Shown here one piece after another: positions 1 through 64,000 of a stretch of 64,000 bases of DNA. Position numbers and translations under genes: made by a program. How positions within the stretch are numbered: the stretch's first letter is position 1; the number at the start of each line of letters is the position of its first letter. The notes beneath the pieces were generated by a model. The model searched no databases and was not told the DNA's origin. It worked only from the letters and a program-made list of their open reading frames with translations. The DNA is from Sphingomonas changbaiensis NBRC 104936 (GTDB lineage: Bacteria; Pseudomonadota; Alphaproteobacteria; Sphingomonadales; Sphingomonadaceae): NCBI RefSeq assembly GCF_000974765.1, contig NZ_BBWU01000035.1, positions 1-64,000 of the forward strand. Direction: 5' to 3'.

Positions 1-724
1 AGACCGTAAACAGCGCGTACGGCCGGTCGAATTTCGGCCGCACCACGAATTGCGCGACATTGTAGACCGGCGTTCCCCGCATCGTCCGTCCCTCATACGC
101 GCCGTGGTGCGCATGGCCGTGAACGACCAGTTTCACATGATCGAACCGGTCGATCGCATCCGCCAGCCGGGCCGAGCCGAGCCAGGGGAAAATCTCGATC
201 GGCTCGCCTTCCAGCGTCTGCGGGATCGGCGAATAATGGAGCACCGCGACCGATCGCTCGGTGCGCAGCGAGCGAAGGCCGTTTTCGAGCTTGCGCGCTT
301 CGTTGTTCGCTTCCTCGACGATCGCCTTCAGCGGCCCTTCGCCGAACGGCGCAAGCTCGCCGCGGCCGAAACCGCCCAGGAATCCCTTCACCCCGGCAAA
401 GCCGACCCCTTCCAGCTCGACCGCCTGTTCGTCCAGGATCGTCATGCCGGCCTGGTGCAGGATGTGCGCGACCGTTTCCGGCTGCCCGCATTCATGATCG
501 TGATTGCCGAGCACGCCGATCACCGGCTTGGTCGCGCAGCGGATATCCTCGGCCAGGATTTCCGCCTCTTTCGTCTTGCCGAAATTGGTGAGGTCGCCGG
601 CGAGCACGATCACGTCGGCCTGGTCCGACATTTCCTTGAACAGATCGGAATAGGGGCGCGTTGCCGCCTCGGTCACGTGCAGGTCGCCGATCGCGGCGAT
701 GGTCAGCGTGTCAGTGGTGCTCAT
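1..724 (-). CDS. Metallophosphoesterase (calcineurin-like), 3' end outside window
   Basis: Reading leftward from the ATG at 724, the protein shows the calcineurin-like phosphoesterase metal motifs in order: GDLH near residue 13, AGDLTN near residue 41, GNHDHE near residue 72, and HGHAHHG near the end of the visible part. These motifs bind a dinuclear metal centre that hydrolyses phosphomono- or diesters; the substrate is not predictable. There is no signal peptide, so it is probably cytoplasmic. The start overlaps the last 14 bases of the upstream nucleotidyltransferase-like gene, which suggests translational coupling. The C-terminus runs off the window edge. Confidence 0.85.
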   Translation of the reverse strand, partial: MSTTDTLTIAAIGDLHVTEAATRPYSDLFKEMSDQADVIVLAGDLTNFGKTKEAEILAEDIRCATKPVIGVLGNHDHECGQPETVAHILHQAGMTILDEQAVELEGVGFAGVKGFLGGFGRGELAPFGEGPLKAIVEEANNEARKLENGLRSLRTERSVAVLHYSPIPQTLEGEPIEIFPWLGSARLADAIDRFDHVKLVVHGHAHHGAYEGRTMRGTPVYNVAQFVVRPKFDRPYALFTV

Positions 725-1484
725 AGCGTTCTTCCAGATTGCCGAAGGCTTCGGAAAAGCCCCATTCGGCGACGTCGATCTGATAGTCGCGGGGGCTGAA
801 GATGCGGCCGCGGCAGACCTTCACGCCGGGGCCAGGCATCCCGCGCTGCGCCAGCCGCTCGAGCAGCTCATCCATCAGCCATTTGGGGATCAGGTCGCGC
901 TCGCTCGGGTAGACGAAGCGGAAATTGAGCAGCGCCATCAGCAGCACTTCCCAATAGAGCTCGAGATGATCGAGCAGCCGCCGCCAGTCGATCTCCTCAT
1001 GCTTCTTCAGGATCACGTGCGCGACGTCCGCGCCGTCATAACGGTAGCGGTCCTGCACGAAGATTTTCGATACGATGAACTCGGTCGGAGGAACGAGATG
1101 GACGACGCTGTCGTAGATCTGCGCCTTGGGCGCTGACCGGAACCAGTCGTCGCTGACCGACGTGCCGGATGTCGGCATCGAGAAGATCAGGTCCATGAAC
1201 AGATCGCCGCGCGTGATCCGCGCCAGCCAGCGTTCGTCCACCATCTCGACCGCGCGGCCATGCTCCCGGAACCAGGCGAGGACCTTGAGCGCGTCGCTGG
1301 GTTTCGCGAACACGTCCACGTCCTTGGTCGGGCGATTGATGCCGGTGTAGCAGGACAGCGCGAACGTGCCGGACAGCAGGAACGGATGGCCGGACTGAAC
1401 CAGCAGGTCGAGGCTCTCGGCGTAGAAATCCTCGCGCTCGGGAGCGATCCGGAGCTCGGGCGCGTGGAGGTCGCTCTCGGCCAT
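711..1484 (-). CDS. Nucleotidyltransferase-fold protein (AbiEii/DUF6036-like)
   Basis: A 257-residue protein starting MAESDLHAPEL. The central part has the minimal nucleotidyltransferase pattern: LLSGTFALSCYTG (glycine-serine-like loop), then PTKDVDVFAK with the D-x-D metal-binding pair, and a third acidic position in FMDLIF. This resembles AbiEii/MNT-type or DUF6036 proteins that transfer a nucleotide to RNA, protein or a small molecule; the target is unknown. It overlaps the following metallophosphoesterase by 14 bases, so the pair could add and remove a nucleotide or phosphate, but that is inference. No classical type IV antitoxin lies next to it. A possible EcfG promoter ends only 9 bases before the ATG. 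Confidence 0.7.
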   Translation of the reverse strand: MAESDLHAPELRIAPEREDFYAESLDLLVQSGHPFLLSGTFALSCYTGINRPTKDVDVFAKPSDALKVLAWFREHGRAVEMVDERWLARITRGDLFMDLIFSMPTSGTSVSDDWFRSAPKAQIYDSVVHLVPPTEFIVSKIFVQDRYRYDGADVAHVILKKHEEIDWRRLLDHLELYWEVLLMALLNFRFVYPSERDLIPKWLMDELLERLAQRGMPGPGVKVCRGRIFSPRDYQIDVAEWGFSEAFGNLEERYEHH

Positions 1485-1492
1485 CGCACAGG

Positions 1493-1517
1493 AACGGCGC
1501 TCCCGCACGCCAGTTCC
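1493..1517 (-). promoter_or_regulatory. EcfG-type general-stress promoter (GGAAC-N16-CGTT)
   Basis: On the minus strand GGAAC (1517-1513) is followed by 16 bases and CGTT (1496-1493). This matches the alphaproteobacterial EcfG -35/-10 consensus. The -10 lies 9 bases before the ATG at 1484, so a transcript would be nearly leaderless; that lowers confidence. Confidence 0.45.
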
Positions 1518-1540
1518 GGGAGCACCGATCCAGAGCTGCG

Positions 1541-2179
1541 TCAGCTGACCGCCGTTCCGGCCGGGATTGGCGGCGGCCCGATATCGGTCTCGGTCTGCGC
1601 CGGATTGCCGGCACGGCCGGACCGATCCGAATCGGCCTGCGTACCGCCCGAATGCATGCGGTCCTTGCGCATGTCGTGGGTTGCGACGGCGGGGCCCTTC
1701 TCGCGCTTCTGGCGGTAATAGCCGCGGGACGCCTCGACGCCCTTCGGCAGGCCGGAGCGGTCGCTGTAATCGGCCGGCGGTGGTCGTTCGCCGCCGCGTT
1801 TTCCCATCAGCGTCGCCGCGAACGCGTCGAGCGCGGCGAAGCCGGCCGCTGCGCCGATGCCGATCCAGGCGTTGCGCTTCTGCTCCTGATTGTCGCTGCG
1901 GGTGCCGAGCGCGACCGTGACTAGGTCCATCATGTCGCCGGCCGCACGTGCCCACAGCGCCGGCTGCGGATTGATCGACAGCGTGCCGATCGCGGAGCCG
2001 ATCTCGCGCACGCCATAGGCGCGGATCAGGTTTTCCTTGCCTTCAAGACCGAACATTTTCGTGAACCGGCCGGGCGAGACCATCTCGGCAACGCCCAGCC
2101 CGAGGGCAAACAGGCCGATGCCGCGCACCAGGGCATCCGAGCCGGTGAGTGAGCTGTCGCTGCCATATTTCCAAGCCAT
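1541..2179 (-). CDS. DUF4267-like membrane protein with hydrophilic tail
   Basis: A 212-residue protein (start MAWKYGSDSS). Residues about 13-105 hold several hydrophobic helices, including GIGLFALGLGVAEMVSP and ALWARAAGDMMDLVTVALG, resembling DUF4267-type small membrane proteins. Then a predicted helix AWIGIGAAAGFAALDAFAATLMG precedes a charged, proline-rich tail of about 85 residues. Function is unknown. The ATG shares one base with the TAA of the upstream alcohol dehydrogenase (TAATG), so it is co-translated with that enzyme. Related alcohol dehydrogenase/'cyclase dehydrase' gene pairs occur in other proteobacteria (from memory). The ATG at 2179 is preferred over an upstream start because of this overlap. 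Confidence 0.7.
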   Translation of the reverse strand: MAWKYGSDSSLTGSDALVRGIGLFALGLGVAEMVSPGRFTKMFGLEGKENLIRAYGVREIGSAIGTLSINPQPALWARAAGDMMDLVTVALGTRSDNQEQKRNAWIGIGAAAGFAALDAFAATLMGKRGGERPPPADYSDRSGLPKGVEASRGYYRQKREKGPAVATHDMRKDRMHSGGTQADSDRSGRAGNPAQTETDIGPPPIPAGTAVS

Positions 2180-3363
2180 TACGCCGCCTCCTGTCCGGGC
2201 TTCAGCACCACCTTGATGCAATTGTCCTTCCGGCTTTCAAACGTCGGATACATTTGCGGGCCGTTCGCCAGCGGCTCGGTGTGCGTGATCACGAAGCTCG
2301 GATCGAGCGCGCCTTCGTCGATCAGCTCGATCAGCTCATCGGTCCAGCGATTGACGTGGGTCTGGCCGGTTCGCAGCGTCAGGCCCTTGTTCATCAGCGC
2401 GCCGAACGGGATTTTGTCCAGCACGCCGCCATAGACGCCCGCCACGGCCAGCACGCCGCCGGGACGGCACATCAGCATCATCTCGCGCAGCACATGCGGC
2501 CGGTCGGTTTCCATCATCAGGCTCTGCTTGGTCCGGTCGTAAAGATGCTCGGGCAGGATCTGCGAATGCGATTCCATGCCCACCGCGTCGATGCACTTGT
2601 CTGGGCCCATATTGTCGGTGAGCTCGTTCAGCCGGTCCTTCACGCTCTCCTCGCCCGGGTTGATCGTGATCGCGCCGGCGGCGGCCGCCATGCTGAGGCG
2701 CTCAGGCAGGAAGTCGATCGCGATCACCTGTTTGGCCCCCAGCAGGACCGCGCTGCGGATCGCCATCTGGCCGACCGGCCCCGCGCCCCAGATCGCGACT
2801 GTGTCTTCCGGCTCGATGTCGCACCAGACCGCGGCCTGCCATCCGGTCGGCAGAATATCGGACAGGAACAGCGCCTGCTCGTCGGTGAAATGATCTGGCA
2901 CCTTGATATGCGTCGTGTCGGCCATCGGCACGCGCAGATATTCGGCCTGTCCGCCCGGATAGCCGCCGGTCAGGTGGGTGTAGCCGAACAGGCCCGCGGT
3001 CGTGTGTCCGAACGCGAGTTCGGCGAGCTTGGCATTGCGGTTCGAGCGCTCGCACACCGAATAGTTGCCGCGTTTGCACTGGTGGCATTCGCCGCACCAG
3101 ATTGTGAAGGGAACGACGATGCGGTCGCCGACCTTCAGTGCCTTGTTGCCCTTGCCGACGTCGACGACCTCGCCCATCGTCTCATGGCCGACGATGTCAC
3201 CCGGCTTCATGCCGGGCATGAAGTTATGGAACAGGTGCAGGTCCGATCCGCAGATCGCGCAGCTGGTCACCTTGATGATTGCGTCGCGCCCGTCCTCGAT
3301 CTCAGGATCGGGCATGGTTTCGTAGCGTATGTCCTGCTTGCCGTGCCAGACGAGCGCCTTCAT
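2179..3363 (-). CDS. Zinc-dependent alcohol dehydrogenase (MDR family, formaldehyde-dehydrogenase-like)
   Basis: A 394-residue medium-chain dehydrogenase. CGSDLH (catalytic-zinc cysteine) and GHETMGEV (catalytic-zinc His/Glu) come first, then the structural-zinc cysteines in CGECHQCKRGNYSVC. The Rossmann loop GAGPVGQM leads to VIAIDFLPERL, whose Asp points to NAD+ preference. It belongs to the glutathione-dependent-formaldehyde-dehydrogenase-like group that oxidises alcohols or S-hydroxymethyl thiols; the real substrate is unknown. The start at 3363 is chosen because AGGAGA lies 7 bases upstream and MKALVWHGK is the usual family N-terminus. It is the first gene of an operon with the DUF4267-like membrane protein. 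Confidence 0.9.
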   Translation of the reverse strand: MKALVWHGKQDIRYETMPDPEIEDGRDAIIKVTSCAICGSDLHLFHNFMPGMKPGDIVGHETMGEVVDVGKGNKALKVGDRIVVPFTIWCGECHQCKRGNYSVCERSNRNAKLAELAFGHTTAGLFGYTHLTGGYPGGQAEYLRVPMADTTHIKVPDHFTDEQALFLSDILPTGWQAAVWCDIEPEDTVAIWGAGPVGQMAIRSAVLLGAKQVIAIDFLPERLSMAAAAGAITINPGEESVKDRLNELTDNMGPDKCIDAVGMESHSQILPEHLYDRTKQSLMMETDRPHVLREMMLMCRPGGVLAVAGVYGGVLDKIPFGALMNKGLTLRTGQTHVNRWTDELIELIDEGALDPSFVITHTEPLANGPQMYPTFESRKDNCIKVVLKPGQEAA

Positions 3364-3563
3364 TTTCGGTCTCCTGCTCAGGGTCGCGGCACCAACGTGA
3401 GCGGACCGGCGGCGTTGCAATGGAATGCGCGCGCGAAACGAGATGCTGCGGCGAACCGAGGGGCGCGCCAAGGCTCTGGCAGGTGTAGCAAAATCACAAC
3501 ACCGCGGCAGAAACGGCCGGGCGGTGCTTGCCTTCCGTTTCGGATCGGCTACAGACGGTCTGG

Positions 3564-3584
3564 GTGAGCGGGTTGATCGCTCAC
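3564..3584 (+). promoter_or_regulatory. Inverted repeat upstream of small secreted protein
   Basis: Perfect 7-bp arms GTGAGCG and CGCTCAC flank a 7-base spacer that contains a TTGATC -35-like sequence; a TATTTG -10-like sequence follows at 3594-3599. This could be an operator over the promoter of the 78-residue protein. The binding protein is unknown. Confidence 0.35.
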
Positions 3585-3620
3585 GAGATTCACTATTTGT
3601 GCCGTTCAGGGAGGCAAAGA

Positions 3621-3857
3621 ATGTTCAAGCGTGGTTTGATGGCTGCTGTTGCAGCGGCGAGCCTGGTGGCGGCTCCGGCTCTTGCCCAGAGCAGCGCATC
3701 GAAGCTTTCGATTGCGTCGTCGGCTCGTGCGAGCACTTCGGCCGACGGTGAGCACCTCGCCGGCGGCACGGCTCTGATCGGCGTGCTGGTGTTCGCGGCC
3801 CTCGTCGGCGTGATCTACGCCGTTGCCGAAAGCAGCGATAAGTCGGTCAGCGCATAA
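3621..3857 (+). CDS. Small exported protein with C-terminal membrane helix
   Basis: A 78-residue protein with a signal peptide (MFKRGLMAAVAAASLVAAPALAQ, cleavage after Ala-Leu-Ala), a Ser/Ala-rich linker, and a hydrophobic segment GTALIGVLVFAALVGVIYAV near residues 49-66. A charged tail follows. The start at 3621 is preferred over an upstream one because the signal peptide begins there and GGGAGGCAAAG precedes it. No known family is recognised. Proteins of this shape (signal, short linker, one membrane helix) are common and poorly characterised in sphingomonads. It has its own terminator and stands alone between two genes on the opposite strand. Confidence 0.75.
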   Translation: MFKRGLMAAVAAASLVAAPALAQSSASKLSIASSARASTSADGEHLAGGTALIGVLVFAALVGVIYAVAESSDKSVSA

Positions 3858-3875
3858 GCCGATCGCTCAAACGCG

Positions 3876-3919
3876 AAACGAAGCGCCGGCGGCTCGACGA
3901 GCCGCCGGCGTTTTCGTTT
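3876..3919 (+). terminator. Rho-independent terminator
   Basis: A strong GC hairpin (left arm 3883-3895, right arm 3898-3910) around a short loop is followed by TTTTCGTTT and preceded by a matching AAACGAA. It ends the 78-residue gene and may also act on the converging hydrolase gene. Confidence 0.8.
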
Positions 3920-3950
3920 GTGCCGACGTCGAGGGTCGTTCGATTTAGCG

Positions 3951-4805
3951 TCAGGCCGCAGCCGGAACCCGCGCGTCCGCATAGGCGCTGTCCGCCCGCT
4001 GGATCAGCGCGCGGTCGTCATGGTTCCACGGGTGGAAGCCCGGCAGGAAATAGGCGATCCAGGCGGGAAGGATCCGGGTCACCGGCCCCGGCGCCGCGAC
4101 TAGATACCAGAGCAGCCGCGCTCGCGCTTTCGCGCCGCCGATCTTATCCTGCGCCAGCAGCTCGAGCGTGCCCTGCCAGCGCTTTGTCCAGAAGCGATAG
4201 GTGACGAGCAGCATCATGATGCTCTTCACTTTCCATCGCTTCCACCGCGTCCAGTCGCGCGTCGCGTGCAGCCACGTGTCGTAGGCCACGCCCTTGTGCT
4301 CGATCTCCTCGATCGCGTGCCACTGCCACATCGCCTTCATCTCGGCGTTGACGCCGGCGAAATAGCGCCGGTGGGTCAGCATCATCTGCGCGAGCATCGC
4401 CGTGTAATGCTCCAGCGCCATTGTGACGGCGAGGTTCAGGATCTGCGGGCGCCCTTTGGTGAGCTCCAGCGAATCCACCACCGCTTTCTCCAGCCCTGAC
4501 ACGTCATAGCCGGCCTCGGTCACCCGCTTGTTGAACGCGACATGCTCGCGGCTGTGCATGACCTCCTGCATCGTGAAGGCCTTGATCTCCGCCTCCAGCT
4601 TCGGCGGCGCGCCGTCGCGAAACGCCTTCACGCTTTCGATGAAGAAGGCCTCGCCTCGGGGAAAGGTGATCGACAGCGCATTGTGCCAGGCGGTCGCGAT
4701 CGGGTCGCCGCCGTGCCACCAGCGCGCCTGCCTCGCACCGCGCCCGAAGCGCCGATCGCGCGGCGTGATCGTCAAGTCGGCAGGCGTCTTCGCGGCGAAT
4801 TCCAT
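3951..4805 (-). CDS. Predicted metal-dependent hydrolase (PF10118 family)
   Basis: A 284-residue protein of the 'predicted metal-dependent hydrolase' family, which has a ferritin-like helical fold. Conserved His and Glu residues sit in EVMHSREHVAFN (residues about 80-91), MALEHYTAML and WHAIEEIEHKGVAYD (about 165-180), consistent with a di-metal site. Reaction and substrate are unknown; some relatives sit in lipid or phenylpropanoid gene sets. It has AGGAG 10 bases before the ATG and is divergent from a TetR regulator with a shared 98-base promoter region, so that regulator very probably controls it. Confidence 0.75.
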   Translation of the reverse strand: MEFAAKTPADLTITPRDRRFGRGARQARWWHGGDPIATAWHNALSITFPRGEAFFIESVKAFRDGAPPKLEAEIKAFTMQEVMHSREHVAFNKRVTEAGYDVSGLEKAVVDSLELTKGRPQILNLAVTMALEHYTAMLAQMMLTHRRYFAGVNAEMKAMWQWHAIEEIEHKGVAYDTWLHATRDWTRWKRWKVKSIMMLLVTYRFWTKRWQGTLELLAQDKIGGAKARARLLWYLVAAPGPVTRILPAWIAYFLPGFHPWNHDDRALIQRADSAYADARVPAAA

Positions 4806-4840
4806 GAGCGAGTCTCCTCAGAGTTGAAGAGATCATATAC

Positions 4841-4854
4841 TGACACTAATGTCA
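4841..4854. promoter_or_regulatory. Candidate TetR operator
   Basis: TGACACTAATGTCA is a palindrome (TGACA-4-TGTCA) in the divergent promoter region, with weaker symmetry extending through the flanking ATATCTC. It lies between the metal-dependent hydrolase and TetR genes, the usual position for a TetR binding site. Confidence 0.5.
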
Positions 4855-4903
4855 ATATCTCTCGCGATTTCCCCTCAGGCCACGGATGACGTAGGACAGC
4901 GCC

Positions 4904-5488
4904 ATGTCTCTCGCCAAACGCCGCCTGTCGCCCGAAGCCAGCCGCTCCGCCGCACTGGAGGCGGCTCGCGACCTGCTGATCGAAGCGGGCCCTCAGGCCG
5001 TCACGCTGAAGGCGGTGGCGTCGCGGATGGGACGCACGCACGCGAACCTGCTCCATCATTTCGGTTCGGCCGCCGGGCTGCAGAAGGCGCTTGCCGAAAC
5101 CATGGCCGAACGGATCACGCAGCAGATCGGCGCGGCGGTGCTGAAGGCGCGCACGGGCGAGGGCTCGCCGCGGGCCGTGGTTGACATGACCTTCGACGCC
5201 TTCGAAAAAGGCGGTGGCGCGCTTGCCTCCTGGGCGATCCTGTCGGGCAATGACGATGCGCTCGATCCGATTCTGCAGGCGATTCACCGGTTGATGGATC
5301 AGCTGAGCGACGGCACCACCCACGACGAGGACATGCGCCGCGACACGCTCGACCTGGTGCTGAGCGCGCTGGGCGACGCCCTGCTCGGCGAAGCGATGGC
5401 GAACGCGCTCGGCCTGCCCCGCGACACCGCGCGCGAGCTCGCGGCGGCCAAGTTGTCGGCGACGGTGGAGCAGCGGCGCGAGGGCTAG
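4904..5488 (+). CDS. TetR/AcrR-family transcriptional regulator
   Basis: A 194-residue regulator. The N-terminal helix-turn-helix covers about residues 12-58, with AARDLLIEAGPQAVTLKAVA and THANLLHHFGSAAGL as the typical TetR helices. The remaining about 130 residues are an all-helical ligand-binding and dimerisation domain with no recognisable ligand. It is divergently transcribed from the metal-dependent hydrolase gene, so autoregulation and control of that gene are the simplest reading. obg follows 33 bases downstream but is unlikely to depend on it. Confidence 0.85.
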   Translation: MSLAKRRLSPEASRSAALEAARDLLIEAGPQAVTLKAVASRMGRTHANLLHHFGSAAGLQKALAETMAERITQQIGAAVLKARTGEGSPRAVVDMTFDAFEKGGGALASWAILSGNDDALDPILQAIHRLMDQLSDGTTHDEDMRRDTLDLVLSALGDALLGEAMANALGLPRDTARELAAAKLSATVEQRREG

Positions 5489-5521
5489 GCGCAGGGGCGC
5501 AAGGGCCCTATCTGCCGCGCC

Positions 5522-6571
5522 ATGCACTTTCTCGATCAGGCGAAAATCTTCGTGCGCTCCGGTGCCGGCGGCCCCGGCGCGGTTAGCTTTCGCCGTGAAA
5601 AATTCATCGAATATGGCGGCCCGGACGGCGGCAATGGCGGCAAGGGCGGCGATATCGTGTTCGAGGCGGTCGCCGGCCTCAATACGCTGATCGATTTCCG
5701 CTACACCCAGCATTTCCGCGCGCCCCGCGGCACCGGCGGCTCCGGCAGCAACAAAACCGGCGCGGGCGGCGACGACCTCGTGATCAAGGTCCCGGTCGGC
5801 ACGCAGATCCTTGCCGACGACGAGGATCGCAGCCTGCTCGCCGACCTGACGAGGGTCGGCCAGCGCATGGTCTTTCTGCGCGGCGGCGACGGCGGGCGCG
5901 GCAATGCCAGCTACAAGACGTCGACCAACCGCGCGCCGCGCCAGCACGGCAGCGGCTGGCCCGCCGAGGAAGCGTGGGTATGGCTGCGGCTCAAGCTGCT
6001 TGCCGACGCCGGCCTGGTCGGGCTTCCGAATGCCGGCAAGTCGACCTTCATCAACGCCGTGACCAACGCGCAGGCGAAGGTCGGCGAATATGCATTCACG
6101 ACCACCCGGCCGCAGCTTGGCGTGGTCCGCCACAAGGGCCGCGAGTTCGTGATCGCTGACATTCCCGGCCTGATCGAAGGCGCCGCCGACGGCGCCGGCA
6201 TCGGCGACCGGTTCCTTGGCCATATCGAACGCTGCCGGGTCCTCCTCCACCTGGTCGATGCGAATGACGAGGATGTCGGCGAGAGCTACCGCGTGGTGCG
6301 CGACGAGCTCGAAGCCTATGGCGCCGGGCTTGGCGACAAGCCGGTGGTCGTCGCGCTGAACAAGATCGACACGCTCGACGACGAGCTGATCGCCGCCTTG
6401 TCGGCCGAGCTTGAGGCGGCGAGCGGCCACCCGGTCATTCCGATCTCCGGCGCCAGCGGCGTCGGTGTCGATTGGGCGCTGGACAAGCTGTTGGAAGCGA
6501 TCGGCCCCGAGGCCTCTGCAGTCGGCCCTGACGACCAGGGTGAAGACGCGATCGAATGGTCGCCAACCTAG
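5522..6571 (+). CDS. obg: GTPase Obg/CgtA
   Basis: A 349-residue essential GTPase. Residues 1-158 form the glycine-rich Obg fold ([31 protein letters not shown]). The G domain follows with G1 GLPNAGKST, switch I residues around [10 protein letters not shown]3 DIPGLIEG, G4 NKIDT and a G5-like SGASG. Obg acts in the cytoplasm in 50S ribosome assembly, the stringent response and growth control. The C-terminal extension is short and acidic, as in other alphaproteobacteria. It is not next to rplU/rpmA here; the neighbours are a TetR gene and a PEP-CTERM protein, with proB farther on. Confidence 0.97.
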
Positions 6572-6715
6572 GTTAGAACTGCCCCAAATCGACGCACAAT
6601 TGCCGAAGAATCGGTGACGCGTTCACGAAATTGCGCTAAAGCGACTCGGTAATCATCGCACCATGCGTCCGCGGCACGGATGTATCGTTTCGCGGCTAGA
6701 TTGCGGGGGGTTTCC

Positions 6716-7489
6716 ATGACAGTGAACCGCTGGGCCGTGCTGGCCGTCGCCGCTGCTTTCACGCTTCCTTCCGGGGCCTCTGCATTCGGCACGAAAACGC
6801 CCGCGGTGTTCAACTTCACTGTCGGAAGCAACACCAACATCGCCGACGGCAACGCCCGAATCTTCAGCGCGACGTCTCCCGATCTCGGCACGTTCAAGGT
6901 CCGCGCGACCGGCTGGAGCCTCGAGAAAGTGAACGGCGTCACTTATGTGCGCGATTCCAAGCTGATGGTGTATTCGGGTGGCCTGGGCGTCACCTCCGGC
7001 GACGACAATAACGGGGCCAACAACCAGCACACGATCGACAATTACAACCGCAAGGACTTCGTCCTCCTGCAGTTCGACAAGCCGGTCGCGCTGATGACCG
7101 CGACGTTCAACACGTTCGAGGTCTACAATTTCGGCAAGGACAGCGACGCGACGCTGAAATACGGCACCACGACGGCAAGCTGGAACAGCGGCCTGAACCT
7201 CAACAACCAGAACGTGTCGGTGCTGAATGCGCTGTTCAGCGGCACCTACACGTCGCTGTCCCCCAACAACAGCGGCAACAGCAATACACGTAACATCAAC
7301 CCCAACCTCCATTGGGGCAACCTCTGGCTAATCGGCGCGGATTTCACCAATGCCGATGGCCGGATCGACGGGTTCAAGATCACGAACCTGGCCGTGATCC
7401 CAGAGCCGGCGACCTGGGCGATGATGATCGCCGGTTTCGGCTTCGCCGGCGCTGCCGCGCGCAGGCAGAGGCGGTTGCGGACCGCCTGA
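6716..7489 (+). CDS. PEPxxWA-CTERM sorting domain protein
   Basis: A 257-residue secreted protein. It has an N-terminal signal peptide (RWAVLAVAAAFTLPSGASA), a beta-rich middle rich in Asn, Thr and Gly (residues about 25-225), and a C-terminal tripartite sorting signal: PEPATWAMMIAGFGFAG then an Arg cluster (ARRQRR). The PEPxxWA version is typical of sphingomonads and is processed by an exosortase, which is not in this window. The middle resembles extracellular calcium- or sugar-binding jelly-roll domains, but no family is certain. The start at 6716 is chosen over 6680 because it begins the signal peptide. Confidence 0.88.
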   Translation: MTVNRWAVLAVAAAFTLPSGASAFGTKTPAVFNFTVGSNTNIADGNARIFSATSPDLGTFKVRATGWSLEKVNGVTYVRDSKLMVYSGGLGVTSGDDNNGANNQHTIDNYNRKDFVLLQFDKPVALMTATFNTFEVYNFGKDSDATLKYGTTTASWNSGLNLNNQNVSVLNALFSGTYTSLSPNNSGNSNTRNINPNLHWGNLWLIGADFTNADGRIDGFKITNLAVIPEPATWAMMIAGFGFAGAAARRQRRLRTA

Positions 7490-7541
7490 TCCGCGCCTTC
7501 CGGCATTGGCCTGGCGCGGCCGCGCGCGCTAACGGCAGTCG

Positions 7542-8645
7542 ATGCCGCTCTTTCCGCCCGCAGCCTGTCCGCGCCTGATCGTCAAGATCGGGTCGGCGCT
7601 GCTTGTGGACCCGGACGGCGGCATTCGGCGGGACTGGCTTCGAGGAGTGGCCGCCGACATCGCTGCGCGGGTGCACGCGGGGCAGCAAGTCGCGGTCGTC
7701 TCGTCGGGCGCGATCGCGCTCGGCGCGCGCCGGCTCGGGCTCGCGAAGGGCGGCCGCGCTTCGCTGGAGGATGCGCAGGCTGCTGCAGCGACGGGGCAGA
7801 TTGCGCTAAGCCAGGTCTGGGCGGAGGTGCTGGATGCGGAGCGACTGACCGCCGCGCAGATGCTGGTCACATTGGACGATCTCGAGGACCGTCGCCGCTA
7901 CCTGAATGCTGCTGCGACCCTTGACCGCCTGCTGAGCCTCGGCGCCGTTCCGGTCATCAACGAGAATGACTCGGTCGCAACCGCCGAAATCCGCTTCGGC
8001 GACAATGACCGGCTCGCCGCCCGGGTCGCACAGGCCGCGCAAGCGCAAGGCGTGCTGCTGCTGAGCGATGTCGACGGACTCTACGATCGCAATCCCGCGC
8101 TGCCTGGCGCGGTGCACATCGGCCGGGTCGAACGGATCGACGCGGCGATCGAGGCGATGGCGGATCGCGGCTCGGCGTCCGGCATGGGGTCCGGCGGCAT
8201 GGCCTCGAAACTCGAAGCCGCGCGCATCGCGACAAGCGCGGGCGTGGCGCTCGCGATCGCCTCGGGCCGGATCGAGCGGCCGTTGTCGGCAGAGGCACGG
8301 CACACGCTGTTCGTGCCGGACAAGCGGGCGCGGGCCCGAAAGTCGTGGCTCACCGGCCGGCTGACCGCGCGCGGCGCGATCCGGATCGATGCCGGGGCGG
8401 CCTCGGCATTGGCGGGCGGCGCCAGCCTGCTCGCGGCCGGCGCTCTGGGCATCGACGGCAGCTTCGCGCGCGGCGACGTGGTGACGATCCTGCATCAGGA
8501 ACAACCGGTCGCACGCGGGCTTTCCGAATATGATTCCGCCGACGCTGCGCGCATCCTTGGCACGAAGAGCGATGCGCAAGCCGAAATCCTCGGCTATGCG
8601 CCTCGTTCGGCGCTCGTGCACCGTGACCACCTCGTTCTGATTTGA
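7542..8645 (+). CDS. proB: Glutamate 5-kinase
   Basis: A 367-residue enzyme that phosphorylates L-glutamate with ATP in the first step of proline synthesis. The amino-acid-kinase domain (about 1-255) contains VKIGSALL, VSSGAIALGARRLGL, INENDSV and LLSDVDGLYDR, with GMGSGGMASKLEAA near residue 210. A C-terminal PUA domain (about 275-350) is complete. proA is not adjacent. It is followed 7 bases later by the epimerase/reductase gene, so the two may be co-transcribed. The protein is expected to be feedback-inhibited by proline, as is known for the family. Confidence 0.95.
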   Translation: MPLFPPAACPRLIVKIGSALLVDPDGGIRRDWLRGVAADIAARVHAGQQVAVVSSGAIALGARRLGLAKGGRASLEDAQAAAATGQIALSQVWAEVLDAERLTAAQMLVTLDDLEDRRRYLNAAATLDRLLSLGAVPVINENDSVATAEIRFGDNDRLAARVAQAAQAQGVLLLSDVDGLYDRNPALPGAVHIGRVERIDAAIEAMADRGSASGMGSGGMASKLEAARIATSAGVALAIASGRIERPLSAEARHTLFVPDKRARARKSWLTGRLTARGAIRIDAGAASALAGGASLLAAGALGIDGSFARGDVVTILHQEQPVARGLSEYDSADAARILGTKSDAQAEILGYAPRSALVHRDHLVLI

Positions 8646-8652
8646 AGACCTG

Positions 8653-9564
8653 ATGCCCCTTCCCACCCTCGCCATCACCGGCGGCACCGGATTTGTCGGC
8701 GCAACCCTCGTCCGTCATGCGGCGATGCGCGGCCATTCGGTGCGCGCACTCACCCGCAAGCCGCAATCGTCCGGTTCGAAGATCCGGTGGGTCGACGGCT
8801 CGCTCGACCAGCCCGAATCGCTCGTCCGCCTCGCCGTCGGCGCCGACGTCGTGATCCACGTCGCCGGCGCGATCAACGCCGCCGACCGCGCCGGCTTTCA
8901 GTCAGACAATGTGTTCGGGACGCTGAACATGGTCGAAGCCGCCAAGGCCGCCGGCGCGCGCCGCTTCATCCATGTCAGCTCGATGGCCGCGCGCGAGCCG
9001 GAGCTGTCCGACTATGGCTGGTCCAAGGCCCGTTCGGAGCAGGTGGTCGGCGCAAGCGGGCTCGACTGGACGATCGTGCGGCCGCCGGCCGTCTACGGCC
9101 CCGGCGACCGCGAGACGCTGGAGCTGTTCAAGATGGCCAAGCGCGGGCTCGTTTTCCTGCCCCCGCACGGCAAGCTTTCGGTGATCGAGGTCAGCGATCT
9201 CAGCCGTTTCCTGCTGACACTGATCAGCCATGAGGAAACACTTGGCGACACCTATGAGCCGGACGACGGCTATGCGCAGGGCTGGACCCACAAGCAGTTC
9301 GCCGAGGCGATCGGGGCCGCGGTCGGCCGCAGGCGTGTGACGACCCTGTCGGTGCCGCGCGGGCTGATGCGGGCCGGCGCGCGGATCGACCGGCTGGTTC
9401 GCGGCAAGCGCGCCAAGCTGACGCTCGATCGCGCCAATTACTTCAGCCATCCCGACTGGGTCGCCCATCGCCGCCCGCCGGCCGAGCTCTGGCGGCCGCA
9501 TATCGAGACGAATGCCGGGCTGAAGGCGACCGCGGTCGCCTACAGGGCGGCCGGCTGGCTCTAG
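8653..9564 (+). CDS. NAD(P)-dependent epimerase/reductase (extended SDR), possible ceramide reductase
   Basis: A 303-residue extended short-chain dehydrogenase. GGTGFVGATLV is the N-terminal dinucleotide loop and YGWSK near residues 119-123 is the YxxxK catalytic pair, with HVSSMAA supplying the Ser. It is of the complex-I NDUFA9-like group. In Caulobacter the ceramide reductase CerR is a protein of this group encoded beside serine palmitoyltransferase (recalled from the literature), and here the acp-spt pair begins less than 0.8 kb downstream. That makes CerR a reasonable but unproven assignment. Its TAG stop is supplied by the tip of an inverted-repeat element. Confidence 0.65.
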   Translation: MPLPTLAITGGTGFVGATLVRHAAMRGHSVRALTRKPQSSGSKIRWVDGSLDQPESLVRLAVGADVVIHVAGAINAADRAGFQSDNVFGTLNMVEAAKAAGARRFIHVSSMAAREPELSDYGWSKARSEQVVGASGLDWTIVRPPAVYGPGDRETLELFKMAKRGLVFLPPHGKLSVIEVSDLSRFLLTLISHEETLGDTYEPDDGYAQGWTHKQFAEAIGAAVGRRRVTTLSVPRGLMRAGARIDRLVRGKRAKLTLDRANYFSHPDWVAHRRPPAELWRPHIETNAGLKATAVAYRAAGWL

Positions 9565-9749
9565 GGTGTGTCCTCACATCCAGCACCGAGCGCGCCTCTG
9601 CAGGCGACCCCTCCGGGGCGGGGCGTCTTTTGGACCGTGGCGGCGTCGCTCGTCGGGCGCGATGTCCCACATCGCGTCCCTCCTCGCTCCTAGCCACAGG
9701 CCAAAATACGCCCCGTCACGCCGGTGCTGGGTATGAGGACACACCCTAG
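9561..9749. repeat. Nested inverted-repeat element, copy 1 (between convergent genes)
   Basis: Non-coding element with perfect 16-bp terminal inverted repeats: CTAGGGTGTGTCCTCA at 9561-9576 and its complement at 9734-9749; pairing continues inward for about 12 more bases with few mismatches. Inside is a 22-bp stem (9619-9640 with 9694-9715, about 19 of 22 paired) and a small GATGT/ACATC hairpin in the loop. The right half is about 80% identical to copy 2 at 16284-16553. The two CTAG tips provide the stop codons of both flanking convergent genes. It may act as a bidirectional terminator. Confidence 0.85.
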
Positions 9750-10282
9750 AGGTGGATCAGGTGCAGCCGGTCGACCGCGAAGGTCAGCACCGTCAGCACC
9801 ATGCCAGTCAGGAAAGTCCGGTAGGATAAGGCGAGAAACCGGTATTTCTTGCGCCGCAACACGTTGCCGTGCTGGTAGATGTCCCGCGCCATCGTGCGGT
9901 ACACCTCCTCTTCCTCCTGCATGTGCTCGATCAGCGTGTCGATATACTCTTCCTGGCCAAGCTGGGTGAACGAGCCGAAGAACAGCAGGTTGAGCGGCGT
10001 GCCGGGCTTGGGCCCGACCGCGGGCAGCACCGCCATCACCGCCAGCGCCGCGGAAGCGAGGGCAAAGGCGGCGAGCACCAGCATTTCCGGCGCGACATAG
10101 CCTTTCGACGTCTGGTTGAGGGTAATCGTGAACACGACGAAGGTGGCACCCATCAGGATGCTCGCCTTGGCGTCCGCCATGGCCGACAGCTGGACCTGGA
10201 TCTGCTGGGTCGTGCGGATCAGGTGAATCGCGTCGGGCGCGTAGCGTTTCTGCTTGGCTTCGTACGGCAAATGATCCCCCAT
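9746..10282 (-). CDS. PycTM-like (DUF5706 / Pycsar effector family) membrane protein
   Basis: A 178-residue protein (185 if the GTG at 10303 is used; neither start has a good ribosome site). The pattern QVQLSAMADAKASILMGAT followed by a membrane helix matches the DUF5706 family, now known to include PycTM, the membrane effector of Pycsar antiphage systems. A second hydrophobic hairpin (LVLAAFALASAALAVMAVLPAV) and a C-terminal helix (FLTGMVLTVLTFAV) follow, with an acidic region between. No PycC-type pyrimidine cyclase is encoded nearby, so an antiphage role is not supported; a housekeeping membrane role is possible. It converges on the reductase gene and ends in the repeat element. Confidence 0.7.
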   Translation of the reverse strand: MGDHLPYEAKQKRYAPDAIHLIRTTQQIQVQLSAMADAKASILMGATFVVFTITLNQTSKGYVAPEMLVLAAFALASAALAVMAVLPAVGPKPGTPLNLLFFGSFTQLGQEEYIDTLIEHMQEEEEVYRTMARDIYQHGNVLRRKKYRFLALSYRTFLTGMVLTVLTFAVDRLHLIHL

Positions 10283-10356
10283 GTTCAGTCGCGGCGCTGC
10301 CACCCTTCAGCCGCAATCCCTTGGCAAGTCGCGCCGAAGAGCATTAGGGGCCGCTC

Positions 10357-10599
10357 ATGTCCGACCGTCAAGAAATTGAAAAGACCGTCCGCCGCCTGAT
10401 CGAGCCGTTCAACAAGAAGGGCGTGGCGCTGACCGATTCGACCACCTTCGCAGGCGATCTCGAATGGGACAGCCTGACGGTGATGGACTTCGTCGCTGCC
10501 GTCGAGGACGAGTTCGACATCATCATCACGATGAACATGCAGGCGGAAATCGAAACCGTCGGCCAGCTGGTCGACGCGGTGGGCCGGCTGAAGGGCTGA
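10357..10599 (+). CDS. Acyl carrier protein (sphingolipid-linked)
   Basis: An 80-residue acyl carrier protein. WDSL places the phosphopantetheine attachment site at Ser39, with acidic helix II after it (DFVAAVEDEFDI). It lies 4 bases before the serine palmitoyltransferase gene, with which it forms an operon. In sphingomonads and Caulobacter a dedicated ACP next to spt is thought to deliver the acyl chain to SPT. It is therefore unlikely to be the general fatty-acid-synthesis AcpP, which normally lies in the fab cluster. Confidence 0.9.
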   Translation: MSDRQEIEKTVRRLIEPFNKKGVALTDSTTFAGDLEWDSLTVMDFVAAVEDEFDIIITMNMQAEIETVGQLVDAVGRLKG

Positions 10600-10603
10600 A
10601 TCG

Positions 10604-11860
10604 ATGACCGACAGTCTCCAGACAGCCGACGCGCCCGTTTTCGAGAGGATCGCGCCGGAGCGCGACCTGATGTCCAAATTCGACGGGCTGATCGCGGAGC
10701 GCCAGGCGCTGCTCGACAGCGGCGTGCGCGATCCGTTCGCGATCGTGATGGAGCAAGTGCTCTCACCCACCGAAGCGGTGATCCAGGGCAAGAAGACAAT
10801 CCTGCTCGGCACCTACAATTACATGGGCATGACGTTCGACCCGGACGTGATCGCGGCGGGCAAGGACGCGCTCGACACGTTCGGCTCCGGCACCAACGGC
10901 AGCCGGATGCTGAACGGCACGTTCCGCGACCATATGGAAGTCGAGCAGGCGCTGCGCGAGTTCTACGGCACCAGCGGCGCGATCGTCTTTTCGACCGGCT
11001 ACATGGCCAATCTGGGCATGATCTCCACCCTCGCCGGCAGGGGCGAGTACATCATCCTCGATGCCGACAGCCACGCCAGCATCTATGACGGCTGCTCGAT
11101 GGGCGCGGCGGAAATCGTCCGCTTCCGCCACAATTCGGTCGAGGATCTCGACAAGCGGCTGGGCCGGCTGCCGCCTGAGCCAGGCAAGCTCGTCGTGCTC
11201 GAGGGCGTCTATTCGATGATGGGCGATATCGCCCCGCTGAAGGAGATGGTCGCGGTCGCGAAGAAGCACGGCGCGATGGTGCTGGTCGACGAGGCGCACT
11301 CGATGGGCTTTTTCGGCGCCAACGGCCGCGGCGTCTACGAAGACCAGGGACTGGAAGGGGAGGTCGATTTCGTTGTCGGCACCTTCTCCAAGTCGGTCGG
11401 TACTGTCGGCGGCTTCTGCGTGTCGAACCACCCGAAATTCGAGGCGATCCGGCTGGCCTGCCGCCCCTATATCTTCACCGCTTCGTTGCCGCCGTCGGTG
11501 GTCGCGACCGCGGCGACGTCGATCCGCAAGCTTCGCCATGCCCACAACAAGCGCCAGCATTTGTGGGAGAATGCGCGGCGCGTGCATGACGGGCTGACGC
11601 AGCTCGGCTTCACGCTCGGCACCGACACGCCGCAATCCGCGATCATCGCCGTGATCCTGCCGACGCAGGAGCAGGCGGTCGGCATGTGGCAGGCGCTGCT
11701 GGAGCACGGGCTTTACGTCAACATGGCCCGTCCGCCGGCGACGCCCGCCGGCATGTATCTGCTGCGCTGCTCCCTCTGCGCCGAGCATACGGGCGAGCAG
11801 GTCGAACGGATCGTCGACATGTTCGCACAGGCCGGCCGCCAAATGTCCGTAATCCCTTAA
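10604..11860 (+). CDS. spt: Serine palmitoyltransferase
   Basis: A 418-residue, soluble, PLP-dependent alpha-oxoamine synthase that condenses L-serine with a palmitoyl thioester to 3-ketosphinganine, the first step of sphingolipid synthesis. TFSKSVGTVGGF places the PLP Lys at residue 263, and DADSHASIYDG places the ring-stacking His at 157. Both are two residues before the equivalents in the Sphingomonas paucimobilis enzyme (Lys265, His159), and the length is nearly identical (about 420). DEAHSMGFFG carries the PLP-nitrogen Asp. The upstream ACP is the likely partner. This gene is the strongest taxonomic marker of the window. Confidence 0.95.
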   Translation: MTDSLQTADAPVFERIAPERDLMSKFDGLIAERQALLDSGVRDPFAIVMEQVLSPTEAVIQGKKTILLGTYNYMGMTFDPDVIAAGKDALDTFGSGTNGSRMLNGTFRDHMEVEQALREFYGTSGAIVFSTGYMANLGMISTLAGRGEYIILDADSHASIYDGCSMGAAEIVRFRHNSVEDLDKRLGRLPPEPGKLVVLEGVYSMMGDIAPLKEMVAVAKKHGAMVLVDEAHSMGFFGANGRGVYEDQGLEGEVDFVVGTFSKSVGTVGGFCVSNHPKFEAIRLACRPYIFTASLPPSVVATAATSIRKLRHAHNKRQHLWENARRVHDGLTQLGFTLGTDTPQSAIIAVILPTQEQAVGMWQALLEHGLYVNMARPPATPAGMYLLRCSLCAEHTGEQVERIVDMFAQAGRQMSVIP

Positions 11861-11910
11861 CGGCGCTGGACAGCCGCCGTTCACGCCGCTTTGTTCATAG
11901 CGGCGTGGGG

Positions 11911-13911
11911 ATGGGTGAGATTTCAGGCCATGAGGTCGGGCAGGGCTCGATCAGCGTGCGTCGCGCACTGGCGATCGCGCTCGCCTTGATGGTCGCGGTC
12001 GGCCTGATCGCCCTCACCGTCTTCGTCACCAATTCCAGCCGCCAGCGCGACGAAGCGCTCGCCGCCCAGCGGCACAGCTTCGAAGTGATCATCCTCGTCC
12101 GCACGCTGCAGAGCACGATGGCGGAGGCGGAGCTGAGCCTCGGCCGCTACGTGGTCAACCTTCAGCCCGAGTTCGGACGGGTCTATGTCGACGATTGGCG
12201 GCGGGCCGGATTGGCGATCAATCGGCTTCGCGAAGTCACCCGCGAGAATCCGCAGCAGGCAGCGCTCGCCGCAAAGCTGCGCGCCTATTACGACCAGCGG
12301 GGGCGGCTGCTGTCGAGCGCGGCGCTTCGCACCCGCTACGACCAGAAGATCAGCGGCCTCGCCATTTTCGATCGGGCTGGCAAGGTCGCGAACCGCAAAG
12401 AGCTGAACGACACGCTCGATCGAATCATCGACATCGAGAATCGCGTTCTCGACGCGCGGATCAACCACGCCAACGCGACGCTCGACCAGTCGAACTGGGC
12501 GGCGACATTGCTGCTGGCCTTTGCGCTGCTCCTGGTCATCGGCGCGGGAGTGCTGGGCTACAGCGTGGTCCAGGCCGTCGCCGGGCGTCGTGCCGCGCGG
12601 CGGGACGCAGACGAAGTCGCGCGGCGCGCCGAAAATCTGGAAGAGGCTGTCGCCGCGCGTACGGCCGAGCTGCGCCGCGCCAACACTGCGCTGCTTGCCG
12701 AGGCGGCAGAGCGCGAATCAGCCGAGGCACAGCTCCGCCAGGCGCAGAAGATGGACGCGGTCGGCCAGCTAACCGGCGGTATCGCTCACGACTTCAACAA
12801 CATGCTGGCCGTCGTGATCGGTGGCCTGGAGCTGGCAAAACGCCGACTGACCGATGGCAGCGACGATGCCGGCCGCCACATCGAAAACGCAATGGAAGGT
12901 GCCAGTCGCGCGGCTGCGCTCACCCGGCGCCTGCTCGCTTTCGCGCGCGCCGAACCGCTTTTGCCCGAAGCCGTTTCGCCCGACGCGCTAATCGCTGGCA
13001 TGACGGACCTGCTCGATCGCACGCTGGGCGAGCGGATCAAGGTGCGCACCCGGTTCGCCAGCGCCGACTGGGCGGTGTGGGTCGACAAGCACCAGCTCGA
13101 AAACGCCCTGCTCAACCTCGCGGTCAATGCGCGCGATGCGATGGACGGGGATGGCACGCTGACCATCGGCACGGGCACGCGGATCGTGGGCGAAGGCGAA
13201 CTCGGCGACATGCGGGCCGGCGATTATGTCGCGATCTCGGTCGCCGATACCGGCTGCGGCATGGACCGGACGGTGCTCGACCGCGTGTTTGAGCCGTTCT
13301 TCACGACCAAGCCGGTCGGCAAGGGCACCGGCCTGGGCCTCAGCCAGATTTTCGGGTTCGTCCGCCAGTCGCTGGGCGAAATCGTGATCGCGTCGCAGCC
13401 AGGCATCGGCACGACCGTCACACTGCTGCTGCCGCGCTTCAGCGGAGTGAAGCGCATCGCGCCGACGGAGCTGCCGCCGTCCCGCCTGCCAGTTCGGCAG
13501 CGGATGGAAGAACAGGCGACGATTCTTGTCGTCGAGGATGATCCCCGCGTGCTGAACGCAACAGTCGAGGCGCTCGCCGAGCTTGGCCATCACCCGATCC
13601 CGTGCGCGACGCCCGACCGGGCCGAAGCGCTGATCGACGCCCATCCCGACGTGCGGCTGGTCCTGTCCGACGTGGTGATGCCGGGGACGACCGGCCCCGA
13701 GCTGATCGCTTCGCTCCAGCCGCGTCACCCCCATCTCGGTATTCTGTTCGTGACGGGCTATGCCGGCGAGATCGACGAGGCGGCGGCGTTCGGCGGGCAC
13801 GGCGTGCTGCGCAAGCCGTTCACGATCGGTGCGCTGTCCGGCGCCGTGCAGGCGGCGCTCGCCAGGACTAGCGGACCGCACCCTTTCGAAGCAGCCGCGG
13901 CAGCAGAATGA
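11911..13911 (+). CDS. Hybrid sensor histidine kinase with receiver domain
   Basis: A 666-residue membrane sensor. Transmembrane helices at about 19-39 and 196-222 bracket a helical periplasmic domain of about 155 residues, CHASE3-like in size. A coiled coil follows (about 230-280), then the HisKA site GGIAHDFNN with phospho-acceptor His293 and an HATPase domain (NLAVNARDAM, DTGCGM, GTGLGLSQ). A C-terminal receiver domain has Asp587 in LSDVVMPG and Lys in RKPF. It lacks an output domain, so it passes phosphate to an unknown partner. It starts 50 bases after spt and may be co-transcribed. Its 3' end overlaps the convergent Tam41-like gene by 44 bases. Confidence 0.88.
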   Translation: MGEISGHEVGQGSISVRRALAIALALMVAVGLIALTVFVTNSSRQRDEALAAQRHSFEVIILVRTLQSTMAEAELSLGRYVVNLQPEFGRVYVDDWRRAGLAINRLREVTRENPQQAALAAKLRAYYDQRGRLLSSAALRTRYDQKISGLAIFDRAGKVANRKELNDTLDRIIDIENRVLDARINHANATLDQSNWAATLLLAFALLLVIGAGVLGYSVVQAVAGRRAARRDADEVARRAENLEEAVAARTAELRRANTALLAEAAERESAEAQLRQAQKMDAVGQLTGGIAHDFNNMLAVVIGGLELAKRRLTDGSDDAGRHIENAMEGASRAAALTRRLLAFARAEPLLPEAVSPDALIAGMTDLLDRTLGERIKVRTRFASADWAVWVDKHQLENALLNLAVNARDAMDGDGTLTIGTGTRIVGEGELGDMRAGDYVAISVADTGCGMDRTVLDRVFEPFFTTKPVGKGTGLGLSQIFGFVRQSLGEIVIASQPGIGTTVTLLLPRFSGVKRIAPTELPPSRLPVRQRMEEQATILVVEDDPRVLNATVEALAELGHHPIPCATPDRAEALIDAHPDVRLVLSDVVMPGTTGPELIASLQPRHPHLGILFVTGYAGEIDEAAAFGGHGVLRKPFTIGALSGAVQAALARTSGPHPFEAAAAAE

Positions 13912-14713
13912 TCGCGCCGAGCAGCGGGTGCCGCCGCTGCCACGGCTTCACGACAATGCCGGCGCCGGCGTGCCGGTTGATCTTCCACGCGAGATAATCG
14001 ACGCCGCCGGCAAAAGTCAGGCTCGCCTTCGCCAGCCGCACCAGCGTCATCAGCTTGCCCATGCGGCGGAGGCTGCGCCAACGTGCGGCGGAATAGAGCG
14101 GCATCGGCGTAATCGCGCTGCCGATCCGCTCGTAGCGTGCAGGATCCCAGTCGACGATCGCGCCGGGCCGGTCGCCGCGTTCGGCGCGAAGCTCGGCGCT
14201 GTACGTCAGCGTGAACCCGGCGCGCCAGCGCTCCAGCAGATCACCCTTCACAGGCGCGAGCGACAGCAATGTCGCGGGCGCGCGTGCAACCGCCTGCACG
14301 GAAGCGTCCCGCGCCGCATCGTCCGCAGCCCAGACCAGCCGCGCCGGCTGTGCGAACCGCGCCCACACGGACACGGTGCTCGCCTCCGGCCCGGTCAGGC
14401 GCATGAAGTCGGCTTCGCTCAACACCGCATACTTAGCGGCGACGCCGTTTCGCTCGAAGGGGAACACGTTCGGCGGGATCAGTAGGTTGGCCCAGGCCAG
14501 CCAGCGCTTGCCATACGCTTCGCGATAGTCGCGGACGATCAGGTAGAAATCGAGCATCTGCCCGTCGATCGCGCCGGTCCTGAGGCACGATCCGTAGAAA
14601 AGCACCGCGCGCGCGCCGGGATAGCCGGCCGCAATCGCTGCCGCCGCATCCACAGCGCGCGGATCGACCGGCTGCGCCAGTTCGTCCGCAATCAACTGTT
14701 CCAGGTCGCCCAT
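13868..14713 (-). CDS. Tam41-like phosphatidate/ceramide-phosphate cytidylyltransferase candidate
   Basis: A 281-residue protein. FYGSCLRTG (about 38-46) and MLDFYLIV (about 53-60) match the GS...MLDF signature of the Tam41/Mmp37 mitochondrial CDP-diacylglycerol synthases, and the Lys-Tyr-containing segment NGVAAKYAVLS fits their conserved LIKYGVIS region. Tam41 makes CDP-lipid from CTP and a phosphatidate. Here the gene follows a DAGK-type lipid kinase by 11 bases, so the natural reading is that it activates the kinase product. In a sphingolipid locus this could be ceramide phosphate, which is inference. The alternative is an orphan nucleotidyltransferase of unknown target. Confidence 0.6.
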   Translation of the reverse strand: MGDLEQLIADELAQPVDPRAVDAAAAIAAGYPGARAVLFYGSCLRTGAIDGQMLDFYLIVRDYREAYGKRWLAWANLLIPPNVFPFERNGVAAKYAVLSEADFMRLTGPEASTVSVWARFAQPARLVWAADDAARDASVQAVARAPATLLSLAPVKGDLLERWRAGFTLTYSAELRAERGDRPGAIVDWDPARYERIGSAITPMPLYSAARWRSLRRMGKLMTLVRLAKASLTFAGGVDYLAWKINRHAGAGIVVKPWQRRHPLLGAIILLPRLLRKGAVR

Positions 14714-14724
14714 TCGGGCCGAAA

Positions 14725-15687
14725 CTAAGCCGCCAGCTTCAGGAACGGAACCGGCGCGGTGGTGCGGAGCACGATCGGGTTGCCGGCGCTGGTCTCGAAC
14801 AGCTCGCCGTCAAGGATGACGTTCGAGCGGTCTCCCGCAATCTCGATCTCGTCGCCCTGCTCGATATGCACGCCCTGGAGCCGGTTGCGCCCGAGCCGAC
14901 CGCGGATGCTCGCCGCTAGCGCGCGGAGCAGCGTCACCGGCCCCTGCTCGACCGCCATCAGCTTCAGCCGCCCCGTGTCGCTTTCGGTCTTGCTGCCCAG
15001 CAGCAACCGCTCCAGCGTGGTCACGATCAGCAACGTGAAACGCCCGGAAAACTGGCCGCCGCGCTTCAGCGACACGCTCACCGGCGCCGGGCGCGGCGGC
15101 AGGAAGGCCGCGCGAACGCCGAGCACCACCGACACCAGCACCGCCAACGCGGTCAGCACGTGACTGAGCCCGTTGGGAAGCCCGAGCGGATAGATCTTGG
15201 TCCGGCAGAACAGGATCGAATCGGCCAGCCCCGCGCCGCCGAGGAACATGCCCAGCACCGGCCGGCTGTCGCGCCCGTCCGAAAGCGCGATCAGTTCGCG
15301 TTGCACGGTGTGCGGCGCCAGATCCGATTGAGCGAGCTCGACGATCCTGGCGAGCGCGTCGAGCGGGTCGCCCTGCGCCCCCAGGTCGAGCGCGATCAGG
15401 TTGGTCTTGCCGTTGGGCAGCACGGCGACCGGCGGCGGTGTCTCGCCGAAATATTTTCCGCCATGCAGCTCCGTCAGCGCTGCCTGCACCGACCCGTCGC
15501 CGCCATTGATGACGAGGACTTTCGGGCTCACCCGGGCGATCGTCCGCATCGCATCGGGAATCTGGCCGATCTCTTCGACTTCGTAGTGAAAGATGTCGGG
15601 ATTTCGTGCGCAATAGGCGCGGACACGCGGCAGCAGGGCGCGGTTGCCCGTCGAGCGCGGATTGGAAAGGAGCGCGACGCAGGCCAT
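14725..15687 (-). CDS. Diacylglycerol/ceramide-type lipid kinase
   Basis: A 320-residue lipid kinase with the DAGK catalytic fold. The N-terminal SNPRSTGNR is the usual phosphate-loop start, and NGGDGS at residues 61-66 is the nucleotide-binding GGDGT-like motif. VLPNGKTN and the C-terminal beta domain (DEIEIAGDRSNVILDGE) are typical. Caulobacter encodes an evolutionarily distinct bacterial ceramide kinase of this fold beside its sphingolipid genes (recalled), and spt is only 3 kb away. Ceramide kinase is therefore a good candidate, although a YegS-like or DgkB-like activity cannot be excluded. The ATG shares one base with the upstream gene's TGA. Confidence 0.72.
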   Translation of the reverse strand: MACVALLSNPRSTGNRALLPRVRAYCARNPDIFHYEVEEIGQIPDAMRTIARVSPKVLVINGGDGSVQAALTELHGGKYFGETPPPVAVLPNGKTNLIALDLGAQGDPLDALARIVELAQSDLAPHTVQRELIALSDGRDSRPVLGMFLGGAGLADSILFCRTKIYPLGLPNGLSHVLTALAVLVSVVLGVRAAFLPPRPAPVSVSLKRGGQFSGRFTLLIVTTLERLLLGSKTESDTGRLKLMAVEQGPVTLLRALAASIRGRLGRNRLQGVHIEQGDEIEIAGDRSNVILDGELFETSAGNPIVLRTTAPVPFLKLAA

Positions 15688-16184
15688 CAGCTCTCCCGCG
15701 CCGGGCCGATCGACAGGCCGTTCCGGTACAGCAGCCGAACGTCCACCGGCCGGACGCCGCGTCCAACCTCGATCGCCACGTCGTTATAGCTGGGCTTCAG
15801 GTGGAACAGCGAGAGCTTCGGATTCCGCGAAAAGCCACCCCCGTCGGACCAGCCGGACTTGCCATTGCCGTCCATGTCGTGACGGACTGCGACGGCATAG
15901 GCGCCCGGCGCCGGCAATGCGACGCACACCTCCATGCGACCCGTCTTCGCGACCGGCACGTCGATGCGGCGCAGCTTCTTGCCTTTGGCAAGGAAGTCGG
16001 CCGGATTGGAGCCATAGATCTGGACGCGGAGCGTTCCCTCGCGCTCCTTGAATCCGTCGACGCGCACCAGCACCGCGGTATCGCCGCGCGCGCAGGCCTC
16101 GCTGTCGCCATACATTGCCGCCGCCGGCGCGCTCCATGCGGCCGTCGCCAGACCGGCAACGCAAGCAACCCAAACTTTCTTCAT
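15687..16184 (-). CDS. DUF2141 exported protein
   Basis: A 165-residue protein with a signal peptide (VWVACVAGLATAAWSAPAAA). The mature part is a DUF2141 domain: a compact beta-sandwich with RVQIYGS, VALPAPGAYAVAVRHDMDGNG (the DxDxNG loop may bind calcium) and GGGFSRNPK. Function is unknown. It is the first gene of an operon with the lipid kinase and the Tam41-like gene (TGATG overlap), so it may take part in the same lipid pathway on the periplasmic side. Starts at 16190 and 16184 are both possible; the second is better placed for an AGAGATGG ribosome site. TATAAC at 16209-16204 could be the -10. Confidence 0.75.
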   Translation of the reverse strand: MKKVWVACVAGLATAAWSAPAAAMYGDSEACARGDTAVLVRVDGFKEREGTLRVQIYGSNPADFLAKGKKLRRIDVPVAKTGRMEVCVALPAPGAYAVAVRHDMDGNGKSGWSDGGGFSRNPKLSLFHLKPSYNDVAIEVGRGVRPVDVRLLYRNGLSIGPARES

Positions 16185-16283
16185 GACCATCTCTGCAACC
16201 GCGGTTATAGCGGACGCGCCGCACCGCACCTTGACCTCGGAATTGGTCGTGCTTTGCGGCCAAAACATGGTCGCAGGGCGTCG

Positions 16284-16553
16284 AGGGTGTGTATTCAGTG
16301 GCCATGCCGAGCGTGATCGCCTGGAGAGGCGCGCTGGCGAGAAGCGCAGCGCAGACGCGTAGCCGAAGCTACGCGCAAGCAAGCGACGCGGCCAGCGCGC
16401 CTCTCCAGGCGACCGCGTCGCGGCGGGGCGTTTTTTGGCCTGTGGAGGGCGTCGCTCCTCGGTCACGATGTCTGCACATCGCTCTCTCCTCGCTCCTACC
16501 CACAGGCCAAAACTCGCCCCGTCACGCCGGCATGGCCGCTGAATACACACCCT
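16284..16553. repeat. Nested inverted-repeat element, copy 2 (upstream of lptF)
   Basis: Second copy of the element at 9561-9749. Terminal inverted repeats of 26 bp (16284-16309 with 16528-16553) have one mismatch and begin AGGGTGTGTATTCAG. The inner 22-bp stem is 16424-16445 with 16500-16521. This copy has an extra left section: a perfect 22-bp inverted repeat (16317-16338 with 16391-16412) enclosing an 8-bp hairpin with a CGAA loop (16356-16375). It fills most of the 380-base gap between the DUF2141 gene and lptF and ends 11 bases before the lptF ATG. Confidence 0.85.
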
Positions 16554-16564
16554 GAAATTCGAAG

Positions 16565-17770
16565 ATGTTGACCGCCGTAGACCGATACCTCGCCCGGCTG
16601 ATCGCCGTCCCCCTGTTCGCCACGCTCGTGATCGCGGCGATGCTGCTCGTCCTCGACAAGATGCTCCGGCTGTTCGACTTCGTCGCAGAGGAAGGCGGCC
16701 CGGTCAGCGTCGTATGGCGGATGCTCGCGAACCTGCTGCCGGAATATCTGTCGCTGGGGATCCCGATCGGGTTGATGCTCGGCATCCTGCTCGCATTTCG
16801 TCGGCTCGCCACCTCGTCGGAGCTCGACGTTTTTCGCGCGGTGGGCCTCAGCTACGGACGATTGCTGCGCGTGCCCTATCTCTTCACGATCGCGCTGGCG
16901 CTGCTGAACCTCGCGATCGTCGGCTTCATCCAGCCCAAGGCGCGCTACGCCTATGAAGGATTGCAGTTCGAGCTGCGCTCCGGCGCGCTCGGGGCCTCGA
17001 TCAAGGTCGGCGAGTTCACCAGCCTCGGCCCGCAGATGACGGTCCGGATCGAGGAAAGCCATAAATCGGGCGCCGACCTGTCGGGCATTTTCGTGCGTGC
17101 GGAGAACCGGCAGGGCCGCAATCTCGCGGTGACCGCAGAAAAGGGCAGCTTCCTGCGCACCGACGATCCGAACGTCATCATCTTCCGCCTGAAGAACGGC
17201 ACGCTCGTCCATAACGAGCCCGGCTTCAAGGTGCCGCGCGTGTTGAGCTTCACCTCGCATGACCTGCCGATCGACCTGCCCAAGATCGAGCGCTTCCGCA
17301 GCCGCGGCGGCAAGGAGCGCGAGCTGACGATTCCGGAGCTGGTCCGCATCGGCCATAATGCGAAAGTCCCGCTGCCGCAGCGCAACGAGAGCCGCGCCAA
17401 CTTCCACTTTCGCGTAGTGGAGGTGGCGATGATGTTCCTGCTGCCCCTGCTCGCCGTCGCCCTTGCCGTGCCGCCGAAGCGGTCGACCTCGGCACTGGGC
17501 GTCTTCCTCTCGATCGTGATGGTCGTCACCTATCACAAGGTGAACGAATATGCGCAGGGCATGGGAGCGCTCGGCCGCATCGATCCGCTGATCGCGCTTT
17601 GGGTGCCGTTCGTGATCTTCGCCGCGCTGATCTGGTGGCTGTTCTATCAGCTCGCCTTCGTTCCCGGCGGTCAGCCGATCGGCGGGCTGGAGCGCGTCTT
17701 CGCCAAGGCAGGCGCCGCGGTCCGCCGCTGGCTGCGCATCCGCCGGCGACGGCCCGAGGTGATCGCGTAA
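16565..17770 (+). CDS. lptF: LPS export ABC transporter permease LptF
   Basis: A 401-residue YjgP/YjgQ-family permease. Three N-terminal helices (including FATLVIAAMLLVLDKMLRL), a periplasmic beta-jellyroll of about 150 residues, and three C-terminal helices give the LptF/LptG topology. With LptG and the LptB ATPase it extracts lipopolysaccharide from the inner membrane; in sphingomonads lacking LPS it may move other envelope glycolipids. The ribosome site is weak. The gene sits right behind repeat copy 2, so its promoter must lie upstream of, or inside, that element. lptG follows after 3 bases. Confidence 0.93.
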   Translation: MLTAVDRYLARLIAVPLFATLVIAAMLLVLDKMLRLFDFVAEEGGPVSVVWRMLANLLPEYLSLGIPIGLMLGILLAFRRLATSSELDVFRAVGLSYGRLLRVPYLFTIALALLNLAIVGFIQPKARYAYEGLQFELRSGALGASIKVGEFTSLGPQMTVRIEESHKSGADLSGIFVRAENRQGRNLAVTAEKGSFLRTDDPNVIIFRLKNGTLVHNEPGFKVPRVLSFTSHDLPIDLPKIERFRSRGGKERELTIPELVRIGHNAKVPLPQRNESRANFHFRVVEVAMMFLLPLLAVALAVPPKRSTSALGVFLSIVMVVTYHKVNEYAQGMGALGRIDPLIALWVPFVIFAALIWWLFYQLAFVPGGQPIGGLERVFAKAGAAVRRWLRIRRRRPEVIA

Positions 17771-17773
17771 CCG

Positions 17774-18868
17774 ATGCAGCTGCAATTCTTCCCGTCCCGC
17801 ACGGTCACCGTCTACACCGCGCGGATGTTTCTGGTGCGCTCCTTCGCGGTGCTCGCCGGGCTGGTGCTGATCCTGACCACGCTCGACCTGCTGGGCGAAT
17901 CCGACAAGATCTTCGCCTATCCGGGCAATGGCGAGGCGCAGCTATGGACCTATGTCGGGCTGCGCGTTCCTCAGATCATCTCGACCTTCCTGAAATTCTC
18001 GGTGCTGCTGGGCACGCTGATCACGCTCGCGACGCTCAACCAGAACAGCGAAGTGATCTCGATGAAGGCCTCGGGCCTGTCGGCGCACCAGATCCTGGCG
18101 CCCCTGATCATCGCCGGCCTGTTCGTCGCGGCCCTGTCCTTCACCTTCAACGAACGCGTGGTCGCGCGCTCGACCGCGACGCTGAGCGCCTGGCAAAAGG
18201 CCGATTACGGGCCGATCCCGAAAGATAGCGCCGTCCAATCGAACCTCTGGGTGCGGAACGGCGAAGACCTGATCCGCGCTGCCCGCGCGGTCGGACGCGG
18301 CCCGGACACGCGGCTGGAAGGGGTCTCGATCTACGACCGTACCGGCAACACGCTGTCGCAGATCATCGAGGCGAAGGAAGGTCGCTATGTCGGCGGCGCA
18401 TGGCGGCTGACCGACGCCACCCGCTTCGACGTGGCGACGGGCACGGAGACGAAGCTCGGCACGATCGCGATTGCGCGGGGCGTCAGCCCTGACCGGTTCA
18501 CGCTTGCGAACGTCGACCCGGACGGCTTGTCTTTCTTCGAGCTGCGTCAGGCGATCGGTGACCTGAAGGCGGCCGGGCGGCCGACCAAATCGCTGGAGGC
18601 GAGCCTTTGGCACAAGCTGTCCGGCCCGCTTTCCGCCGTGCTGATGCCGCTGCTGGGTGCGGTCGCGGGCTTCGGCCTCGCGCGGTCGGGCAAGATGTTC
18701 CTGCGCGCCGTCATCGGCATGGCGCTCGGCTTCACCTATTTCGTCGCCGATAATTTCGCGCTGGCGATGGGCAATCTCGGTGCCTACCCGCCCCTGCTCG
18801 CCGCCTGGGCGCCGTTCCTCCTGTTCCTGCTGATCGGCGAAACGGTGCTGGTGCGGACCGAGGAGTGA
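17774..18868 (+). CDS. lptG: LPS export ABC transporter permease LptG
   Basis: A 364-residue partner of LptF with the same architecture: helices near residues 16-40, 60-75 and 100-120, a periplasmic domain (about 135-275), and three terminal helices ending LLFLLIGETVLV. The sequence SEVISMKASGLSAHQILAP is the cytoplasmic coupling helix that contacts LptB. It lies 3 bases after lptF and its stop codon overlaps the GTG start of the flippase gene, so the three are one operon. Confidence 0.93.
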   Translation: MQLQFFPSRTVTVYTARMFLVRSFAVLAGLVLILTTLDLLGESDKIFAYPGNGEAQLWTYVGLRVPQIISTFLKFSVLLGTLITLATLNQNSEVISMKASGLSAHQILAPLIIAGLFVAALSFTFNERVVARSTATLSAWQKADYGPIPKDSAVQSNLWVRNGEDLIRAARAVGRGPDTRLEGVSIYDRTGNTLSQIIEAKEGRYVGGAWRLTDATRFDVATGTETKLGTIAIARGVSPDRFTLANVDPDGLSFFELRQAIGDLKAAGRPTKSLEASLWHKLSGPLSAVLMPLLGAVAGFGLARSGKMFLRAVIGMALGFTYFVADNFALAMGNLGAYPPLLAAWAPFLLFLLIGETVLVRTEE

Positions 18869-20379
18869 TCGGACCCGTCAGCCAACGCGAGGTGGCCCGC
18901 GGCGCCGGCCTGGCCGCGCTGTCCCGACTTGGCGCGCTGATCGAAGTCGTCGCCCAGCCGGCCTACACCTGGCTGTTCGGAATCGCGACCTACGGCATCT
19001 ACACGGTGCTGTGGGCGGTGGTCAGCATCGCCGAGAACTTCGTCGATCTGTCGATGACGCAGGCGCTGCAGCGAATCGTGCCCACCGAGAGCGAGCATGA
19101 CGCGCACGCCGCCGTTCGCTTCGCGCTGCTCGCCGCCGTGGTGCCCGCGGCCCTGCTCGCGCTCGGCGCGACACTGTTCGCGGAGCCGCTGGCGGGGCTG
19201 TTGTCGGCGGCGGCGCGCGACCGGGCCCAATTGCCGACCGCGATCGCGATCTTTGCCTGGGCGCTTCCCTTGTGGACGTTCGTCGAGGTGGCGACCTCGG
19301 CCGCGCGGGCACGCCGCGCGTTCGGGCCGGAGATCCGGCTGCGGATTTTTTGGGAGCAGGTGGCGCGGCTCGTCTTCGCGGTCGGCTTCTTCGCGCTTGG
19401 CGCCCACAGCCTCGGCCTGCTGCTCGCGCACTTGGCGTCGCTGTTCCTGACCGCGGTGCTCGCGGCGCGGCTGCTCGGCCGCTATTACGATTCGCGGCTG
19501 CTGCTGACGGCCAGGGCCTCGCCCGCGGTCCGGCGGGAGCTGCTGAAGACCGGCGTCGCGCTCCTGCCCTCCGCGATCAGCCGGCGGCTGTTCATCGACC
19601 TGCCGGCAGTCCTGCTGAACCTCTCCTTTCCTGGCGCCAATGGCGCCACCGCAGCGGGCCTGTTCGGTATCGCCCGCAAGGTCTCGACGGTGCCGCTGAT
19701 CGTGCGCCAGGCCTTTCAATACGTGCTCGCGCCGCTGGCGGCCGCGCAGGCCGCGCACAACCGCGCGGGCGTGGCCGAACTGTACGGCTTTGCGACGCGG
19801 CTTTCGATCGCCTTCGTCGTGCCCTTGTCGGCGCTGCTGATGCTGACGGCATCCGACATATTGAGCGCCTTCGCGCCCGCCGCCGCCGCGGCGCTGCCGC
19901 TGCTCGTAATCCTGGTGCTCGGCCGTGCCGCCGAGGCGGTCGTCGGACCTGCGACCCCGGTCATCGAAATGACCGGCCACCGCATTCTTCCGCTGCTGAA
20001 CAGCGCGATCGGGCTCGGCGCGTGGGGGCTGCTCGGCGCCTGGCTGGTGCCCGCCTATGGCGCGACCGGCATGGCCTGGGCCGTCAGCGCCGGCACCGTG
20101 CTGATCGCCTGGGCCGCGACGCTGGAGCTGCGCATTGCCGACGGGCTGGTCGCCTTCGATCGGCCCGCGACAACGGCGCTGCTGGTCGCCTTGATCGCGT
20201 CCGCAGTGCTGTGGGCGGCCGGAGAGGCGCTGACGTCCTTCGGCGCCCCGGTGCGCGCGATATCGCTGCTGCTGCTATTCCTGCCGCTGCAGTGGATGCT
20301 GCTGCGCTTCGGCCTGCCGCTGATGGATCGTCAGGCGCTGGGAAAAGCCGCGCGTAAGCTGCGCCTGGTCAGCGCCTGA
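18865..20379 (+). CDS. Polysaccharide/oligosaccharide flippase (MOP superfamily)
   Basis: A 504-residue membrane protein with about 12-14 predicted helices and the Wzx/MATE-like fold. It begins at a GTG that overlaps the lptG TGA in GTGA, so it is translationally coupled. The family moves lipid-linked oligosaccharides across the inner membrane. Placed with lptFG and near sphingolipid genes, it might flip a glycolipid precursor such as a glycosphingolipid or an O-antigen-like unit; the substrate is unknown. Its last 11 bases overlap the convergent desaturase gene. Confidence 0.8.
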   Translation: MIGPVSQREVARGAGLAALSRLGALIEVVAQPAYTWLFGIATYGIYTVLWAVVSIAENFVDLSMTQALQRIVPTESEHDAHAAVRFALLAAVVPAALLALGATLFAEPLAGLLSAAARDRAQLPTAIAIFAWALPLWTFVEVATSAARARRAFGPEIRLRIFWEQVARLVFAVGFFALGAHSLGLLLAHLASLFLTAVLAARLLGRYYDSRLLLTARASPAVRRELLKTGVALLPSAISRRLFIDLPAVLLNLSFPGANGATAAGLFGIARKVSTVPLIVRQAFQYVLAPLAAAQAAHNRAGVAELYGFATRLSIAFVVPLSALLMLTASDILSAFAPAAAAALPLLVILVLGRAAEAVVGPATPVIEMTGHRILPLLNSAIGLGAWGLLGAWLVPAYGATGMAWAVSAGTVLIAWAATLELRIADGLVAFDRPATTALLVALIASAVLWAAGEALTSFGAPVRAISLLLLFLPLQWMLLRFGLPLMDRQALGKAARKLRLVSA

Positions 20380-21478
20380 CGCCTCGCGTCATGGAGCTTC
20401 GCGCGATCTTTCCCATCAGTCCCGGCAAGCCCTTATAGTTCGCCTTGAAATAGGGCGATGCGGGGTCGAGCACGGCCGACAGCCGGCGATGGGCGATGCC
20501 CAGATTGTGATACGGCACGCTCGGCAGCAGATGGTGCAGCGCGTGATACCGCAGCCCCACCGGTGCCCACAAGCCGGGCAGCAGCGTCGGCGGCGGCACG
20601 TTGACGCTGTCGAGATATTGGGCGGTGACGGTCATCGCCTCGCCCTCATTCTCCCACAGATGCGCGACGAGTGTCCGCACCTGGTTGAGCACGGCAACGG
20701 CCGAGGCGATGCCCATCATGATCAGGAAGGCGCGGAGCGGCAGGACGCCGGTCGCGACCAGCATTACTAGCGCGATCGCCCACACGCTCGCAGCCACTTC
20801 CAGCTTCGTCCAAAGCGCCTTCGCCTCGCCTTCGGCCGGGCGGCGGCGGAACTCCGGATTGATCACCAGCCCGGAATAGCGAGCAACCACCGCTTCGCGC
20901 AGCTTCGGCGACAGCAGCGATAGCGGCGCCAGCACCGCATAGCGGATGATGAGGCCGACCGGCGCCAGCGCCGCGATCAGGATAAAGGCCGGCAGGGTCC
21001 AGGGCTTCATCAGCGCCAGCGGCAGATATTCGGGATCGTCGGAAGTGCCGTAGCGCGTCTTCGCGTGATGGAGATTGTGCACGCCTTCATACATGAACGA
21101 CGGCACCAGCATCGGCACGCCGATCAGCGCGTTCCACGCGGCGCGGAAGCCGGGCAAGGTCGAATGCTTCATATGCGTAAGCTCGTGGATGAAGCTCTCC
21201 GCCCGATAAAGCGCCAGAACGCTGACGGCGGCAAATGCCAGCGCCCAACCGAGCGAGCCGGCCAGGATCGTCGCGATCAGCGCCGCGTAGCCGATGACCG
21301 CCGAGGTGAGGAAATCGGCCCAGTAAATGCGCGGGTTGGCCGCGCTCAGCTCGCGCGTCAGCTCGGCCGCAGCCTTCAGCAGCGCGGTGTCGTCGGCAAC
21401 GCGCCGCCTGGGCGCGGGCGCTTCGGCTCCGGCGGCAGGCGCGTCAAAGGTCAGAGTCGTCGTCATCGGCTGGGCCAT
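20369..21478 (-). CDS. Membrane fatty-acid desaturase/hydroxylase
   Basis: A 369-residue integral-membrane di-iron enzyme. The three His boxes are HELTHMKH (98-105), HNLHH (134-138) and YHALHH near residue 320, the membrane desaturase signature. Four or more helices separate them. It would introduce a double bond or hydroxyl into an acyl chain, but regiochemistry cannot be read from sequence. Sphingomonad ceramides carry a 2-hydroxy fatty acid and sometimes a modified long-chain base, so a sphingolipid-tailoring role is worth considering. The start MAQPMTTT at 21478 is chosen; 21466 is an alternative. Confidence 0.82.
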   Translation of the reverse strand: MAQPMTTTLTFDAPAAGAEAPAPRRRVADDTALLKAAAELTRELSAANPRIYWADFLTSAVIGYAALIATILAGSLGWALAFAAVSVLALYRAESFIHELTHMKHSTLPGFRAAWNALIGVPMLVPSFMYEGVHNLHHAKTRYGTSDDPEYLPLALMKPWTLPAFILIAALAPVGLIIRYAVLAPLSLLSPKLREAVVARYSGLVINPEFRRRPAEGEAKALWTKLEVAASVWAIALVMLVATGVLPLRAFLIMMGIASAVAVLNQVRTLVAHLWENEGEAMTVTAQYLDSVNVPPPTLLPGLWAPVGLRYHALHHLLPSVPYHNLGIAHRRLSAVLDPASPYFKANYKGLPGLMGKIARSSMTRGVRR

Positions 21479-21554
21479 TTGCCGAACATAGTGGCGGCAG
21501 CGTGGCAAACAAAGGACTGGCGCGCGGCGTATTCCCGCGTCAGTTAGGCGGCCC

Positions 21555-22706
21555 ATGTCAGACCTTCAGATCGTGCCCGTCAACGACCAGGCCGGGCGCC
21601 GCGCCTTTGTCGATTATGCGTTCAGCCATTACGCGAACGATCCCAATTGGGTGCCGCCGCTGAAGGGCGAAGCGGTCGGCATGATCACACCGGGCAAGAA
21701 TGCGTGGCTCACCCATGCCGACCAGCAGCTGTTCCTGGCGAAGCGCGATGGGAAGGTGGTCGGTCGCATTTCCGCCCATATCGACCGGCTCGCGCTCGAG
21801 CAGCCGCCGGAGCAGGGTTTCGGCCCGGGCACCGGCTTCTGGGGCTATTTCGATGCCGCCGACGAGGCGACCGGCAAAGCGCTGATCGCGAGCGCCGAGG
21901 AATGGCTTCGATCCAAAGGCATGACGCGCGCCATCGGGCCGGTCAGCGCCTCGATCTGGGAAGAGCCGGGGCTGCTGATCCAGGGTCACGACCATCCGCC
22001 GACGGTGATGATGGGCCATCAGGACGCGCGCTATCAGGCGTGGATCGAAGGACTCGGCTACACGAAGGCCAAGGACGTCTTCACCTATGATCTGGACGTG
22101 ACCCACGGCTTTCCGCCGCTGGTGAATCGTATCGTCGAGATGGGCGAGAAGAATGCCCGCATCAACATTCGCAAGGTCGACAAGTCGAAGTTCGACCGCG
22201 AGGCGGCGATCATCCTCGGCATCCTGAACGATGCCTGGTCCGACAATTGGGGGTTCGTGCCCCTGACTGATCCGGAGGTCGAGGAAGTCGGCAAGAAGCT
22301 GAAGCCGATCGTGTTCGAAGACCTGATCTACATCGCCGAGGTGGAGGGCGAGCCGGTCGCCTTCATGATCACCCTCCCCGATCTGAACGAGCCGCTGAAG
22401 CCGCTGAAGGGCTCGTTGCTGCCGTTCGGCTGGGCGAAGCTGCTGCTGTGGCTGCGCAAGCCCAGAGCGCGGACGATGCGGGTGCCGCTGATGGGCGTGG
22501 TCAAGCGGCTCCAGGCCTCCCGTCTTGCCAGCCAGCTGGCTTTCATGATGATCGAATATTCGCGTCGCGCCGCCGTCGCCCGCTACGGCGCCCAGCGCGG
22601 CGAGATCGGCTGGATTCTCGAGGACAATCAGGGAATGGTCGCGATCGCCGACACGATCGAGAGCAAGGTCAACAAGCTTTATCGGATCTACGAAAAGCAG
22701 CTGTAA
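21555..22706 (+). CDS. GNAT-fold acyltransferase-like protein (possible bacterial ceramide synthase)
   Basis: A 383-residue protein with a split acyl-CoA N-acyltransferase fold. An N-terminal GNAT-like half contains LAKRDGKVVGRISAHID and GFFGYFD-like segments (FWGYFDAAD), and a second half contains VEGEPVAFMITLPDLNE. Older annotations call this family 'dATP pyrophosphohydrolase' (from memory). Caulobacter bCerS, which acylates the sphingoid base in bacterial ceramide synthesis, is described as a protein of the acyltransferase superfamily encoded near spt (recalled). This gene lies 9.7 kb from spt amid lipid genes, so bCerS is a testable candidate. It is divergent from the desaturase. Confidence 0.55.
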   Translation: MSDLQIVPVNDQAGRRAFVDYAFSHYANDPNWVPPLKGEAVGMITPGKNAWLTHADQQLFLAKRDGKVVGRISAHIDRLALEQPPEQGFGPGTGFWGYFDAADEATGKALIASAEEWLRSKGMTRAIGPVSASIWEEPGLLIQGHDHPPTVMMGHQDARYQAWIEGLGYTKAKDVFTYDLDVTHGFPPLVNRIVEMGEKNARINIRKVDKSKFDREAAIILGILNDAWSDNWGFVPLTDPEVEEVGKKLKPIVFEDLIYIAEVEGEPVAFMITLPDLNEPLKPLKGSLLPFGWAKLLLWLRKPRARTMRVPLMGVVKRLQASRLASQLAFMMIEYSRRAAVARYGAQRGEIGWILEDNQGMVAIADTIESKVNKLYRIYEKQL

Positions 22707-23044
22707 CTTGCCCCCGACTCGCTCCAATGCTAGCAGTCGCCCGCCGAGCACCTATGTAGGTATCGGCGCGATTTGATCGGCCGCTTGACCGCCGATCCCG
22801 CAGGTTGATGTTGCAATGAGGCATTCTTTCCGTGTCCCGCATCGTACGGCTGAGGCCGGCGATTGCGCCTCGCGGACCTTTGGCCCGGGACTTTCTCCCC
22901 GGCATGCCCCTGCGACAGAAGCGTTTTTTATCTCGTCAACACCATTGGCGGAGGGGTGGCCTGAGGCCGCGCCTTCGCCCCCAATCACAGATTGCGCAGC
23001 CGCACGTTGCTCGTGGAGCCGCGGCCGCGCCCGGAGAATAATAA
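22707..23044 (+). other. rne leader and promoter region (no gene seen)
   Basis: A 338-base gap before rne. It has a TTGACC -35-like sequence at 22785-22790, an ACCTATGTAGGT palindrome at 22751-22762, GC-rich stretches able to fold (22866-22915) and a TTTTTT run at 22923-22928. RNase E genes commonly carry long 5' leaders through which the enzyme controls its own mRNA, so a regulatory leader is likely. Short open frames here have no family match. GGAGA lies 8 bases before the rne ATG. Confidence 0.5.
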
Positions 23045-25564
23045 ATGACAACGCGCATGCTGATCGACGCGCGCCACCGGGAAGAGACCCGGGTGGCCGT
23101 CGTCAAGGGAAACCGCATCGAGGAGTTTGATTTCGAATCTGCCGAGCGGAAGCAGCTCAAAGGGAATATCTATCTCGCGAAAGTGACCAGGGTCGAACCG
23201 TCGCTCCAGGCGGCGTTCGTCGACTATGGCGGCAACCGCCACGGCTTCCTGGCCTTCAGCGAAATCCATCCCGACTATTACCAGATCCCCAAGGAAGACC
23301 GCGAGGCCCTGCTCCGCGAGGAAGCCGAGCACGCCGAAGAGGAGGAACGGCTCCGCGCCCGGGAGGAAGCCGAGGAGGAGCGCACCGAGCCGTCCGATTC
23401 CGATGAGGAAACGGGCGAGGAAGGCGACGAGGCGCCCCGCGCCGAATCGGTCGACGGCAACAGCAACGGCTCGCATGACGACGCCGTCGAATCCTTGCGC
23501 GAACGCCGCATGCGTCTGCGCCGCCGCTACAAGATCCAGGACGTGATCCGCCGGCGCCAGGTGCTGCTGGTCCAGGTCGTCAAGGAAGAGCGCGGCAACA
23601 AGGGCGCGGCGCTGACCACCTATCTGTCGCTCGCCGGCCGCTATTGCGTGTTGATGCCCAACACCGCGCAGGGCGGCGGCATTTCGCGGAAAATCTCCAA
23701 CGCTGCCGACCGCAAGCGGCTGAAGTCGATCATGGCAGAGCTGAAGCTGCCGCGCACGATGGGCTGTATCGTCCGGACCGCGGGGCTCCAGCGCACCAAG
23801 ACCGAGATCAAGCGCGATTTCGACTATCTCGCGCGGCTGTGGGACACGATCCGCGAGAACACGCTCGGCGCCTCTGCGCCGGCGCTGATCTATGGCGACA
23901 GCGACCTGATCAAGCGCGCAATCCGCGACATCTACAATCGCGACATCGACGAAGTGATCGTCGAGGGTGAGGAAGGCTATCGCGCCGCGCGCTCGTTCAT
24001 GAAGCTGCTGATGCCCAGCCATGTGCGCCGCATCCAGGGCTATTCGGACCCGGTGCCGCTGTTCCAGCGGTTCGGCGTCGAGGATCAGCTGTCGCAGATG
24101 TACCAGCCGGTCGTGCAGCTGAAATCGGGTGGCTATCTGGTCATCAACCCGACCGAGGCGCTCGTCTCGATCGACATCAACTCCGGCCGCTCGACCCGCG
24201 AACACGGCATCGAGCAGACCGCCGTCGCGACCAACCTTGAAGCGGCGCAGGAAATCGCGCGCCAGCTACGGCTGCGCGACATGGCCGGGCTGGTCGTGAT
24301 CGACTTTATCGACATGGAGAACGGCTCCAACGTCCGGAAGGTCGAGAAGGCTATGAAGGCCGCGCTCGCCAACGATCGCGCGCGCATTCAGGTCGGCCGC
24401 ATTTCCAGCTTCGGTCTGATGGAGATGAGCCGCCAGCGGCTGCGCACCGGCGTGCTCGAAGCGTCGACGCGCCCCTGCCCCCATTGCGAAGGCTCGGGCT
24501 TCGTCCGCACGGCTTCGTCGGCGGGCCTGTCGGCGCTCAGGCTGCTCGAGGACGAGGCCGCACGCGGCCGCGGCTCGCAGCTGCTGCTCCGCGCCAGCCA
24601 GGAAGCCGCCTTCTATGTGCTGAACCACAAGCGCGCCGAGCTTGCCGAGATCGAGGATCGCTACGGCGTCCGCATCGAGGTCGCGCATTCCGGCGAGATC
24701 GAGGGCGCGCGCATGGCGGTCGAGGCGAGCGGCCCGCCGCCGGCCCACGCGCCGCGCTTCGAGCCGCCGCAGATCGCGTTCGACGAAGACGAGCCGATCG
24801 TCGAGGAAGACGAAGAGGAAGAAGTCGAGGAGCGCGTCGAGCGCGGCCCGCGCGAGGACCGCGCCGAGGGCGAAGGCGGACGCCGCCGGCGCCGCCGTCG
24901 CCGCGGCAAGCGCGATCGCGATCACGACGCCGAGCCGCAGGCGGGCGAGCCTGAAATGGAGGCGATCGAGGCCGAGGACACGGTCGAGGAGCCGGGCACC
25001 GTCGAAGCCGCCGAGCAGCGCGAGGACGCCGAAGGACGGCGCCGTCGTGGACGCCGTGGCCGCCGGGGCGGTCGTCGTCGGCGTGGCGGTGAAGAACAGG
25101 TCGCGGTCGGGGCCGATGTGACGGAAGCAGAGCCGGTCACGGCCGAGGCACCCGTTGAAGCGGCACCCGAGCCGGAACCCGCGGCCGAGGAAGCGCCGAA
25201 GCGCCGCCGCTCGCGCCGCAAGGCCGAGGAGCCGGCCGAAGTGTCGGCCGCCCCGGAGGTCGAGGCACCTGCGCCCGAAGCCGAAGCGAAGCCCCGGCGC
25301 GGCCGTCGTCCCAAGGCTGAGGCAGTTGAACCTGTTGCGCTGGAGCAGCCCGCTCCGGAAGCAGAAGCCAAGCCCAAGCGCACCCGACGCAAGAAGGCCG
25401 ATGCCGCACCGGCGGAGGAGCCCGGTACTGCCGAGCCGGTCGCGATCGAGACAGCGCCCGAGCCGCAAGCGGCTCCTGCCGTCGAGACGGTGCCGGCAGA
25501 GGCCGCCAACGACCAGCCGGCCCGCAAGGGCTGGTGGCAGCGGACGATCACGGGAAAATTCTGA
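23045..25564 (+). CDS. rne: Ribonuclease E
   Basis: An 839-residue endoribonuclease. The catalytic half begins with an RNase-H-like part and an S1 domain (about residues 35-190) broken by an acidic insertion (about 90-165), as in other alphaproteobacteria. DNase I-like catalytic residues lie in SIDINSGRST and VIDFIDMENGSNVRK, and the zinc link CPHC has Cys478 and Cys481. The C-terminal half (about 580-839) is disordered: acidic runs alternate with Arg-rich blocks (RRRRRRRGKRDRD) and Pro/Ala/Glu repeats, the scaffold that binds RNA and degradosome partners. It starts mRNA decay and processes rRNA and tRNA. Confidence 0.96.
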   Translation: MTTRMLIDARHREETRVAVVKGNRIEEFDFESAERKQLKGNIYLAKVTRVEPSLQAAFVDYGGNRHGFLAFSEIHPDYYQIPKEDREALLREEAEHAEEEERLRAREEAEEERTEPSDSDEETGEEGDEAPRAESVDGNSNGSHDDAVESLRERRMRLRRRYKIQDVIRRRQVLLVQVVKEERGNKGAALTTYLSLAGRYCVLMPNTAQGGGISRKISNAADRKRLKSIMAELKLPRTMGCIVRTAGLQRTKTEIKRDFDYLARLWDTIRENTLGASAPALIYGDSDLIKRAIRDIYNRDIDEVIVEGEEGYRAARSFMKLLMPSHVRRIQGYSDPVPLFQRFGVEDQLSQMYQPVVQLKSGGYLVINPTEALVSIDINSGRSTREHGIEQTAVATNLEAAQEIARQLRLRDMAGLVVIDFIDMENGSNVRKVEKAMKAALANDRARIQVGRISSFGLMEMSRQRLRTGVLEASTRPCPHCEGSGFVRTASSAGLSALRLLEDEAARGRGSQLLLRASQEAAFYVLNHKRAELAEIEDRYGVRIEVAHSGEIEGARMAVEASGPPPAHAPRFEPPQIAFDEDEPIVEEDEEEEVEERVERGPREDRAEGEGGRRRRRRRRGKRDRDHDAEPQAGEPEMEAIEAEDTVEEPGTVEAAEQREDAEGRRRRGRRGRRGGRRRRGGEEQVAVGADVTEAEPVTAEAPVEAAPEPEPAAEEAPKRRRSRRKAEEPAEVSAAPEVEAPAPEAEAKPRRGRRPKAEAVEPVALEQPAPEAEAKPKRTRRKKADAAPAEEPGTAEPVAIETAPEPQAAPAVETVPAEAANDQPARKGWWQRTITGKF

Positions 25565-25574
25565 CGGCCCTTTC

Positions 25575-25642
25575 CCCGTCATTCCCGCGGAAGCGCGATC
25601 CCCGACACAAAGCGGGATTCCCGCTTTGGCGGGAATGACGGG
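25575..25642. repeat. REP-like inverted repeat after rne
   Basis: CCCGTCATTCCCGC (25575-25588) is perfectly complementary to 25629-25642, with an internal hairpin AAAGCGGGA / TTCCCGCTTT at 25609-25627. This is the GTCATTCCCGC palindrome seen as a dispersed repeat in many proteobacteria. It probably stabilises or ends the rne transcript. No T-run follows. Confidence 0.7.
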
Positions 25643-25693
25643 TAAGAGTATGACTTCACCGCAGGTTCAGCCGGTTGCGGAGATGGCACGCGC

Positions 25694-27073
25694 ATGAGGC
25701 CTAGAGCACAGCTTCTGATCCGCGCGCTGTTCGCGCTGCTGGTCTCGTTCGCGGTGCTCGTCCGCCCGGTCGCCGCGCAATCGGTGCTGCGCGATGCCGA
25801 AACCGAAGCCTGGCTGCAGGATATTTCGCGGCCGCTGGTGATCGCGGCCGGCCTCGATCCGAAGAACGTCCAGATCGTGCTGCTGCTCGACAAGAGCATC
25901 AACGCGTTCGTGGCCGGCGGCCAGATCGTCTACATCCACTCGGGCACGCTGACCGCGGCTGACAATACGGACATGGTCCAGGGCGTGATCGCGCACGAGA
26001 TCGGCCACATCACCGGCGGCCATATCGTTCGCCTTGCCGAAGGCGCGAAAGCGGCGACCGGCGTGATGCTGCTGTCGCTGCTCCTGGGCGCCGCGGCGAT
26101 CGCGGCCGGTGCGGGCGACGCCGGCGCGGGCGTGCTGATGGCCGGGCAGCAAGCGGCCATGGGCAAGTTCCTTGCCTTCACCCGCGTCCAGGAATCGAGC
26201 GCCGACGCCGCCGGCGCGTCGTTCCTCGACAAGGCCGGCATCAGCGGCAAGGGCATGATCGCGTTCTTCAAGAAGCTGCAGAACCAGTCGCTCCGCTACG
26301 GCTACAATCCGAAGGATTCCTACGATCAGACCCACCCGCTCGACCGCGAGCGCGTGACGACGCTGACCGATACGCTGGAAGCGTCCAAATCGTGGAACGC
26401 CAAGACCGATCCGGCGCTCGACGCGCGCTTCGCCCGGATCAAGGCGAAGCTCAACGGCTATGTCCTCGATCCGCCGCAGGTGATGCGGCAATATCCCGAG
26501 ACCGACCAGAGTGTCCCGGCGCATTATGCCCGGGCCTATGCCTGGCATCGCTCCGCCTATCCCGACCAGGCGCTGAAGGAAGCCGATGCGCTGCTCGCGA
26601 CGGCGCCGCACGATCCCTATTTCCTGGAGCTCAAGGGCCAGATCCTGCTTGAATCGGGCAAGCCCGCCGAGGCGCTGCCGGAGCTTCGCGAAGCCACCCA
26701 GCTGACCAACTTCAACCCGCTGATCACCTCCCTGTTCGGCCACGCGCTGATTGCGACCGAGGATCCGAAGAACTTCCCCGAGGCCGAGCGCGTGCTCAAA
26801 TCGGCGGTGGCCAAGGACAATCAGAACCCGTTCGCCTGGTACCAGCTTGGCGTCGTCTACGATCGCAAGGGCGATCAGGCGCGCGCTGCCTTGGCCAGCG
26901 CCGAACGCTACAATCTCGAAGGCAATCCGAAGCTGGCCTATGTGAACGCAAAAATGGCAATGGCCGGCATTCCGCGCGGCTCCCCCGATTGGGTACGCGC
27001 GCAGGACATCTACATGGTCTCCGAGCCCGAGATCAAAAAGAAGAAGAAAAACAAAGAGGAAAGCGATCAATGA
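25694..27073 (+). CDS. M48 family metalloprotease with TPR domain (BepA/YfgC-like)
   Basis: A 459-residue exported protease. After a signal peptide (to about residue 29, VRPVAAQ), the M48 domain has the zinc motif HEIGH at 101-105 and the third ligand in the ESSAD segment; a hydrophobic stretch (VMLLSLLLGAAAIAAGAG) lies between them. The C-terminal half (about 270-430) contains TPR-like helices, then a Lys-rich end (IKKKKKNKEE). BepA-type proteins act in the periplasm on outer-membrane protein assembly and LptD quality control. Its stop overlaps the ATG of a DsbA-like gene (ATGA), so a link with disulfide handling of substrates is plausible. Confidence 0.88.
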   Translation: MRPRAQLLIRALFALLVSFAVLVRPVAAQSVLRDAETEAWLQDISRPLVIAAGLDPKNVQIVLLLDKSINAFVAGGQIVYIHSGTLTAADNTDMVQGVIAHEIGHITGGHIVRLAEGAKAATGVMLLSLLLGAAAIAAGAGDAGAGVLMAGQQAAMGKFLAFTRVQESSADAAGASFLDKAGISGKGMIAFFKKLQNQSLRYGYNPKDSYDQTHPLDRERVTTLTDTLEASKSWNAKTDPALDARFARIKAKLNGYVLDPPQVMRQYPETDQSVPAHYARAYAWHRSAYPDQALKEADALLATAPHDPYFLELKGQILLESGKPAEALPELREATQLTNFNPLITSLFGHALIATEDPKNFPEAERVLKSAVAKDNQNPFAWYQLGVVYDRKGDQARAALASAERYNLEGNPKLAYVNAKMAMAGIPRGSPDWVRAQDIYMVSEPEIKKKKKNKEESDQ

Positions 27074-27774
27074 GGCGCTGGTTGCCCTATGCAGGCGTTG
27101 CGCTGCTCTCCGGCGTGGTGGCATCGCTCGGCACGGCGGCCGCGCTGCAAAGTCGCGACGGCGAGGGCGTGCGCGCCTATCTGCTCCAGAATCCCGAAGT
27201 GCTTCAGGAAGCGATGGACCGGCTGCGGCTGAAGCAGGTTGCCGCCCAGATCGAACCCTATCGCCGCCAGATCGAGACGCCCTTTGCCGGCGCATGGATC
27301 GGCGCGAAGGACGGCGACGTTACCCTGGTCCAGTTCTTCGACTATGCCTGCGGCTATTGCAAAGCCAGCCTGCCCGATGTGCAGCGGCTGGTGCGTGAGG
27401 ACCCGAAGGTGAAGGTCGTGTTCCGCGAGCTGCCGATCCTCAGTCGCGAGAGTGAGGTCGCCGCGCGCGCCAGTCTCGCCGCGGCCGAGCAGGGCCGTTT
27501 CGAGGTCTTCCACGATGCGATGTACGCCGCCGGCCGGCCGAGTCCGGAGACGATCGCCGCCGCCGCGCGCAAAGCTGGGCTGGACCAGACGAAGCTCCAG
27601 ACGGCCATGAACACGCCGCGCGCAGAGCAGGAACTTGGCAAAAATATCGAGCTCGCCCGCACCTTGGGATTTACCGGCACCCCCAGCTGGGTGGTCGGCA
27701 ACCAGGTGCTGAGCGGCGCCGTCGGCTACGACGCGCTGAAGAAAGCTGTCGAGGCGGCGCGCGCGACGTCATAG
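27070..27774 (+). CDS. DsbA-family thiol:disulfide oxidoreductase
   Basis: A 234-residue protein with an N-terminal signal anchor (LPYAGVALLSGVVASLGTAAAL). The DsbA/ScsC-like domain carries the active-site CGYC at Cys94-Cys97 within FFDYACGYCKAS, a helical insertion (about 130-185) and the cis-Pro loop FTGTPSWVV. It works in the periplasm as an oxidase or isomerase. The ATG at 27070 lies in the stop codon of the M48 protease gene, which sets the start and suggests co-translation. Confidence 0.9.
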   Translation: MRRWLPYAGVALLSGVVASLGTAAALQSRDGEGVRAYLLQNPEVLQEAMDRLRLKQVAAQIEPYRRQIETPFAGAWIGAKDGDVTLVQFFDYACGYCKASLPDVQRLVREDPKVKVVFRELPILSRESEVAARASLAAAEQGRFEVFHDAMYAAGRPSPETIAAAARKAGLDQTKLQTAMNTPRAEQELGKNIELARTLGFTGTPSWVVGNQVLSGAVGYDALKKAVEAARATS

Positions 27775-27793
27775 CTGACGCCAGCGCGGAAGG

Positions 27794-27816
27794 CGGGGTG
27801 GGCAAAGCCCACCCCG
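27794..27816. terminator. Hairpin between convergent genes
   Basis: CGGGGTGGGC-AAA-GCCCACCCCG is a perfect 10-bp hairpin in the 48-base gap between the DsbA-like gene and the convergent OmpA-family gene. The following sequence has only a weak T-run on either strand. Confidence 0.6.
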
Positions 27817-27822
27817 TTCGTC

Positions 27823-28722
27823 TCACAGGCCGTCAACGGCCTTGCTGACCAGGATATTGACCGCAACGCGGCGATTCTGCGCCTTGCCGTCGACGGTATC
27901 ATTGCTTGCCGCCGGGTCCGCTTCGGCCATCCCGGTGGGGGTCAGCATGCGATACGGTTTCCAGCCGCACGCCTGCTGAAGATAATTGACGACGCTGCCG
28001 GCGCGCTTTTCGCTCAGCCGCTGGTTGAACTCCTGGCTGCCGGTGGAATCGGTGTAACCGACGACAAGCAGCAGGGCGTTATCCATCCCCTGGGCTTGGG
28101 CCGCCGTGGCGCAAAGATCATTCTTCGCCTGGGCAGACAGCGCCGCCTTGCCAGTGTCGAAGTTCACGTTCGTCGTGCTTTTGACGTTGTACTGATCGAT
28201 GTCACCCATGCGGCCACGCAGCGCCTCTGTAGCCGCCGCATTCTGTGCGATCGCCGCACCTTGCTCACCGAAGCGCTGCTGGGTGCCGTTGCGGATCATC
28301 GACGCGGTCTTCAGGTCCTTGTTCTTGAGGTCGATCTCGCTCGCCACAAGCCGACCGCCGCCTTGCAATGTCTCGACGCTGACCGGCAGGCCGTTAAGCA
28401 GCGAATCCGCGGCAAGCTTGCTGCGGCTGAGACCCAGAAATCCCCCGCTGGCCTTGATCCGGGTCGCATCGTTGATCGCGATGACCGTGTTGGCGCCATT
28501 GGCGGTCGTGACTTGCACGCTGTTGCCGGTGCGCGCGGAGATGATGCCTTCGACGTCAGGTCCCTTGGTCATTTCCGCCGCTTCGGGCGGAGCGGAACCA
28601 TAGACGGTCACCGGGTCGGCGCCCGGCAGGTCCTGCGGTTGCTGAGCGAAGCTGACCGACGCGGGCCCGACAAGCGTGGCAAGCAGCAAGAGAGTTTTTG
28701 GGTTTTTGGAAAAGACATTCAT
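27823..28722 (-). CDS. OmpA-family peptidoglycan-binding protein
   Basis: A 299-residue exported protein. It has a signal peptide (to about residue 26, VSFAQ), an N-terminal domain of unknown fold with VEGIISARTGNSVQVTT (resembling a DUF5666 or OB-like module), a helical linker, and a C-terminal OmpA domain (about 185-299) with TNVNFDTGKAALSAQAK and GYTDSTGSQEFNQRLSEKRA. The latter binds diaminopimelate in peptidoglycan. There is no beta-barrel, so it is a periplasmic or membrane-linked wall-binding protein. AAGGAG precedes the ATG by 8 bases. The 205 bases upstream hold its promoter and no other gene. Confidence 0.87.
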   Translation of the reverse strand: MNVFSKNPKTLLLLATLVGPASVSFAQQPQDLPGADPVTVYGSAPPEAAEMTKGPDVEGIISARTGNSVQVTTANGANTVIAINDATRIKASGGFLGLSRSKLAADSLLNGLPVSVETLQGGGRLVASEIDLKNKDLKTASMIRNGTQQRFGEQGAAIAQNAAATEALRGRMGDIDQYNVKSTTNVNFDTGKAALSAQAKNDLCATAAQAQGMDNALLLVVGYTDSTGSQEFNQRLSEKRAGSVVNYLQQACGWKPYRMLTPTGMAEADPAASNDTVDGKAQNRRVAVNILVSKAVDGL

Positions 28723-28927
28723 TGCGCGACTCCTTCAAACTCGGCGTGCCGGGTCTGCGTGATCGCAGCTACTCGTCCGGCCGCGGCCTTTGATCACGCA
28801 TCCCGACCTTTCGCGCAGATGAACGCTCCCGGTGCGTCCATAACCGTCCGGTTAATTCGAGCGAATCGTGAGGCGAGCCGATGCAGACGCCCGCAAGCCA
28901 ACTGGCGTCGTTCTTTCGCGGATGCAG

Positions 28928-29590
28928 CTATCCGGTGGGTGCGCCTTTGAAGCCCTGCGCGATCACGTACCATTCCGACGATTCCTTGCGGCTCGCCGGG
29001 GGCTTGGCGTGCTTGACCGTCATGAAATGCTTTTTCAGCAGCGCGACCAGATCGTTGTCCGCACCTCCGGCCAGCACCTTGGCGATGAAGCTGCCGCCGG
29101 GCCGGAGCGTCTCGATCGCGAACCAGGCGGCGCTTTCGACCAGCGCCATCGTGCGCAGATGATCGGTCTGCGCGTGGCCGACCGTGTTCGCGGCCATGTC
29201 CGACATCACCAGGTCCGCGGGACCGCCCAGCGCGTCGCGCAGCCTGTCCGGCGCAGCGTCGTCGGTGAAATCCATCTGGAACAGGGTGACGCCCTCGATC
29301 GGATCGGTCGGCAGCAGGTCGATGCCGACGATCGCCGCATCGCGGTGCCGCTTCTTCGCGACCTGCGCCCAGCCGCCGGGCGCGACGCCCAGGTCGACGA
29401 TCCGCTTCGCGCCCTTCAGGATGCCGAACCGCTCGTCCAGTTCGATCAGCTTATAGGCCGCGCGCGAGCGATAGCCTTCCGCCTTCGCCCGCTTCACATA
29501 GGGGTCGTTCAGCTGCCGCTCGAGCCAGCGTGTCGACGCGGCGGTGCGGTTGCGCGCGGTCTTGACCCGCTGCCGTCCGGTGCCCCTCAT
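28928..29590 (-). CDS. rlmE: 23S rRNA 2'-O-methyltransferase RlmE (FtsJ/RrmJ)
   Basis: A 220-residue SAM-dependent methyltransferase that modifies U2552 of 23S rRNA late in 50S assembly. The catalytic K-D-K-E pattern is visible: Lys in RAAYKLIELDE, Asp in LVMSDMAANTVGH, Lys in GSFIAKVLAGG and Glu in SSEWYV. The SAM motif is VDLGVAPGGW. A positively charged N-terminus is typical. The ATG overlaps the TGA of ppx (ATGA), so the two form an operon. The heat-shock control known for E. coli rrmJ is not evident here. Confidence 0.94.
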   Translation of the reverse strand: MRGTGRQRVKTARNRTAASTRWLERQLNDPYVKRAKAEGYRSRAAYKLIELDERFGILKGAKRIVDLGVAPGGWAQVAKKRHRDAAIVGIDLLPTDPIEGVTLFQMDFTDDAAPDRLRDALGGPADLVMSDMAANTVGHAQTDHLRTMALVESAAWFAIETLRPGGSFIAKVLAGGADNDLVALLKKHFMTVKHAKPPASRKESSEWYVIAQGFKGAPTG

Positions 29591-30642
29591 TCGAAGCCGT
29601 CGCGCGCCATCAGCGTGCGCAATATGCCTTCGCGTATGCCGCGATCGGCGACGCCGAGCCGTTCGGCCGGAAAGATGTCGAGGATCGATTCAAGGATCGC
29701 GCAGCCGGCGACGACCAGGTCGGCCCGTTCCTGCCCGATGCACGGCAGCTCGACCCGCTCCGCGTGCGACATGCCCGAGAGCATCTGGCTGACGCCGCGC
29801 ATCGAATCGGCCGGCACGATCAGCCCGTCGACGGCGCTGCGGTCATAGCTCGGCAGCCCGAGATGAACGCTGGCGAGCGTCGTGACCGTGCCGCTGGTGC
29901 CGAGCAGCCGCAGATGCTCGCGCGCGCTCTGCGGCAGCCGCGCGGCAAAGGCGGCGAAGCTGTCGGAGACCCGTGCGCGCATGCGCCGGTAGATGTCCAG
30001 CCGCCCCTCCAGGGTCGAGACGTCGCCCGGTTCCACCTCGGTCAGCGAGACGACGCCCCAGGGCGCGCTGTACCAATCGAGCGTGCGCGGCAGCCGGCCA
30101 CGCGTGTCCACCAGCACCAGCTCGGTCGATCCGCCGCCGATATCGAAGATCAGGGCCGGACCGTCACCTTCCTCGAGCAGCACATGGCAGCCCATCACCG
30201 CCAGCCGCGCTTCCTCCTCGGCCGGGATGATGTCGATCATGATCCCGGTCTCGCGTTGCACCCGCTCGACGAAGGCGGCGCCGTTGGCGGCGCGGCGGCA
30301 CGCCTCGGTCGCCACGGACCGGCAGATATGAACGTGGCGGCGGCGCAGCTTGTCGGCGCAGATGCGGAGCGCGGAGACCGCCCGGTCCATCGCAGCGTCG
30401 CTCAAGCGCCCGGTCGCGGCCAGTCCTTCGCCGAGCCGCACGATTCGCGAAAAGGCATCGACGATCACGAAGCCGTTCGAGGACGGCCGCGCGATCAGCA
30501 GCCTGCAATTATTGGTGCCAAGGTCGAGCGCGCCATAGGTACGACGCTGCGGCGTCGAGGCCGGAGCATAGGGGGCCGTCCGCGCCCGGGACATATCGGG
30601 CTGCAGCGGCAGGGGCGAAACATCCGCCATTGCTGCCGTCAC
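29587..30642 (-). CDS. Ppx/GppA family exopolyphosphatase
   Basis: A 351-residue actin-fold phosphatase. It shows the phosphate-1 motif ALDLGTNNCRLLI, the central FDIGGGSTELVLVD, and LGTSGTVTTLA. It is shorter than full-length Ppx and lacks the HD domain, so it corresponds to the short form that hydrolyses polyphosphate or pppGpp. The N-terminus may be GTG at 30642 (GGAG 10 bases upstream) or ATG at 30630. It is followed by rlmE with a 4-base overlap. Confidence 0.9.
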   Translation of the reverse strand: MTAAMADVSPLPLQPDMSRARTAPYAPASTPQRRTYGALDLGTNNCRLLIARPSSNGFVIVDAFSRIVRLGEGLAATGRLSDAAMDRAVSALRICADKLRRRHVHICRSVATEACRRAANGAAFVERVQRETGIMIDIIPAEEEARLAVMGCHVLLEEGDGPALIFDIGGGSTELVLVDTRGRLPRTLDWYSAPWGVVSLTEVEPGDVSTLEGRLDIYRRMRARVSDSFAAFAARLPQSAREHLRLLGTSGTVTTLASVHLGLPSYDRSAVDGLIVPADSMRGVSQMLSGMSHAERVELPCIGQERADLVVAGCAILESILDIFPAERLGVADRGIREGILRTLMARDGFE

Positions 30643-30719
30643 TCTATCATTCTCCGGACGGATGATACCGCCGGTACTTGAGGACGCTTCTACATGGCCA
30701 GGGGCCGGCGGGCAAGCGA

Positions 30720-30739
30720 CTGTGGCGGATTTGCCACAG
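30720..30739. promoter_or_regulatory. Palindrome upstream of small porin
   Basis: CTGTGGC-6-GCCACAG is a perfect 7-bp inverted repeat, 136 bases before the porin ATG and inside the divergent ppx/porin promoter region. It could be an operator or cruciform; the binding factor is unknown. Confidence 0.35.
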
Positions 30740-30874
30740 CCCGGCTTGTTGTCTGACGTTCATGTTTCGTTGTCGCAGGTTCAGCCGTTCAGGCCCATCT
30801 GGCGGCTCTCGTTCCGGCACCCCCTTCGCGCCGGACGGGACGAAACCAGAAGATGTACGAGTGGAGTGAACAAC

Positions 30875-31453
30875 ATGAAGAAGATTCTGATCGCGGCCCT
30901 GTTCGGCGCTGCTGCGGCGACGCCGGCCCTGGCACAGAACGCGGCCCCCTTCACCGGCTTCCGCGTGGAAGGCCTGGCCGGGTACGATCACCTAAAGGGC
31001 AATGGCGGCGGACGTGACGGCGTCGCCTATGGCGTCGGCGCCGGCTACGATTTCCAGCTCGGCGGCATGGTCGCCGGCGTGGAAGGTGAGTGGATGGATT
31101 CCAACACCGACGGCTGCAAAAACAGCTTCATCACCGCGACCGACACCGTCTGCGCGACCGCCAAGCGCGATCTTTACGTAGGCGGCCGGGTCGGCGCGGC
31201 GGTGACGCCGAGCACGCTGATTTATGCCAAGGCCGGCTACACCAATGCGCGCGTCGGCGTGAACTACACCGATCCGGCCACCCCGGCGAACAACTTCTCG
31301 ACCCGGAATAACCTGGACGGCGTGCGCGTCGGTGCAGGCATCGAGCAGAAGCTTGGCACCAACCTCTATGCCAAGGCCGAGTATCGTTATTCGAACTACG
31401 AGGCCGGCGTTTCGCGCCACCAGGTGCTGGGCGGGGTCGGTATCCGCTTCTAA
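30875..31453 (+). CDS. Small outer-membrane beta-barrel protein
   Basis: A 192-residue protein with signal peptide KKILIAALFGAAAATPALA and an eight-stranded Gly/aromatic-rich barrel of the OmpX/OprF-N type: repeated alternating strands such as FRVEGLAGYDHL, DGVAYGVGAGYDF and LYAKAEYRYSNYEAG, ending in the C-terminal Phe signature GVGIRF needed for BAM insertion. Two Cys (in DGCKNSF and TVCATAK) could form a loop disulfide. The role is likely structural or adhesive; function unknown. It has its own promoter and a strong terminator. Confidence 0.88.
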   Translation: MKKILIAALFGAAAATPALAQNAAPFTGFRVEGLAGYDHLKGNGGGRDGVAYGVGAGYDFQLGGMVAGVEGEWMDSNTDGCKNSFITATDTVCATAKRDLYVGGRVGAAVTPSTLIYAKAGYTNARVGVNYTDPATPANNFSTRNNLDGVRVGAGIEQKLGTNLYAKAEYRYSNYEAGVSRHQVLGGVGIRF

Positions 31454-31488
31454 GCCTGCGCTCTCCTAAGAGAGGGCTGTGGAAAACA

Positions 31489-31521
31489 GGGGTCGGGGCG
31501 CTTGCTCCGGCCCCTTTTTTT
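31489..31521 (+). terminator. Rho-independent terminator
   Basis: A GC-rich 11-bp hairpin (31489-31499 with 31504-31514, allowing two G-U pairs) is followed directly by seven T. It ends the porin gene. A second, smaller hairpin (GGGGCG/CGCCCC at 31543-31558) lies in the dnaN leader. Confidence 0.85.
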
Positions 31522-31598
31522 GTCCAGTAAATCCGGTGAACCGGGGCGCTTTCGCCCCTCTCAACAGGCTTTGAGGGCGCATCCGCCCGGGGGGACCC

Positions 31599-32711
31599 AT
31601 GAAGGCGACGATCGAACGGGCAACGCTGCTGCGAAGCCTGGCCCATGTCCAGTCGGTGGTCGAGCGGCGCAACACGATCCCGATCCTGTCAAACGTGCTG
31701 ATCGACGCATCGGCCGAAGGTGGCATCCGCCTGATGGCGACCGACCTCGACCTGCAGATCGTCGAGACGATCGAGGCCGCGGTCGACCAGCCAGGCGCGA
31801 CCACCGTTTCCGCGCACACGCTGTTCGACATCGTCCGAAAGCTGCCCGAAGGCAGCCAGGTCCAGCTCTCGGCCGCCGAGGGCAAGATGGCGATCAACGC
31901 GGGCCGCGCGCGCTTCAGCCTGCAGACGCTGCCGCGCGATGATTTCCCGATCATCGCCGAGGGCGAGCTGCCGACGAAGTTCGAGCTGCCCGCCGCGACG
32001 CTGCGCCAGATCATCGACAAGACGCGTTTCGCGATCTCGACCGAGGAAACGCGTTACTATCTGAACGGCATTTTCTTCCACGTCTCCGATGACGCGCAGC
32101 CGGTGCTGAAGGCGGCGGCGACCGACGGCCACCGTCTCGCCCGCGTCACGGTGCAGCGCCCTGAAGGCGCGGAAGGCATGCCCGACGTGATCGTGCCGCG
32201 CAAATGCGTGGCGGAGCTGCGCAAGTTGCTGGAGGAAGTCGACGGCACCGTGTCCGTTTCGCTGTCGGGCACCAAAGTGCGTTTCGATCTCGGCGCGGCG
32301 ATCCTGACGTCTAAGCTGATCGACGGCACTTTCCCCGACTATAGCCGCGTAATTCCGACGGGGAACGACAAGCTGCTGAAGCTCGACCCCAAGAGCTTCA
32401 TGGAAGGGGTTGACCGCGTCTCGACGATCGCCAGTGAAAAGACCCGGGCGGTTAAGATGGCGCTCGACCGCGACAAGATCACGCTGTCGGTCACCAGCCC
32501 GGAAAACGGCACCGCTTCCGAGGAAGTGCCTGGCCACTATGCCGCCCAGGCGTTCGAGATCGGCTTCAACGCGCGTTACCTAATGGACATCCTCCACCAG
32601 ATCGACGGCGACCTGGTCGAAGTCCACCTCGCCGACGCCGCCGCGCCGACCCTGATCCGCGAGAATGACAATGCGCCCGCCCTCTATGTGCTGATGCCGA
32701 TGCGGGTGTGA
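31599..32711 (+). CDS. dnaN: DNA polymerase III beta sliding clamp
   Basis: A 370-residue clamp with three repeated domains (about 1-120, 128-250, 253-370). It includes VVERRNTIPILSNVLI at the start, SSTE-like ISTEETRYYLNGI in the second domain and the conserved C-terminal MPMRV that lines the peptide-binding cleft. It rings DNA and tethers DNA polymerase III and other partners. Neither dnaA nor gyrB is adjacent, and recF lies 11 kb away, so the classical dnaA-dnaN-recF order is broken. Confidence 0.97.
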   Translation: MKATIERATLLRSLAHVQSVVERRNTIPILSNVLIDASAEGGIRLMATDLDLQIVETIEAAVDQPGATTVSAHTLFDIVRKLPEGSQVQLSAAEGKMAINAGRARFSLQTLPRDDFPIIAEGELPTKFELPAATLRQIIDKTRFAISTEETRYYLNGIFFHVSDDAQPVLKAAATDGHRLARVTVQRPEGAEGMPDVIVPRKCVAELRKLLEEVDGTVSVSLSGTKVRFDLGAAILTSKLIDGTFPDYSRVIPTGNDKLLKLDPKSFMEGVDRVSTIASEKTRAVKMALDRDKITLSVTSPENGTASEEVPGHYAAQAFEIGFNARYLMDILHQIDGDLVEVHLADAAAPTLIRENDNAPALYVLMPMRV

Positions 32712-32737
32712 GCGGCTGTAAGCTGAAGGTTGACAGT

Positions 32738-32756
32738 TGTAAGCCGATAACTTACA
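32738..32756. promoter_or_regulatory. Candidate HigA operator
   Basis: TGTAAG-7-CTTACA is an inverted repeat that ends 1 base before the higB ATG. A half-site (CTGTAAGC) repeats about 20 bases upstream and TTGACA lies between them at 32730-32735. This matches autoregulation by a HigA-type antitoxin. Confidence 0.5.
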
Positions 32757-32757
32757 T

Positions 32758-33033
32758 ATGATCCGCTCGTTTCGCAGCAAGGCGCTGAAGTTGTTCGCGG
32801 AGACCGGAAACCCTTCGAAGCTGCCGGTGCAAAATCCGGCACGGGTTCGCCTCATTCTGGCGGCGCTTGAGTCGGCATCGGAGCCTGAGCGGATGAACTT
32901 GCCAGGTTTGCGGTTTCACGGATTGCATGGAAATCCGAAGCGGTACGCCGTGGACGCGAGCGGAAACTACCGTGTCACGTTCGGTTTTGACGGCAAGGAC
33001 GCTGTGCAAGTCGACATCGAGGATTATCATTGA
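32758..33033 (+). CDS. higB: HigB-type (RelE family) toxin
   Basis: A 91-residue toxin. The N-terminus MIRSFRSKALKLFAETG and the C-terminal YRVTFGFDGKDAVQVDIEDYH are the HigB signature (ribosome-dependent mRNA interferase, RelE fold). It cleaves mRNA when the antitoxin is lost. Its TGA shares one base with the higA ATG. Toxin-first order is typical for higBA. A candidate operator overlaps the promoter. Confidence 0.93.
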   Translation: MIRSFRSKALKLFAETGNPSKLPVQNPARVRLILAALESASEPERMNLPGLRFHGLHGNPKRYAVDASGNYRVTFGFDGKDAVQVDIEDYH

Positions 33034-33335
33034 TGACTCTCCTACGAGGGCTACCGCCAACGCATCCCGGCGAACTGCTGCGGGAAGTGGTCCTGCCGGC
33101 TATCGGCAAGCCGAAGACGGAGATTGCGCGCGCTTTGGGCGTGTCGCGGCATACGCTTTACGAGCTGTTGGGCGAGCGGCAGCCGGTGACTCCGCAGATG
33201 GCGCTTCGCGTGGGAAAGCTTTGCGGAAACGGGGCGGAGTTTTGGCTGCGGATGCAGGCCAACTATGATCTGGCGGTCACTGCACCGGCGATGGCCGAAG
33301 AGTTGGAGCGGATTCCGACGTTGGAGGCGGCTTAG
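33033..33335 (+). CDS. higA: HigA-type antitoxin (XRE family)
   Basis: A 100-residue antitoxin with an XRE/HTH domain (about 5-60): HPGELLREVVLPAIG, KTEIARALGVSRHTLYELL and PVTPQMALRVGKLCGNGAEFWLRMQ. It neutralises HigB and represses the operon. The start is the ATG at 33033, not the TTG three bases earlier, because it forms the TGATG overlap. The homologue of the HigA zinc/protease-cleavage tail cannot be told from the sequence. Confidence 0.93.
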   Translation: MTLLRGLPPTHPGELLREVVLPAIGKPKTEIARALGVSRHTLYELLGERQPVTPQMALRVGKLCGNGAEFWLRMQANYDLAVTAPAMAEELERIPTLEAA

Positions 33336-33448
33336 CCGGCGCCTGCTACGTCGGTGATCGGCCTGTTACGGACATTAGCGCCTTACTCACCTGTTGGCGG
33401 CGCACGTCCGGTACAGCTGGACACGAATAGAAGCCCGTGGAGAAGTAA

Positions 33449-33742
33449 ATGATGCGTCCATGGCCAGTCGTGGCCTTAGCGCTAGTTGCGTGCGGCAATG
33501 GGCAAGCAGACCGCCCGCCCGCGACCGAGGTGATTGTACAGCAGTTCATGGCGAGCCCGCAGCCGCCGGCTCCGACGGCGGAACTTGCCGCGCAGCTCAA
33601 GTTTCTGGACGAGTGCACAGTCAAGCTCATTCGCGAGAGCGACATAACCTATGACACTCCGCAGGACGCCATCACCCAAAAGATTCTCGGGTTTATGAAT
33701 CAATGTTCGGATGAAAACGACCGGCGTCTCAAGAGCAAATAA
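33449..33742 (+). CDS. Small predicted lipoprotein
   Basis: A 97-residue protein. The N-terminus ends in a lipobox (LVAC, Cys15), so it should be lipidated and exported. The mature part is mostly helical (LAAQLKFLDECTVKLIRE) with two more cysteines that may form a disulfide. No family is recognised. GGAGAAG lies 5 bases before the ATG. It stands alone between higBA and glnA. Confidence 0.6.
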   Translation: MMRPWPVVALALVACGNGQADRPPATEVIVQQFMASPQPPAPTAELAAQLKFLDECTVKLIRESDITYDTPQDAITQKILGFMNQCSDENDRRLKSK

Positions 33743-33770
33743 CCAACCATTTGACGTTGAGTCTCCAAAG

Positions 33771-33801
33771 CAAAACGGCGCGGGAGTAAATCCCGCGCCG
33801 T
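33771..33801 (-). terminator. Rho-independent terminator of glnA
   Basis: A perfect 11-bp stem (33775-33785 with 33791-33801) around a 5-base loop; on the minus strand it is followed by TTTTGCTTT. Confidence 0.85.
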
Positions 33802-33885
33802 CGGTCCTCGCTTTGGCGAGGCCGGCCGACAGCAGCTGCGCGGGCAACGCTTCGCTCGCCCGCACCAGCTGGCGGCACGCCAGCC

Positions 33886-35298
33886 TCAGCCGCTGTAGTA
33901 CATATCGAACTCGACGGGCGACGGCGTCATTTCCCAAAGGGCGACTTCCTCGCGCTTGAGCCCGATGTAGGCGTCGATCTGCTCGCGGCCGAACACATCG
34001 CCCTTCAGCAGGAAGTCCATGTCGGCTTCAAGCGCGTCCAGCGCTTCCCGGAGCGAACCGCAGACGGTCGGCACGTCGGCGAGCTCGGCCGGCGGCAGGT
34101 CGTAGAGGTTCTTGTCCATCGCATCGCCCGGGTGGAGGCGGTTCTGGATGCCGTCGAGGCCGGCCATCAGCAGCGCCGCATAGGCGAGATACGGGTTGGC
34201 GAGCGCGTCCGGGAAGCGGAACTCGACGCGCTTCGCCTTGCTGCCGGTCCCGTACGGGATGCGGCACGAGGCCGAGCGGTTGCGGCTCGAATAGGCCAGC
34301 AGCACCGGCGCCTCGTAACCCGGCACCAGCCGCTTGTAGCTGTTGGTCGACGGATTGGTGAAGGCGTTCAGCGCGCGCGCATGCTTGATCACGCCGCCGA
34401 TGAAATAGAGGCACATGTCGCTGAGGCCCGCATAGCCGTTGCCGGCGAACAGCGGCTTGTCGCTGGCCCAGATCGACATGTGCGTGTGCATGCCCGAGCC
34501 GTTATCTTCCTTGATCGGCTTCGGCATGAAGGTCGCGGTCTTGCCGTAAGCCTGGGCGACCTGGTGCACGACATATTTGTAGATCTGCATCCGGTCGGCG
34601 GTCTCGACCAGCGTGCCGAACGTCAGGCCGAGCTCGTGTTGCGCGGCCGCCACCTCATGGTGGTGCTTGTCGCAGGGCAGGCCCATTTCGAGCATGGTCG
34701 ATACCATCTCGCCGCGGATGTCCATCGCGCTGTCGACCGGCGCGACCGGGAAGTAGCCGCCCTTGACGCGCGGGCGATGGGCAAGGTTGCCGACCTCATA
34801 TTCGCGGCCGGTGTTGGTCGGCAGCTCGATATCGTCGATCTTGTAATAGCTGGTCGCGTAGCTGTTCTCGAACCGGACGTCGTCGAACAGGAAGAACTCG
34901 GCCTCGGGCCCGACATAAATGGTGTCGCCGATGCCGGTGTTCTTCAGATACGCCTCGGCGCGCTTGGCGGTCGAGCGCGGATCGCGGCTGTAGAGCTCCC
35001 CGGTCGAGGGCTCGACGATGTCGCAGAAGACGATCATCATCGGCGTCGCCGAGAACGGATCGACATAGACGGCGTCCAGATCCGGCTTCAGGATCATGTC
35101 GCTTTCGTTGATCGCCTTCCAGCCGGCGATCGACGATCCGTCGAACATCAGTCCGTCGGTCAGCGCATCCTCGTCGATCACGCCCGCGACCATCGACAAA
35201 TGCTGCCACTTGCCCTTCGGGTCGGTGAAGCGGAGGTCGACCCATTCGATCTCCTCGTCCTGGATGCGCTGGAGGATGTCGGCGGCAGTGGCGGGCAT
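33886..35298 (-). CDS. glnA: Glutamine synthetase type I
   Basis: A 470-residue enzyme that makes glutamine from glutamate, ammonia and ATP. Family signatures are FDGSSIAGW, the ATP site around [16 protein letters not shown], and NRSASCRIP with the catalytic Arg. The adenylylation site Tyr lies in the NLYDLPPAE segment near residue 400. The start at 35298 (MPATAADIL) has GGAGAC 8 bases upstream. It is 28 bases downstream of glnB in one operon, so PII and GS are co-expressed. Confidence 0.97.
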
Positions 35299-35326
35299 TT
35301 GAGTGTCTCCGGGGTGGGCTGAGCGG

Positions 35327-35698
<372 letters not shown>

Positions 35699-35782
35699 TC
35701 ATGGCGCGCGTCGCCACGAGTCGCAAGCGCCTTTAAGCGATCCGTCACATTGTTGCAGCCGCTCAAGGATCGGCCGGCGGAG

Positions 35783-37573
35783 TTATCCACATCCGCCTTG
35801 AATCCACCAGCTGAGGTCGCCCGTGCGCGGGTCGATCCCGTCGCCGCGGCGGAACAGCCAGAAGCGTGCGCCGCTCTCGTCCTCGACGTGGAAATAATCG
35901 CGCACCGCGTCGCGTTCGGCGCCCCGTTTCCACCATTCGCCATAGATGCGCTCGGGACCGTCGCCCCTGACCAGCTTGTACATCCTGCCGCGCCAGGTAA
36001 AGCGCCGCGGCGGCGCGTCTGGCAGTTCGGCGACGACATGATCGATCCGCTCCGGCCGCGGGAGCAGCCGCGGCGGCCGCGGCCAGGCATCGGGCCAGGC
36101 AATGGTCGTATCGAGTGGCGCAATCCTGCAGACGCTGCGCTCTGGCACATCGCTTTCGATCGCGCTCAGCCGGTAGAGCCGCTGCGCGCCGAGACGGCCG
36201 GCGATCAGATCGATCAGCTGCGACAAGTCCGGCACGGGTTCAGGCGCGGCGAGATCGCCGGGGACGGCGATCGCGCCCAGTGGCTCGGTCCGGGCGGCGA
36301 TCAGGCGCATCGCATCGATGCCGAAGCCGGGCTCGATCGTCTCGATCCGCCGCGCGAGCAGGCGCAGCAGATGAGCCTTGTCGCGCGTCGCCCGTGCGGC
36401 GCCGATCTCGACTCGCTGCTGCTGCCGGTCGACTCGGTCGCAGAGCAGCAGCAGCGCACGGGCGCCGAGCCCGGTTTCCCGCAGCCGTTCGATCAACTGA
36501 TCGAGCAGGTCGCTCACTGCCCGCGCGATCACCTCCGCACCTCCGATCGGCTCGGCGAAACGCAGTTCGGCGCTCGGCGCATCGCGTGGCACGATAGGGT
36601 CGATCGGCTCGGCGGCCTGGCCCAAGGCCTGGTCCAGCTTCAGCAGCACGTCCCGGCCGAAGCGCCGCACCAGCGGTCCACGCGGAACCGCGGCCAGCTC
36701 GCCGATCCATTCCAGCCCGAGCCGACGCATCTTCTCGACGACCGCGGGGTCGATCCGCAGCGCAGCAATCGGCAATGGCCCGAGTGCAGCCTGTTCGCCG
36801 CCTTCGGGGCAGAGGGTCAGCCGCTCGGGCCCATGCCGCGCCAGCGCGTCAGCGGCGGCGCCATTGCCGGCAACGGCGATCCGCGCCTCGATCCCCAGCT
36901 TCGCGCAGAAGCGCAGCAGGCCGGCACAGACCCGGCGTTCGCCGCCATTCAGATGCGCGGCCCCGGTCAGGTCCAGCCACAGCCCGTCCGCGCCCGCCGT
37001 CGCGACCAGCGGCGTGATCCGCCGTGCCGCGAACCGGCCGATCCGATCCAGCAGCGCGGCATCAGCGGCCGGATCGGCTTCGTGAATATCGAGCCCTGGG
37101 ATCATCGCTCGCGCCTGCGTCAGCGGCATGCCGAGGGCGAGGCCCAGGGCCGCTGCCTCCCGGGACACCGCCGCCAGCACCACGCGCTGGCCGGAATTAT
37201 GGATCGTGACGAGCGCAGCGCCCTCGGCAGCGAAGGATGGAAGGAACACCGAGCCGCCGCCCTCATCGGGCCTCATCCGCTTGAACGGCATCTCCGCCGC
37301 TTCGCTCCGGCGGCCCATCTCGCGGATCGTCGGCCGCCGGTGCATCGGCAGCTGCTCGATCTGTGCTTCCAATTCCGCACGCCTCGCCCAGCGTGCGCCC
37401 GGCCGCCAAGGACCGCCGCGTGGGCAGGAGCAGGCAAACTCCTCATCATCTTTCGGCAGCAGAAGCGGTTCAGAAGGAACAACGGGCTTATGCCGCCTGA
37501 CGTTCGTCCCCTCGATCCGCCTGATCCGGTCGGTCGGCAGACAGGGCAGGTACAGCGAGGCGACCCTGCGCAT
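35783..37573 (-). CDS. imuB: ImuB, Y-family polymerase-like mutagenesis protein
   Basis: A 596-residue inactive Y-family polymerase homologue. MRRVASLYLPCLPTDRIRR opens the palm region. The catalytic acidic residues of true Y polymerases are not evident, as expected for ImuB, which acts as a clamp-binding hub for the error-prone polymerase ImuC/DnaE2. The sequence QAALGPLPIAALRI and the little-finger-like domain follow, with a C-terminal extension. Its start overlaps imuA by 86 bases. No dnaE2 is present downstream: glnB follows. Confidence 0.88.
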   Translation of the reverse strand: MRRVASLYLPCLPTDRIRRIEGTNVRRHKPVVPSEPLLLPKDDEEFACSCPRGGPWRPGARWARRAELEAQIEQLPMHRRPTIREMGRRSEAAEMPFKRMRPDEGGGSVFLPSFAAEGAALVTIHNSGQRVVLAAVSREAAALGLALGMPLTQARAMIPGLDIHEADPAADAALLDRIGRFAARRITPLVATAGADGLWLDLTGAAHLNGGERRVCAGLLRFCAKLGIEARIAVAGNGAAADALARHGPERLTLCPEGGEQAALGPLPIAALRIDPAVVEKMRRLGLEWIGELAAVPRGPLVRRFGRDVLLKLDQALGQAAEPIDPIVPRDAPSAELRFAEPIGGAEVIARAVSDLLDQLIERLRETGLGARALLLLCDRVDRQQQRVEIGAARATRDKAHLLRLLARRIETIEPGFGIDAMRLIAARTEPLGAIAVPGDLAAPEPVPDLSQLIDLIAGRLGAQRLYRLSAIESDVPERSVCRIAPLDTTIAWPDAWPRPPRLLPRPERIDHVVAELPDAPPRRFTWRGRMYKLVRGDGPERIYGEWWKRGAERDAVRDYFHVEDESGARFWLFRRGDGIDPRTGDLSWWIQGGCG

Positions 37574-38258
37574 CGCAAGACTCCAGCAAGAGGGAAAAAC
37601 CGGGCCCGCCACGCTGACGGGCAAGTTCGACATGCCAGCAAGCACGGCCCACGCCGGGCCCGGGCAGCGGCACGGACGGCGCGGAGCCGATCCGCCAGCG
37701 CGTGAGTGCGCTCGATGGTTCGCCCAGCGGATCGCCCTTGCGCCAGCGGCGGAGCAGCAGCGCCATCGTGCCGCCCTCCTCCGCCGCCAGCTGCAGCCGT
37801 CGTGTCTCGGTCAGTCCGGCGCGCCCGATCTCGCCCACCACCGCGGCCAGCGCGCCGTGCCTAAGGCCCTCCTCCATCACCGCGAGCACGTCGCTGTCAC
37901 GTCCCGTTTCGGCGACCAGCAGCTTGCCCGGATCGAGCCCCGCTTGTGCCAGGCCCGGCGCGAATAGATCACGTCTGGCGACCACCCAAAGCACAGTGCC
38001 ACGGCGGCCCGCCCGTCGCGCTGCGATCCCGGCGAGGAACAAGGTCGCCGCCGCATCGTCGCTGTAACCGTCCGAAGCCCCCGCGGCCTCGTGCACGCCC
38101 GCATCGGCGAGCCCGCCTCCCGCGAGCCGCGCATCAAGGTCGCTCACGCCGAACGGCAGCACCGCCGCCGGGTCCTGCCCCGCGGCGGCGATCGCACGCA
38201 CCTCCGCGCGGAGGCGCTCCAGGCGCAATGCCCGTCCCATGCTGCCGACTCGACTCAT
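37488..38258 (-). CDS. imuA: ImuA, RecA/SulA-like mutagenesis protein
   Basis: A 256-residue RecA-like protein of the SOS mutasome. VLPFGVSDLDARLAGGGLA is the usual start of the core; the Walker-like region is GASDGYSDDAAATLFLAGIAA, a degenerate P-loop as known for the family. Its gene is preceded by an SOS box only 3 bases before the ATG at 38258; because the -10 probably lies in that box, the ATG at 38240 (MGRALRL) may be the real start. It is co-transcribed with imuB. Confidence 0.88.
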   Translation of the reverse strand: MSRVGSMGRALRLERLRAEVRAIAAAGQDPAAVLPFGVSDLDARLAGGGLADAGVHEAAGASDGYSDDAAATLFLAGIAARRAGRRGTVLWVVARRDLFAPGLAQAGLDPGKLLVAETGRDSDVLAVMEEGLRHGALAAVVGEIGRAGLTETRRLQLAAEEGGTMALLLRRWRKGDPLGEPSSALTRWRIGSAPSVPLPGPGVGRACWHVELARQRGGPGFSLLLESCDAQGRLAVPALSADRPDQADRGDERQAA

Positions 38259-38260
38259 AT

Positions 38261-38275
38261 GTTCTCTTTATGTTC
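38261..38275 (-). promoter_or_regulatory. LexA SOS box (GTTC-N7-GTTC)
   Basis: On the plus strand GTTC (38261-38264), seven bases, GTTC (38272-38275): the direct-repeat LexA site of alphaproteobacteria. It overlaps the likely -10 region of imuA; TTGACT lies about 18 bases farther upstream as -35. Confidence 0.8.
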
Positions 38276-38358
38276 CCATAGGCTCCGCAACGGAGTCAAT
38301 GAAGGTTGCCGGAGCTGCACCGGACCTTCATATTCACTTTGAGACGAGGAGCGCCCCT

Positions 38359-38631
38359 ATGGGTGAGATGCGCAAATTGGACGTGACGCTCAGCGAAGAG
38401 CTGATTTCGGACATCGACCGAGCCATTCGATCGGGCGACTATTCCGGTCGCGACGATGTAATCGACGAAGCTCTTCACCTTTGGCGCAAACGCCGCGAGG
38501 AGGAAGTCGAGCGGTTGCGTGCCTTAATTCAGGAAGGCCTCGACAGCGGCGAGCCCATCGAGGGAAACTTCGATCCGGAGGACATTCATCGCCGCGGCAT
38601 GGAGCGCATGAAGCGGGAAAGAGCTGCTTGA
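38359..38631 (+). CDS. parD: ParD-type antitoxin (CopG/RHH)
   Basis: A 90-residue antitoxin. KLDVTLSEELISDIDRAI and SGRDDVIDEALHLWRKRREE form the ribbon-helix-helix DNA-binding domain (about 6-50). The charged tail (RALIQEGLDSGEPI) wraps the toxin. The stop overlaps the parE start. It represses its own operon and neutralises ParE. Confidence 0.92.
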   Translation: MGEMRKLDVTLSEELISDIDRAIRSGDYSGRDDVIDEALHLWRKRREEEVERLRALIQEGLDSGEPIEGNFDPEDIHRRGMERMKRERAA

Positions 38632-38915
38632 AGGCGATTGTCCGGCTTCCGCGTGCGATCGCCGATCTTGACGACATCTGGTACTACATCGCGCAAGACA
38701 ATCCTGACGCCGCTTTCCGTACCGTTCAACGCATTTCGGAAGCAACAGCCCGCTTGCGCGATCATCCGTTCAGCGGCCCGGCGCTCGAAGAAACGGAATT
38801 CAGGACGATCTCCGCACCGCCCTACACAATCTATTACAAGGTTACCGACCGCTCGGTTCTGATTGTCCGCGTTCTTCACTCCGCTCGTGATGTCCGTAGG
38901 GTCAGCTTCGACTAG
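38628..38915 (+). CDS. parE: ParE-type toxin
   Basis: A 95-residue RelE/ParE toxin: RLPRAIADLDDIWYYIAQ, ATARLRDHPFSGPALEETEFRTI and YYKVTDRSVLIVRVLHSARDV. ParE proteins inhibit gyrase. The start is TTG at 38628, overlapping the parD stop in TTGA; there is no ATG or GTG before it in frame. A rare start and coupling keep toxin synthesis below antitoxin synthesis. Confidence 0.9.
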   Translation: MKAIVRLPRAIADLDDIWYYIAQDNPDAAFRTVQRISEATARLRDHPFSGPALEETEFRTISAPPYTIYYKVTDRSVLIVRVLHSARDVRRVSFD

Positions 38916-38956
38916 CGCCGCTTGACGACGCGTCCTCTCCCACCGATGATCCTCCC

Positions 38957-39316
38957 ATGAGCAAACCCGATCCCGGCACTTTCTTTCGTGAAATGCTCGG
39001 CCAGTGGGAGGGCATCGCCAACCAGTTCGGCGCCGAGATGATGAAGTCGGGGGAGTTCGCCCGGACCATGCATGGCGCCACCACCGCCGGCCTGAAGGCG
39101 AAGGAAGCGGCCAAGGAAGCGATGAGCCGCGCACTGGAAGCCGCGAACATGCCCAGCCGCGAGGACATGATCGACATGACGGCGCGCATGCGCGGGATCG
39201 AGGCGCGGCTGGACCGGATCGAATCCCTGCTCGCGAAGATCGCCGGAGACGCTCAGCCGGCCTCCGACCGGCCCAGGCCCAAACGCACCAAGAAGCCGCC
39301 GAAAAAGGGCGAATGA
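38957..39316 (+). CDS. phaE: Short PhaE-like PHA synthase subunit
   Basis: A 119-residue, mostly helical protein: FFREMLGQWEGIANQFGAEM, then coiled-coil MRGIEARLDRIESLLAKI and a Lys/Pro tail (KRTKKPPKKGE). In class III PHA synthases PhaE is a partner of PhaC and is usually about 350 residues. This is far shorter but is directly coupled to phaC by an ATGA overlap, and its C-terminal PhaE-like helix is present. A phasin-like protein is an alternative. Function: activation or granule attachment of PhaC. Confidence 0.6.
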   Translation: MSKPDPGTFFREMLGQWEGIANQFGAEMMKSGEFARTMHGATTAGLKAKEAAKEAMSRALEAANMPSREDMIDMTARMRGIEARLDRIESLLAKIAGDAQPASDRPRPKRTKKPPKKGE

Positions 39317-40386
39317 CCGACACGGCGGCCCCGGATCTCGTCGAGCAGGCCCGGGTCGCCTTCGACCGCGCGCTCAAGCGCAACATCAAGGGCCTCGGCT
39401 ATTTCGCCTCGCCTGCACCGGTGCTCGGCGCCAGCCCCAAGGACGTGCTGATCCAGCGCGGCACGATGAACCTCTATCATTACAGGCCGATGTCGGAGGA
39501 GGTCTATCGCGTGCCGCTGCTGCTGGTGATGGCGACCACCAACCGCGGCTATATCTTCGACATGGTGCCGGGGCAGAGCCTGGTCGAGTTCCTGCTGAAG
39601 CGCGGCTACGACGTGTTCATGCTCGACTGGTCGCCGCCGCGGCCGGACGAGAAAGACCTGAGCCTCGAACATTATGTCCTCGATTTCCTTCCGGCTGCGA
39701 TTGCGCGGATCGCGGAGGAAACGGGCGAGCCCGACCTGACGCTGGTCGGCTATTGCTTCGGCGGCGTGCTGTCGGTGCTGTGGGCCGCGCTCCATCCCGA
39801 CGGACCGATGGCCAACCTCGTCACCTTCACCACGCCCATCGATTTCAAGGCGATGGAGATGTTCCAGGCATGGGCGGACCGGCGCTTTTTCGACGTGGAC
39901 CGGCTGGTCGACACGTTCGGCTGCTGCCCGGCCGACATGCTCTACACATCGTTCGACATGCTGCGGCCGGCGCAGCGCCTCGCCGGGCAGATTCGCCTGC
40001 TCGACAACCTCTGGAACGACGAATTCGTCAAGAGCTACCGCATGTTCGATCGCTGGACGACCGACATGCTGCCGCTGGCCGGCGAATATTTTCGTCAGAC
40101 CACCCGCTTGCTGATGTGGGAGAATCGCCTTTACGAAGGCACGATGGAGGTGGGCGGCAGGCAAGTCGATCTGGGCAACATCACTGCCCCGTTCCTCCAC
40201 GTCGTCGCCGAACACGACCATATCGTGCCGAAAGCGGCCTCGGCGCCGCTGATCGACATGATCGGCTCCGCCGACAAGGAGGAGATTGTGCTGAAGGGCG
40301 GGCATGTCAGCCTGGTCGCGGGCGGCAACGCGGTCCGCCGGCTCTGGCCCAAACTCGACGACTGGCTCCAGGAGCGTTCGCTTTGA
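39313..40386 (+). CDS. phaC: Class III polyhydroxyalkanoate synthase PhaC
   Basis: A 357-residue alpha/beta-hydrolase that polymerises hydroxyacyl-CoA into PHA. Catalytic residues are Cys148 in GYCFGG, Asp302 in AEHDHIV and His331 in GGHVSL, almost the same positions as the Allochromatium vinosum class III enzyme (Cys149, Asp302, His331, as recalled), and length also matches class III. It begins in the stop codon of the small PhaE-like gene (ATGA) and ends overlapping an acetyltransferase gene. Confidence 0.93.
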   Translation: MTDTAAPDLVEQARVAFDRALKRNIKGLGYFASPAPVLGASPKDVLIQRGTMNLYHYRPMSEEVYRVPLLLVMATTNRGYIFDMVPGQSLVEFLLKRGYDVFMLDWSPPRPDEKDLSLEHYVLDFLPAAIARIAEETGEPDLTLVGYCFGGVLSVLWAALHPDGPMANLVTFTTPIDFKAMEMFQAWADRRFFDVDRLVDTFGCCPADMLYTSFDMLRPAQRLAGQIRLLDNLWNDEFVKSYRMFDRWTTDMLPLAGEYFRQTTRLLMWENRLYEGTMEVGGRQVDLGNITAPFLHVVAEHDHIVPKAASAPLIDMIGSADKEEIVLKGGHVSLVAGGNAVRRLWPKLDDWLQERSL

Positions 40387-40931
40387 CCGACCTTCCCGTC
40401 ACGATCCGCCGCTTCAAGCCGGACGATATCGACGCGATGATGCGCTTTTCCCGCGCGCTTCCGGAGCATGACCTGCTGTTCCTCAGCCGCGACCTGAAGC
40501 ATCGCAAGGTGATCGAGGCGTGGCAGGAAGCCGTGGAGGACGGGTTCATCGACAGCTTCGTCGCGGAAGACGGCGATGCAATCGTCGGCACCTGCGCGCT
40601 GGTCCGCGACCCGCTCGGCTGGTCGACCCATGTCGGGGAAATCCGGCTGCTCGTTTCGCCGCAACTGCGCGGCCAAGGCGTCGGCCGACGGCTGCTGGAG
40701 GAAATGTTCAAGGTCGCCGTCCAGCGCGACCTCAAGAAGCTGGTCGCGCAGATGACGCCCGATCAGCGCGGCGCGATCCAGCTGTTCGAGGAGCATGGCT
40801 TTCGGGGGGAAGCGCTGCTCAAGGATCATGTGATGGACCGGCAAGGATCGGTGCACGATCTCGTGATACTCAGTCTCGACGTTGGGCGGCTGGCCGCGCA
40901 GCATGAGGCATTCGGTCTGGGAGGGGCGTAA
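40383..40931 (+). CDS. GNAT-family N-acetyltransferase
   Basis: A 182-residue acetyltransferase. The acetyl-CoA loop is LRGQGVGRRLLEE, preceded by EIRLLVSPQ, with the second conserved strand at RGAIQLFEEHGF. The substrate is unknown. The start is TTG at 40383, overlapping the phaC TGA; no ATG in frame precedes TIRRF. Co-transcription with phaEC suggests a link to PHA or acyl-CoA metabolism, but GNATs are poor guides. Confidence 0.8.
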   Translation: MTDLPVTIRRFKPDDIDAMMRFSRALPEHDLLFLSRDLKHRKVIEAWQEAVEDGFIDSFVAEDGDAIVGTCALVRDPLGWSTHVGEIRLLVSPQLRGQGVGRRLLEEMFKVAVQRDLKKLVAQMTPDQRGAIQLFEEHGFRGEALLKDHVMDRQGSVHDLVILSLDVGRLAAQHEAFGLGGA

Positions 40932-40993
40932 CCGTCGGAAAGATAACGCGGGCACAAGCGTTGGGACGGCTTACGTGAGCGGAAAGGAATGGA

Positions 40994-41785
40994 ATGACGG
41001 ACGCACCTGCGGCACGGATCGAGCCGCCGTCGAAGCTGCTGGCATTGTCGGAGCTGCCGCGCGCGCTGGCCGAGCTGGGCGCGCTGCCCTGGGCAGCGCC
41101 GCTGCTGCTGAATGCCCCGCGCGGTGACGGCCATCCGGTGCTGGTCCTGCCCGGTTTCATCACCACCGACGCTTCTACATCCCTGCTGCGCCGCTATCTC
41201 GAGCTGCTCGGCTACGCGCCTTATGGCTGGGAGCTTGGCCGCAATCTCGGCCCGAAGGCGATCGGCCGGCAAGGCGAGAAGCTGATCGAGAGGCTGGAGG
41301 CCATCCATGCCGAGACCGGGCGCAAGGCTTCGATCATCGGCTGGTCGCTGGGCGGCGTGATGGCGCGGCAGGTGGCCCGCCGCCGTCCCGACATGGTGCG
41401 GCAGGTGATCTCACTCGGCTCCCCATTCACCGGCGATCCACGCGCGACGAACGTGCTCCGCGCCTATGAATCGCTGAGCGGGCAGCGGATCGGCGACCAC
41501 GACACGCAGGCGCAGCTGCGCGAGAGCGCGACCACGCCGCCGGTGCCGTCGACCGCGATCTTCACCAAGGCAGACGGCATCGTCGCCTGGCAGAATTGCT
41601 GCGAGCCCGAAGACGCGGCGACCGATAATATCGAGGTTTATGGCAGCCATTGCGGCCTGGGCATCAACGCCTCGGTCCTCTACGCGATTGCCGATCGCCT
41701 GGCGCAGCCGGAAGGCGAATGGGCTCCGTTCGAGCGCAGGGGACTGCGGGCGCTGGTGTATCCGTCGTCAGGGCATGTGCATTGA
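40994..41785 (+). CDS. Alpha/beta hydrolase
   Basis: A 263-residue lipase/esterase-like hydrolase. HPVLVLPGFITTD is the oxyanion-loop strand, GWSLGGVMARQVA the nucleophile elbow with Ser, then a catalytic Asp region (KADGIVAWQ) and a His in YGSHCGLG. There is no signal peptide, so it is likely cytoplasmic or peripheral. Its place after phaC could indicate PHA depolymerase or a related hydrolase role. It ends at a perfect 13-bp hairpin. Confidence 0.82.
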   Translation: MTDAPAARIEPPSKLLALSELPRALAELGALPWAAPLLLNAPRGDGHPVLVLPGFITTDASTSLLRRYLELLGYAPYGWELGRNLGPKAIGRQGEKLIERLEAIHAETGRKASIIGWSLGGVMARQVARRRPDMVRQVISLGSPFTGDPRATNVLRAYESLSGQRIGDHDTQAQLRESATTPPVPSTAIFTKADGIVAWQNCCEPEDAATDNIEVYGSHCGLGINASVLYAIADRLAQPEGEWAPFERRGLRALVYPSSGHVH

Positions 41786-41789
41786 TGAG

Positions 41790-41817
41790 ATCCTCCCCTG
41801 CATCTGCAGGGGAGGAT
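41790..41817. terminator. Hairpin between convergent genes
   Basis: ATCCTCCCCTGCA and its exact complement form a 13-bp stem with a 2-base loop between the hydrolase and the glycine-zipper gene. Only a short T-run (TTAATTA) follows on the plus strand. Confidence 0.65.
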
Positions 41818-41820
41818 TAA

Positions 41821-42321
41821 TTACCGGCAGTCCGGATCGCTGCCCTGCTCGACAGCGCGGCCGGCGAGGGCGCCGGCGCCGCCGCCGATGATCGTTCCAA
41901 CCGCGCGATGCCGGCCGCCGTCGATCGCGCGGCCGAGTAGCGCGCCGGCGACGCCGCCGATAATCGTGCCGGTGGTCCCGTCCTTGCGCTTGCAATAAAC
42001 CTGCCCGTCGGCGCCGCGCCACGTCGGCGCGTCATAGGCGCGCGAGGCGAGCCGCTCGCGTTCCGCATCGTAGCGGGCGCGCGCATCGTCATAGGCCTGG
42101 CGTTCGCGGCCGTAGATGTCGCGCTCGCGGTCGAACCGCGCCTGCGCCGCATCGAACCGCCGCTGCGCCGCATCCATGTCCGCGTCGAGGGCACGCCTGT
42201 CGTAGCGGTCGTCGTACCGATCGTCATAGCGCGGCGGCGGCGGGGGCGCAGGCTGAGCGAGCGCCCCCGCCTGCGGCAAGAGCGAGGCGGCGACACCCGC
42301 GATGAGAACCAGACTGCGCAT
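41821..42321 (-). CDS. Glycine-zipper 2TM-domain protein
   Basis: A 166-residue exported protein: signal peptide (LVLIAGVAASLLPQAGALAQ), a proline and Arg/Asp-rich region with heptad-like repeats (DADMDAAQRRFDAAQARFDRERD), then a Rick_17kDa-like domain with two glycine-zipper hairpins (TIIGGVAGALLGRAI and TIIGGGAGALAGRAV). The function of the family is unknown; it is often linked to envelope integrity. It is a paralogue of the next gene (TWRGADGQVYCKRKDG versus TWRGDDGRTYCRRSDG). Terminates before the 41790 hairpin. Confidence 0.8.
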   Translation of the reverse strand: MRSLVLIAGVAASLLPQAGALAQPAPPPPPRYDDRYDDRYDRRALDADMDAAQRRFDAAQARFDRERDIYGRERQAYDDARARYDAERERLASRAYDAPTWRGADGQVYCKRKDGTTGTIIGGVAGALLGRAIDGGRHRAVGTIIGGGAGALAGRAVEQGSDPDCR

Positions 42322-42384
42322 AAACCCCTCCGTTTGAACCCGAATGCAATGAGCATATCGCCGCCTCGCTGAACGGCAGGCAAC

Positions 42385-42411
42385 AAAAAGGCGGAGCCCG
42401 AAGGCTCCGCC
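42385..42411 (-). terminator. Rho-independent terminator
   Basis: GGCGGAGCC-CGAA-GGCTCCGCC forms a 9-bp stem followed by TTTTT on the minus strand, ending the gene at 42435-43070. Confidence 0.8.
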
Positions 42412-42434
42412 CTTCTGTTTTGAGCTGATCGTTT

Positions 42435-43070
42435 TCAGCGGCAGTCGTCGCTGTTGCGCTGAATCGCTCGACCAGCCAGCGCGCCCGCGCCGCCGCCGAG
42501 AATCGTGGCGCCTGTGCCGCCGATCGCACTGCCGAGCAGCGCGCCGGCCACGCCGCCGACGATCGTGCCGATCGTGCCGTCGCTGCGACGGCAATAGGTG
42601 CGGCCGTCATCGCCGCGCCAGGTCCGGCCATTATAGGCGGTCTGTTCGGACACGCGGTTGCCGTAGCGGTCCCGCAGCACGCCGTAGCGGTCGCGGACAT
42701 AGCCGTTCTGCGCATAACCGGCGGCGCCCTGCGCCCAATAGCCGTTGCTGTCGCGATACCAGCCGTTCCTGTCCGCACGGGCAGCCGTCACGATCCGGCC
42801 CCGCCGGTCGCGCAGCGTGCCGCGGCCGTCAACGTAAAAGCCGCTGGCATTCACGTCAGCATTGATAGCCGCTTCATCGACGCGATTGCCATAACGATCG
42901 CGCATCACGCCGTAGCGATCGCGATAATACCCGTTCGTGCCATAATAGCCGCTTGTATTCCTGCCCGTGTAGCCGGAACCATAGCTGCCATAATATTGGC
43001 CGAATGCAGGCGCAGACATGCCCGTCAACATGGTCGCCGTCAGAGCGAGCCCAGTGAGCAACTTACGCAT
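42435..43070 (-). CDS. Glycine-zipper 2TM-domain protein with tyrosine-rich repeats
   Basis: A 211-residue paralogue of the preceding protein. After a signal peptide (to about residue 25) it has a Tyr/Gly/Asn-rich region (SYGSGYTGRNTSGYYG) and two direct repeats, YRDRYGVMRDRYGNRV and YVRDRYGVLRDRYGNRV, then the conserved segment with Cys and the two glycine-zipper hairpins ending DDCR. Length is unlike standard 17-kDa antigens because of the repeats. It has its own promoter region (76 bases to recF) and terminator. Confidence 0.8.
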   Translation of the reverse strand: MRKLLTGLALTATMLTGMSAPAFGQYYGSYGSGYTGRNTSGYYGTNGYYRDRYGVMRDRYGNRVDEAAINADVNASGFYVDGRGTLRDRRGRIVTAARADRNGWYRDSNGYWAQGAAGYAQNGYVRDRYGVLRDRYGNRVSEQTAYNGRTWRGDDGRTYCRRSDGTIGTIVGGVAGALLGSAIGGTGATILGGGAGALAGRAIQRNSDDCR

Positions 43071-43146
43071 GACTTGTCCTCCTCTAGACCGCGTTTCAAC
43101 GGCAGTAGAGCGGATACGGTTGCATGAACGGAAAACAACAAGCGGA

Positions 43147-44208
43147 TCAGGCGCGCCGGATCGTGGAATTGTCGACGACGAAGCGAGTCGCCTGAGCGGG
43201 CGCGTCCGCGAACAGCGCCGGCTCGGTGCCCGTCATCCACACCTGCCCGCCACTGGCACTAAGCCGGTCGAGCAGGGCCGCACGCCGGCGCGGGTCGAGA
43301 TGCGCCGCGACTTCGTCGAGCAGCAGCACCGGAGGACCGCCGGTCCGCTCCGCAACCAGCGCCGCATGGGCCAGGATCAGCCCGATCAGCAGCGCCTTCT
43401 GCTCGCCGGTCGAGCACAGCGCCGCCGCCTGGCCCTTGCCCAAATGGGTGACGCGCAGGTCCTGCCGGTGCGGTCCTTCTGTTGCGCGACCCGCCGCAGC
43501 GTCGCGATTGCGATTGGCGGCGAGCGGCCACGGATGCTCGGCGTCCCAGCCTTCCAGCGCCAGGCCGGCGCGGGCGAAGATTGTTTCCGGCGCGTCGCCG
43601 ATCCGTGCGCCCAGCGCAGCGACTGTCCGCGACCGGGCGCCGGCAACCGCCGATCCGTGTTCGTGCATCTGGGCTTCGAGCGCGCTCAGCCAGGCCGGAT
43701 CCGGAACCTCGTCGCCAGTCAGCAGCCGGGTGCGGGCCCGCATGGCCGCTTCATAGCGCGCGGCGTGGTGGGCGTGCGCCGGTTCCAGCGCGAGCACCAG
43801 CCGATCGAGAAATCGTCGCCGTCCGCCGGCGCTTTCCGTGAACAGCCGATCCATTGCCGGCGTCAGCCACAGCACCGACAGCCGCTCGGCCAGCGCGTTC
43901 GCCGCGGCTGGCGCCCCGTTGATCCGCACGATCCGCCGTTCGGGAGCGCCGGCCAGGGTGCCCGTGCCGATCTCGACATCGTCGCCAAGCCGCGCAGCAA
44001 GGGTGACCCCCCCCGCCCCGCCCTGCCGCGCCATGTCCGACAGCGCAGCGCCCCGCAAACCCCGCCCGGGGGCAAGCAGCGACACCGCCTCGAGCAGGTT
44101 GGTCTTGCCCGCGCCATTCTCTCCGGTCAGGATCACGAGCCCCGGCCCCGGCTCGATCAGCGCATCGGCGTAGGACCGGAAATCGGTCAAGGAGAGGCGG
44201 GCGATCAC
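43147..44208 (-). CDS. recF: DNA replication and repair protein RecF
   Basis: A 353-residue SMC-like ATPase that loads RecA at gaps. Walker A is GENGAGKT (29-36), Walker B is [11 protein letters not shown] near residue 300, and the signature [13 protein letters not shown] comes before it. It starts at a GTG at 44208 by homology ([12 protein letters not shown]); the ribosome site is weak. It is not near dnaN in this genome segment. The downstream stop has no close gene on the same strand. Confidence 0.93.
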
Positions 44209-44228
44209 AGGCCCGCTGTAGTCAAGGA

Positions 44229-45005
44229 TCAGAGCCCCGTCAGTCCCTGCTTGGCGAGCCGCCTCTGGGCGTGGAGATAGCGAACCGGTTCCGGAATGTT
44301 CAGGCGGCGCCGCGCCGCTTGTAGCGGTTCGTGCAGCAGCTTTTCGTAATCCTCGCCGGACAGCCAGGCCGCGCGCTTGCCGTTGCGATAGCCTTCCCAC
44401 ACGGCGCGGAAGAACGCCGTCTCCCCTGTCACGCGCAGCGACTTGAGCGCGCCGCCGCCCGAGATCACCGCCCAGCCGAGGCCATCGGTCTGCGCATAGG
44501 AAAAGGCGATCAGGCAGGCTTCGCCCAGTGGCTCGTCGGCCTGGTAGCCGGTCAGCACGTGCCAGATATCGTGCACGTCGCGTTCGCGTCGGCCGATCCA
44601 GCCATAGGGGTGCTCCAGCTCGTCTTCCCGATGCTGTGCTTCCGAGACGTCGGCCAGCCCCATCGCGGTATAGCCGGTGCGGCCAAGGAAATCGCGATAA
44701 GCGGCGCCCACCGTGTCGGGCGCAAACTGTGTGAGAAACCCGGGCGTGCTGAACAGCTGCGACAGCTCGACCCGGTGATAGGCGATCCGGCCACCGCCGG
44801 GACTCATCAACAGCTTGCGATACTGCTTCGCCGGCGTGTCGGCATTCAGCGCACGCATGATCCGGAACGCCTGGACGGTGTCGTCGCTGTCCGCGAGCAG
44901 CGTCCTGAGCGCCGCCCAGGCCGCCTTCCAGTCGCGCCGGCTGGACGTGCCGTAGACGACGGGTTGGTCGGCCGCGCCGGACTGGTTGGATACAAGTGTC
45001 GCCAT
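44229..45005 (-). CDS. Coq4 family ubiquinone biosynthesis protein (copy A)
   Basis: A 258-residue Coq4-like protein. HDIWHVLTG followed by E after DEPLG is the metal-binding HDxxH...E signature. The family takes part in ubiquinone synthesis; in eukaryotes COQ4 is linked to C1 oxidative decarboxylation. A paralogue lies 41 bases upstream (45047-45817). The N-terminus ([12 protein letters not shown]) differs most between copies. No other ubiquinone genes are adjacent. It starts at 45005. Confidence 0.88.
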
Positions 45006-45046
45006 CAGGCCATCAATTATGGCCTAAGCACCGGATCGGCAACAAT

Positions 45047-45817
45047 TCAGAGGCCCGTCTTGCCCATCGCCGCGAGCGCCGCCTGGGTTTCACGATAGCG
45101 GACGGGATCGGGAATGCAGAGGCGCCGGCGAACGCTGTCGATCGGCTCGTGCATCAGCTGCTCGTAATCCTGGCCCGACAGCCAGGTCGCGCGCTTGCCG
45201 TTGCGATAGCCCTCGATCACGGCGCGGGCGAACATCCAGCTGCCGGTCACGCGCCGCGCCTTCAGGGACGCACCGAGCGCGATGGCCGCCCAGCCCAACC
45301 CTCTGGTCTGCGCATAAGAGAAAGCGACCAAGCACGCTTCGCCGAGCGGCTCGTCGGCCTGATAGCCGGTCAGCACGTGCCAGATGTCATGGATGTCGCG
45401 CTCTCGGCGGCCGAACCAGGCATAGGGATGCTCGGCATCGTGCGGAACATTGTCGGCTTGCGACACCTCGGCCAGCCCCATCGCCGTATAGCCGGTGCGG
45501 CTCAGGAAGTCGCGATAGGCGGCGCCGACGGTGCCGGGCCTGAAGCTTGCGACGTAATCGGGATCGCTGAACAACTGCGCCAGCTCAGTCCGGCGGAACG
45601 CGATCCGCCCGCCGCCCGGCGTGTCGAGCAACCGGTGATAGTTGAGAGCCCCATTGCCGGCGTTCAGTGCCCGCATGATCCGGAACACCTGGACGGTATC
45701 GTTGCCGTCGTGCAGCAGCTTTCGGAGAGCGATCCACGCGCTCTTCCAATCGCGCCGCGTCACGGTGCCGGGCACGGGCAGCATCTGAGGCTGGGTCTGA
45801 GTCATCGTTGCTGACAT
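45047..45817 (-). CDS. Coq4 family ubiquinone biosynthesis protein (copy B)
   Basis: A 256-residue paralogue of the next gene; both share RRDWKxAWxALRxLL near the start, [28 protein letters not shown], and RLxIPxPVRY at the end. Both keep the HDxxH...E metal motif. The start at 45817 (MSATMTQTQ) is chosen because the longer frame crosses the divergent gene's promoter. The pair looks like a tandem duplication; identity was not computed. Confidence 0.88.
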   Translation of the reverse strand: MSATMTQTQPQMLPVPGTVTRRDWKSAWIALRKLLHDGNDTVQVFRIMRALNAGNGALNYHRLLDTPGGGRIAFRRTELAQLFSDPDYVASFRPGTVGAAYRDFLSRTGYTAMGLAEVSQADNVPHDAEHPYAWFGRRERDIHDIWHVLTGYQADEPLGEACLVAFSYAQTRGLGWAAIALGASLKARRVTGSWMFARAVIEGYRNGKRATWLSGQDYEQLMHEPIDSVRRRLCIPDPVRYRETQAALAAMGKTGL

Positions 45818-45902
45818 GGCTGTAAGTATATCGGTCGAGTCGCGATTGTGCAAGCGGTCTTCCCGTGAGAAGGTGGTGAACAGATCATCTATGGAGAGTC
45901 CC

Positions 45903-46379
45903 ATGCGCACCGTGATGCTGGCTGTCGCTCTCTGCTCCGCCGTTCCGGCCTTCGCACAGCCTCCTGGCAAGGTCGCCGAGGATGCGGCGATGACGCCGGT
46001 CGAGGACGTGAACCTGAAGAAGAAAGAGATCCCGCCGGTGCTGCTTTCGGCGCAGGACGATCCCTATTCGACCGAAGCGACCCGCAACTGCGCGCAGCTC
46101 AACACAGCGCTTGGCGAACTCGATACCGTGCTTGGCCCTGACTTCGATTCGGGCATCGAGACGAAGCACGGGCTGAATGCCACGTCGGTGGCGAAAAGCG
46201 TCGTCGGCAGCTTCATCCCGTTTCGCGGCGTGATCCGGGAAGTCAGCGGCGCGGCCGGCGCTGAGCGCCGCTACAATGCCGCAGTCGACGCCGGCATCGC
46301 CCGGCGCGGCTATCTGCGCGGCATTGCCCGGACCAAGGGGTGCAAACGGCCGCGCACCGAAAGCGCCGCAACGAACTAG
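45903..46379 (+). CDS. Hypothetical exported protein
   Basis: A 158-residue protein with a signal peptide (VMLAVALCSAVPAFAQ). The mature part contains a helical segment with one Cys (RNCAQLNTALGELDTVLG) and the stretch SFIPFRGVIREVSGAAGAERR, typical of a small periplasmic family seen in sphingomonads whose function is unknown. GGAGAG lies 6 bases before the ATG. It is divergent from coq4 copy B and overlaps the convergent repressor gene by 4 bases. Confidence 0.7.
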   Translation: MRTVMLAVALCSAVPAFAQPPGKVAEDAAMTPVEDVNLKKKEIPPVLLSAQDDPYSTEATRNCAQLNTALGELDTVLGPDFDSGIETKHGLNATSVAKSVVGSFIPFRGVIREVSGAAGAERRYNAAVDAGIARRGYLRGIARTKGCKRPRTESAATN

Positions 46380-47011
46380 GCCAGCCGTCGCCCCGCCCAA
46401 ACGACGCGCCCGATCACGTCCAGCCGCGACGGATCGAGCGTCGGCCAGCTCGTATAGGCAGGATTGTCGCTTTTGACCGAAACGCGCCCGCGTGCGCGGT
46501 CGACGACCAGCCGCTTGACGTTGAGCGCTCCGTCCAGCCGCAGCACATAGACGCCGTCGCGCACGCCCGCGGCGCCGTCGCTCAGATCGACCAGGATATC
46601 GTCGCCATCGTCGAGCGTCGGCGACATGGAATCCCCGACCACCTGGATCACCGACAGCTGCGCCGGATCGAGCTTTAGTCCCCGCAGCCAGCTCGGGTCG
46701 AAACGCATCCGGGCGCGGGCGCGCTCGTCGCCGGCAAAGGCGCCGTGACCGGCCGAGGCCTGCACATCCAGAACGGGCACCGAGATCAGTTCCTCTCGTT
46801 CATCCTCCGGGCCGCCGAGCATTGCCTCGCCGACGCCGAAATAGCGGGCCAGCGTGCGCCGGTCTTCCTCGTCGAGCTTTTTCGGCACCCCGCGCTTGAT
46901 GAACTGTTGAATGTAGGCGGGGTTGCGCCCGAGCAGGCGAGACAGGGAGGCATAATCCTCCCGTCGTTCCCGGATCAGCGCCTCGAGCGCGGCACGAGCG
47001 TCTCCGTCCAT
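46376..47011 (-). CDS. S24-family (LexA/CI-like) repressor
   Basis: A 211-residue repressor. N-terminal helix-turn-helix (about 20-60): YASLSRLLGRNPAYIQQFI and DRRTLARYFGV. The C-terminal S24 protease domain has a putative cleavage bond Ala87-Gly88 in QASAGHG, the catalytic Ser128 in VVGDSMSPT and Lys166 in NVKRLVV. The spacing of these three points resembles LexA. It is divergent from a Cro-like small HTH gene with three operators between, so it is most likely a CI-type repressor of that switch and of itself, inducible by RecA filaments if cleavage is active. No phage genes accompany it. Confidence 0.85.
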   Translation of the reverse strand: MDGDARAALEALIRERREDYASLSRLLGRNPAYIQQFIKRGVPKKLDEEDRRTLARYFGVGEAMLGGPEDEREELISVPVLDVQASAGHGAFAGDERARARMRFDPSWLRGLKLDPAQLSVIQVVGDSMSPTLDDGDDILVDLSDGAAGVRDGVYVLRLDGALNVKRLVVDRARGRVSVKSDNPAYTSWPTLDPSRLDVIGRVVWAGRRLA

Positions 47012-47025
47012 TCCGATCCCATAGC

Positions 47026-47080
47026 ATAGGAATTATCCTAGACAAATAGGAAATTGCCTATGAGATAGGGAAACTCCTAT
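47026..47080. promoter_or_regulatory. Three tandem ATAGG...CCTAT operators
   Basis: Three near-palindromic 16-bp sites start ATAGG: ATAGGAATTATCCTAG (47026-47041), ATAGGAAATTGCCTAT (47046-47061) and ATAGGGAAACTCCTAT (47065-47080). Centres are 20 and 19 bp apart, about two helical turns. They lie between the S24 repressor start (47011) and the small HTH gene (47108), the place of phage OR operators. Confidence 0.75.
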
Positions 47081-47107
47081 CGAACGCGAGTCGCGGAGGG
47101 GAGTGGG

Positions 47108-47278
47108 ATGATTTTGAGGCAAGTCGAACAATATCTGAAGCATAGCGGGATGTCCGCGACGGCGTTCGGGCGGCAGGTCGCGCGCGATCCGCGGCTGGTG
47201 CACGATCTGCGACGCGGCCGCGAGCCGGGCGCGCGGCTCGCGCGCAGAATCATCTCGTTCATCGGAGACGACAAATGA
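47108..47278 (+). CDS. Small Cro-like helix-turn-helix protein
   Basis: A 56-residue protein (MILRQVEQYLKHSG...). SGMSATAFGRQVARDPRLVHDLRRGREPG reads as an HTH: helix 2 (MSATAFGRQVA), turn, recognition helix (PRLVHDLRRG). The size and gene order relative to the S24 repressor are those of a Cro protein. It is preceded by GGGAGTGGG and its TGA overlaps the next ATG (ATGA). Family membership was not testable. Confidence 0.65.
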   Translation: MILRQVEQYLKHSGMSATAFGRQVARDPRLVHDLRRGREPGARLARRIISFIGDDK

Positions 47279-47541
47279 GGCGCGCCGATCCGCACCGCGC
47301 GCTGATCCGCGCGCTCGTCGCTCGCTACCCGGGCCTGCTCGTTCTTGCCGGCACAAGCGAGCCCTGGGCGAGCATCACCTATACCGGCGCGCGCCACATG
47401 TTCACCTGCAGCGCCGGTCCCGACCTGGCGGGCATCGAAGAGGCGGAATTCGCTCTGCCCGGCCATATCGTCGCCGATATCGGGTTCGAACGAAACGGCG
47501 ATCGGCTCATGATCGAGGCGCTGACAATCGAAGAAGCCTGA
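47275..47541 (+). CDS. Hypothetical protein coupled to Cro-like gene
   Basis: An 88-residue protein: RALVARYPGLLVLAGTSEPWASITYTGARHMFTCSAGPDLAG... It ends IEALTIEEA. It looks like a small alpha/beta protein with no known family. It overlaps the Cro-like gene (ATGA), so it is under the same repressor. It could be the effector of the switch; role unknown. The topoisomerase gene starts 38 bases after it. Confidence 0.55.
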   Translation: MRRADPHRALIRALVARYPGLLVLAGTSEPWASITYTGARHMFTCSAGPDLAGIEEAEFALPGHIVADIGFERNGDRLMIEALTIEEA

Positions 47542-47579
47542 GGCGGAACGCGCCGCACCTCTCGCGCATTCCTCCCGGC

Positions 47580-48602
47580 GTGTCGGATCTCAGCACTTCG
47601 CATCTTTCCTTTGTCGATGACGAGATGCCAGGGATCACCCGGCGCCGCTTCGGCCGCGCCTTCGGCTATTTCACGCCGGATGGCGAGCGCATCACAGACC
47701 GCGACGAGATCGACCGGCTGAACGCGATCGGGCTGCCCCCGGCTTACCGCGAAGCCTGGTATTGCCCGGACCCGAACGGGCACATCCAGGCGATCGGCTG
47801 GGACGAGCGGGGCCGCAAGCAATACCGATATCATCCGGATTTCCGCGCTGCGCAGGATGCCGCCAAGTACGATCGCTGCGCTGCGTTCGGCCATGCCCTG
47901 CCCCGCCTTCGCGCCCGGGTTGAAAAGGATTTGAAGCGGTCGGGCCTCAGCAAAGACAAGGCCTGTGCGGCGGTCGTCCGGCTGCTGGACCTGTCGAAGG
48001 TCCGCATCGGCAACGAAGCCTATGCGCAGGAGAATAAAAGCTTCGGCGCGACCACGCTTCGCAAGCGGCACGTCAACGTGAAGGGGCGAACGTTGAAGCT
48101 CGAGTTCCGCGCCAAATCCGGCAAGACCTGCAAGCTCAGCCTCAGCGATTCCTCGCTGCTCCGTTTCGTGAAGCGGATGCAGGATTTGCGCGGCCAGCAT
48201 CTGTTCCGCTGGCTGGACGCGGACGGCAACCCCAATCCGGTGACCTCGACCGACGTCAACGCGTACATCAAAGAGGCGATGCACGCCGATTTCACGGCGA
48301 AGCATTTCCGGACCTGGGGCGCGTCCGTCGTCGCGTTCCGCGTGCTGTTCGACACACACGGCAATGTGAGCCTCAAGCAGATGCTGGAGGTCGTGTCGGA
48401 CGAACTCGGCAACACGCCGTCGATCGCACGAAAATCCTATGTGCATCCGGCATTGATCGACCTCGCCAAATCCGGGGCACACTGGGGCGCGAGCATGAAA
48501 TTGCCGCGCACAACGCGCTATCTCGACCGTTACGAACGCGGTCTGATTGCATTTCTCGACCAGCTCGACGAGGCTGATGCGGGCCAGCGCGCGGCCGCCT
48601 GA
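47580..48602 (+). CDS. DNA topoisomerase IB
   Basis: A 340-residue eukaryote-type (vaccinia-like) topoisomerase that relaxes supercoils by a 3'-phosphotyrosyl intermediate. RIGNEAYAQENKSFGATTLRKRHV and KHFRTWGASV carry catalytic Arg/Lys/His residues, and the nucleophile is Tyr287 in ARKSYVHP. It starts at GTG 47580. It is followed by an mscS gene 17 bases later. Weak EcfG-like sequence (GGAAC-N17-CATT, 47545-47570) precedes it. Confidence 0.93.
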   Translation: MSDLSTSHLSFVDDEMPGITRRRFGRAFGYFTPDGERITDRDEIDRLNAIGLPPAYREAWYCPDPNGHIQAIGWDERGRKQYRYHPDFRAAQDAAKYDRCAAFGHALPRLRARVEKDLKRSGLSKDKACAAVVRLLDLSKVRIGNEAYAQENKSFGATTLRKRHVNVKGRTLKLEFRAKSGKTCKLSLSDSSLLRFVKRMQDLRGQHLFRWLDADGNPNPVTSTDVNAYIKEAMHADFTAKHFRTWGASVVAFRVLFDTHGNVSLKQMLEVVSDELGNTPSIARKSYVHPALIDLAKSGAHWGASMKLPRTTRYLDRYERGLIAFLDQLDEADAGQRAAA

Positions 48603-48605
48603 CTG

Positions 48606-48622
48606 AGGGAGAACGACCCATC
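48606..48622 (+). promoter_or_regulatory. Ribosome-binding site with apparent ATC start codon
   Basis: AGGGAGAA lies 6 bases before an ATC at 48620 in the reading frame of the MscS channel. Between the in-frame stop at 48575 and the GTG at 48761 there is no ATG, GTG or TTG in frame. The reading frame from 48620 encodes the expected N-terminal membrane helix. Confidence 0.6.
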
Positions 48623-49792
48623 GCTATCCAACGACCCGCCGGGGCCTTCGACGCGGCCGGCCGGCAACTAAGCCAGCTCTATTCCGATACCATCATCTGG
48701 CTGCAGCAGCATTTCCTGCAAATCCTGATCGGCCTAGCCGCCGGCGCGCTGATCGTCATCGTGCTGCTCGCGGTCCGCGGGCTCGGGGCGCGGCTGTGCC
48801 GCCGCGACCGTTCCGGTACGGGCTGGGCGACGATCTTTGGCCGCGCGCTCGACCGGACCGGCACCATCTTCATTCTCGCGCTCGCGGCCAAGCTGGTCGA
48901 CGGCTATGCGCAGCCGCCCGAGTTGTTCAAGCAGACGATCGACTTCATCTTCGTGATCGCGAGCGTCATCCAGGTCGCGGTCTGGGTGCGGGAGATCATC
49001 CTGGGGTTCATCGAGCACCGGACCGGCGCTGGTGAGCATGAGGCGCTCGGCAGCGCCTTGGGGATCATCCGCCTGCTCGTGACGATCGCGTTGTTCGCGA
49101 TCGCGGCGATCGTCATCCTCGACAATCTGGGCGTCAACGTCACCGGCCTCGTCGCCGGCCTCGGCATCGGCGGCATCGCGATCGGCCTTGCCGCCCAAGG
49201 CATTTTCGCCGACCTGTTCGCCGCGCTGTCGATCCTGTTCGACCGGCCGTTCCGCCGCGGCGACTCGATCGCCTACGACACGACGAGCGCAAGCGTGGAG
49301 GCGATCGGGCTCAAGTCGACGCGGCTACGCGCCATCACCGGCGAGCAGCGGATCATTTCGAACAAGAACCTGCTCGACAAGGAAATCCGCAACAACAGCC
49401 GGCTGCTCTATCGCCGCGGCAAATTCGCATTGGGCGTCGTGTATCAGCTCGATCCCGCCCGTGCGGCGGATCTTCCGGGCCTGTTGCGGGAGATTGTGGA
49501 AGCCCAGGGACAGCAATTCGTCCGGGCAGGCTTTGTCGGCTTCGGAGCAAGCTCGCTCAATTTCGAAGTCGAGTTCGACGTCGCGAGCGCCGATTACCAG
49601 GACTTCTACAATGCGCGTCATGCGATCGGCATGGCGATCTTGAAGCGCTTCAACGACGAGAAGATCGATCTTGCGTACCCAACCCAGACGACCTTCACCG
49701 CAGCACCCGACGGACGCATGATCATGCCGTATCCCGACGTGCAGAAGGTCGCGGGCGTTGAGCCCGTCCCCCCCGCGCCGCCCCGGACCTGA
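48620..49792 (+). CDS. MscS-family mechanosensitive ion channel
   Basis: About 390 residues when read from ATC at 48620. The first helix (IIWLQQHFLQILIGLAAGALIVIVLL) starts before any normal start codon. Further helices follow, then the pore-lining segment GIGGIAIGLAAQGIFADLFAALSILFDRPFRRGD, the MscS beta domain (GLKSTRLRAITGEQRIISNKNL) and a C-terminal domain. It protects against hypo-osmotic shock. The GTG at 48761 would cut off part of the first helix. It forms an operon with topoisomerase IB. Confidence 0.85.
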   Translation: MAIQRPAGAFDAAGRQLSQLYSDTIIWLQQHFLQILIGLAAGALIVIVLLAVRGLGARLCRRDRSGTGWATIFGRALDRTGTIFILALAAKLVDGYAQPPELFKQTIDFIFVIASVIQVAVWVREIILGFIEHRTGAGEHEALGSALGIIRLLVTIALFAIAAIVILDNLGVNVTGLVAGLGIGGIAIGLAAQGIFADLFAALSILFDRPFRRGDSIAYDTTSASVEAIGLKSTRLRAITGEQRIISNKNLLDKEIRNNSRLLYRRGKFALGVVYQLDPARAADLPGLLREIVEAQGQQFVRAGFVGFGASSLNFEVEFDVASADYQDFYNARHAIGMAILKRFNDEKIDLAYPTQTTFTAAPDGRMIMPYPDVQKVAGVEPVPPAPPRT

Positions 49793-49889
49793 GGGGAAAT
49801 CAGGTGCCGGGGACCGCCTCCGGAAGTCGGGGAGAGAGGGAGGCGAATGCCGGCCGGGGAAGAGCGGCACGGCGCGAGGAAGCCTGTGG

Positions 49890-50369
49890 TCAGGCGGCGA
49901 GCGGCTGCGGCGCCCCCGCCTTCAACATCCGGGTCCAGTTCTCGACGGTCACGCAGTCGAGATATTCACGCTGCATTTCCGCGGTGAGCACCTCGATCAT
50001 CTGACAGCCGTCGATCCAGATCTCGATCACGCCGAATTTGCCGCCGCGCTTGCAATATTTCGCGTTCCAGCCCTCACGCTCGGCGATCGCGTAGATGCGC
50101 TCCGCCGCCAGGTCCGTCGACATCGCGAAATGGGTGGCGTTGTTGCGCCGCTTTTCGCCGATCGTGCCGACCGCGTCGGCGCCGGTCTCCGTAAGCATCG
50201 TGCCGCGCGGATAGACCTCGATCATTGTGCCATTGTCGGCACCATGGAACGCCATCCACGAGCCCACGCCGACCGGCGGGAAGGGCAGCGCCTTGCCGCC
50301 CCAGATCTCCGCGAGCACTTCGGCCACGCGCTTGGGATCGTCGGCTTCGATCGACAGGTGAAACAGCAT
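49890..50369 (-). CDS. VOC/glyoxalase-like protein
   Basis: A 159-residue protein whose N-terminus (LFHLSIEADDPKRVAEVLAEIWGGK) resembles the vicinal-oxygen-chelate fold, with later FHGADNGTMIEVYPRG and HFAMSTDLAAERIYAIAER as the second half. Metal-ligand residues are not clearly arranged, so function is unknown. Start MLFHL at 50369 rather than the upstream start in the 5' extension. It has no close same-strand neighbour. Confidence 0.65.
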   Translation of the reverse strand: MLFHLSIEADDPKRVAEVLAEIWGGKALPFPPVGVGSWMAFHGADNGTMIEVYPRGTMLTETGADAVGTIGEKRRNNATHFAMSTDLAAERIYAIAEREGWNAKYCKRGGKFGVIEIWIDGCQMIEVLTAEMQREYLDCVTVENWTRMLKAGAPQPLAA

Positions 50370-50517
50370 GCTCGTCTCCGTTGAACTCTCGGAGCCTGTC
50401 TGGACAGGTCCGTGGAGACGCGCTGTGACAGAACCCACACCGCGAAAAACGGAGCATTCGACGAAGCCGCAGCTTCAGGAGGCGAGGCGACCAAGGCCGC
50501 CCCTGGCGCGACGAAAC

Positions 50518-51069
50518 TCAGTTCGGCAGCGCGTTCGTGTCCACCTTGTCCACCCATTGCGGATAGAAGGCCGGCGAGCGGCTCGACCAGCCGGGCGCGG
50601 TCGCCGCGGCTTCGCTGATTGACTGCAGCAGCTTGCGGCGCTTTTCCGGATGCAGGTGCGGCAGCGCGGCGGCGGCGCAGAAAGAGCTCGGCAGCCACGG
50701 CCGCACGCCCGGGCCGATCAGCCGTTCGTAGAGGAAACGATAGGCCGAAAAGCTGTTCAGCCGATCCTGCCCCAGATCGAAAGCCGACAGGGTGATCAGC
50801 GGCGTGAGGAAGGGCTCGACGGCATCGAGTCCGCTATCGTCGGGCACCAGCGCGCGGATTTCATCCAGCCGCTCGTACATCTTGGTCTGGGCCTTGATGC
50901 TGGCCGCCTCGACCATGTCGCGCGACCAGATCTTGATCGCATCTTCACGCTCCAGCCCGATATCGAGCGAGCGGCGGATGTAGCGCTGCGTCCCTGCCGG
51001 GAAGCCCGCAAACTCCTTCATTTCCACCAGGGCCATCGCGCCAGCGGCGGGTCCGACCTTGCTCGCCAT
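50518..51069 (-). CDS. Hypothetical protein
   Basis: A 183-residue soluble protein, mostly helical, with no family recognised. Notable segments are LVEMKEFAGFPAGTQRYIRRSLDIGLERE, DAIKIWSRDMVEAASI and FLYERLIGPGVRPWLPSSFC. The start at 51069 is the first in the conserved-looking frame. The 148 bases between it and the VOC-like gene show only its 3' flank. Confidence 0.5.
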   Translation of the reverse strand: MASKVGPAAGAMALVEMKEFAGFPAGTQRYIRRSLDIGLEREDAIKIWSRDMVEAASIKAQTKMYERLDEIRALVPDDSGLDAVEPFLTPLITLSAFDLGQDRLNSFSAYRFLYERLIGPGVRPWLPSSFCAAAALPHLHPEKRRKLLQSISEAAATAPGWSSRSPAFYPQWVDKVDTNALPN

Positions 51070-51240
51070 CACTTCGTACTCCGACCTTTTGCCGTTAACC
51101 TTATGCGCCCACGGTGCTTTCCACGCCGTTAACCGCACAGAGCCCCGCTCAGGATCGGATCAGAAAGGGTGTTGCAAGGCAACATAGGTTGCGACGAATG
51201 CCCGCCGCCACATCGTCAAAGCCGTGGATAAACCGGCTTG

Positions 51241-51489
51241 TTACTGGCTGTTGGCGCGTTCAGCCTCGGCTTCGGCGTCCTCGTCATAACCGGACGACGG
51301 TGCCGGGTCCTGGCTGCCAGGAGCAGCCGCCGAGGGAGGATCGGACGCGTCCATCGACTCGTCCGAGCCGGCGTCCACCTTCGCGTCGGCATCGAACGGG
51401 TCGCGTTTCAGCCGTTTTTCGATGGAAGGGTCGCGGCCGGCATCCTGGCGCGGGTCACGCGACGTGTCTTGAGTTCCGGTGTCGGCCAT
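51241..51489 (-). CDS. Small acidic disordered protein, likely general-stress gene
   Basis: An 82-residue hydrophilic protein (MADTGTQDTSRDPRQ) rich in Asp, Ala, Pro and Ser. The DESMDASDPPS motif at about residues 42-53 occurs in a small family common in sphingomonads (from memory). It has no fold. GGAG lies 8 bases before the ATG, and an EcfG-type promoter lies 38 bases upstream, reading from within the divergent histidine-kinase gene. Function is unknown; stress protection is inferred from the promoter. Confidence 0.65.
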   Translation of the reverse strand: MADTGTQDTSRDPRQDAGRDPSIEKRLKRDPFDADAKVDAGSDESMDASDPPSAAAPGSQDPAPSSGYDEDAEAEAERANSQ

Positions 51490-51506
51490 GGGATCACTCC
51501 GAAGTC

Positions 51507-52760
51507 ATGTCTTCTGACGCACCCGTAACGAACGAGCCGGAAGCCGGGTTCCTGCTGCCGTTCGATGAACCCGCTCTGCGGTTCGACCGGCGGCAGGAGG
51601 ACCTGTCGCGCCGGAGCCTCTGGAGCGTTAGGACAGGGGCAATGAAGGAAGACACCGGCGATCGCCGGCGCAGTCGCGTCGCGCTAGAGGTCGCGACCTA
51701 TTCGATTCTGGGCTTCTGGCTGTTCTACGTCGTCATCGCGTCGACGCAGTCGCTGATCGTCGGCTGGGACAATCAGTTCGAACTCGTGCAGCGCCGGATC
51801 GGCGTGACGATCGCCGGCATCGCACTGACATTCCTGCTCTACGCCATCCTGCGCAGGTTCGATGATCGTTCGTTCGGCGAGCGGATCGCGGTTGCCTTCA
51901 TTGCGGCCGTGCCGTGTGCGATCGGGATCGGGCTGGCGAACTATTATTTCTTCAACGCCTATAAGCCGGAAGTGATCTACCGCGACCCGGAGATGCTGCG
52001 GGAGATGATCCGGCATCCGTACATGGCAAAGAACATCGCCGAGATCGCCGTCTCCCGCTATTTCTTCCTGACCGCCTGGGCCGCGCTGTACCTCGCCATT
52101 TCCTACGCCAGCGAAACGCGCGAGGCCGAACGCCGCGTCGCCGCCTTCGCGCAAACGGCCAAGGAAGCGGAGATCCGGGCGCTGCGCTACCAGGTCAATC
52201 CGCATTTCCTGTTCAACACGCTGAACTCGCTGTCGTCACTGGTGATGACCGGCCGCACGCACGAGGCCGAAGCGATGATCATGAACCTGTCGACCTTTTA
52301 CCGGACCAGCCTGTCCGGCGACCCGATGGACGATGTTCCACTGGCCGAAGAAGTGCGCTTGCAACGCCTCTATCTCGATATCGAAGCAGTCAGGTTCCCC
52401 GACCGGCTGAAGACCGAAATCGACTTGCCCGAAGAGTTGATGCAGCTCTGCGTGCCCGGACTGATCCTCCAGCCGCTGGTCGAGAACGCGATCAAATACG
52501 GCGTGTCGAAAGCCAACCGCCCGGTCACCATCTCGATCACGGCCCGCAGCGAGCGTGGCAAATTGGTTCTGACGGTCTCCGACGACGGCAAGGGCCCCGG
52601 CGAGGCCGCGGAGCACGGCACCGGCGTCGGGCTTGCGAATGTCCGCGATCGGCTCCAAGCCCGCTTCGGGAGCAAGGCGGGGCTGGTGACTCACGCGCCG
52701 AAAGGCGGGGGCTTCGTCGTGACCGTGGCGATGCCTGAGGTGAAGGATGGATGTCACTAG
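51507..52760 (+). CDS. LytS-type sensor histidine kinase
   Basis: A 417-residue sensor. Helices near residues 68-90, 98-115, 130-150 and 190-205 form a four-helix membrane sensor; the kinase core has the His_kinase motif RYQVNPHFLFNTLNSLSSLV with phospho-acceptor His233 and the HATPase motifs LVENAIKYGV, DDGKGPG and GVGLANVRDRL. It pairs with the LytTR regulator 14 bases into its 3' end. The first ATG at 51507 has a weak ribosome site; MKEDTG at 51642 is an alternative. Confidence 0.88.
   Translation: MSSDAPVTNEPEAGFLLPFDEPALRFDRRQEDLSRRSLWSVRTGAMKEDTGDRRRSRVALEVATYSILGFWLFYVVIASTQSLIVGWDNQFELVQRRIGVTIAGIALTFLLYAILRRFDDRSFGERIAVAFIAAVPCAIGIGLANYYFFNAYKPEVIYRDPEMLREMIRHPYMAKNIAEIAVSRYFFLTAWAALYLAISYASETREAERRVAAFAQTAKEAEIRALRYQVNPHFLFNTLNSLSSLVMTGRTHEAEAMIMNLSTFYRTSLSGDPMDDVPLAEEVRLQRLYLDIEAVRFPDRLKTEIDLPEELMQLCVPGLILQPLVENAIKYGVSKANRPVTISITARSERGKLVLTVSDDGKGPGEAAEHGTGVGLANVRDRLQARFGSKAGLVTHAPKGGGFVVTVAMPEVKDGCH
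51527..51552 (-). promoter_or_regulatory. EcfG-type promoter (GGAAC-N17-CGTT)
   Basis: On the minus strand GGAAC (51552-51548), 17 bases and CGTT (51530-51527). The -10 is 38 bases before the ATG of the acidic stress-protein gene at 51489, a normal distance. The promoter lies inside the coding start of the divergent lytS-type gene. Confidence 0.65.
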
Positions 52761-53490
52761 CGTAAAGCCGGTTCGTACGCTGATCGTCGACGACGAGCCG
52801 TTGGCGGTGGAGCGGCTCCAGGTGCTGTGCGCGCGCGAGCCGTTGATCGATCTGGTCGGCACTGCGTCGGAAGGCCATGCCGCGTTGCGGCTGACCGAAG
52901 CCCTTGAGCCGGAGACCCTGCTGCTCGATATTTCGATGCCTGAGCTCGACGGCATGGGCGTCGCGCGGGCGCTGGGCCAGGCGAAGCACCGGCCGGCAGT
53001 CGTGTTCGTGACGGCGTTCGACAGCTTCGCGGTCGAGGCATTCAATGTCGCCGCAGTCGATTACCTGTTGAAGCCGGTCTCGCCCGATCGGCTGCGACGC
53101 GCGCTAGAGCGGGTAGTGGAACGCCGGGGCAGCGTTGAGAGCGGCATGCCCGCCCATAGCTACGTCACCGAATTTTGGGTGCCTCACCGCTCCGAGCTGA
53201 TCCGCATCGCCGCGCAGGATATCGAGCGGATCGATGCCGAGCGCGACTATATGCGCCTTCATATCGGCCAGCGCAGCTACCTGCTGCACCAGACGATCAG
53301 CGCGCTGGAAGCCCGGCTCGATCCCGACAAATTCATTCGCCTGCACCGATCGACGATCGTTCGCCGCGACCGGGTCAAAGGCCTGAAGCACGACGGCGGC
53401 GGTGTCTGGTCCGCCGATCTGGGCGATGGCGAGGAAGTGCGGATCGGACGGACATATCTGGACCACGCGAAAGCAATGGCAGGCAGATAA
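52747..53490 (+). CDS. LytTR-family response regulator
   Basis: A 247-residue regulator. The receiver domain (about 1-120) has Asp-Asp-Glu near the start (IVDDEP), phospho-Asp61 in LLLDISMPELDG and Lys in LLKPV. The C-terminal LytTR domain (about 150-245) has DIERIDAERDYMRLHIGQRSYLL, KFIRLHRSTIVRRDRVK and VRIGRTYLD. It overlaps the sensor gene by 14 bases (translational coupling). LytTR regulators often control membrane-protein or virulence genes. Confidence 0.92.
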   Translation: MDVTSVKPVRTLIVDDEPLAVERLQVLCAREPLIDLVGTASEGHAALRLTEALEPETLLLDISMPELDGMGVARALGQAKHRPAVVFVTAFDSFAVEAFNVAAVDYLLKPVSPDRLRRALERVVERRGSVESGMPAHSYVTEFWVPHRSELIRIAAQDIERIDAERDYMRLHIGQRSYLLHQTISALEARLDPDKFIRLHRSTIVRRDRVKGLKHDGGGVWSADLGDGEEVRIGRTYLDHAKAMAGR

Positions 53491-53510
53491 ATTCTCGCCG
53501 GAACTGAACA

Positions 53511-53541
53511 CAAAAATGCCCCGACCCTTTCGGGCCGGGGC
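53511..53541 (-). terminator. Rho-independent terminator
   Basis: GCCCCGACCC-TTTC-GGGCCGGGGC (10-bp stem, one G-T mismatch) followed by TTTTT on the minus strand. It ends the UrcA gene. Confidence 0.75.
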
Positions 53542-53591
53542 TCCGTTGCGGTCCGGGAAATGGGGAAGCACCGGACCAGGGAAACAACTTC

Positions 53592-53927
53592 TCAGTTGGC
53601 CGCGACCCGAATCGACGTGCCGGCCTGCGCAAAGACCTCGACAAGACCGCGATTGGCGTTGGCGATCGCGTCATCCTCGCAGGCCAGGTTCGCCTTGCGC
53701 GAGAAATAGGAGAGCTGGTCGACCGGCCCGCAGACCGTCGCGGCTGCATAGGCGATCCGCCGGCCGAGCGTCGCCTTGCCGGTATCCGACTTCAGGTCGA
53801 GATCACCGAAACGGACGAGCATCGTGCGCGGCGCATTCATCTCGGCCTTTGCCGGATTGACGGCGAACGTGAGAAGACCGGCGGTGACGGAGGCCAACAG
53901 GGCCTTGGAAACATGACGGGCAAACAT
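53592..53927 (-). CDS. UrcA-family protein
   Basis: A 111-residue exported protein: signal peptide (FARHVSKALLASVTAGLLTFAVNPAKA), then the UrcA domain with TMLVRFGDLDLKSDTGKATLGRRIAYAAATVCG and a second Cys in NLACEDDAI, which likely form a disulfide. UrcA proteins are abundant in sphingomonads and caulobacters and of unknown function. GGAAGGA lies 6 bases before the ATG. Confidence 0.88.
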   Translation of the reverse strand: MFARHVSKALLASVTAGLLTFAVNPAKAEMNAPRTMLVRFGDLDLKSDTGKATLGRRIAYAAATVCGPVDQLSYFSRKANLACEDDAIANANRGLVEVFAQAGTSIRVAAN

Positions 53928-54155
53928 GGCGTATCCTTCCTTCGATGGCGTCGGGGCGGCTCCGAAGGGGGCGGAGCCATTTGGCGGCGGGCCAGTCGGG
54001 GCCGGGGAGCTTAACCGCCCCGCCGCGCACTCTTGGATTACGCCGGGGGCCTCACCCATGCAGCCGGGCTTCGACCGGCCCGGACTTGGCTTCGGCGAAG
54101 GTCGCCCTGGCCCGACGAATGGAAAATCAGGTTCGACGAGCGTCGAGCGAAGGGC

Positions 54156-55469
54156 TCAGCGCCTGCCGACCGAGCGGCGCGCGACGTAAAGAATCGCACT
54201 GAGCCCGATTGCCGCGAACAGGCCCATAATCTCGTTCGGCTGACCGAGCGCGATTAGGGCGACCATGCTGAGCACGCCGATTGTGGCCGCGATCCGCAGG
54301 CCCGGAACGCGGAAGGCGGATCCGAGCAGCTGCACATTGTCGCGCCTGAGCTTCACGGCCGCCAGACAGGCACCGATATAGATCGGGGCCGTCGCCAGCG
54401 CCGAGAGCAGCACCAGCCAGTCGAACTCGCCGGCCAGCGCAAGCGCCGTGCCCAGAATAGCGTGCGTCAGGATTGCAGCGGTCGGAACCTGGGTGCGCTC
54501 GCTGACCCGGCCGAGCGCTGCCGGCAGGAAGCCGTCGCGCGCAAAGGCGAACAGAATGCGCGGTGCGCCGAGCACATCGCTGCCGAGCCAGGCGCCGCGG
54601 GAAATCGCCGCGCCAAGCGCGATGAGCAGCACCAGCCCCGGATGGACCACGCCGAGCGCCTGGGCGAGCGGCTCCTTCGACTGCGCAAGCTGCGGGCCGA
54701 GCAATCCCTGCGCCACCACCTGGATCGCGATGTAGAGCAGCAGCACGCCGCCCATTGCGAGCATCAGCGCACGCGGCACGGTTCGCTCCGGCCGCGACAC
54801 CTCGCCGCTCGCGCTCAGCATCGTCTCCATGCCCGAAAAGGTGAAGATCGACAGGATGATCGCAGCGCCGAACGAGCCGGGACCGACGCTGCCGGTCGGC
54901 TTCAGGTTGGCCGGATCGACCCAGAAGGCACCCACGCCGATGAATAGCAGCAGCGGCACCAGCTTCACGACGGTCGCGATGCCGGCGAAGCGCGCGCCTT
55001 CGCGCGCACCGCGCAGGTTGATCGCGGTGACCAGCGCCATCACGGCCACGATCAGCACGATGCGCTGCACCCCAGGCGCGCCGAGAGGATACAGCGCGAC
55101 GATCGCATCGGCGAAAGCGGCAGCGATGCCGCCGGCCGCCAACACGCAGCTCAGCCACAGCATCATGCCTGCGATGAAGCCCGGCGCAGGGCCGAACGCC
55201 GCCTCGACATAGGCATAGGTGCCGCCGCTGGACGGCACGCGGCTCCCCGCTTCGGCACAGCACAACACGATCGCGCCCATTGCGATCCCGCAGGCTAGCA
55301 GCGCAAACGGAGCCCAGGCGCCGACAGAGCCGGCGAGCGCGGCCGGCGCGGCGAAGATGCCGCCGCCCACCACCACGTTGATGATCGTGGCGGCAAAGCT
55401 CCAGACGCCGATCTCGCGCACCAGCCCTGCATCGCGGTGGACTACTTCTGCCTTGATCGTCGTCGCCAT
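54156..55469 (-). CDS. APC-family amino-acid permease
   Basis: A 437-residue permease with 12 predicted helices. The N-terminal IGVWSFAATIINVVVGGGIFAAPAAL is the discontinuous first helix of APC transporters and SRVPSSGGTYAYVEAAFG is the conserved loop after helix 2. It imports or exchanges amino acids or amines by H+ or exchange; substrate unknown. There is a 228-base gap to the UrcA gene in which nothing else is seen. Confidence 0.88.
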   Translation of the reverse strand: MATTIKAEVVHRDAGLVREIGVWSFAATIINVVVGGGIFAAPAALAGSVGAWAPFALLACGIAMGAIVLCCAEAGSRVPSSGGTYAYVEAAFGPAPGFIAGMMLWLSCVLAAGGIAAAFADAIVALYPLGAPGVQRIVLIVAVMALVTAINLRGAREGARFAGIATVVKLVPLLLFIGVGAFWVDPANLKPTGSVGPGSFGAAIILSIFTFSGMETMLSASGEVSRPERTVPRALMLAMGGVLLLYIAIQVVAQGLLGPQLAQSKEPLAQALGVVHPGLVLLIALGAAISRGAWLGSDVLGAPRILFAFARDGFLPAALGRVSERTQVPTAAILTHAILGTALALAGEFDWLVLLSALATAPIYIGACLAAVKLRRDNVQLLGSAFRVPGLRIAATIGVLSMVALIALGQPNEIMGLFAAIGLSAILYVARRSVGRR

Positions 55470-55528
55470 CCGCGCCCCCCTTATCGTCGCCAGCTTTCAG
55501 GGTTTTGGAGGCGATGGCAAGGCGCACG

Positions 55529-55559
55529 AAAAAGGGCGCGGCCTGTCCGGCCGCGCCCT
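55529..55559 (-). terminator. Rho-independent terminator
   Basis: AGGGCGCGGCC-TGTCC-GGCCGCGCCCT is a perfect 11-bp stem followed by TTTTT on the minus strand, ending the Ala-rich coiled-coil gene. Confidence 0.85.
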
Positions 55560-55576
55560 GCATCGGAAATCGACGA

Positions 55577-56230
55577 TCAATGGTTCTGCGTGACCGTCGT
55601 CGTTGTCTTGACCTTCGGCGTGGTCCGCACGGTGCGTGTCGTGGTCGTGCGCTTGCGCACCGGCGCCTTGTGAACCGTGCCCGAACCCGAGGTGACCGTC
55701 GAGCCTGCGGTCTCGGTCGACGTCGTCACGGTCGTCTGGGCGGGCGCCGGCGGAGTGGCCGCGGCAGCAGCGGCCTGGGCGCGCGCCGCATCGGCGGCCG
55801 CCGCGGCCTGCTGCGCGGCATCTACGGCCGCATCCGCACGGGCGTTCGCGGCCGCCGCCTGATCCTGCGCCGCACCGATCGCAGCCTGAGTTTGCGCCTG
55901 CTCCGCAGCCTTCGCCGCGCCCTGCGCCTGCTGGGCCCGGGCAAGCGCCCGATCGGCGAGCTCCTGCGCCTTCAGCGCGGCATCGATCGCCACCGTCTTG
56001 TGTCCCCGACCAAGCTGCTCGCGCGCTTCACGCAACCGGGCCTGCGCCTCCGTCGTCAGCGACGCGTCGGCACCGGCGCCGCCGGCCTGCAGCGCGGCGT
56101 TGATCTTGGCATCAGCCGCGGCAATCGATTGTTCCGCACGATCCTTCTTGCCCGCAAGCGCCGGCGTCGCTGCAACGATCAGCAGCCCCGAGAAGGCGAG
56201 ACTTCGGGCAAATCCGTTGATGCTACGCAT
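55577..56230 (-). CDS. Alanine-rich exported coiled-coil protein, general-stress gene candidate
   Basis: A 217-residue protein with a signal peptide (SLAFSGLLIVAATPALAG). Residues about 28-160 form a long Ala/Gln/Glu-rich coiled coil (AQARLREAREQLGRGHK, AAEQAQTQAAIGAAQDQAAA). The rest is a Pro/Thr-rich tail with a TTTTRTVRTTPKVKTTTT cationic stretch that may bind the cell wall or LPS. It has a DUF4398-like start. An EcfG-type promoter (56290-56265) lies 35 bases before the ATG. Confidence 0.7.
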   Translation of the reverse strand: MRSINGFARSLAFSGLLIVAATPALAGKKDRAEQSIAAADAKINAALQAGGAGADASLTTEAQARLREAREQLGRGHKTVAIDAALKAQELADRALARAQQAQGAAKAAEQAQTQAAIGAAQDQAAAANARADAAVDAAQQAAAAADAARAQAAAAAATPPAPAQTTVTTSTETAGSTVTSGSGTVHKAPVRKRTTTTRTVRTTPKVKTTTTVTQNH

Positions 56231-56264
56231 AACTCTACTCCCGACTGGTTGAACCGGCGCGCAA

Positions 56265-56290
56265 AACGAGCGGGCGCGAGCGGCGGTTCC
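56265..56290 (-). promoter_or_regulatory. EcfG-type promoter (GGAAC-N17-CGTTTT)
   Basis: On the minus strand GGAAC (56290-56286), 17 bases and CGTT (56268-56265), the alphaproteobacterial general-stress consensus. The -10 ends 34 bases before the ATG at 56230, with GGGAG between them as the ribosome site. Confidence 0.7.
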
Positions 56291-56299
56291 TGATGCAGG

Positions 56300-56650
56300 T
56301 CAGGCGCGGGCGTGCGCTGCCTTGCTGTCCGGAGGCGCATCGGCCCGGTCGCCAAGTCCGTAATCCCGGAAAACCTCGGCAACTCGAATGCGATAATCAC
56401 GGAACACGCCGGCGCGCCCGAGGGCCTGTGCTGTCCTGTGTTCGGCAGTGTTGCGCCACGCCGCGACGGCCGCTTCGCCTTGCCAGAATGAGAGAGACAG
56501 CAGCTTTTCCGGGTCGCCCAGGCTCTGGAACCGTTCGACCGAGATAAAGCCCGGCATGTCGTCCAGCAGCGGCCGGAGCTGTGCCGCCAGGTCCAGATAG
56601 TCGCCGCTGTGCGCCGCGTCGGTCCAGCCTTCGAAGATGACGGCGATCAT
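56300..56650 (-). CDS. Antibiotic biosynthesis monooxygenase-domain protein
   Basis: A 116-residue ferredoxin-like protein of the ABM family: AVIFEGWTDAAHSGDY, MPGFISVERFQSL and SLSFWQGEAAVAAWRNTAEH. Such proteins are monooxygenases or haem-degrading enzymes but many are uncharacterised. It overlaps the NIPSNAP gene by 4 bases (ATGA) and shares its promoter with an ArsR-type regulator. Confidence 0.85.
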   Translation of the reverse strand: MIAVIFEGWTDAAHSGDYLDLAAQLRPLLDDMPGFISVERFQSLGDPEKLLSLSFWQGEAAVAAWRNTAEHRTAQALGRAGVFRDYRIRVAEVFRDYGLGDRADAPPDSKAAHARA

Positions 56651-56961
56651 GCGCGCAGTCCCGCAACGGGGCGCAGGAACAGCCGGTCCTCGCGCCGGAT
56701 GAACTGCTCGCGCCGGGCGAAGGCGAAGTTGTCGCGAGCCGCATCATGCTCCTTCAGCCGCGCGCGATAGGTTTCGTAAGCAGCCAGGCTCTCGATCGTA
56801 TAGACGCCGTAGCCCACCGTTGCCGATCCCTCGTGCGGCGCGAAATAGCCGATAAGGTCTGCCCCGCATTCGGGAATGGCCTGTCCCCAGGCGCGGGCAT
56901 AATGCTCGAACTTCGCCGTCTTGAACGGGTCCAGCTCGTAACGGATGAAGCAGGCGATCAT
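56647..56961 (-). CDS. NIPSNAP-family protein
   Basis: A 104-residue protein of the NIPSNAP/dimeric alpha-beta-barrel superfamily: IRYELDPFKTAKFEHYARAWGQAIPECGADLIGYFAPHEG, then VYTIESLAAYETYRARL. Its fold is like that of the ABM domain of its partner. The start is at 56961. It is the first gene of a two-gene operon divergent from the ArsR-type regulator; function is unknown. Confidence 0.83.
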   Translation of the reverse strand: MIACFIRYELDPFKTAKFEHYARAWGQAIPECGADLIGYFAPHEGSATVGYGVYTIESLAAYETYRARLKEHDAARDNFAFARREQFIRREDRLFLRPVAGLRA

Positions 56962-57057
56962 GGGCTTTCCTCCTCGCCCGACCGATAGGGGCCCCTCACG
57001 CTCGATGTTTCGTCCGCGCCCGAAGCATTCGCGCCGCTGCCATGCTAGGCCGGAACC

Positions 57058-57738
57058 ATGACGACGATCGCGCGACTGGCCGAAACGGCTGCACTGATCG
57101 GCGATCCGGCGCGCGCGGCCATGCTGTACGCGCTGATGGACGGCCGCGCCTTCACTGCCGGCGAGCTGGCGCAGGCCGCAGGCATCACGCCGCCCACGGC
57201 CAGCGGCCACCTCGCCCAGCTCGTCACCGCCGGAATGCTCGCGGTCGAGCCCCAGGGGCGCCACCGCTATTTCCGCATCGCCTCGCCAGAGATCGGCGGG
57301 ATCGTCGAGGGCCTGATGGCCGTCACAGCCAATCGAGTGGACCGGCTACCCAACCCCGGCCCGCGCGACCCGGCGCTGCGCAAGGCCCGCATCTGCTACG
57401 ACCATCTGGCAGGCGAACTCGGCGTCGCCCTGTTCGGATCGCTGGCCAAGGCCGGCCACATCAACGTATCACCGGAAGGCGCCGGTCTGACGGCCAGCGG
57501 CACGCGCCTTCTCGACCGGCTCGGGATCGAATGGCCCGAAAGCCGCCGCCTCGCCTGCCGCCCCTGCCTCGACTGGAGCGAACGCCGCCACCACCTCGCC
57601 GGTCAGGCCGGCGCGGCGATCTGCTCCGCCGCCCTCGCCCGCGGCTGGGTGCGCCGGCGCCAGGGCACGCGGACGCTGGACATCACGCCCGCGGGCGCAA
57701 AGGCGTTCGCCGATAGCTTCGGCGTGCGGCTGGGCTAA
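57058..57738 (+). CDS. ArsR-family winged-helix regulator
   Basis: A 226-residue regulator. HTH: AAMLYALMDGRAFTAGELAQAAGITPPTASGHLAQLVTAGML (about 20-62), wing VEPQGRHRYFRI. It is much longer than classic ArsR and lacks the metal-binding ELCVCDL motif. The C-terminal half has CRPCLDWSERRHHLAG and may be a ligand domain. It is divergent from NIPSNAP-ABM, which it probably represses. Confidence 0.85.
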   Translation: MTTIARLAETAALIGDPARAAMLYALMDGRAFTAGELAQAAGITPPTASGHLAQLVTAGMLAVEPQGRHRYFRIASPEIGGIVEGLMAVTANRVDRLPNPGPRDPALRKARICYDHLAGELGVALFGSLAKAGHINVSPEGAGLTASGTRLLDRLGIEWPESRRLACRPCLDWSERRHHLAGQAGAAICSAALARGWVRRRQGTRTLDITPAGAKAFADSFGVRLG

Positions 57739-57740
57739 CT

Positions 57741-58269
57741 CTACGCCCGCCAGTGCTCGCACGACTGGCCCCAGATGTGGATCGGCGCGCTCTCGAAGGG
57801 CGGCGGCAGCTTGCCCGGCCCGCGCAAAACCGACCCGAGCCGCTCGGCGACGCGGATCGAGCCGGTATTCGCCGGATCGATGCAATGGATCACCTCGGTC
57901 CAGCCGAGCGTATGGAAGGCCCAGTCGATGGCCCGCGCTGCGCCTTCGGTCGCATAGCCCTGGCCCCAGGCGCTGCGCACCAGCCCCCAGCCGACTTCCG
58001 TCCCCGGCCAACCTTCCGGCGCCCAAGGACCCAGGCGCCCGATCCAGCGCCCGCTTGCCCTCTCGATGAAACATTCCGAAGCCCTTCAGCGCCCAGCTCC
58101 CGGTCATCGCCGCCACGCCGCGCCATGCCGCCGCTCGCGGCTGGGCGCCGCCGATGAAGCGCGCCGCCTCTTCGTCGCCCATCAGCTCCGCCCAGCCATC
58201 GAGGTCGTCGGCCATCGGCGGCCGCAGGATCAGCCGCTCGGTCTCCAGCGTCGGTCCGAGCGCGCTCAT
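57741..58269 (-). pseudogene. GNAT acetyltransferase, frameshifted
   Basis: The N-terminal half (MSALGPTLETERLILRPP..., read from 58269) continues normally to GFGMFHRE near 58065, then loses homology. The C-terminal half is in another frame: GRWIGRLGPWAPEGWPGTEVGWG, then VRSAWGQGYATEGAARAIDWAFHTLG and ending EHWRA at 57741. The break is at about 58066-58075, beside the TTT after ATG. The two frames together make a typical RimJ-like GNAT of about 175 residues. It is either a real inactivation or a 1-2 base sequencing error. It overlaps the deacylase gene by 4 bases. Confidence 0.75.
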
Positions 58270-59945
58270 CCCGTGCACCGCCCCTTGCCCGGACCCCACA
58301 CAGCCCGGCCAGGCGTGGCGCCGGTATGTTCGCCGTCCTTCAGCACCTGCACGCCGTTCACGAACACGTCGCGCATCCCGGTCGCATAGACCTGCGGCTT
58401 GTCGTAGGTCGCGCGATCGGCGATCGTCCTGGGGTCGAACACGACGATGTCGGCGAAATATCCAGCCTTCAGCGATCCGCGGTCCTTCAACCTCAGGTTC
58501 GTCGCCGGAAAGCTGGTCAGCCGCCGCACCGCGTCCTGCAGCGTCGTCGTCTTTTCGTCCCGCACATATTTGCCGAGCAGCCGTGCGAAATTGCCATAGG
58601 CGCGCGGGTGGGTGGCCGATTTCAGGAACACGCCCTCCGGCGCCTGGCTCTCCGCGTCCGATCCGAACGCGACCCAGGGGATCGCCGTCTGCCGCGCGAC
58701 GTTCTTCTCGTCCATCAGGAAATAGGCCGTGCCCACGCGGCTGCCGTCCTCGATCACCAGGTCGATCGCGGTTTCCTCCGGGCTCTTCCCGCGCATTTTC
58801 GCGACCTCGGCCAGCGTCTTGCCGGTCAGCGGCTTCAGCGCCGGGTTCTTGAAGGCGAGCAGCAGCACCTTGTCGTCGCCGCCGGTCTGAAGCCGCAGAT
58901 TCTCCCAGCCTTTCCCCGGCTGCTTCATCTCGGCGATCACCCGCGCGCGGATCGCCGGGTCCTTCAGCCGCGCGATCCACGCCTCCAGCCCGCCGTCCTG
59001 CACCCACAGCGGCAGCGCCGCGTCCAGCCCGGTCGCGCCGGCGGTGTAGGTGTACATATCGGCAGTGATGCGCGTGCCGGCCTTGCGCGCGGCCTCGACG
59101 CGCTCGATCACCGCCGGCAGCTTGCCCCAATTGCCCGCGCCCGCTTCCTTCAGGTGATAGATTTCCGCCGGCCCGCCGGACTGCTTCGCGATCTCGATCA
59201 GCTCATCGATCGCGCCCAGCAGATCGTCGCTCTCGTTGCGGATATGGCTGATATACATGCCGCCGCACTTCGCGCTTTCGGTCGCCAGCGCGATCAGCTC
59301 GGGCGTCTCGGCATAATTGGCAGGCGCGTAGATCAGCGACGATCCGACGCCCAGCGCGCCTTCGTTCACCGCCTGGCGCACCAGCCCGCGCATCCGGTCT
59401 AGCTGCTCAGGCGTCGGGTCGATGTCCTTTTCGCCCAGCTCATGGATGCGCACCGTGGTCGCGCCGACGAAGCTCGCGACATTGGGCGCGATGCCGCGCT
59501 TTTGAAGGAAGGTCAGATATTCACCCAGCGTCGTCCAGCTGACCGGATATCTGATGTCGCCCTGCCGCTTTTCGTAATCGGCCTTCATCTGCGGCGTGAA
59601 TGGTCCCATCGACCAGCCCTCGCCGAATACCTCCAGCGTCACGCCCTGGCGAATATCCCCTTGGCTGCGGCCGTCCTGCACCAGCGAGTCGGTCGACCAG
59701 CTGAGCATGTTGATGAAGCCCGGCGCAACGGCGAGGCCCCTCGCGTTGACCTCTCGCGCGCCGTTCCCGGAGAATTTGCCGATCACGACGATCCTGTCGC
59801 CCTTCAGCGCAACGTCGCCGACAAAGGGCGCGCCTCCCGACCCGTCATAGATCGTTCCGCCGCGGATCACGACGTCATAGGCCGGCTGCGGCGAAGCACT
59901 GGTCAGCAGCGCGGCAGCAAGTAACGCAAAAGCTGGACGGATCAT
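58266..59945 (-). CDS. N-acyl-D-amino-acid deacylase-like amidohydrolase with altered metal site
   Basis: A 559-residue exported amidohydrolase: signal peptide (FALLAAALLTSASPQP), DVVIRGGTIYDGSG start and TIM-barrel core. In D-aminoacylases the first metal motif is an HxH (GFIDxHTH) and a Cys; here residues 76-87 read GFINMLSWSTDS and the Cys position is EVFGEG (105-110). The later ligands are kept: His234 in ISHIR, His264 in YHLKE, and Asp430 in FGSDAE. The 30-residue His-His spacing is that of the real enzymes. So it may bind one metal or be altered in activity. It neighbours a D-amino-acid-oxidase-like gene. Confidence 0.8.
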   Translation of the reverse strand: MIRPAFALLAAALLTSASPQPAYDVVIRGGTIYDGSGGAPFVGDVALKGDRIVVIGKFSGNGAREVNARGLAVAPGFINMLSWSTDSLVQDGRSQGDIRQGVTLEVFGEGWSMGPFTPQMKADYEKRQGDIRYPVSWTTLGEYLTFLQKRGIAPNVASFVGATTVRIHELGEKDIDPTPEQLDRMRGLVRQAVNEGALGVGSSLIYAPANYAETPELIALATESAKCGGMYISHIRNESDDLLGAIDELIEIAKQSGGPAEIYHLKEAGAGNWGKLPAVIERVEAARKAGTRITADMYTYTAGATGLDAALPLWVQDGGLEAWIARLKDPAIRARVIAEMKQPGKGWENLRLQTGGDDKVLLLAFKNPALKPLTGKTLAEVAKMRGKSPEETAIDLVIEDGSRVGTAYFLMDEKNVARQTAIPWVAFGSDAESQAPEGVFLKSATHPRAYGNFARLLGKYVRDEKTTTLQDAVRRLTSFPATNLRLKDRGSLKAGYFADIVVFDPRTIADRATYDKPQVYATGMRDVFVNGVQVLKDGEHTGATPGRAVWGPGKGRCTG

Positions 59946-59979
59946 CGGCTCCCCCTTGTTTCGGGAAAGCCTAGCGTGC

Positions 59980-61248
59980 TCAGAGCAGGTTGGAAGAGGG
60001 CGTGGAGCCCGACATCACCAGCACTGCGTCATAGCCGAACACGACACGCAGCAATTCCGGATCGACCTTGCTGCTGTTCGAATAGACCAGCGGACGAAGG
60101 GCGTGGGTGTCGAACAGCGTGAACGCGTCGGGCCGTGCCTCGCCGATCATCCATTCAAGGCCCTTCTGATAGCTGTCCTTGGGAGCGTTCGGCGCATAGC
60201 GGAACCTAGTCGGATCGAAGACGGCAGCACGGGACTCGTTGCCGGGCAGCACCAGCAGGTGAAAGCTGCGTGCGCCCCGCGCTTCGGCCAGCTCCGGCAC
60301 CAGTGAGCCCAGATCGAACGTGCTGGTCTCGTTCAGGCCACGGATCATGTGATTGGAGCCGTACTTAAGCAGCACCTTGGGCGGCTTCGGTGACGCCGCA
60401 CAGGGCTGCCAGTGGCGAAGAAAATTGCGCCGCATGTTCGCTGCGCGACGAGCGTTCGAAGCCCAGCCCTGGCGCGACACCCAGAGCCGATTGACCTCGA
60501 AGGTTTCCTCCAGCGTCGATAGGATCCAGTCCGCCTCGGGGCCGATGCCGGGCCAGGCCGCGCGCACAGCACGCACCAGTTCGGGGTCGCCGCCGAAGCT
60601 GTACATAAAGCGCGGATTGCGGGTTGCCTCATACTGCGCCCAGGACTCTGTCGACGCCTTTTCCAGTTGACTGAGTGCCGCCTCCGCCGCAGCGGGCTTG
60701 CGCATCGGCTTCAGCAGATGGATCAGGCGACGGTCGGCACCGACCTCATAATCATTGCCCCAGATCACCTGGCGCGCGCCGGGCACCGCGGCTCGCGCCG
60801 CGGAAAGCCATTCGGCCTCCTCGCGCATGCCGAAAAAGGCGACGTTGGAGCCCTGGTCGCCGAAATAATCGGTCAGGGCCGGGACGCCGCCGCGGACGAG
60901 CACCCGGTCCACCTCCCGCGCCATTGGCGGCGATATCTCGACCGCGACATGGCCATAGCCAGCCGGCACCAGATCCCGGAACAGCTGAGCCGCGAGCTTC
61001 GGGTTCTCGGCGATGCCATGCTCCTCGCCCAGCAGGAAGAACGCGGCGTCCCGGCCCTGGCCAACCAGCCAGTTATAGGCCGCGCCCGAAAAGCGGCCAT
61101 CCGCGAAATCGAGCCGCTTTCGCGCATCCCGTGCCGCCCCGCGCACCTTGTCCTCGGCGGTGGGCGAGGACGTTTGCGCCACGACCGGCGCCAGTGGAGC
61201 CGCCGCCAGCACCGCGCTTCCTGCCAGAACCGAACGCCGATCGAGCAT
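59980..61248 (-). CDS. EreA/ChaN-like exported hydrolase
   Basis: A 422-residue protein with a Tat-like signal (LDRRSVLAGSAVLAAAPLAP, twin Arg). LLGEEHGIAENPKLA near residue 70 is the GE-x-HG motif of erythromycin-esterase-like proteins, and a second His lies in YGSNHMIRG. No esterase substrate can be inferred. It stands next to the deacylase and divergent from the D-amino-acid-oxidase-like gene; a 22-bp inverted repeat (61265-61286) lies between. Confidence 0.65.
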   Translation of the reverse strand: MLDRRSVLAGSAVLAAAPLAPVVAQTSSPTAEDKVRGAARDARKRLDFADGRFSGAAYNWLVGQGRDAAFFLLGEEHGIAENPKLAAQLFRDLVPAGYGHVAVEISPPMAREVDRVLVRGGVPALTDYFGDQGSNVAFFGMREEAEWLSAARAAVPGARQVIWGNDYEVGADRRLIHLLKPMRKPAAAEAALSQLEKASTESWAQYEATRNPRFMYSFGGDPELVRAVRAAWPGIGPEADWILSTLEETFEVNRLWVSRQGWASNARRAANMRRNFLRHWQPCAASPKPPKVLLKYGSNHMIRGLNETSTFDLGSLVPELAEARGARSFHLLVLPGNESRAAVFDPTRFRYAPNAPKDSYQKGLEWMIGEARPDAFTLFDTHALRPLVYSNSSKVDPELLRVVFGYDAVLVMSGSTPSSNLL

Positions 61249-61264
61249 CGCCCACCTTTCGACT

Positions 61265-61286
61265 GTGTATTGCTCGAATAATACAC
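61265..61286. promoter_or_regulatory. Inverted repeat in divergent promoter region
   Basis: GTGTATT-8-AATACAC: 7-bp perfect arms, total 22 bp. It lies 17 bases before the EreA-like gene and 60 bases before the D-amino-acid-oxidase-like gene. It looks like a dimeric regulator site (for example GntR or MarR type); no regulator gene is adjacent. Confidence 0.5.
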
Positions 61287-61345
61287 CATGACACACCTGT
61301 CCAGCGGCTTGTCGACACCGCCCCTTCGCCTCTACGGCGCTGGTC

Positions 61346-62482
61346 ATGACCAAGACCGCGGACTTCCTGATCATCGGCGGCGGGATCGCCGGCCTCTCCA
61401 CCGGCGCCCGGCTGGCGAAACATGGCAAGGTCGTTCTGCTGGAGGCGGAGGAAGCGATCGGCTATCACAGCTCCGGCCGCAGCGTGACCTTCTCCCATTT
61501 CGGGATCGGCGGCGTGACGGTGAGGGCCCTCACCGCCTACAGCCGCGCCTTTTTCCAGTCCCCGCCCGACAGCTTCGACCCGCTTGCCGCGGTCAGGCCG
61601 GCGCTGTTCATTGCCAACCAGGCGATGGTCCCCGCGCTCGACGAGCTCGAGCGAATCACGCGCAGCCACGCGGACGCCGTCGAGCGGCTCGATGCCCAAA
61701 GCGCGGCAGATTATTGCCCGGCGCTCCGCTGGGCGCCCGATGCGGTGGTGGCCGCGTTCGTCCACCGCGAAGGGCTGAAGCTCGATCAGCACGCGTTGCT
61801 TCAGGGCTATGCGCGCGCGATCCGTGCCGCGGGGGGCGAGATCGTGAACGGCACCCGCGTCGCGTCGATCGGCCCCAGGTGGCGCGTCCAGACCGAGGCC
61901 GGCGACAGCTACGAGGCCCCGATCCTGGTCGACGCGGCCGGCGCGTGGGCGGACCATGTCGCCAAGCTTGCAGGCGTTCAGCCGCTGAGGCTTTCGCCGC
62001 TCCGCCGCACGATCATCGTGTTCGATCCGCCATCGGACATGAGCGTGCGCGACTGGCCGTTCGTGAAGACCGCAGTCGATTATATGTACCTGATGCCCGA
62101 TTCCGGCCGCCTGCTCGCGTCCCCTGTCGATGAGAATCCGGACGAACCTTGCGATGCCCAGCCCGACGAGCTCGACATGGCGATCGCCGCGCATCGGGTG
62201 ACCGAGTTCACCACGCTCGACGTCCGTCGGATCACCCACAAATGGGCGGGCCTGCGGACGTTCGCGGCCGATCGCGTGCCGGTCGCTGGCTTCGCGCCCG
62301 ATGCCGAGGGGTTCTTCTGGCTTGCCGGCCAGGGCGGCTATGGCCTCCAGACCGCGCCGGCGATGGCCGAGATTGCAGAGGCCCTGGTCCTCGGCACCGC
62401 CTGGCCGCAGGCGATCGCGGCAGCGGGCGTTACGATGGAGCAGATCAGGCCGGAGCGACTGCTCCAGCGATCCTCGACATAG
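61346..62482 (+). CDS. FAD-dependent oxidoreductase (D-amino-acid oxidase/dehydrogenase-like)
   Basis: A 378-residue flavoenzyme of the DAO family. DFLIIGGGIAGLSTGARLA (about 6-24) is the FAD-binding GxGxxG loop, YHSSGRSVTF and the C-terminal LAGQGGYGLQTAPAMAEIAE complete the FAD fold. It oxidises an amino acid or related amine. The deacylase-like gene nearby could supply free D-amino acids. Substrate is not certain; the neighbouring annotation suggests D-amino acids. Confidence 0.85.
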   Translation: MTKTADFLIIGGGIAGLSTGARLAKHGKVVLLEAEEAIGYHSSGRSVTFSHFGIGGVTVRALTAYSRAFFQSPPDSFDPLAAVRPALFIANQAMVPALDELERITRSHADAVERLDAQSAADYCPALRWAPDAVVAAFVHREGLKLDQHALLQGYARAIRAAGGEIVNGTRVASIGPRWRVQTEAGDSYEAPILVDAAGAWADHVAKLAGVQPLRLSPLRRTIIVFDPPSDMSVRDWPFVKTAVDYMYLMPDSGRLLASPVDENPDEPCDAQPDELDMAIAAHRVTEFTTLDVRRITHKWAGLRTFAADRVPVAGFAPDAEGFFWLAGQGGYGLQTAPAMAEIAEALVLGTAWPQAIAAAGVTMEQIRPERLLQRSST

Positions 62483-62530
62483 CGTGCACGCTCCCCTATC
62501 GCCGCGCCAGATTCAGGGAGAGAGGATTTA

Positions 62531-63496
62531 ATGACCGCTAGCCACAATCTCGATCGCGTTCTGGTGCTGGAGATGGTCCGCGTGACCGAGGCAGCGGCGA
62601 TCGCCGCGTCGAAGCTGATCGGCCGTGGCAATGAAAAGGCAGCAGACGCCGCCGCGGTCGAGGCGATGCGCGAGGCGCTGAACTCACTCGATATCGAAGG
62701 CACCGTCGTCATCGGCGAAGGCGAACGCGACGAAGCGCCGATGCTTTATATCGGCGAAAAGGTCGGATCGGGGACCGGTCCGGCGATCGACATCGCGCTC
62801 GATCCGCTGGAAGGAACGACCATCACAGCCAAGGCGGGCCCGAACTCGCTCGCTGTCCTCGCCATTGCGGACAAGGGCTGCCTGCTGAATGCGCCCGACG
62901 TCTATATGGACAAGCTGGCGGTCGGCCCCGGCTATCCCGAGGGCGTGATCGATCTCGACAAGAGCCCGGCGGAGAATATCCGCGCAATCGCCGCGGCCAA
63001 GGGCGTCCAGCCGAACGAGGTGATCGCCTGCGTGCTCGACCGGCCGCGGCACGAAAAGCTGATCGCCGAGCTGCGCGAGGTCGGCTGCGGCATCATGCTG
63101 ATCCCGGACGGCGACGTCGCCGGCGTGATCGCGACCACCAACCCGGATACGACCATCGACGTCTATATGGGCTCGGGCGGCGCGCCGGAGGGCGTGCTGG
63201 CGGCCGCTGCGCTGCGCTGCGTCGGCGGCCAATTCAAGGGGCGCCTGCTGTTCCGCAACGACGACGAGCGCGCGCGTGCGCGGAAGTGGGGCATCGAGGA
63301 CCTGAACAAGGTCTACGACCTGAATGAGCTCGCAAAGGGCGACTGCATCTTTGCCGCGACCGGCGTCACCGACGGATCGCTGCTGGAAGGGGTCAAGCGT
63401 CGCAAGGGCGGCATGATGACCACCGAAAGCGTGGTGATGCGCGCCAGCACCGGCACGGTCCGCTGGGTCAAGGCGGAGCATCACAAGGCGGGATAA
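62531..63496 (+). CDS. glpX: Class II fructose-1,6-bisphosphatase
   Basis: A 321-residue GlpX-type phosphatase in gluconeogenesis. VVIGEGERDEAPMLYIGEKVG carries metal-binding Glu and Asp residues, DPLEGTTI the phosphate site, and the later GLIPDGD-like LIPDGDVAG the second acidic cluster. It starts at 62531 with GGGAGAG 9 bases upstream. It is upstream of the ligase gene with a 49-base gap. Confidence 0.95.
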   Translation: MTASHNLDRVLVLEMVRVTEAAAIAASKLIGRGNEKAADAAAVEAMREALNSLDIEGTVVIGEGERDEAPMLYIGEKVGSGTGPAIDIALDPLEGTTITAKAGPNSLAVLAIADKGCLLNAPDVYMDKLAVGPGYPEGVIDLDKSPAENIRAIAAAKGVQPNEVIACVLDRPRHEKLIAELREVGCGIMLIPDGDVAGVIATTNPDTTIDVYMGSGGAPEGVLAAAALRCVGGQFKGRLLFRNDDERARARKWGIEDLNKVYDLNELAKGDCIFAATGVTDGSLLEGVKRRKGGMMTTESVVMRASTGTVRWVKAEHHKAG

Positions 63497-63545
63497 GCTC
63501 CTCCCCTGGAACGGGAAGATTTCCATTGTCGCGCGTTCGGCTTTC

Positions 63546-64000
63546 ATGGACGCCCTCGCCCCAATGGAAGCCAAGCTGGTCGATGCCCTCCCGGACGAAC
63601 CCGGCTGGCAGTTCGAACCCAAATGGGACGGGTTCCGATGCATCGCGGTGCGCGACGGCGATGATCTCCAGCTGATCTCGAAATCGGGCAAGCCGCTCGG
63701 GCGCTACTTCCCCGAGGTGGCGGCGATGCTGGCCGCGCTCGAGCCGAAGCGGTTCATCCTCGATGGCGAGCTGATCATCCCGGTCGGCGATTGCCTGTCC
63801 TTCGAAGCGTTGCAGCTGCGACTGCATCCGGCGGAAAGCCGCGTGCGCAAGCTCGCGGCCGAAACGCCGGCGCAATATATGCTGTTCGACCTGCTGGCAC
63901 TCGACGACGCGATGCTGGCGCCCGAGCCTCTGTCGGCGCGCCGCAAGCAGCTGGAGAGGTTCCACGCAAAGCATGGCTCCCCGTCGCTCCTGCAGTCGCC
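63546..64000 (+). CDS. ATP-dependent DNA ligase (N-terminal part)
   Basis: Only the first 151 residues are in the window. EPKWDGFRC (residues 24-32) is the nucleotidyltransferase motif I with the adenylated Lys26, DGELIIP (motif III) and YMLFDLLALD (motif IV) are present. It belongs to the bacterial LigC/LigD-ligase-type, probably an NHEJ or repair ligase. The 3' end lies outside. Confidence 0.85.
   Translation, partial: MDALAPMEAKLVDALPDEPGWQFEPKWDGFRCIAVRDGDDLQLISKSGKPLGRYFPEVAAMLAALEPKRFILDGELIIPVGDCLSFEALQLRLHPAESRVRKLAAETPAQYMLFDLLALDDAMLAPEPLSARRKQLERFHAKHGSPSLLQS

What the first reader, a model, noticed from the sequence alone, without database searches (positions are those of the whole stretch)
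13868..16184. Lipid kinase coupled to a Tam41-type cytidylyltransferase and an exported DUF2141 protein
The kinase (GGDGS) and a Tam41-like gene (GS...MLDF...KY) are 11 bases apart, and the DUF2141 stop overlaps the kinase start. A bacterial kinase followed by a mitochondrial-type CDP-lipid synthase suggests synthesis of a CDP-ceramide-like intermediate, which would be new chemistry if real.
Basis: inference. Interest (0 to 1): 0.75.

Follow-up and report, generated by a model that had tools for sequence, protein, structure and literature searches.

The report
Sphingolipid kinase–cytidylyltransferase gene pair (cpgB–cpgC)
These bacterial genes very probably phosphorylate ceramide and then activate it with CTP to build a charged sphingolipid for the outer membrane; the same gene pair is already known to be needed for such a lipid in Caulobacter, but the activation step has never been shown in a test tube.

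Summary
In a Sphingomonas genome (nearest named relative S. horti), a DUF2141 protein, a DAGK-type lipid kinase and an unannotated protein lie head to tail on the minus strand inside a ceramide gene cluster (cerR, acp, spt, lptF2, lptG2, flippase, desaturase, cerS). The unannotated protein does have the Tam41 fold: the five best PDB matches to its AlphaFold2 model are all Tam41 (VIA-align Z 17.1, against 7.7 for the next family).

The pair is not a new pathway. By gene order it is cpgB–cpgC of the Caulobacter ceramide-phosphoglycerate (CPG) pathway. CpgB is a proven ceramide kinase. CpgC is genetically required for CPG by an "unidentified mechanism", and an NTP-activated ceramide was already proposed in 2024.

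New here: the CpgC family has the Tam41 fold (predicted). All 34 CpgC-bearing genomes of 289 Alphaproteobacteria have serine palmitoyltransferase. CpgA and CpgD occupy exactly the same 19 of these; 15 genomes, including this one, have CpgC without them. This fits CTP activation of ceramide-1-phosphate (CDP-ceramide) as the first head-group step, independent of CDP-glycerate. CDP-ceramide itself remains inferred, and the enzyme that adds the head group here is unknown. DUF2141 is genuinely linked; its role is unknown.

The parts
13868..14713 (-). cpgC-like Tam41-fold nucleotidyltransferase (P0001), proposed CTP:ceramide-1-phosphate cytidylyltransferase
   Evidence: AF2 model pLDDT 88; Foldseek top five hits all Tam41, E 1e-6 to 5e-5; VIA-align Z 17.1/13.5/13.2 for Tam41, next family 7.7; profile best PDB hit Tam41 E 7e-4
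14725..15687 (-). cpgB-like lipid kinase (P0002), proposed ceramide kinase, GGDGS motif
   Evidence: Pfam DAGK_cat E 6.8e-13; directly upstream of the NTase in nearly all relatives; position matches CC_1160 in the collinear Roseomonas cluster
15687..16184 (-). exported DUF2141 protein (P0003), role unknown
   Evidence: Pfam DUF2141 E 9.5e-22; upstream of the kinase in 47 of 51 loci with room and beside it in 10 of 10 Sphingobium genomes where the kinase has moved; predicted beta-sandwich, no clear PDB relative
10604..11860 (+). serine palmitoyltransferase (spt)
   Evidence: NCBIfam NF047603 801.6 bits, cut-off 670
10357..10599 (+). sphingolipid-type acyl carrier protein
   Evidence: PP-binding E 1.1e-9, directly upstream of spt, as in Caulobacter
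8653..9564 (+). cerR-like NAD-dependent epimerase/reductase
   Evidence: 35% identical to the CerR-position protein of a Pseudomonas plasmid cluster, E 1e-41
16565..17770 (+). second LptF (lptF2), divergent from the DUF2141-kinase-NTase operon
   Evidence: Pfam LptF_LptG 216 bits
17774..18868 (+). second LptG (lptG2)
   Evidence: Pfam LptF_LptG 257.6 bits
18865..20379 (+). oligosaccharide-flippase-family protein
   Evidence: Pfam Polysacc_synt E 1.4e-7; same position in collinear distant clusters L144, L147, L159
20369..21556 (-). fatty acid desaturase/hydroxylase
   Evidence: Pfam FA_desaturase E 1e-25; 38% identical to the desaturase in the Diaphorobacter plasmid cluster
21555..22706 (+). 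ceramide synthase-like N-acyltransferase (cerS position, CC_1154)
   Evidence: 41% identical over 392 residues, E 1e-79, to the protein at the CC_1154 position in Roseomonas
11686..13911 (+). CHASE3 hybrid histidine kinase between spt and cpgC, convergent with cpgC (44-base overlap)
   Evidence: Pfam CHASE3, HisKA, HATPase_c, Response_reg; present in 48 of 80 Sphingomonadales loci

Best explanation
The pair is the cpgB-cpgC core of a ceramide head-group pathway. [quoted passage not shown] The Tam41-fold protein then transfers CMP from CTP to the phosphate of ceramide-1-phosphate, giving CDP-ceramide and pyrophosphate (inferred), working at the inner membrane surface through its very basic C-terminal helices (16 K/R against 1 D/E in residues 209-281; the membrane role is inferred). 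A further enzyme then exchanges CMP for a small head group to give an anionic ceramide phosphodiester such as CPG (inferred). LptF2/LptG2 and possibly DUF2141 move the lipid towards the outer membrane (inferred). This genome has no detectable CpgA or CpgD, so it should stop at a single head group and not make CPG2.
For: Tam41 fold with a wide margin. D55 is the invariant acidic residue of the GS...D motif, with a non-acidic residue (mostly Tyr) at the usual second-acid position, matching the report that Tam41 keeps only one of the three NTase acids (PMC11646218). Gene order in the Roseomonas plasmid, metallophosphoesterase, CAP-PT, DAGK, this family, spt, acp, reproduces CC_1158-CC_1163 as described in PMC11324152. 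34 of 34 CpgC genomes have SPT (Fisher p 2e-38) and 23 of 34 have it within 3 kb. The genome already has a CdsA for CDP-DAG. In Caulobacter, CPG needs CpgB and CpgC but not CpgA or CpgD (PMC11324152, PMC12275187), so the first head group does not depend on CDP-glycerate. CpgA and CpgD occupy the same 19 genomes, nested inside the CpgC set.
Against: No enzyme activity is shown. P0001 itself hits no Pfam family, and only 2 of 26 family members hit PF09139. No dedicated CDP-alcohol phosphotransferase for the next step was found: the third one in this genome is not linked to CpgC. CpgB also phosphorylates diacylglycerol in vitro (PMC10331486), so the lipid substrate could be broader.
Confidence: 0.68

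Rival explanations
1. The Tam41-like protein is an ordinary CDP-diacylglycerol synthase, and the kinase makes phosphatidate from diacylglycerol; the pair recycles glycerolipids.
For: All characterised Tam41 enzymes make CDP-DAG from phosphatidate; Caulobacter CpgB also accepts diacylglycerol in vitro (PMC10331486).
Against: CpgC occurs only in genomes with serine palmitoyltransferase (34 of 34) and usually beside it; the genome has its own CdsA; deletion of CC_1161 in Caulobacter abolishes CPG, and cpgB deletion does not change phosphatidate.
Confidence: 0.12
2. CpgC does not make CDP-ceramide; it joins ceramide-1-phosphate to an NTP-activated (phospho)glycerate, or attaches glycerate directly, using its nucleotidyltransferase fold.
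For: Published schemes leave the mechanism open and one drew direct glycerate attachment; a CofC-like NTP transferase (CC_1153) is present in 9 of 15 CpgC clusters that lack CpgA and CpgD and could supply an activated glycerate.
Against: The CDP-glycerate maker CpgD is not needed for CPG (PMC12275187) and is absent from 15 of 34 CpgC genomes; Tam41 enzymes bind CTP and catalyse CMP transfer to a lipid phosphate; the CC_1153 mutant still makes CPG.
Confidence: 0.15
3. The protein has lost catalysis and acts as a scaffold or regulator of the kinase.
For: Only one of the three classical NTase acidic residues is present.
Against: Tam41 itself works with one; residues Y40, G41, D55, K94, W117, R119, Q122, P123, E174, R176 and E178 are invariant across 31 diverged sequences, which is expected for an active enzyme.
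Confidence: 0.05

Closest known systems
Caulobacter crescentus cpgB-cpgC (CC_1160-CC_1161, ccna_01218-01219)
   Same: A lipid kinase next to a CDP-DAG-synthase-like protein within an spt/acp/cerR/cerS/lptF2/lptG2 gene set; needed for ceramide phosphoglycerate.
   Different: This genome lacks detectable CpgA and CpgD, has DUF2141 in the operon, and puts a histidine kinase between spt and cpgC. Sequences were not compared directly.
Tam41 (S. pombe 6ig2/6ig4; Firmicutes 7ecd)
   Same: NTase domain plus following helical domain, single conserved acid, GS...D, KY and RF.QP motifs, basic C-terminal helices.
   Different: About 15% identity, mostly outside the reach of the Pfam model PF09139, strict link to sphingolipid genes, own conserved C-terminal region (W-K-x-x-R-H ... 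P-W-Q-R-R-H-P).
CpgD (CTP:phosphoglycerate cytidylyltransferase)
   Same: Also a cytidylyltransferase of the CPG2 pathway.
   Different: Different family (NTP_transferase); activates glycerate, not the lipid; absent from this genome at E 1e-15.

Membership tests
Tam41 family (mitochondrial-type CDP-DAG synthase) | Tam41 fold (NTase domain with following domain) | tested here: met
   Foldseek ranks 1-5 all Tam41; VIA-align Z 17.1 over 212 residues with 7ecd, rmsd 3.1; next family Z 7.7. The C-terminal part beyond residue 234 is not covered by solved Tam41 structures.
Tam41 family (mitochondrial-type CDP-DAG synthase) | Sequence profile match to PF09139 | tested here: inconclusive
   0 hits for P0001; 2 of 26 family members hit, best E 8.9e-7; the reverse profile search finds Tam41 as the best PDB hit, E 7e-4
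Tam41 family (mitochondrial-type CDP-DAG synthase) | GS motif with a single catalytic acid, KY and RF.QP motifs | tested here: met
   Y40, G41, D55, K94, R119, Q122, P123 invariant, S42 and Y57 above 90%; aligned to YGS/IDF/KY/RFQKP of 6ig2
Tam41 family (mitochondrial-type CDP-DAG synthase) | Makes CDP-DAG from CTP and phosphatidate | not testable with these tools
   needs an enzyme assay
CpgC of the ceramide-phosphoglycerate pathway | Gene order: next to the ceramide kinase, within the spt/cer/lpt gene set | tested here: met
   the order in Roseomonas matches CC_1153-CC_1163
CpgC of the ceramide-phosphoglycerate pathway | Direct sequence orthology to CC_1161 | not tested
CpgC of the ceramide-phosphoglycerate pathway | Required for CPG in vivo | not testable with these tools
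   shown for Caulobacter only (PMC11324152)
CpgB-type ceramide kinase | DAGK_cat domain with GGDG motif | tested here: met
   GGDGS in the translation
CpgB-type ceramide kinase | Phosphorylates ceramide | not testable with these tools
   shown for Caulobacter CpgB (PMC10331486)
Full CPG2 pathway | CpgA and CpgD present | tested here: not met
   No match in this genome at E 1e-15 for either, nor for CpgA at E 1e-10

The most novel reading that the evidence does not exclude
CpgC is a CDP-ceramide synthase: a Tam41-fold enzyme that evolved to activate ceramide-1-phosphate, giving bacteria a CDP-lipid route to sphingolipid head groups parallel to the CDP-DAG route for phospholipids. In genomes like this one, with CpgB and CpgC but no CpgA or CpgD, a housekeeping CDP-alcohol transferase could finish the lipid and so give a head group other than diphosphoglycerate.
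Probability: 0.5. Interest if true: 0.72.

Novelty: new member of a known kind. Interest (0 to 1): 0.5.

Why it matters
How ceramide-1-phosphate becomes ceramide phosphoglycerate is stated as unknown in the 2025 and 2026 CpgD papers. A Tam41 fold for CpgC, and its co-occurrence with SPT independently of CpgA and CpgD, turn that question into one assay: CTP plus ceramide-1-phosphate. CDP-ceramide would be a new lipid intermediate in the synthesis of outer-membrane lipids that, in Caulobacter, support survival without LPS and determine polymyxin sensitivity.

Tried and rejected
(1) A dedicated CDP-alcohol phosphotransferase for the step after CpgC: this genome has three PF01066 proteins; the extra one (C16) occurs in 4 of 289 genomes and does not follow CpgC. 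(2) Unrecognised conserved neighbours: clustering unannotated ORFs from 34 regions around CpgC gave nothing shared by more than 3 genomes. (3) Direct PF09139 search of the genome: no hit. (4) Finding Caulobacter itself by name: the one scan of named genomes returned only Sphingomonadales among the 80 loci kept. (5) Solved relatives of the kinase by single-sequence search: none at E 0.01. (6) DUF2141 as an LptC/LptA-like part: its model is a beta-sandwich with only weak matches (pilotins, FN3-like, best Z 8.1) and no Lpt protein in the list, which neither supports nor excludes it. (7) Promoters and terminators: no more than shuffles give. (8) A literature link between DUF2141 and sphingolipids: none in the held library.

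Full report
What is there. The kinase start overlaps the DUF2141 stop by one base, and 11 bases separate the kinase from the third gene. The nearest named genome is Sphingomonas horti, 86% identical in the third protein.

Surroundings. A distant alphaproteobacterial family (loci L144, L147, L159) has nearly the same order: cerS, hydroxylase, flippase, lptG, lptF, then DUF2141-cpgB-cpgC, then spt, acp, cerR.

The third protein has the Tam41 fold. A profile of its relatives finds S. pombe Tam41 as the best match in the whole PDB sequence set (E 0.006 with 26 sequences, 7e-4 with 31). The AlphaFold2 model (mean pLDDT 88) matches Tam41 in the first five Foldseek ranks, the best being the Firmicutes enzyme 7ecd with CTP-Mg (E 1e-6). 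VIA-align gives Z 17.1, 13.5 and 13.2 for three Tam41 entries, against 7.7 for aminoglycoside nucleotidyltransferases. The D of the GS...D motif is invariant, while the usual second acid is a Tyr or other non-acid, as reported for Tam41, which keeps one of three acids. The C-terminal 73 residues carry 16 K/R and one acidic residue, in line with the basic membrane-binding C-terminus of Tam41.

Identity in known terms. On a Roseomonas megaplasmid the annotated order is NTP transferase, cerS-like, sterol desaturase, LptG, LptF, HIT, DUF2141, metallophosphoesterase, CDP-alcohol phosphotransferase, DAGK, this family, (GT39), spt, acp. Apart from three inserted genes this is the order of CC_1153 to CC_1163 as described for Caulobacter. 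The kinase is therefore at the CpgB (CC_1160) position and the Tam41-like protein at the CpgC (CC_1161) position. CpgB is a ceramide kinase in vitro (PMC10331486). CpgC is required for CPG; its mechanism is called unidentified in 2025 and 2026 (PMC12275187, PMC13228409). PMC11324152 already noted a CDP-DAG-synthase-type InterPro domain in CC_1161 and proposed an NDP-activated ceramide. The word CDP-ceramide occurs in no paper of the held library.

Co-occurrence. In 289 alphaproteobacterial genomes CpgC is in 34 and SPT in 40, and every CpgC genome has SPT (34 of 34 against 6 of 255; p 2e-38, relatedness of genomes not corrected for). SPT lies within 3 kb in 23. CpgA and CpgD (strong matches) are in 19 genomes each, the identical 19, all within the CpgC set. 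Fifteen genomes, including this one, have CpgC without either. In 130 Sphingomonadaceae genomes CpgC is in 101 and CpgA (strong) in 38, of which 37 have CpgC. Thus CpgB-CpgC is a core module and CpgA-CpgD an add-on, as the Caulobacter mutants suggest (first and second phosphoglycerate). In ten Sphingobium genomes the kinase with DUF2141 and lptF2 has moved away from cpgC, yet all ten keep it.

Mechanism. Since CPG forms without CpgD and hence without CDP-glycerate, the activated partner in the first step should be the lipid. A Tam41-fold enzyme acting after a ceramide kinase gives CTP + ceramide-1-phosphate to CDP-ceramide + PPi. This step is inferred, not shown. A plain CDP-DAG role is less likely because the genome has CdsA and CpgC is confined to SPT genomes. 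The enzyme that exchanges CMP for the head group is open: no dedicated candidate follows CpgC, so PgsA, PssA or an unrecognised enzyme must be considered, and the head group in CpgA/CpgD-less genomes could differ from phosphoglycerate.

DUF2141. The linkage is real: upstream of the kinase in 47 of 51 Sphingomonadales loci with room, beside the moved kinase in 10 of 10 Sphingobium genomes, and in the clusters of six sampled genomes and of Roseomonas. Its model is a confident beta-sandwich without a clear relative. A periplasmic part in lipid export beside LptF2/LptG2 is a guess.

Limits. Whole-genome searches for CC_1153 and aasR in this genome were not run. No activity can be shown by computation.

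Verdict. True observation, correct fold call, known pathway. The value lies in giving CpgC a testable chemistry.

Noticed in passing
window 16286-16555: A 270-bp insert with 26-nt inverted ends in the divergent DUF2141/lptF2 promoter region, exactly absent from S. horti (L031). Related pieces lie at window 9589-9724 and in contig C38 of the same genome (92%): a dispersed MITE-like repeat.
   Followed up: partly
L112 (NZ_CP065408) and L114 (NZ_CP073662): Sphingolipid/CPG gene clusters lie on IncP-type plasmids of Diaphorobacter (conjugative, with mer genes) and Pseudomonas (with sul1 and an integron), so the pathway looks transferable between proteobacterial classes.
   Followed up: no
L141, L146, L148, L152, L154, L164, L169, L170, L172: A CC_1153-like (CofC/MobA-type) NTP transferase is kept in 9 of 15 CpgC genomes that lack CpgA and CpgD, so it may serve the first rather than the second head-group step.
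   Followed up: partly
L112:7791-8999, L140, L142, L143, L162, L173: A second CDP-alcohol phosphotransferase, distinct from CpgA, sits in several of the clusters; function unknown.
   Followed up: no
window 9746-10303 (-): A protein with the Pycsar-effector-like PycTM domain lies between cerR and acp, and a homologue is found in 28 of 80 related loci; possibly a housekeeping membrane protein rather than defence.
   Followed up: no
window 11686-13911 (+): A CHASE3 hybrid histidine kinase between spt and cpgC, conserved in 48 of 80 Sphingomonadales loci, may sense envelope state.
   Followed up: no
G304:C1:3141205-3142275: The only Sphingomonadaceae genome of 130 with a strong CpgA but no CpgC match.
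   Followed up: no

Follow-up and report, generated by a model that had tools for sequence, protein, structure and literature searches.

The deacylase locus and its neighbours

The window, i.e., the whole 64,000-nucleotide stretch of DNA that was analysed, contains a minus-strand open reading frame (58266..59945) encoding a 559-aa amidohydrolase that has the D-aminoacylase fold and a site of the non-HxH/Glu type. An Amidohydro_3 domain was assigned to this deacylase, and phmmer matched it to the D-aminoacylase 1m7j (3e-66). Its structure was predicted with a pLDDT of 95.4 from a 59-row alignment; this model supersedes an earlier 12-row model (pLDDT 83.3). Based on structure comparison, in which the model matched 1m7j (VIA Z 55.2, rmsd 1.8, 466 residues) and the N-acyl-D-glutamate deacylase 3gip (Z 55.4), with the nearest other fold family at only Z 33, the protein has the D-aminoacylase (beta/alpha)8 fold. 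Its N-terminus is hydrophobic (best 11-mer mean KD = 2.39), and a likely signal peptide was read at approximately residues 1-21 (59883..59945, minus strand), so that, judged by sequence, the deacylase appears to be exported. A hydrophobic N-terminal segment is also present in 118 of the 132 located non-HxH rows of our alignment, a count that includes repeat fetches.

The minus-strand gene at 59980..61248 lies 34 nt upstream of the deacylase gene, and the two are probably co-transcribed. Its product, with a probable start MLDRRSVLAG at 61248 and a Tat-like signal, was called EreA-like in the first-pass annotation. The Pfam search, even at E<=10, returned a sub-threshold TAT_signal alone, and the single PDB match (E 0.19) was an effector chain, which we take to have an EreA/ChaN-like fold; we therefore assign no family to this protein, which was found in 5 of 59 same-family genomes, its own included. 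As that annotation had correctly stated, a DAO-family gene is divergent from it: the plus-strand gene at 61346..62482 encodes a D-arginine-dehydrogenase (DauA)-like FAD oxidoreductase (PF01266, 2.2e-55; DauA 3nyc, 3.8e-84 by phmmer). Directly downstream of the deacylase gene, a frameshifted GNAT-like acetyltransferase frame (57741..58270, minus strand) is split into two frames with one half each, its family being assigned by inspection; an ArsR/MarR-like protein is encoded next to it, at 57058..57738. The idea that the deacylase, EreA-like and DAO genes form a conserved D-amino-acid module or operon was abandoned, since the neighbours are not kept among homologues: the EreA-like gene was found in 0 of 80 and 0 of 40 homologue regions, and the DAO gene in 0 of 80 and 1 of 40.

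The palindrome proposed for the shared promoter region is where it was said to be, at 61265..61286 (no strand assigned), between the starts of the two divergent genes. The 22-bp sequence GTGTATTGCTCGAATAATACAC is imperfect and weak, with 9 of its 11 pairs matching; among the ~64,000 22-mers of the window, 32 equal or surpass it. When the intergenic region was shuffled, an equally good 22-mer arose in 40 of 5000 shuffles, and an even-length palindrome (18-24) with <=2 mispairs in 401 of 5000. It was not supported as a regulon signature; a single other site exists in the genome, which carries 2 mismatches and lies ahead of an ORF for an unrelated membrane protein.

Residues of the predicted metal site

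The residues originally singled out were all found in the ORF. His234 (59244..59246), a predicted beta-metal ligand, is invariant in both site types; His264 (59154..59156) is invariant in non-HxH rows and is assigned the same role by alignment with His252 of PpOngB (PMC12017989). The predicted catalytic acid/base, Asp430 (58656..58658), is also invariant and equals PpOngB Asp368 and AfDAA Asp366. After strand 1, the HxH motif of D-aminoacylases is missing, and the alignments place L81 and W83 of the sequence MLSWS (residues 80-84, 59694..59708) at its two histidines. The Cys metal ligand is missing as well: the region reads EVFGEG (residues 105-110, 59616..59633), where Glu109, the proposed ligand according to the alignment counts, aligns one residue ahead of the Cys position owing to a one-residue deletion. 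All of these residues are encoded on the minus strand.

Among the site residues described for PpOngB, Tyr194, Lys254, Tyr285, Arg379 and Asp368 (PMC12017989) align with Tyr206, Lys266, Tyr298, Arg448 and Asp430 of the deacylase, respectively. Thus, by alignment, the acetamido and alpha-carboxylate anchors of PpOngB and AfDAA are present (Y206, K266, Y298 and R448), the carboxylate anchor Lys266 being two residues past His264. PpOngB Ser291, which contacts the carboxylate through its side and main chain, corresponds to a position that is mostly Ala in non-HxH rows (A 90, S 26; 136 rows including repeats). Judged from the alignment only, Glu/His/His residues of the NagA/CE9 (subtype IV) type are present and fixed in the clade; NagA was not among the matches listed for the deacylase by sequence or by fold, and unlisted matches may exist.

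The non-HxH branch and its genomic context

The 179 rows collected reduce to 166 distinct cores, 13 rows being repeat fetches of the same loci; consequently, earlier counts of 128 or 136 non-HxH rows contain repeats. The window itself (L001), L002 and L158 (partial) were left out of the counts, and the 13 plasmid records used were picked from the top of the 58 listed. L002 is the window genome's own HxH paralogue, misaligned downstream. The non-HxH group was set by the HxH columns first, and Glu109 was counted afterwards: all 123 distinct non-HxH relatives, which come from many phyla, have it, versus 0 of 43 HxH relatives. His234, His264 and Asp430, as well as Tyr206, Lys266, Tyr298 and Arg448, are likewise fixed in all 123. 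The MLSWS sequence is therefore no error or local oddity, although it is fixed only in part: the first HxH position is always Leu, Met or Gln, while the second is Trp in 98 relatives, His in 18 and Gln in 7. Residues S158, I205, N272, D400 and Y408 are specific to the clade. In a tree of 95 rows with the motif columns blanked, the site type changes once (SH-aLRT 97), our trees being 'quick' searches without bootstrap. One HxH row, L020, bears a Cys label in one tree that comes from a stray Cys; it is really Asp-type, and the HxH count is unaffected.

The distinct amidohydrolase subgroup suspected from the window alone is thus supported, HxH loss and Glu being coupled in 123 of 123 relatives on one branch. 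This subgroup, to which the deacylase gene belongs, is a large bacterial branch within the D-aminoacylase family that has been overlooked; as the alignment and tree indicate, HxH was lost once in it and a fixed Glu stands in place of the metal-binding Cys. Proteins of this clade are annotated as 'D-aminoacylase' or 'amidohydrolase family protein' even though HxH, by which the annotated metal site is defined, is absent from them. The clade is named in no NCBIfam model; against PRK09061 (NF006560), the deacylase scores 216.7 bits, under the curated cut-off of 340. No enzyme with the non-HxH motif was found among the solved chains examined, and no description of a non-HxH D-aminoacylase in the literature searched, most subscription journals being outside it; nor did either hold a same-motif homologue proven to be a D-aminoacylase.

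Within ~9 kb, dgcN/dgcA genes occur in 6 of 40 non-HxH regions versus 0 of 40 control regions (Fisher p 0.013) and in 12 of 38 HxH regions versus 0 of 40 (Fisher p 6e-5). Full D-glutamate/dipeptide gene clusters are present at L170 and L262, but this context is found in a minority of non-HxH loci (6/40; 7/80 named loci). L262 is a homologue from Croceicoccus, and L263 one from Deinococcus. We do not rely on the enrichment of S12 hydrolase neighbours suggested by 15 of 80 loci, given the control comparison of 6/40 versus 3/40 (p 0.24).

Proposed enzyme, alternatives and known systems

Based on these observations, the deacylase probably is exported, uses one metal and hydrolyses amides of D-amino acids; it is most likely a beta-mononuclear Glu/His/His amidohydrolase whose layout, as predicted from sequence, would have converged on that of E. 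coli NagA. A single divalent metal ion, probably Zn, would be held in the beta site by Glu109, His234 and His264; Asp430 would activate the metal-bound water, the acyl C=O would be polarised by Tyr206 together with the metal, and Lys266, Tyr298 and Arg448 would hold the departing D-amino acid by its alpha-carboxylate. Because the anchors have been retained and D-glutamate/dipeptide genes recur beside both site types, we expect N-acyl- or aminoacyl-D-amino-acid substrates rather than a new class. The acyl group may itself be an amino acid, as in X-D-Xaa dipeptides derived from D-peptides such as muropeptides. The enzyme may thereby make the D-amino acids of D-peptide debris available for catabolism; in the window genome, the product could be oxidised by the adjoining DauA-like dehydrogenase. 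A single metal suffices in PpOngB, reported as beta-mononuclear (PMC12017989), and in NagA of E. coli and V. cholerae QXN is described as accompanying a single metal site; when QXN was introduced into a binuclear NagA, the mutant remained active with a 7-fold higher Km (PMC6016474). H68A and H70A each abolish PpOngB activity (PMC12017989), so that loss of both His in the deacylase would need compensation.

That same loss, together with the metal-independent subset included in a classification of amidohydrolases (PMC12017989), could mean that the protein is inactive or binds no metal and has been retained for some other function. We regard this as highly improbable, since every other catalytic or anchor residue is conserved without exception across the 123 distinct rows, which come from many phyla, and decay would not be expected to fix a new Glu in the ligand region. 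The different substrate suspected initially, with the same metal chemistry acting on, e.g., a lactone, an ester or an amide without alpha-carboxylate, seems unlikely. It would fit the ease with which amidohydrolases switch substrate, as in the proposed evolution of PpOngB, which acts on an amino-sugar acid, out of D-aminoacylases (PMC12017989); Ala mostly replaces the Ser that contacts the carboxylate, and the clade-specific residues could mark a different pocket. Against it, the four anchors never vary in the 123 distinct rows, and dgcN/dgcA neighbours are common to both site types.

These neighbours also raise the alternative that the deacylase is the missing deacetylase of the DgcN-DgcA route (EC 2.3.1.312 and 5.1.1.25; D-Glu to N-acetyl-L-Glu; PMC11747546), freeing glutamate from N-acetyl-glutamate. 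In its favour, dgcN lies ~0.4-8 kb from four non-HxH genes (G401:C1, G401:C5, G406:C62 and G214:C1), and in 8 of 12 family-sample cases it lies near an HxH gene. Nevertheless, the acetyltransferase step requires cytosolic acetyl-CoA, at odds with the apparent export of most non-HxH proteins, and the reaction would yield an L-amino acid, in contrast to known D-aminoacylases. In the window genome, dgcN is absent and the one dgcA-like match is weak (42 bits); we consider this role improbable. DgcN and DgcA are presumably cytosolic, whereas most non-HxH proteins look exported, so that the neighbours and the deacylase need not work in one compartment.

Taken as a whole, an exported metal-dependent amide hydrolase with the D-aminoacylase fold, a redesigned site and N-acyl-D-amino acid substrates is the explanation that we hold to be rather probable. 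Only tentatively do we extend it to a widespread exported clade that arose by one ancestral switch from a Cys/His/His D-aminoacylase to a Glu/His/His one-metal enzyme convergent with E. coli NagA, the switch combining loss of the first HxH histidine with substitution of a shifted Glu for Cys. Its members would act in the periplasm as X-D-amino-acid dipeptidases/deacylases that scavenge muropeptides and D-peptides. If the Glu/His/His reading is true, it would represent a clean single switch of metal-site design inside one fold and, judged by the neighbours, within one pathway slot, and would offer a defined enzyme with which to test how bacteria use D-amino-acid debris, a pool of organic nitrogen that resists degradation.

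Beyond the enzymes compared above, a microcystin-linked MlrF is annotated as a D-aminoacylase (PMC6256522, PMC6563193), a bile-salt-linked amidohydrolase has been reported (PMC12882949), and the gene of the Pab87 CubicO peptidase lies near D-aminoacylase and dipeptide transporter genes (PMC2651629). The Pab87 locus shares the proposed breakdown of D-amino-acid cell debris, with an S12-type peptidase there, but is archaeal. The deacylase resembles A. faecalis D-aminoacylase 1m7j and Bordetella N-acyl-D-glutamate deacylase 3gip (subtype V) in fold (Z ~55), two ligand His, catalytic Asp and carboxylate anchors; it differs in lacking HxH, in the Glu one residue earlier for the Cys ligand and in the clade protein, which is longer and, as predicted, usually exported. 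With the PpOngB GlcNAc1A deacetylase 9kb1, it shares the fold, the anchors and, as predicted here, the beta-mononuclear one-metal logic, whereas PpOngB requires HxH and Cys97 and acts on an amino-sugar acid. The predicted one-metal Glu/His/His site and the loss of HxH (QXN in NagA) recall NagA of E. coli and V. cholerae, but NagA is a separate family by sequence and its metal-site Glu comes from another strand, so that the likeness would be convergent.

The deacylase and its non-HxH relatives

The 559-aa deacylase (58266-59945, minus strand) likely carries a signal peptide and matches the Pfam family Amidohydro_3 (4.1e-17); its best PDB match by sequence is a D-aminoacylase (3e-66). In this alignment, the D-aminoacylase segment IDSHTHDD, which holds the usual two-histidine HxH motif, pairs with INMLSWST of the window protein, and the Cys segment TGNCGIS pairs with FGE-GWS, while His234, His264 and Asp430 are retained. 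The only substantial NCBIfam match was PRK09061 (216.7 bits, under the cut-off of 340), and when all 59 proteins of alignment A2 were scanned, no other family was reported at E<=1e-30. The structural model built from a 59-row alignment has a mean pLDDT of 95.4. VIA-align placed it at Z 54-55 from 3gip (a Bordetella N-acyl-D-glutamate deacylase), 9g5m, 1v4y, 1rjq, 1m7j (the Alcaligenes faecalis D-aminoacylase) and PpOngB (a GlcNAc1A deacetylase, 9kb1), with the dihydroorotases as the next family (Z 33). Strands 77-79 and 102-107 precede residues 80-84 and Glu109, respectively, which stand at the HxH and Cys places of the sequence alignment. The fold is ordinary, and the metal site is unusual and fixed; its ligand geometry is inferred.

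Relatives were collected from 80 loci found by searching genome contigs (58-74% identity), from whole-genome samples and from plasmids (the best 13 of 58 plasmid records). Among 166 distinct sequences, HxH is absent in 123 and present in 43. Glu occupies position 109 in 123/123 of the former and 0/43 of the latter, in which the Cys place holds Cys or, in many, Asp. His234, Arg236, His264, Lys266, Tyr206, Tyr298, Asp430, His446 and Arg448 are each conserved in all 123 non-HxH relatives. At the first and second HxH positions, these proteins carry Leu (113), Met (7) or Gln (3) and Trp (98), His (18) or Gln (7), respectively. In a 95-row tree with the motif columns blanked, one change between the HxH and non-HxH types suffices (SH-aLRT 97), and the second position requires six changes inside the non-HxH clade. 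This tree does not infer the root, and the direction of change depends on the common state of the superfamily; since HxH is the common state of amidohydrolases, we read it as a loss. In the simplest reading, a single branch saw both the loss of the first His and the gain of Glu, with Trp appearing later. The clade is a real, widespread and newly recognised variant of a known enzyme kind.

Distribution and gene context

By record title, the clade occurs in Pseudomonadota, Bacteroidota, Gemmatimonadota, Acidobacteriota, Verrucomicrobiota, Planctomycetota and Ignavibacteria (many are MAGs, and single bins may be wrong); Deinococcota and Actinomycetota are further represented by plasmid records. 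Typing identified non-HxH genes in 8/398 genomes of the phylum to which the window belongs (its own genome counted), in 9/59 of its family and, counting only matches with a typed locus, in at least 23/198 sampled Bacteroidota genomes. Four loci in MAGs of distant phyla (L056, L063, L067, L072) are 62-67% identical to the window protein, which suggests horizontal transfer or wrong bins. The window genome also encodes a 29% identical, canonical-type paralogue with HTH and GNC (L002, G000:C31:21827-23539).

The neighbours in the window are not conserved among homologues. The EreA-like gene (59980-61248, minus strand) and the DAO gene (61346-62482, plus strand), the latter close to the D-arginine dehydrogenase DauA (3.8e-84), are near none of the 80 named homologue loci. 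Across 40 regions around non-HxH genes, each spanning at most 19 kb, the EreA-like gene was found in none and DAO in one (L192, 45% identity); the former occurs in 5/59 family genomes, own counted. The 22-bp palindrome that the first-pass annotation reported between them (61265-61286) is real, if imperfect and weak. In the window genome, a second copy with 2 mismatches lies just upstream of a membrane-protein ORF (G000:C26:140225-140246; L260 1501-1522). Directly downstream of the deacylase, a GNAT-like acetyltransferase (57741-58270, minus strand) is split over two frames, as a pseudogene or by an assembly error.

A more recurrent context involves dgcN, which encodes D-glutamate N-acetyltransferase, and dgcA, which encodes an N-acetyl-D-Glu racemase also close to L-Ala-D/L-Glu epimerase. 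Within ~9 kb, either gene was found in 6/40 non-HxH regions (Fisher p = 0.013) and 12/38 HxH regions (p = 6e-5) vs 0/40 control regions, the latter sampled ~100-200 kb away on the contigs that carry 20 of these non-HxH regions; S12 hydrolase by itself showed no enrichment over these controls. Within 6 kb, dgcN/dgcA occurred at 7/80 named loci. In the window genome, dgcN was not found, and the best dgcA match reached just 42 bits. The divergent cluster of Sphingopyxis microcysteis (L076, G214 copy) comprises an S12 hydrolase, a DgcA-like epimerase (360.7 bits, below the NCBIfam cut-off of 400), an M19 dipeptidase, a TonB receptor, DgcN (452, below 480), a no-Pfam protein, S12 and M19. The order on the Croceicoccus plasmid is dipeptide epimerase, peptide transporter, TonB receptor, DUF1611, hypothetical protein, serine hydrolase and amidohydrolase. 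Three Deinococcus plasmids carry GNAT, an ABC transporter, serine hydrolase(s), the amidohydrolase and a MurR-type regulator, with a dipeptidase too in one. Two loci (L269, L271) have different neighbours, outside this D-glutamate/dipeptide pattern.

Haloarchaeal HxH relatives adjoin an epimerase and DUF1611, and that of Natrialba has NlpC/P60, an epimerase, a serine hydrolase and diaminopimelate decarboxylase (lysA) alongside. These plasmid clusters (L265 1118-7590; L267 6995-13796), with epimerase, serine hydrolase and D-aminoacylase, look like the bacterial cell-wall peptide breakdown type. A second unusual metal-site type is seen in HxH relatives that carry Asp where the Cys would stand (GNDGGG/GVDGGG); in sphingomonads they adjoin dgcN/dgcA (L272 3745-8557, L230, L231, L219, L239), and RefSeq itself labels both genes in L272.

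Putative substrate and metal site

By a hydrophobicity rule rather than a trained predictor, 118/132 located non-HxH proteins were called exported vs 4/12 Cys-type proteins. Since most non-HxH proteins thus look exported, they more likely act on peptides in the periplasm than deacetylate N-acetyl-glutamate in the cytosol. The substrate of the window deacylase probably belongs to the N-acyl-D-amino-acid class. In microcystin-degrading sphingomonads, mlrF, with a dipeptidase alongside, is annotated as a D-aminoacylase (PMC6256522).

The D-aminoacylase-like PpOngB has been shown to be beta-mononuclear, with Cys97, His222, His252 and catalytic Asp368, and its H68A and H70A mutants are reported to be dead (PMC12017989). 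These mutants weigh most heavily against HxH having simply been lost. In the NagA enzymes of E. coli and V. cholerae, QXN is described as replacing HXH, with a single metal-binding motif (PMC6016474), and the CE9 site is described as Glu/His/His (PMC12017989). We therefore propose that the non-HxH clade may have a Glu/His/His one-metal site, which would have arisen in parallel with NagA/CE9. The clade would resemble NagA/CE9 in this putative site and in lacking HxH. The residues that bind the acetamido and carboxylate groups in PpOngB (Tyr194, Lys254, Tyr285, Arg379; PMC12017989) are all retained in the clade by alignment; unlike PpOngB, it has mostly Ala at the position of Ser291.
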